From: Candidatus Cloacimonadota bacterium
GTDB lineage: Bacteria > Cloacimonadota > Cloacimonadia > JGIOTU-2
NCBI GenBank assembly: GCA_021158425.1
Contig: JAGGUR010000136.1
Coordinates: 1 to 13,053 of the forward strand
DNA length: 13,053 bases
Reading direction: 5' to 3'
In this document: in pieces, positions 1 through 13,053 of the stretch
Numbering within the stretch: position 1 is the first letter of the stretch
Layout of the letters: the number at the start of each line of letters is the position of its first letter
Made by a program: the position numbers and the translations under genes
Notes under the pieces: model-generated
The model's database searches: none
What the model saw: the letters and a program-made list of their open reading frames with translations, nothing else
Told to the model about the DNA's origin: nothing

Positions 1-1
1 A

Positions 2-529
2 CCAGTACAACCTGATAAAGATATTGTGGTTATGCACACAAATTATGGTGACATTAAGCTGGAATTATTCCGTGATAAAGCTCCAATCACTGTAGAAAAT
101 TTTCTTACCTATGCAAAAGAGAAGTTCTACGATGGTTTAATATTCCATAGGGTTATTTCAAACTTTATGATTCAAGGTGGAGGATTTGACCAAAATTACA
201 TGCAGAAACAGCCGACACATCCACCAATAAAGAATGAAGCTACAAATGGATTGAGCAATGTGCGAGGCACAATTGCAATGGCAAGAACTAATCAGATAAA
301 TTCTGCTACATCTCAGTTTTTTATAAATGTAAAAGATAATCTCTTTTTAGACCACAGGGATATGGGAGCAGGTTTTGGTTATGCTGTATTCGGAAAAGTA
401 ATTGAAGGAATGGATGTTGTTGATAAAATAAAAAATGTTCAAACTGGTATAAATCCAAAAACAAGAATGAAAGATTGGCCCAAAGAGGATGTAGTGATTG
501 AATCTGTTGTAGTTATGAGCAAAGGATAA
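2..529 (+). CDS. Cyclophilin-type peptidyl-prolyl cis-trans isomerase (5' end outside window)
   Basis: Cyclophilins isomerise the peptide bond before proline and help proteins fold. The frame is open from the first bases of the window, and nine residues precede the GTG at 26, so that GTG is probably internal and the true start lies upstream. Counting from the [18 protein letters not shown] (40-54) carries the catalytic Arg (R42) with F47, M48 and Q50. SQFFIN (96-101) carries the conserved Gln and Phe. The position of human CypA Trp121 is Phe (F107), as in many bacterial cyclophilins, which bind cyclosporin weakly. The C-terminal part ([20 protein letters not shown]) closely resembles E. coli PpiB. 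A lost signal peptide or lipobox is possible, so cytoplasmic PpiB-like and exported PpiA-like forms cannot be told apart. Confidence 0.95.
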
Positions 530-540
530 AATAAAAAAGT

Positions 541-570
541 TTGACAACTTACCAATAATATTGGTAATGT
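541..570 (+). promoter_or_regulatory. Probable sigma-70 promoter of the truncated regulator
   Basis: A perfect -35 hexamer, TTGACA, lies at 541-546, just after the cyclophilin stop. The -10 is less clear; TAATGT at 565-570 gives an 18-bp spacer. The first operator palindrome fills the spacer and overlaps the likely -10, so a protein bound there would block RNA polymerase. This points to an autorepressed promoter. The -35 and palindrome are seen directly; promoter activity is inferred. Confidence 0.5.
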
Positions 571-588
571 TACCAAAAATATTGGTAG
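549..588 (+). promoter_or_regulatory. Tandem palindromic operators, 21 bp centre to centre
   Basis: TTACCAATAATATTGGTAA (549-567) is a perfect 19-bp palindrome around a central A at 558. A second copy (570-588) has the same TACCAA...TTGGTA arms and is centred on 579. The 21-bp spacing is two helical turns, so two dimers would sit on the same DNA face. The sites lie between a -35 and the start of a winged-helix-like N-terminus, the usual place for an autoregulatory operator. Confidence 0.6.
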
Positions 589-597
589 GAACATTAA

Positions 598-711
598 ATG
601 CTTGAGATTTTATTCGGAAATCAAAATACTGAACGGATATTATTTAGTTTATTAATCAAAGAGAAACACCTAACACTCATTGCACTTGACCTGAAATGCA
701 GTGCGAGATAA
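598..711 (+). pseudogene. Truncated winged-helix-type regulator, N-terminal stump (37 aa)
   Basis: ATG at 598 is preceded by AGGA (587-590) at 7 nt, and the frame ends at TAA 709-711. The start, MLEILFGNQNTERILFSLLI, resembles the first helix of small ArsR/MarR-like winged-helix regulators (pattern MLE.LFG......LL..L). After about residue 23 the resemblance stops, and the frame continues through repeat-like DNA with no recognition helix or wing. The control region is intact while the coding region is cut, so this is best read as a gene broken by insertion or recombination near 667. The family match is from memory of the N-terminal pattern only. A functional micropeptide is possible but less likely. 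Confidence 0.45.
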
Positions 712-842
712 AGCTAACACTTATTATGCCAGAAAAAGTTAATCTCAAAATTTAAGGTCAGGTAGCCAGTTTGCGTTTCTGCCTGTCCGCCGTCCCGATA
801 AAATCGGGATGGAAGGCAGGCAGGTTAGCTTTTCAGTTAGGC
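668..842. repeat. Repeat-rich junction with direct repeats and a GC-rich hairpin
   Basis: This stretch joins the broken regulator to the 64-aa gene. ACCTAACACTCATT (668-681) and AGCTAACACTTATT (712-725) are 12/14 direct repeats. AAAGCTAAC (710-718) is the inverse of GTTAGCTTT (824-832), and TGACCT (687-692) pairs with AGGTCA (755-760). An imperfect hairpin at 779-823 has CTGCCTG/CAGGCAG outer arms and a GTCCCGAT-AAA-ATCGGGAT core. The ends, ACCTAAC (668-674) and GTTAGGC (836-842), fit the RYYYAAC/GTTRRRY pattern of integron attC core sites, but the inner L boxes do not pair, so an attC call is not justified. Confidence 0.5.
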
Positions 843-875
843 ATAAACAATCCAATAAACAAAAGGGACTTAATT

Positions 876-1070
876 ATGAAGACGAAAATATTTTGGATTT
901 TTGGGATACTTCAAAGCCTATCATTAGGAATAATTGTATTCCTATTATTCAGGTCACTAAATTTAATTAAAGGAGAAAATGTTATTGGACTGGATACTCA
1001 AATCTTATTGAGTATTTTTTTCCCGTTATTTCTCTTACTTGTTGAATACATTATTTATCAAAAAAAATAA
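876..1070 (+). CDS. Small membrane protein of unknown function (64 aa)
   Basis: The ATG at 876 has GGGA at 865-868, 7 nt upstream. The same frame is open back to 771, but that part encodes the hairpin repeat, so 876 is preferred. The protein has two hydrophobic segments (about residues 6-25 and 43-61) joined by a short polar loop (KGENVIGLDTQ) and ends in KK. I do not recognise a family. Two-helix proteins of this size are common in accessory regions. The repeat-rich junction upstream suggests it may have arrived with that DNA. Confidence 0.5.
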   Translation: MKTKIFWIFGILQSLSLGIIVFLLFRSLNLIKGENVIGLDTQILLSIFFPLFLLLVEYIIYQKK

Positions 1071-1143
1071 TAATTAAAATTAGGCACTTGAACCTCTACT
1101 TTTTATTTACTTACTCATTCTACAATTTTATTTCGGTGTAAAA

Positions 1144-1758
1144 ATGAATTTAAAAAATGCCACTTTATTTTCGATTATTGGAATTTCATACATTTTCATT
1201 TCCAGAACTGTTGCTACCTTTTTTCCTGATATTTTCACAAATCTTGTAGTAACAAGAATTAACACGCTTTTATCTTTATTAGCTAGTTTAGCCATCGTCG
1301 TTTTTTATATCTATTTTTATAAAGATTATGTTTCGGAAAAACAAATCGCTTTAAAGAATGCTTCCTTGTTTGCAATTATTGGTTCTATTGCAGTATTATT
1401 ACTATTTCTAAAAGGCATTCCAGTTGTTTTTAATTTATATGTTTTCCGCTCTCAAGTTTTTAATATTATTGCACCCTGGATAGGTTCTATATTTTCATTG
1501 TATTTTTTTATTATATTTTATAAAGAGACAATTCATAATTTGCAATCAAAGTTGAAGCTTGCCATATTATTAGCTGTTATAGGTTCTTCACTTTCAACAT
1601 TGATTAGAACCTTTATTTTATTTAATTATTTTTATTCAGGAAAATTTAAGTGGTTTTGGGATTATTCTATAAAATTTCCTCTTATTGTTATTCCAATATC
1701 TGTGTTTATGTTTTTTACAAGTTTTTATTTCTTTTTAACTTTTTACAAAGAACAATAA
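1144..1758 (+). CDS. Six-helix membrane protein with three 67-residue internal repeats, function unknown
   Basis: 204 residues, very hydrophobic. The ATG has a weak GGTG (1135-1138) 5 nt upstream. The sequence is an internal triplication: LKNATLFSIIG (3-13), LKNASLFAIIG (70-80) and LKLAILLAVIG (137-147) begin repeats spaced exactly 67 residues apart. Each repeat ends in an aromatic-rich helix finishing FYKD/E (58-61, 125-128, 200-203). Each repeat therefore looks like two transmembrane helices, giving about six. No catalytic or transport motif is visible and I do not recognise the family. The gene stands alone between accessory DNA and the tRNA terminator. Confidence 0.65.
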   Translation: MNLKNATLFSIIGISYIFISRTVATFFPDIFTNLVVTRINTLLSLLASLAIVVFYIYFYKDYVSEKQIALKNASLFAIIGSIAVLLLFLKGIPVVFNLYVFRSQVFNIIAPWIGSIFSLYFFIIFYKETIHNLQSKLKLAILLAVIGSSLSTLIRTFILFNYFYSGKFKWFWDYSIKFPLIVIPISVFMFFTSFYFFLTFYKEQ

Positions 1759-1842
1759 TTAAACAGATAGATTTTGATAAAAAATAATATCGTAACTTAT
1801 AAATATTCAGTAAATTAAAGTTCTTAACAAAATAAAAAATTG

Positions 1843-1870
1843 ATCCCGTCCGCCAGATGGCGGACGGGAT
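1843..1870 (-). terminator. GC-rich hairpin, probable terminator of the tRNA transcript
   Basis: ATCCCGTCCGCC (1843-1854) and GGCGGACGGGAT (1859-1870) form a perfect 12-bp stem with a 4-nt loop. On the minus strand it starts 10 nt after the encoded CCA of tRNA-Leu and is followed by CAATTTTTT, a normal Rho-independent layout. On the plus strand it is followed by TTTTAATTT and could also end the 204-aa gene. The arms share GTCCGCC and GGGAT modules with the other palindromes in the window, so a repeat may have been recruited as a terminator. Confidence 0.65.
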
Positions 1871-1879
1871 TTTAATTTA

Positions 1880-1967
1880 TGGTACCAGAGGCCGGACTCG
1901 AACCGGCACGTCCCAAAGGGACATCGGATTTTAAGTCCGATGCGTCTACCTATTCCGCCACTCCGGC
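1880..1967 (-). tRNA. tRNA-Leu (anticodon UAA)
   Basis: 88 nt on the minus strand including the encoded CCA. The acceptor 5' strand GCCGGAG pairs with CTCTGGT (two G-T pairs), followed by A73 and CCA. The anticodon arm is TCGGA-CTTAAAA-TCCGA, giving UAA in the loop. A class II variable arm (TGTCCC..GGGACG) is typical of tRNA-Leu. The T arm contains GGTTCGAGTCC. It is the last tRNA of the cluster and is followed by a terminator-like hairpin. Confidence 0.97.
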
Positions 1968-2020
1968 ATAAAATATTAGGGTCTTCAGTATTTTCTGTGG
2001 AACAAAAATTTATAATTTAA

Positions 2021-2130
2021 AATATAGGGTATATGGAAATATAGATATAGGGACTTATGTGCTGTATGTGGTTGCACTTATTTTCCTAATTCTTATTACC
2101 CTATACACCCTATTCCCCTATTTCCTTATT
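2021..2130. repeat. Microrepeat element with inverted purine/pyrimidine arms in the Cys-Leu tRNA spacer
   Basis: The left arm (2021-2052) is made of TAGGGTATA and GGAAATATAGATATAGGG units. The right arm (2083-2130) is the complementary class, with CCCTATACACCCTATTCCCC and CTATTTCC. About 30 nt of unique sequence lie between. The arms use the same words as the tracts around the small ORF at 12073-12255, so the two look like one element class, here without an ORF. In a tRNA precursor the arms could form a long imperfect hairpin. Confidence 0.5.
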
Positions 2131-2135
2131 ATCAA

Positions 2136-2210
2136 TGGAGGCGGCACCCGGATTTGAACCGGGGAATAAGGATTTTGCAGACCCTTGCCTTACCACTTGG
2201 CTATACCGCC
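2136..2210 (-). tRNA. tRNA-Cys (anticodon GCA)
   Basis: 75 nt on the minus strand including CCA. The acceptor pairs GGCGGTA with TGCCGCC; the discriminator is U73, a key identity base for tRNA-Cys, followed by encoded CCA. The anticodon arm is AGGGT-CTGCAAA-ATCCT with GCA in the loop. The T arm is CCCGG-TTCAAAT-CCGGG. It lies 18 nt downstream of tRNA-Gly on the same strand. Confidence 0.97.
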
Positions 2211-2228
2211 AATAGATTCTCAAAAAAA

Positions 2229-2303
2229 TGGAGCGGGAAACGGGACTCGAACCCGCGACAACTACCTTGGCAAGGTAGGGCTCTACCACTGAGCTATTCC
2301 CGC
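2229..2303 (-). tRNA. tRNA-Gly (anticodon GCC), overlapping the end of the upstream CDS
   Basis: 75 nt on the minus strand including CCA. The acceptor pairs GCGGGAA with TTCCCGC, followed by U73 and CCA. The anticodon arm is CTACC-TTGCCAA-GGTAG, giving GCC. The D arm contains AGCTCAGTGGTAGAGC and the T arm CGGGTTCGAGTCCCG. The first ten tRNA bases also encode the last codons and TAG stop of the AMMECR1-like gene, so the protein gene and tRNAs are almost certainly on one transcript. The order Gly(GCC)-Cys(GCA)-Leu(UAA) matches E. coli glyW-cysT-leuZ. Confidence 0.97.
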
Positions 2304-2929
2304 ACCGACTTATCAGAGTTAAATTTCTTTTGTATCGCCTTTATGTCAAGAATTTTCTCAACATCCTGCGAAAATATCTGAGCAGAAAACTTCTCTATGG
2401 TTGTGCCTTCTTCTTTCCACACATCAGGGTATAAACCTGCCTTCAAACAGGTATGCTTCAGAAAGGTTTCAACATCCCATCCTTCCTCTTCTGCAACCTG
2501 TGGCAACAGCAATCCCTGATAAAATCCCTTTCTAATAAGTAACCCATCTCTGCCAATTTTTATTTCAGAAATATCCTTTACTTTCTTCAGGGGTGTTAAT
2601 ACAGAAATTTCTATATTTAGATATTTAAATTCCTCTTTCTCTAAAGATGGAAACCTGGGGTCTTCAAATGCAGAAGCAATTGCCATTCTCTGAATAGTAT
2701 CTAAAAGTGGAGCGATTCCAACAATATATCCGATACAACCTCGTAATTGACCGTGCTTGTGTAGAGTAACAAAAGCCCCTCTTCTTTCTTGAAATATTCT
2801 GTCTTCAAAATTATATTTTGGCAATTTTTTGCCAGACAATTTTGCGTAAACGGTCTCTTTTACAACAGCAAGTAAAATCTGCTGCTGCCTATCATCTAAT
2901 CCTAAATCTATACTTGATTTTCTTGTCAT
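2294..2929 (-). CDS. AmmeMemoRadiSam system protein A (AMMECR1 domain)
   Basis: 211 residues. The start at 2929 has AAGGA 5 nt upstream. Family hallmarks are LRGCIGY (62-68), EDPRFP (89-94), NIEISVLTP (105-113), IGRDGLLI (125-132), GLLLPQVAEEEGW (139-151) and SAQIF (182-186). Proteins of this family occur with Memo (protein B) and a radical-SAM enzyme; the reaction of the set is not securely known. The core ends near SAQIF, and the last 25 residues (EKILDIKAIQKKF...) look like a non-conserved tail reading into tRNA-Gly, whose 5' end supplies the stop. The Memo gene lies upstream on the same strand across a 178-bp gap. RNase P cleavage of the tRNA would remove the stop codon from the message. 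Confidence 0.93.
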   Translation of the reverse strand: MTRKSSIDLGLDDRQQQILLAVVKETVYAKLSGKKLPKYNFEDRIFQERRGAFVTLHKHGQLRGCIGYIVGIAPLLDTIQRMAIASAFEDPRFPSLEKEEFKYLNIEISVLTPLKKVKDISEIKIGRDGLLIRKGFYQGLLLPQVAEEEGWDVETFLKHTCLKAGLYPDVWKEEGTTIEKFSAQIFSQDVEKILDIKAIQKKFNSDKSVRE

Positions 2930-2945
2930 CCTATTCCTTTATTGG

Positions 2946-2974
2946 ACGCAGAAAAACGCTGATAAAGCTGAATT
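2946..2974. repeat. Degenerate ACGC(A/T)GA microrepeats in the Memo-AMMECR1 gap
   Basis: ACGCAGAAAA, ACGCTGATAA and AGCTGAATT follow one another as imperfect 10-nt units. The word resembles the ACGCAGATAAACGC-type microrepeats common between genes in environmental genomes (from memory). No ORF is associated with them here. A weak minus-strand promoter may lie just upstream of the AMMECR1 gene (TTGATA, complement of 3006-3011; TAAATA, complement of 2984-2989; spacer 16). Confidence 0.3.
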
Positions 2975-3046
2975 CCACAGATTTATTTAGACTAAACGAA
3001 CTCTATATCAATTCTATTTCATTGTTATAATTTTTTCTTTGCGTTC

Positions 3047-3083
3047 TCCCGACTTAAGTCGGGATCCCGATTAAAATCGGGAT
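3047..3083. repeat. Double GC-rich palindrome between the Memo and AMMECR1 genes
   Basis: TCCCGACTTAAGTCGGGA (3047-3064) is a perfect 18-bp palindrome. It shares its last base with ATCCCGAT-TAAA-ATCGGGAT (3064-3083), a second hairpin with an 8-bp stem. The second has the same CCCGAT/ATCGGG core as the hairpins at 792-810 and 4119-4132. In the transcript it would fold just after the Memo stop codon. There is no clear T-run after it on the minus strand (GAGAACGCAAAG follows), so termination is doubtful; mRNA 3'-end protection is possible. Confidence 0.6.
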
Positions 3084-3107
3084 TAGTGCTCTTTATGTTT
3101 AATGTTC

Positions 3108-3932
3108 TTAATAAAAAATTGCTGAGAGATATCCAACAACCTGGGAGTAATCTCCAAATATCATTCCAGAATGACTGTAGTTTAGAATGTCAGCATTATT
3201 AATCCCAAACTTCTTTGCCAACAGAATTCCTGCCTCTACACACCCAAATCCACATGCCTCTGCCTTGCCTGAACGGATATATTTATCAAGTAGTCCTGCA
3301 TCCATCTTTTTTACAGCATCAATCACTTTATCATCCAACACTTTGGCAGTTTCCGCGTCGTGATAATGTGACAAATCTGTACTAATTACAAATAGAATTT
3401 TTTTATTTGAACCTTTGAAGGTTTGATAGAGAATCTCTGTCAAGTTCTCACTAATTTTTAGTGATTGATATCCAATAAGTATTGGCACTAATTTGAATTC
3501 AACCAGAACAGTTTGCAAAAACGGCAACTGAACTTCTAAAGAATGCTCACTTCTATGTGCCATTTCTGAATAGCCAATAACATCATTTTTCAACAATTCT
3601 TCTACGATTTCTTTATCAACCGGGATATTCCCTAAAGGTGTTTCATAAAAATCACAATCACAAACAGACACAGAAAATTCTATGGGATTGTGGGAAGGTG
3701 CTATTACGATTACAGTGTCAATGTGCTTTCCTTTCAAACATTTGTAGCCATAAGCAGCAGTTTGACCCGAAAAAACATAACCAGCATGTGGTGAAATTAT
3801 CGCAAAAACTTCTTCGTATTTCTTCTCTAATTTGACATTGTTAAAATAACTATCTATCTCCGTTTTTAGCTTATGCGGATTTGCTGTATAGAATTGACCT
3901 GCAACAACTGGCTTTCTAATTTTATGAATCAT
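3108..3932 (-). CDS. AmmeMemoRadiSam system protein B (MEMO1 family)
   Basis: 274 residues. The start is well fixed by GGAGGAGG 4 nt before the ATG. The N-terminus (RKPVVAGQFY) is the family signature. The metal-site residues of human MEMO1 all have counterparts: H49 in SPHAGY, H81 in APSHNP and C227 in ACGFG. STDLSHY (184-190) supplies D186 and H189. The C-terminus GDYSQVVGYLSAIFY is typical. The fold is related to extradiol dioxygenases; in bacteria and archaea the family occurs with AMMECR1 and a radical-SAM enzyme. AMMECR1 follows on the same strand; no radical-SAM gene is in the window. A weak promoter may precede it (TTGCCT, complement of 3973-3978; TATTAT, complement of 3952-3957), but the 15-bp spacer is short. 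Confidence 0.95.
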   Translation of the reverse strand: MIHKIRKPVVAGQFYTANPHKLKTEIDSYFNNVKLEKKYEEVFAIISPHAGYVFSGQTAAYGYKCLKGKHIDTVIVIAPSHNPIEFSVSVCDCDFYETPLGNIPVDKEIVEELLKNDVIGYSEMAHRSEHSLEVQLPFLQTVLVEFKLVPILIGYQSLKISENLTEILYQTFKGSNKKILFVISTDLSHYHDAETAKVLDDKVIDAVKKMDAGLLDKYIRSGKAEACGFGCVEAGILLAKKFGINNADILNYSHSGMIFGDYSQVVGYLSAIFY

Positions 3933-4019
3933 TTTGCCTCCTCCTTACTAAATAATATGAAATCTGCAAAATAGGCAAATATGATTTAGTTTTCATTGTT
4001 GAGATTAAACCACAAATTT

Positions 4020-4184
4020 ACCTCAACCGCTAACTCCTTCTCCTGTCCCAGTGAAATATTCTTCGAATTTCACAGGACAAGCAAGGAGAAGGAGAATTTT
4101 GTCTTCCTCTCCGCCAGACCCGATTTATCGGGACTCCGTCTCGGAGCTGGCGGAGAGGATTGAGGTGAGGTTAAAAAAACCTCA
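4020..4184. repeat. Composite palindromic element with a cloverleaf-like module
   Basis: This fills most of the 307-bp gap 3933-4239, where I see no gene. Outer arms are ACCTCAA (4020-4026) and TTGAGGT (4160-4166). Module 1 pairs CTCCTTCTCCT (4034-4044) with AGGAGAAGGAG (4084-4094) around GTGAAAT/ATTTCAC (4051-4057/4067-4073). Module 2 has a perfect 12-bp stem, CCTCTCCGCCAG/CTGGCGGAGAGG (4106-4117/4147-4158), enclosing two hairpins: CCCGAT-TT-ATCGGG (4119-4132) and CTCCG-TCT-CGGAG (4134-4146). That is a three-way junction. A small hairpin TGAGGTT-AAAAA-AACCTCA (4166-4184) closes the region. It looks like a miniature transposable or extragenic palindromic element. It lies downstream of mrdA and upstream of the Memo gene. 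Confidence 0.7.
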
Positions 4185-4239
4185 TTTTGCATATCTCATC
4201 TAAACAATATCAAGTAATGATAATTATATCACAAAACTT

Positions 4240-6003
4240 TTAATATTTCAAAATAGGTTCTTTATTAAAATAACATGCCATAATCTTTCCTGCCAAAGAA
4301 GCTGCGGCATTGGCTCCGGAACCACCATTTTCAATAAAAACTACAACTGTTATTTCGGGATTCGGCAATGGTGCGATGCCAGCAAACCAAGCATGAGTAT
4401 CACCTTTATAATTTTCTGCTGAACCTGTTTTGCCGCCAACTCTAATCCCTTTGACACGAGCCTTGCCACCGGTTCGTCCTTTGGCATTAACAGCCTCATC
4501 CAATCCCAATATAAGAAATTCCAATACCTCTTGCCTGATTGGTAGATTAACTTTATTGTATTTAACCTTTTCTTTTTTGCCTTCAAAAAGATAATAATCA
4601 AGAAAATGAGGCTGAAGCAAAATTCCACCATTGGCAATAGCTGAATAAAATCGTGCGACAGAAAGAGGAGTTACTAAAACTTCTCCCTGTCCTATTGCTA
4701 AATTAAGAAGATTGCCTCGCGTCCAGCCAAATTTGCTATAATTTTCGTCATACCAGTATGAAGTGGGGAAAAATCCTTTCCGCTCACTTGCAAGGTCAAT
4801 TCCAGTCTTACAAGTTAGTTCGCAATCATCAACAAACTTTTTGAAATCATCAAGGTCTATCATTTCAGCTAATTTATAGAAATAAGTATCACACGATTCC
4901 CTGATTGCGTCAAGCATATTTACTGGTCCATGACCCTTTTCTTTCCAGCATCCAAAGAATCTCCCACCATACCACAAACCACCCTTGCAATCTACAAGAA
5001 TTTCATACGGATCCACAAGTTTCTTCTCAAGTACATAGGCAGCAACTACTAACTTAAAAATTGAGCCTGGTGGATATGTAGCATTACAGAGTTTATTAAT
5101 AAGAGGTTTATTCTTATCATTTACTATACTATTCCAATACTCATAATTCATACCGGAAACGAACATATTTTGATTATAATAAGGCGTGCTTGCTGAAGCA
5201 ATGATACCACCAGTCTTGCAGTCCATAACAACTGCTGCACTGGATAAATTTTCCGGGAGCAAATCAGTCACCTCTCTCTGCAAATCCATATCAATAGTAA
5301 GAACCAAATCTTTGCCAGCTGTGGACACTTGGGAAAGGTCTCCCTTTATTAATTCTAACGAATTTCCCGATGCATCAACTTGAACAATATCATATCCTTT
5401 TTTACCCTTTAATTCCTTTTCATAAAACTTTTCCAAACCCACTTTGCCAACATAATCAGTCTTATCATATCCATCTTCTTTCATAAGATTATATTCTTCT
5501 TTAGATATTTTACCAACATATCCTAAAAAATGATTATGATAAAGATAATTTCTTCTGCTTTCTGATTTTACTATAATTGATGGATAAAAATCAATATTTT
5601 CTTCAAACTTGATAGCAGTTGCCAACCCAATGTTTTCGTCAATCAGTATCGGAGCAAATTTCCTAAAACGATTTTGATAAATTATACTAAGCACCTTTTC
5701 TTTAGTTATGGATAAATTCTTGGCTAAAAAATCAGCTAACCTGTCCTTATCCTTTATTTTTTCAATATTTATGTAAACTGATAATGAAGGTACATTTTCT
5801 AAGCAGGGCTGGAGATTTCTATCATAAATAATACCTCGTTTAGAACTCTTTTTTATAATTCTGAAATAATTCTTTTCAGCAATTTCTTTATAATTTTTCC
5901 CTTCTATTACCTGAATCTTAAATAAAGAATAAAGAAGAATTACAAAAATGCCAATAACCAAACAAAAAATGTAATCCGCTTTTTTAAATGTTTTAAATAT
6001 CAT
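4240..6003 (-). CDS. mrdA: Penicillin-binding protein 2 (elongasome transpeptidase)
   Basis: 587 residues, usual for PBP2. PBP2 cross-links peptidoglycan of the sidewall during elongation, with RodA, MreC and MreD. One membrane anchor lies at about 11-28 and is followed by the dimerisation-domain motif RGIIYDRN (56-63). The three penicillin-binding motifs are present: SIFK (S314 nucleophile, K317), SCD (370-372, the SxD form usual in PBP2) and KTGS (525-528). GDTHAWFAGIAP follows KTG as expected. Its ATG overlaps the mreD stop as ATGA, which means translational coupling. It ends the operon; rodA does not follow. Confidence 0.96.
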   Translation of the reverse strand: MIFKTFKKADYIFCLVIGIFVILLYSLFKIQVIEGKNYKEIAEKNYFRIIKKSSKRGIIYDRNLQPCLENVPSLSVYINIEKIKDKDRLADFLAKNLSITKEKVLSIIYQNRFRKFAPILIDENIGLATAIKFEENIDFYPSIIVKSESRRNYLYHNHFLGYVGKISKEEYNLMKEDGYDKTDYVGKVGLEKFYEKELKGKKGYDIVQVDASGNSLELIKGDLSQVSTAGKDLVLTIDMDLQREVTDLLPENLSSAAVVMDCKTGGIIASASTPYYNQNMFVSGMNYEYWNSIVNDKNKPLINKLCNATYPPGSIFKLVVAAYVLEKKLVDPYEILVDCKGGLWYGGRFFGCWKEKGHGPVNMLDAIRESCDTYFYKLAEMIDLDDFKKFVDDCELTCKTGIDLASERKGFFPTSYWYDENYSKFGWTRGNLLNLAIGQGEVLVTPLSVARFYSAIANGGILLQPHFLDYYLFEGKKEKVKYNKVNLPIRQEVLEFLILGLDEAVNAKGRTGGKARVKGIRVGGKTGSAENYKGDTHAWFAGIAPLPNPEITVVVFIENGGSGANAAASLAGKIMACYFNKEPILKY

Positions 6004-6500
6004 TCTAAGCTTTTCATAGAAATCTTTAAATTATCAATAAAAAATAAAACGATTATGATAATGCAGGAATAAACTGTGTTGTATAATACAAGGCCAAAAA
6101 TTCTTAGAAAGGGCAAGACTTGGCCTACATTGAAAATCAGAAAAATCAAATCTTTCATAAAGAAATAAAACAAATTAACAATAAACAGGATTAATAACAA
6201 AAACACCTTTTGCTCTCCCCTGTTTAATCGGGGATTAATTTTTGATCTCATCTCACCTAATAAAAAAGCAATGAGAACAAATAATAAAGTTGATATTCCA
6301 AAAGTGGTAGGACTATTAATGTCTAATAGAGCGCCAAGAAAGAACCCAAGAATTAGACCTGTTATATTACCTCGTATCAAACTATAATATATCACAACAG
6401 GGAGCAAGAGATTTGGTACAGTGTTAAAAAATCCTAAGTTAGCAGAATAAAAATATTGGAAATAAACCATAAAGACAGAAATAATTATAAGTCTAATCAT
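6000..6500 (-). CDS. mreD: Rod shape-determining protein MreD
   Basis: 166 residues from the preferred ATG at 6500, which has GGGAG 7 nt upstream and overlaps the previous gene by 8 nt. The frame is open to an ATG at 6539, but that would add 13 residues lying inside the upstream gene. MreD is a polytopic inner-membrane protein linking MreC to the RodA-PBP2 synthase. The sequence shows the familiar pattern of five to six helices, with NLLLPVVIYYSLIRG, GFFLGALLDINSPTTFGIST (the most conserved stretch in MreD) and a C-terminal helix pair. The position between mreC and mrdA confirms the call. Confidence 0.9.
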   Translation of the reverse strand: MIRLIIISVFMVYFQYFYSANLGFFNTVPNLLLPVVIYYSLIRGNITGLILGFFLGALLDINSPTTFGISTLLFVLIAFLLGEMRSKINPRLNRGEQKVFLLLILFIVNLFYFFMKDLIFLIFNVGQVLPFLRIFGLVLYNTVYSCIIIIVLFFIDNLKISMKSLE

Positions 6501-7179
6501 TTGTTTTCTCCCGAACCAGGCAGATAGGGGTAAGTTCACTCTGCTGCCCCTGAGGATTATCCATCATAATTTTTTCTAATAATTCTGAATCTATTCCGGG
6601 AGATTTTCCAATCACCCAGGACCCTCCAATATTATTGATATCCATTATGGCTGTTTCATTTCCAGTAATTAATTTTATTCTATTACAGATTTCATCTGCA
6701 TGTAATGGACCTTTAATTACAGTCTTATCATAAGGCGGGACAGGTGATGTGTGTGCCGCATCAATAAGAGCTGCTTGCTTACCTGCGATTTTGTAGAAAA
6801 TTCCTCTCTTGCCAATAAATTTACACAAAAATCCAATAATCGCTGCAATAATTATTCTTAAACGCCCACACTCATCTATTGCACATTGCATACTTGTTTC
6901 TGACCGAAGCCCAACACCGTAGCTTGTCCTTTTCACTCCACGCCAAAGTAATCTCGCCAGTAAGCCAACCTTTATTTTGTCTTCCCTGATTGCTCTGCCT
7001 TGAGTAATAGCAACGGGACTTTCACTAAGAACAATTATATCGTTCTTTTTTCTAATCCCATTAGTATATTGTAAAACAATTTCAATAATATCATCATCAG
7101 AAGTGAGTATTTTTGTTTTTATTGGCTGTCGGAAAAAAACAATATCATCTATAATTTTTTTAGAAATATTATTTCTCAT
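6493..7179 (-). CDS. CofE-like protein (coenzyme F420-0:gamma-glutamyl ligase family)
   Basis: 228 residues. The family adds gamma-linked glutamate to F420-0 using GTP and divalent metal. Visible features are DIIVLSESPVAITQGRAI (47-64; QGR is typical), RLRIIIAAIIGFLCKFIGKRGIFYKIAG (106-133), AALIDAAHTSPVPPYDKTVIKGP (136-158), IMDINNIGGSWVIGKSPG (178-195) and DNPQGQQSELTPIC (207-220). The start overlaps the mreC stop by 11 nt and the stop overlaps mreD by 8 nt, so it is translated as part of the rod operon. No other F420 gene is visible. Such homologues occur in bacteria not known to make F420, so the acceptor may differ; a role in envelope building is inference from position only. No signal peptide is seen, but the hydrophobic stretch at 108-120 is notable. 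Confidence 0.75.
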   Translation of the reverse strand: MRNNISKKIIDDIVFFRQPIKTKILTSDDDIIEIVLQYTNGIRKKNDIIVLSESPVAITQGRAIREDKIKVGLLARLLWRGVKRTSYGVGLRSETSMQCAIDECGRLRIIIAAIIGFLCKFIGKRGIFYKIAGKQAALIDAAHTSPVPPYDKTVIKGPLHADEICNRIKLITGNETAIMDINNIGGSWVIGKSPGIDSELLEKIMMDNPQGQQSELTPICLVREKTND

Positions 7180-7936
7180 AGTCTAAGATAATTGCAACTT
7201 CTTCAACCTTTGCAAGATCTACAAATGGTTTTATTTCAGCTTTTTTAAAAAGTCCGCCACTTGTCTGCTCAATATTTATAATTTTACCAAAAGAAATCTC
7301 TGGAGGATAAATTGAGCTCAATTCTGAGGTAACTATCTCATCGTCCAATTTTACATCACAACCAACTTTTATCTTCTGTAAATAAATTCTCCCATCAAAA
7401 TTTGTTTCAACTATTCCATGAATTCTACTTCTGCTGTCCTGTGCACCCATACGGAAATACTTGCACCCGAATGTTTGAACTACTGAATAATCTGGATAAA
7501 CAGCTATAATTTTCCCTACCAACCCATCAATAGCAATGACTGGCAAATTAATTTCAACATTTTTATTTTTCCCTGCATCAATTATCAGAGTTTCATAATT
7601 AAGAAAAGAGCCTGTTCCTAAAACTCTTGAAACTTCTACTTGAAACTTCCTTTTATCCTGTATATCTAAAAGATTAGATAATCTCTCATTTCTTAAAATT
7701 TCCTCTTTGTAGTGTCTATTTTTAGATTGTAATAAAAACAGCTCAGCCTGTAAATCTTTATTCTTCTGGGAAAGTTTTGAAAGCCCTTTTAAATACGATA
7801 TACTTGCAGTAAATGGCAGGAAGAGATGTTTTCCGATAAACTGTGCTTTTGATATTCTATTCTCATTAGTGCCAGCTATAAAGATTATAGATATAATTAG
7901 GAATATTACAAAAATTACATTTTTTCTGCTAAACAT
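7169..7936 (-). CDS. mreC: Rod shape-determining protein MreC
   Basis: 255 residues, typical. MreC is a bitopic inner-membrane protein whose periplasmic beta domains activate PBP2. A membrane anchor lies at about 7-22 (VIFVIFLIISIIFIAG). A coiled-coil region follows at about 50-90 (LSQKNKDLQAELFLLQSKN), then the two beta domains with NLPVIAIDGLVGKI (130-143) and SELSSIYPPEISFGKI (204-219), both standard MreC motifs. It is the first gene of the operon mreC - CofE-like - mreD - mrdA. No mreB lies upstream; the next gene is divergent. The ribosome-binding site is poor (AGAAGA about 10 nt upstream). Confidence 0.95.
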   Translation of the reverse strand: MFSRKNVIFVIFLIISIIFIAGTNENRISKAQFIGKHLFLPFTASISYLKGLSKLSQKNKDLQAELFLLQSKNRHYKEEILRNERLSNLLDIQDKRKFQVEVSRVLGTGSFLNYETLIIDAGKNKNVEINLPVIAIDGLVGKIIAVYPDYSVVQTFGCKYFRMGAQDSRSRIHGIVETNFDGRIYLQKIKVGCDVKLDDEIVTSELSSIYPPEISFGKIINIEQTSGGLFKKAEIKPFVDLAKVEEVAIILDYEK

Positions 7937-8010
7937 TTTTGTCTGTTCTTCTAAAATACTTTTGAATTTGGAGTTAGATTCTAAGGCTTAATTCTTACAA
8001 ATTTAATTAA

Positions 8011-8038
8011 AAAATAGATAGTCAAGATTTTTTGTCAA
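8011..8038 (-). promoter_or_regulatory. Candidate promoter of the mreC operon
   Basis: On the minus strand TTGACA (complement of 8033-8038) is followed after 16 bp by TATTTT (complement of 8011-8016). A transcript would have a 5' leader of roughly 70 nt before the mreC ATG. A second -35-like TTGACT sits inside the spacer. The region is AT-rich, so chance matches are easy. Confidence 0.4.
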
Positions 8039-8157
8039 ATATAATGTAAATACTATACTTCTATCTTGTTTTATGCAATCTGCATCATTACAAAGACATT
8101 AACTGTCATCAAAAAACCATAAAAAGAATTATACTCAATCTATTTTAGATTAAATTC

Positions 8158-8188
8158 TTGACTACAAAAATTTCCCTTCATCTATTTT
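8158..8188 (+). promoter_or_regulatory. Candidate promoter for the PlsY-like gene, near-leaderless
   Basis: TTGACT (8158-8163) and TATTTT (8183-8188) are 19 bp apart. The ATG at 8198 is only 10 bp past the -10, so a start at the usual distance would leave about three leader bases. No Shine-Dalgarno sequence precedes the ATG (TTTTGTAATTAAG), which fits a leaderless message. TATACT at 8130-8135 is another possible -10, but it lacks a good -35. Confidence 0.35.
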
Positions 8189-8197
8189 GTAATTAAG

Positions 8198-8779
8198 ATG
8201 AATATTGTTTTAAAAGAGATAATTTTAGTTTTAATTGCATACTGGATTGGCTCATTTTCTTTTGCAAGAATACTTTCCAAGATATTTCGCAATATTAATA
8301 TTTACAAAGTAGGTAATTTTATCGCTGATGCATCTAATGTGTATCATAATGTAAGTAAGCCATTAGGAATTTTGATATGGCTATTAGATTTCTTGCGAAT
8401 TTATATTTCACTCTGGATTACTCATTTAATCTTTCTAAAGCATGAGCCAGAACTTTTACTTTTGGTTGGCTTTTCTATGACGATAGGACATTGCTTTCCT
8501 ATAATGCATAATTTCAAAGGCGGGCGAGGTGTAGTTGCATATTCTGCTTTGCTCTTCTACTTTGCACCCTTACCTACTTTTATTGTGGGTATTGCTTCAT
8601 TATTAATAGCACTACTTTTTCATCAAGCACGCTTTTCCCAATATATGATGGTAATACTGGTCCCAATTGCTTGTTATATTTTTAAAACAGGTAAAGTGTG
8701 GGCGAGATATTTACTTCTGACTTCAATTATTATGGGTATTATAAATTATTTTGTGTCAAAAAGATATGGAGAGATATAA
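8198..8779 (+). CDS. PlsY-like glycerol-3-phosphate acyltransferase (DUF205 family), divergent
   Basis: 193 residues with five or more hydrophobic segments. PlsY moves an acyl group from acyl-phosphate to glycerol-3-phosphate at the inner face of the membrane. Matches are YWIGSFSFARILSK (15-28), SNVYHNVSKPLGILIWLLDFLR (46-67), GHCFP (97-101) and FKGGRGV (106-112). The usual GSGNxGATN loop is degenerate: GNFIADASNVY (39-49) lacks its first serine and the central glycines. The gene may therefore be a paralogue with another substrate rather than the housekeeping enzyme. It is followed after one base by a GNAT gene and is divergent from mreC. Confidence 0.75.
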   Translation: MNIVLKEIILVLIAYWIGSFSFARILSKIFRNINIYKVGNFIADASNVYHNVSKPLGILIWLLDFLRIYISLWITHLIFLKHEPELLLLVGFSMTIGHCFPIMHNFKGGRGVVAYSALLFYFAPLPTFIVGIASLLIALLFHQARFSQYMMVILVPIACYIFKTGKVWARYLLLTSIIMGIINYFVSKRYGEI

Positions 8780-8780
8780 A

Positions 8781-9899
8781 ATGAAAATAAGAATCAAAAA
8801 AGTTGAATCAAAAAGTGATTTAAATAAGTTCATAAAATTGCCCTGGAAAATATACAAAAATGATATAAATTGGGTTCCTCCTCTTATATCTCAGATGAAA
8901 TCTACTTTCAATCCAAACAAAAATCCTTATTTCAAACATTCTGAAGTACAATTCTTTTTAGCAATAAAAAATAATAATATTGTGGGGCGCATTGCAGCAC
9001 ATATAAATAGAAGTCATAACAAATTCCATAATGACAAAGTAGGATTTTTTGGGTTCTTTGAATGTATTCCAGACTATAATGTAGCAAAAACTCTTTTTGA
9101 TGAAGCATATAATTGGCTAAAAAAAAGAGATATGGAAGTTATTCGTGGTCCTATGAGTTTTTCTACTAATGATGAATTGGGTTTGCTTATCAAAGGGTTT
9201 AATATGCCGCCAATGGTAATGATGACTTACAATCCACAATACTATGAAAGTTTTATTGAAAAGTATGGCTTCAAAAAGGCGAAGGATTTATACGCTTATT
9301 ATATTGACCTTCATGAAAAAATGCCAGAAAGATTTGAACGGCTTATGAAGCGAGTTAAGGAGAGGAAAAGATTTATTCTACGAAAGATTAATCCAAAAAA
9401 AATAGAACAGGAGATTGCTACAATATTTCAGATATATAATCAAGCATGGCAGTATAATTGGGGTTTTGTCCCAATGGATGAAGATGAATTTCACCATACG
9501 GCAAATGAGCTTAAAAAAATCGCTGATTTTGATTTGCTCTTTATTGTAGAGATTGACAATAAACCAGTAGGTTTCTCCTTATCTCTGCCCGATATAAATC
9601 AAGCATTAATTAAGGCAAATGGACGATTATTCCCATTTGGGTGGCTAAAATTATTATTAGCATTCAAAAAGATAGATAGAGTAAGAACAATCACTTTGGG
9701 TATTGTGAAAAAATACAAGGATCTTGGTATTGACCTTGCTCTTTATTATGAAACAATTAAGAATGCAATAAAAAAAGGATGCGGTCGCGGAGAAGCTTCC
9801 TGGATATTAGAAGATAATATGAAAATGCGCAGACCACTCGAGAGAATGGGTGCGGATATTTATAAAATCTATCGTATTTACGATAAAAAATTAGTCTAA
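8781..9899 (+). CDS. GNAT-fold N-acyltransferase-like protein (372 aa)
   Basis: The ATG at 8781 has GGAGAG (8768-8773) 7 nt upstream, inside the end of the PlsY-like gene. The frame is open further up, but those residues would overlap that gene without a ribosome-binding site. The protein starts KIRIKKVESKSDLNKFIKLPWKIYKNDINWVPPL in outline, a beginning I associate with a family of about 380-aa uncharacterised GNAT-like proteins (E. coli YghO type). The middle has MSFSTNDELGLLIKGF (125-140) and NPQYYESFIEKYGF (151-164). The C-terminal part looks like an acyltransferase fold, with LLFIVEIDNKPVGFSLSLPD and an LGIVKKYKDLGIDLALY segment in the acyl-CoA loop position. The tight pairing suggests a shared lipid- or envelope-related task (inference). 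Confidence 0.75.
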   Translation: MKIRIKKVESKSDLNKFIKLPWKIYKNDINWVPPLISQMKSTFNPNKNPYFKHSEVQFFLAIKNNNIVGRIAAHINRSHNKFHNDKVGFFGFFECIPDYNVAKTLFDEAYNWLKKRDMEVIRGPMSFSTNDELGLLIKGFNMPPMVMMTYNPQYYESFIEKYGFKKAKDLYAYYIDLHEKMPERFERLMKRVKERKRFILRKINPKKIEQEIATIFQIYNQAWQYNWGFVPMDEDEFHHTANELKKIADFDLLFIVEIDNKPVGFSLSLPDINQALIKANGRLFPFGWLKLLLAFKKIDRVRTITLGIVKKYKDLGIDLALYYETIKNAIKKGCGRGEASWILEDNMKMRRPLERMGADIYKIYRIYDKKLV

Positions 9900-9981
9900 A
9901 ATTAGTTAACTAATAACTAATATACCTTTCTGTGAACAAATAAATAAACCAATTAACCGAGTTAACTAATTTACTAAACTT

Positions 9982-12030
9982 ATGTTCAATCTATCATTTC
10001 TTAATTCAATAATATTATTTGGATTAGTTGCTGGAATTATCCCAGTTCTAATTCATCTATTTGTAAAACATCATCCTAAGGTTGTATATTTCAGTTCATT
10101 AAGGTTTTTAAAACAGATACAAAAGAATCAAGCAAGAATTATTAAATTGAGACAAATACTTCTTTTAATAACAAGAATTCTAATTATCATTTTTCTAATA
10201 TTAGCATTATCTCGTCCTGTATTAAAAACATTATTACCTTCTATCGGATGGCAGACCCATGCACCAACAGTAGTAGTGATGATAATTGATAATAGTTTCA
10301 GTATGAATTATCTGGAGGGCAAGAATACAATACTTGATAATGCAAAAGAGACCGCAAAAGATATTATTCATTTATTGAATGATAAAGACAAATTAATGGT
10401 TCTTACACTTAATAAAAACTACAATTCTCAAAATAGCTATTTCTCTATTCCATCAAAAGTAAATACAAAAATCAATAAGATTTCAATATCTGATAATACT
10501 CAAAAATTGAAATCTGTCCTATTGGAAGCAGAAGAAAAATTAGCACATCAGGATATAATTAATAAAGAAATCTATTTTATTACTGATAATCAGAAATATA
10601 CATGGGATAAATTTACAGAAATTACAGGTAATATCAAAACAAATATTTTTATTATTCCTGTTAATAAGAATAAAGCAAAGATAAACCTATCAACAACATC
10701 AGCAATGTATATTCCCCGATTGCTTAGCAGAACTAACCAGCCTGAAATAAAAGCAACAATAAAAAATTACTCGCAAAATAAGAATAAAAATATAATCGTT
10801 TCCCTAATATTAAATGATATTACAAGAGAAGAAAAAGTGATTTCACTAAATCCATATCAAAGCAAGCAAATATCTTTTGAGTGTCCTATCAAGGGAGAGA
10901 AGTTTTATTATGGTGAAGTAAAATTAAAAGATGAAATGCTGCCGGATGATAATAGTTTTTATTTTAATTTTTCCCCTGATGAACTTCCCAAAATTATCGT
11001 AATTTCAAATGTGGATATTCCATTTCAGTTTTCATCTGCACTTGACATTATAACTAATAATAACTGGCAGAAAATATCACAAAACGAGATTAATGATGAT
11101 ATTGTTATAAATAATCATCTTTTTATATTCTATAGATTAAAAAATTTTTCTCAAAAGTTGGAATTCTTTGCTGATAATATTAGAAAAAAAGGCAAATCAA
11201 TTTTCCTGATTCCAGGTATAGATATTCAAGATAATATACCTCTACAAACCTGGTTAAGAAAAGATAGAATCTCATTTAATAATTTAGATAACCAAAATTC
11301 AAAGATAGGTTTTATTAACAAGATTCATCCTATCACAAATATATTTTCAGAGGAGATGTTCAGAAAAACAACAATAAAAAGGATGTGGGATATTTCTGCT
11401 AATGATTTTACTATACTAATAGCCAACAATAATAATTCCCCGATTTTTGTTATCAAAGATAGATTTATTATTTCAACAATTGATTTTACTGAGGATTGGA
11501 GTAATATTGTATATCAACCTTGTTTCCCTGTATTATTGTATAATATTGGAGAATATCTTGGTAAGGAAAATTCACGATTATATAATTATCCGGTTGGCAC
11601 ATCATTAACTCTTGATTCTACTGGAGAGCTTGAATTATTACTTCCAAACGGAGAAAACATTCCAATATCCATTCCAGCTAATAGTGTTAGAAAGCAGACT
11701 TTTACGCAAACTGATCAGCAGGGGCACTACTTCTTAAAAAAAAATGATGTGGTACAAACCGTATATTCTTTAAATTCATCAAGAGAAGAAAGTAATCTGG
11801 CACAACTTTCAGAGAAGGAAATTAAGGCAATTAATAATTTAACAACAAATATCCATTTCCTAAGCATAAATAATTGGAAGAGTCAAATCTTGACTTCTAG
11901 ATATGGGTATGAATTGTGGAAAACATTCTTATGGATTGTTCTGGGATTGTTAATAATTGAGATGGTTTTGGCATATTCGGGCAAAAGAGTTTTTAGGAGA
12001 AATAAGGAAATAGGGGAAATAAGGAGATAA
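9982..12030 (+). CDS. BatA-like membrane protein with vWA-type domain (682 aa)
   Basis: The N-terminus is a BatA domain: a helix at about 8-28 (LNSIILFGLVAGIIPVLIHLF), then SSLRFLKQIQ and a second helix at about 57-77, with ILALSRPVLK. A vWA-like domain follows, with metal-site motif DNSFS (103-107) in MIIDNSFSM. The large C-terminal region contains a segment resembling a glutamine-amidotransferase-like fold (LEFFADNIRKKGKSIFLIPG). A last helix lies at about 649-666. Proteins of this type sit in BatA/DUF58/MoxR clusters; DUF58 follows here. No Shine-Dalgarno sequence is evident. The last residues, RRNKEIGEIRR, are encoded by the GGAAATA-type tract that begins at about 12001, so the repeat has supplied the C-terminus and stop. 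Confidence 0.85.
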   Translation: MFNLSFLNSIILFGLVAGIIPVLIHLFVKHHPKVVYFSSLRFLKQIQKNQARIIKLRQILLLITRILIIIFLILALSRPVLKTLLPSIGWQTHAPTVVVMIIDNSFSMNYLEGKNTILDNAKETAKDIIHLLNDKDKLMVLTLNKNYNSQNSYFSIPSKVNTKINKISISDNTQKLKSVLLEAEEKLAHQDIINKEIYFITDNQKYTWDKFTEITGNIKTNIFIIPVNKNKAKINLSTTSAMYIPRLLSRTNQPEIKATIKNYSQNKNKNIIVSLILNDITREEKVISLNPYQSKQISFECPIKGEKFYYGEVKLKDEMLPDDNSFYFNFSPDELPKIIVISNVDIPFQFSSALDIITNNNWQKISQNEINDDIVINNHLFIFYRLKNFSQKLEFFADNIRKKGKSIFLIPGIDIQDNIPLQTWLRKDRISFNNLDNQNSKIGFINKIHPITNIFSEEMFRKTTIKRMWDISANDFTILIANNNNSPIFVIKDRFIISTIDFTEDWSNIVYQPCFPVLLYNIGEYLGKENSRLYNYPVGTSLTLDSTGELELLLPNGENIPISIPANSVRKQTFTQTDQQGHYFLKKNDVVQTVYSLNSSREESNLAQLSEKEIKAINNLTTNIHFLSINNWKSQILTSRYGYELWKTFLWIVLGLLIIEMVLAYSGKRVFRRNKEIGEIRR

Positions 12031-12330
12031 GGAAATACGAAAATATGGGAAATAAGGAAATAGGGTATAGAAATGAAAGGTTATAATGAGCACAAGGATT
12101 TTGTTACACTTGAAGCTTGGAAAAGGTGTAGAGAAGTCAGAAAATTTTTCAATTCTAAAGATTTGTTTGTCGTTAGTATAGAATTAATTGAATCTGCAAA
12201 AGTAACATTAAATGGACACATCAAGTATGTTAAAGGTAAAGTAAAACTGAAATGAACTTTCAGCACATATTTCCCATATTTCCCATATTTCCCTTATTTC
12301 CCTTATACCCCTTATACCCCTTATACCCTT
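12001..12330. mobile_element. Putative small element: S23-like ORF between inverted purine/pyrimidine tracts
   Basis: The left tract (12001-12069) consists of GGAAATAAGG, GGGAAATA and GGGTATA units. The right tract (12265-12330) is the complementary class: CATATTTCCC three times, CTTATTTCCC, and CTTATACCCC twice. Between them is a 60-aa ORF resembling an S23/IVP four-helix bundle. It separates two genes normally found side by side (BatA-like and DUF58). In RNA the tracts could pair with the ORF in the loop, as the ends of 23S rRNA intervening sequences do. Mobility is inferred. Confidence 0.5.
12073..12255 (+). pseudogene. Probable decayed S23/IVP-type four-helix-bundle protein (60 aa)
   Basis: The start, EHKDFVTLEAWKRCREVRKFF (residues 6-26 in outline), matches the first helix of four-helix-bundle proteins of the S23/IVP family (pattern ..F..LE.WK..RE...). 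These are encoded in 23S rRNA intervening sequences and at many chromosomal sites, and are usually 110-130 aa. Only 60 residues are present. IELIESAKVTLNGHIKYVKG could correspond to the conserved DQLIRA..SVTANIAEGYGR segment after an internal deletion of the helix between. No frame restores the rest downstream, where the pyrimidine tract begins. The family's function is unknown. Confidence 0.5.
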
Positions 12331-12331
12331 T

Positions 12332-12344
12332 GGCACGGAGTGCC
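12332..12344 (+). promoter_or_regulatory. Small hairpin holding the DUF58 ribosome-binding site
   Basis: GGCAC-GGA-GTGCC is a 5-bp perfect stem with a 3-nt loop. The Shine-Dalgarno core GGAG (12337-12340) lies in the loop and the first base of the 3' arm, 6 nt before the ATG at 12347. Folding could partly hide or display the site. The hairpin is short, so any control of translation is only a possibility. Confidence 0.35.
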
Positions 12345-12346
12345 CT

Positions 12347-13053
12347 ATGAACAATAGAGAATTCCTGAATCCAGAGATAGTTGCAAAGTTAGATAGATTT
12401 GAAATCCGCGCCCGATTAATTGTGGAAGGTTTTATTACAGGACTGCATAAATCACCATATCACGGATTTAGTGTTGAATTTTTGGAACATCGTGAATACA
12501 ATCCCGGAGACCCAATCAAACATATTGATTGGAAAGTCTTTGCAAAATCCGATAGATATTTTATTAAAAAATTTGAAGAGGAAACAAATCTTAAATCATA
12601 TATATTGTTTGATTGCAGTAAATCTATGGGTTTCACGACCCAGAAGGTAAGTAAACTTGAATATGGGAAAACCCTTGCTGCTGCTCTTTCCTATCTTATG
12701 ATAAGCCAGCAAGATGCAGTGGGCCTTCTTTCTTTTGATAAAAGAATCAGAGATTATATCCCAGCCCGTTCTGCTAAAACGCATTTAAATACAATCTTTC
12801 ATAAGCTTGATGAACTTCTGCCGCAATCTACTACAAAAATTGCAACTGTTTTGCATAGCCTTGCTGATAGAATAAAGAAAAGGGGACTAATCATTCTTAT
12901 ATCTGACCTTTTAGATGAGCCAGAAGAGATTATGATGGGTTTGCAGCACTTCCGGCATCAGAAACATGAGGTTATTGTTTTTCATATTCTGGATAATCAG
13001 GAATTAACATTTAAATATAATAGTAAAACAAAGTTCATAGATATGGAAACTGG
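12347..13053 (+). CDS. DUF58 domain protein (3' end outside window)
   Basis: 235 residues are visible, with no stop before the window ends. DUF58 proteins pair with MoxR AAA ATPases and vWA/BatA membrane proteins. The family signature is clear: GFSVEFLEHREYNPGD (40-55) and KHIDWKVFAKSDRYFIKKFEEE (58-79). A vWA-like metal site follows, with DCSKS (89-93; D89, S91, S93), and later LIILISDLLDEPEEI. It probably acts as a cytoplasmic or membrane-associated assembly factor. The order here is BatA-like then DUF58, with an S23-like element between; a moxR gene would be expected just outside the window. Confidence 0.93.
   Translation, partial: MNNREFLNPEIVAKLDRFEIRARLIVEGFITGLHKSPYHGFSVEFLEHREYNPGDPIKHIDWKVFAKSDRYFIKKFEEETNLKSYILFDCSKSMGFTTQKVSKLEYGKTLAAALSYLMISQQDAVGLLSFDKRIRDYIPARSAKTHLNTIFHKLDELLPQSTTKIATVLHSLADRIKKRGLIILISDLLDEPEEIMMGLQHFRHQKHEVIVFHILDNQELTFKYNSKTKFIDMET

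Follow-up and report, generated by a model that had tools for sequence, protein, structure and literature searches.

An extra gene in the mre operon

The locus described here raises the question of what a homologue of CofE, the coenzyme F420-0:L-glutamate ligase, does between the rod-shape genes mreC and mreD of a Cloacimonadota genome. The window, that is, the whole stretch of 13,053 nucleotides analysed, belongs to a genome that is 62% complete. On its minus strand lies an operon with the order mreC, X, mreD and mrdA, where X denotes the CofE-like gene. Its parts are as follows:

7169..7936, minus strand: mreC, the upstream neighbour of X (PF04085, 110.8 bits), with its stop codon at 7171-7169
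6493..7179, minus strand: X, encoding a CofE-like ligase homologue of 228 aa (PF01996, 30.8 bits; predicted CofE fold)
7179-7177 and 6495-6493, minus strand: ATG start codon and TAG stop codon of X
6000..6500 (to 6539 with a GTG start), minus strand: mreD, the downstream neighbour of X (PF04093 and TIGR03426 above cut-off)
4240..6003, minus strand: mrdA, encoding PBP2 (TIGR03423, 527.3 bits)

The domains of MreC, MreD and PBP2 and the F420_ligase domain of X all passed their Pfam cut-offs. A preliminary description had placed the ligase gene at 6493..7179, which agrees with our reading of the open reading frame, and had reported overlaps of 11 nt with mreC and 8 nt with mreD. The first overlap is borne out by the position of the mreC stop codon. 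The second holds if mreD starts at the ATG at 6500, but extends to 47 nt if the in-frame upstream GTG at 6539 is used. The genes mreD and mrdA overlap by 4 nt.

Downstream of mrdA and in the same direction, positions 2294-3932 (minus strand) encode a Memo-like and an AMMECR1 protein (AmmeMemoRadiSam B and A). The same pair follows mrdA in loci L023 and L024, with a memo-mrdA gap of 12 nt in the latter; no radical SAM partner was seen, by eye, among the open reading frames of the window. A tRNA-Gly gene (2229-2303, minus strand) overlaps the final 10 nt of the AMMECR1 gene and is followed by tRNA-Cys and tRNA-Leu. Within the 307 nt that separate mrdA from memo in the window lies a 19-nt inverted repeat (4105-4159; 89% complementary, 17-nt loop), which could be a small mobile element or a terminator-like one.

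Superfamily, active site and the two known activities

A profile search confirmed the F420_ligase family assignment made in the preliminary description, at 30.8 bits against a cut-off of 25 and over profile positions 2-71 of 218 only. The match recurs across the genomes of the family and the phylum and is, therefore, not ascribed to chance; at E 0.1, PF01996 matched all 48 members of alignment A2. The predicted structure of X has the CofE fold, at 14-17% identity to CofE (Archaeoglobus fulgidus, 2PHN and 7ULD). A PDB sequence search with the X protein and alignment A1 returned no CofE chain at E 10, and with A2 and one distant member it reached CofE only at E 0.22. The hhalign comparison of A1 with CofE gave a probability of only 63.7. 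A weak, short likeness to cytidine deaminase in the PDB sequence search (best E 0.059) was set aside, the fold result being given preference. Membership of X, which has at least 1,732 homologues, in the F420-ligase superfamily is supported.

Five residues of X (D47, R62, D140, D180 and N182) are invariant in the 48 chosen rows of A2, which include loci without mre genes nearby. Three of them have the following codons:

6994..6996, minus strand: Arg62, in QGRA, placed by hhalign on the Arg of the CofE motif SKxEGR; 48/48 in A2
6760..6762, minus strand: Asp140, the proposed counterpart of CofE D109, paired by hand; 48/48 in A2
6640..6642, minus strand: Asp180, of D180-x-N182, aligned with CofE D150-x-N152 in both hhalign runs; 48/48 in A2

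We take D109 and D150 of CofE to be metal ligands. The alignment of these residues with archaeal CofE, suggested in the preliminary description, held in part: D180-x-N182 falls on D150-x-N152, whereas hhalign is gapped around D140 and pairs D109 with Q135 instead. Placed by hand on the sequence, D140 probably answers to D109.

The numbering of the A. fulgidus CofE sequence agrees with the structural account (F92, G153-C155 and R234), where the contacts to F420 are ascribed to an R234 tail and a domain-swapped hairpin over the site (PMC10861534). The structural match of X to CofE stops at CofE residue 222, short of that tail. About 28 residues around the CofE segment DWRGTKDLFGR, which we infer to be the hairpin, are gapped in X according to hhalign. 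Given these missing parts, X would have lost F420 binding. Its residues 104-122 are hydrophobic (19-residue mean of 1.85) and mostly helical in the predicted model; they sit roughly at the position of CofE F92, where the alignment is uncertain, and may serve as a membrane contact or, equally well, as protein core.

Genomic searches for CofD and CofC agreed with the earlier remark that no F420 genes are in view. CofD matched none of the 124 Cloacimonadota genomes, the 62%-complete window genome among them, and 6 of the 14 genomes in a control set that included three archaea, three of these matches being over cut-off. CofC gave no match in the window genome at its 62% completeness and marginal matches in 8 of the 17 genomes of the family (three over cut-off, best 24.6 bits). 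As the Escherichia coli, Synechococcus and Lactococcus controls match too, we read the weak matches as other nucleotidyltransferases. Against the CofE equivalog PRK13293, X scored 12.5 bits where the cut-off is 274, and no TIGR01916 match was listed for it at E 1. Together with the missing F420-contact parts and the absence of cofD, these scores led us to reject X as an F420 ligase proper. Superfamily and fold would agree with a true CofE whose host acquires F420-0 or a related deazaflavin from its neighbours, but the same three lines of evidence make that explanation highly improbable. F420 gene clusters have been reported from Red Sea brine in eight MAGs of different phyla, among which the portion of the study available does not name Cloacimonetes (PMC5108811). 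Some database records call X-type proteins 'coenzyme F420-0:L-glutamate ligase', a name that suggests F420 in a phylum where no cofD was found.

The second known activity of the superfamily concerns folate. Chlamydia CT611 (FolC2), a member of COG1478, can stand in for FolC in an E. coli folC mutant (PMC1971073), so that X might likewise extend folate polyglutamates, working beside FolC. At E up to 1, the corresponding model TIGR04132 matched 23 of the 48 members of A2 (best 3.1e-5), but not X itself. FolC was over cut-off in 12 of the 17 family genomes, including the same-genus G013, and in 9 of the 10 genomes of ten selected loci (nine without mre neighbours plus L034); the window genome, at 62% completeness, yielded none. 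On account of this coexistence in relatives, which leaves no gap for X to fill, we reject X as a FolC replacement. No folate gene was recognised, by eye, among the neighbours of X in the inspected loci. We, thus, consider a folate tail ligase of the CT611 kind unlikely, though a better candidate than a true CofE.

Distribution and gene neighbourhood

Within the uncultured bacterial phylum Cloacimonadota, X was matched in 13 of the 17 genomes of the family, including 9/9 good ones, and in 96 of the 124 genomes of the phylum; among the 70 good genomes of the phylum it was present in 60 and missing from 10. The named loci are the best 80 of 117 confirmed. Among these best 80, the exact order mreC-X-mreD-mrdA was found in 63, mreC or mreD was present at 71, and neither was detected beside X in the remaining 9. 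The survey of relatives proposed at the outset, therefore, finds X between the two genes in most of the phylum. As far as the searches reached, none of the outcomes named in the preliminary description as refuting was observed. X overlaps mreC in 61 of 69 named loci, and MreC is matched no more than about 1 kb away from it in 90 of 96 genomes, as judged by comparing two match lists by eye. The six exceptions comprise three genomes of one genus with X located away from mre (G044, G048 and G049), one with the operon broken between mreC and X (G076), one with X at a contig edge and no MreC match (G094) and one with a partial X and no MreC match (G103). MreB- and RodA-like proteins, recognised by eye, flank mreC, mreD and mrdA in the operons of other Cloacimonadota genomes.

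The inspected operons that lack X are otherwise intact: mreD and mrdA come after mreC in all nine Cloacimonadota genomes examined, out of 11 without X whose mreC exceeded the cut-off (G087 and G121 were left out). The copies with mre context in a tree of 74 rows (20 from the 71 named mre loci, plus L231) formed one clade with 99/99 support, which also held the three relocated copies. The simplest reading is a single entry of X into the mre operon, with later departure or loss possible.

Several loci deserve separate mention. L231 (G076, contig C435) has X-mreD-mrdA without mreC, which is found on another contig; just before its X comes a protein of 94 aa that appears by eye to be of the S4 RNA-binding type and has no NCBIfam match at 1e-5. 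In L236 (G014), mreC and X lie about 0.9 kb apart, and no gene was recognised in between. L034 is labelled Armatimonadetes, which looks doubtful, as it has the Cloacimonadota arrangement and branches within that clade.

Counting fragment matches, X also occurred in the phylum to which L100 belongs (labelled TA06), in 57 of 147 genomes, and in that of L035 (labelled Sumerlaeota), in 26 of 40. MreC was matched in 125 of the 147 TA06-labelled genomes, and 13 of the 57 that bear X had no MreC match (completeness not given; one of the 13 has X as a fragment), indicating that the occurrence of X is not tied to the Rod system as such. Four of the 13 have the arrangement murJ-scpB-X-rluB (G131, G133, G139 and G140); in these, X may act in wall synthesis independently of the Rod system, or the genomes may be incomplete. 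L099 and L098 are labelled Cloacimonadota and Proteobacteria, yet their genomes (G132 and G131) fall in the TA06-labelled phylum, and the labels look doubtful.

Neither mreC nor mreD was detected beside X in 50 short loci of the TA06- and Sumerlaeota-labelled phyla; murJ was detected in 15 of these, all TA06-labelled, and in 0 of 20 labelled Sumerlaeota. A second neighbour set comprised 50 loci from 48 distinct genomes (two pairs share a genome), drawn from 28 of the 57 TA06 and 12 of the 26 Sumerlaeota genomes, chosen by hand, together with nine of the named loci and L130. In 12 of these 50 loci, murJ lay within two genes of X: adjacent on the opposite strand in five, as murJ-scpB-X-rluB in three, after X in three of a distant clade, with acpS next, and after X in one Phycisphaerae record. 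The identity of MurJ was confirmed by TIGR01695 in 4/4 tested, and that of PBP1A in a single locus from a three-member clade. In 35 of the 50 loci, neither murJ nor PBP1A lay within two genes of X. Further neighbours were mostly unrelated and included glycosyltransferases, ribosomal proteins and ABC transporters (by eye), as well as a pseudouridine synthase and ScpB identified by profile models.

On the 74-row tree, the murJ label required five changes, at least three of them forced. Three or four independent hits in 12 to 20 lineages correspond to a P of 2e-8 to 9e-6, which becomes 4e-5 to 0.02 once 2000 possible partner genes are taken into account. These values assume four slots among 2000 genes and estimated lineage numbers, and would be weakened by an old inherited neighbourhood. 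A binomial estimate for 12 of 50 loci (P 5e-22) was set aside, as the loci are related and not independent. The recurring murJ neighbourhood moderately favours an envelope role for X.

Possible roles of X

The intact X-less operons speak against X as an obligate partner of mreC and mreD, and a restriction to MreC-bearing genomes is contradicted by the 13 of 57 TA06-labelled genomes mentioned above; on these findings together, we reject X as a fixed part of the Rod complex. It could still be a catalytically dead CofE fold acting as a structural or regulatory partner of MreC and MreD, as its location and overlaps in the operon would allow, but the core acidic and arginine residues are invariant even where no mre gene is near, and X lies elsewhere in three genomes, so that we give this explanation very little credence. 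The main rival to a wall-linked ligase is that X is a general small-molecule ligase with no wall link, inserted once and kept by operon structure. The single clade of mre-context copies with its three relocated members, the mostly unrelated neighbours in other phyla, the departure from mre in one genus and the occurrence without MreC would all suit such a passenger. The persistence of X beside mreC in 90 of 96 genomes and its overlap with mreC in most named loci argue against it, as does the recurrence of murJ next to X in several arrangements, for which chance would give about 4 in 2000 per lineage (a rough figure assuming independence and 2000 genes). We regard the passenger explanation as a serious but less probable alternative.

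Our preferred reading, to which we assign a probability of about 0.5, is that X represents a third branch of the CofE/FolC2 superfamily: a GTP- and metal-dependent amino-acid ligase with an acceptor other than F420-0 and, probably, a link to the wall. In CofE, GTP activates a carboxylate, an amine attacks and an amide forms (PMC10861534). By homology, X would use GTP and a divalent metal to turn the carboxylate of its acceptor, which would not be F420-0, into an acyl phosphate and would couple this to L-glutamate, or a similar amino acid, through the amine of the latter. An ancestor of most Cloacimonadota would have acquired X in its operon, between mreC and mreD, and the gene would mostly have stayed there. 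The acceptor would probably be supplied along with wall synthesis, for example as a soluble or lipid-linked wall precursor. The neighbourhood alone, with MreC, MreD and PBP2 beside X in one phylum and MurJ in others, hints at such an envelope acceptor. A more specific proposal is speculative and rather improbable: X would be a hitherto unrecognised wall-modifying enzyme of several little-known phyla, a cytoplasmic GTP-dependent ligase attaching glutamate, or some other amino acid, to a carboxylate of a peptidoglycan precursor or of its lipid carrier shortly before MurJ flipping and use by the wall synthases. If the acceptor is a wall precursor, X would constitute a new step in peptidoglycan synthesis; otherwise, it would still probably add a function to the two known for the superfamily. 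With its core conserved and its acceptor site changed, X poses a testable substrate question.

Compared with CofE, X shares the superfamily, the fold and the D-x-N metal-ligand region, but differs in its low identity, in the gap at the DWRGTKDLFGR region, in having no C-terminal tail with R234 and in occurring in a phylum without a cofD match. With FolC2/CT611 (TIGR04132) it has in common the superfamily COG1478/PF01996 and the occurrence in bacteria without F420 genes, whereas it coexists with FolC in relatives, has no recognised folate gene nearby and does not match TIGR04132. The N-terminal domain of FbiB is a CofE homologue (PMC10861534), and the NCBIfam model PRK13294 matched 10 of the 48 members of A2 (best 4.5e-5); at 228 aa, X is too short for the second FbiB domain. 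The preliminary description knew of no published account of this arrangement, and among search listings of the openly accessible literature we likewise recognised no description of this gene between mreC and mreD. As in the mre/mrd operon of rod-shaped bacteria, mreC, mreD and mrdA follow one another in the usual order; what sets this operon apart is an additional gene for an enzyme, placed after mreC and before mreD.
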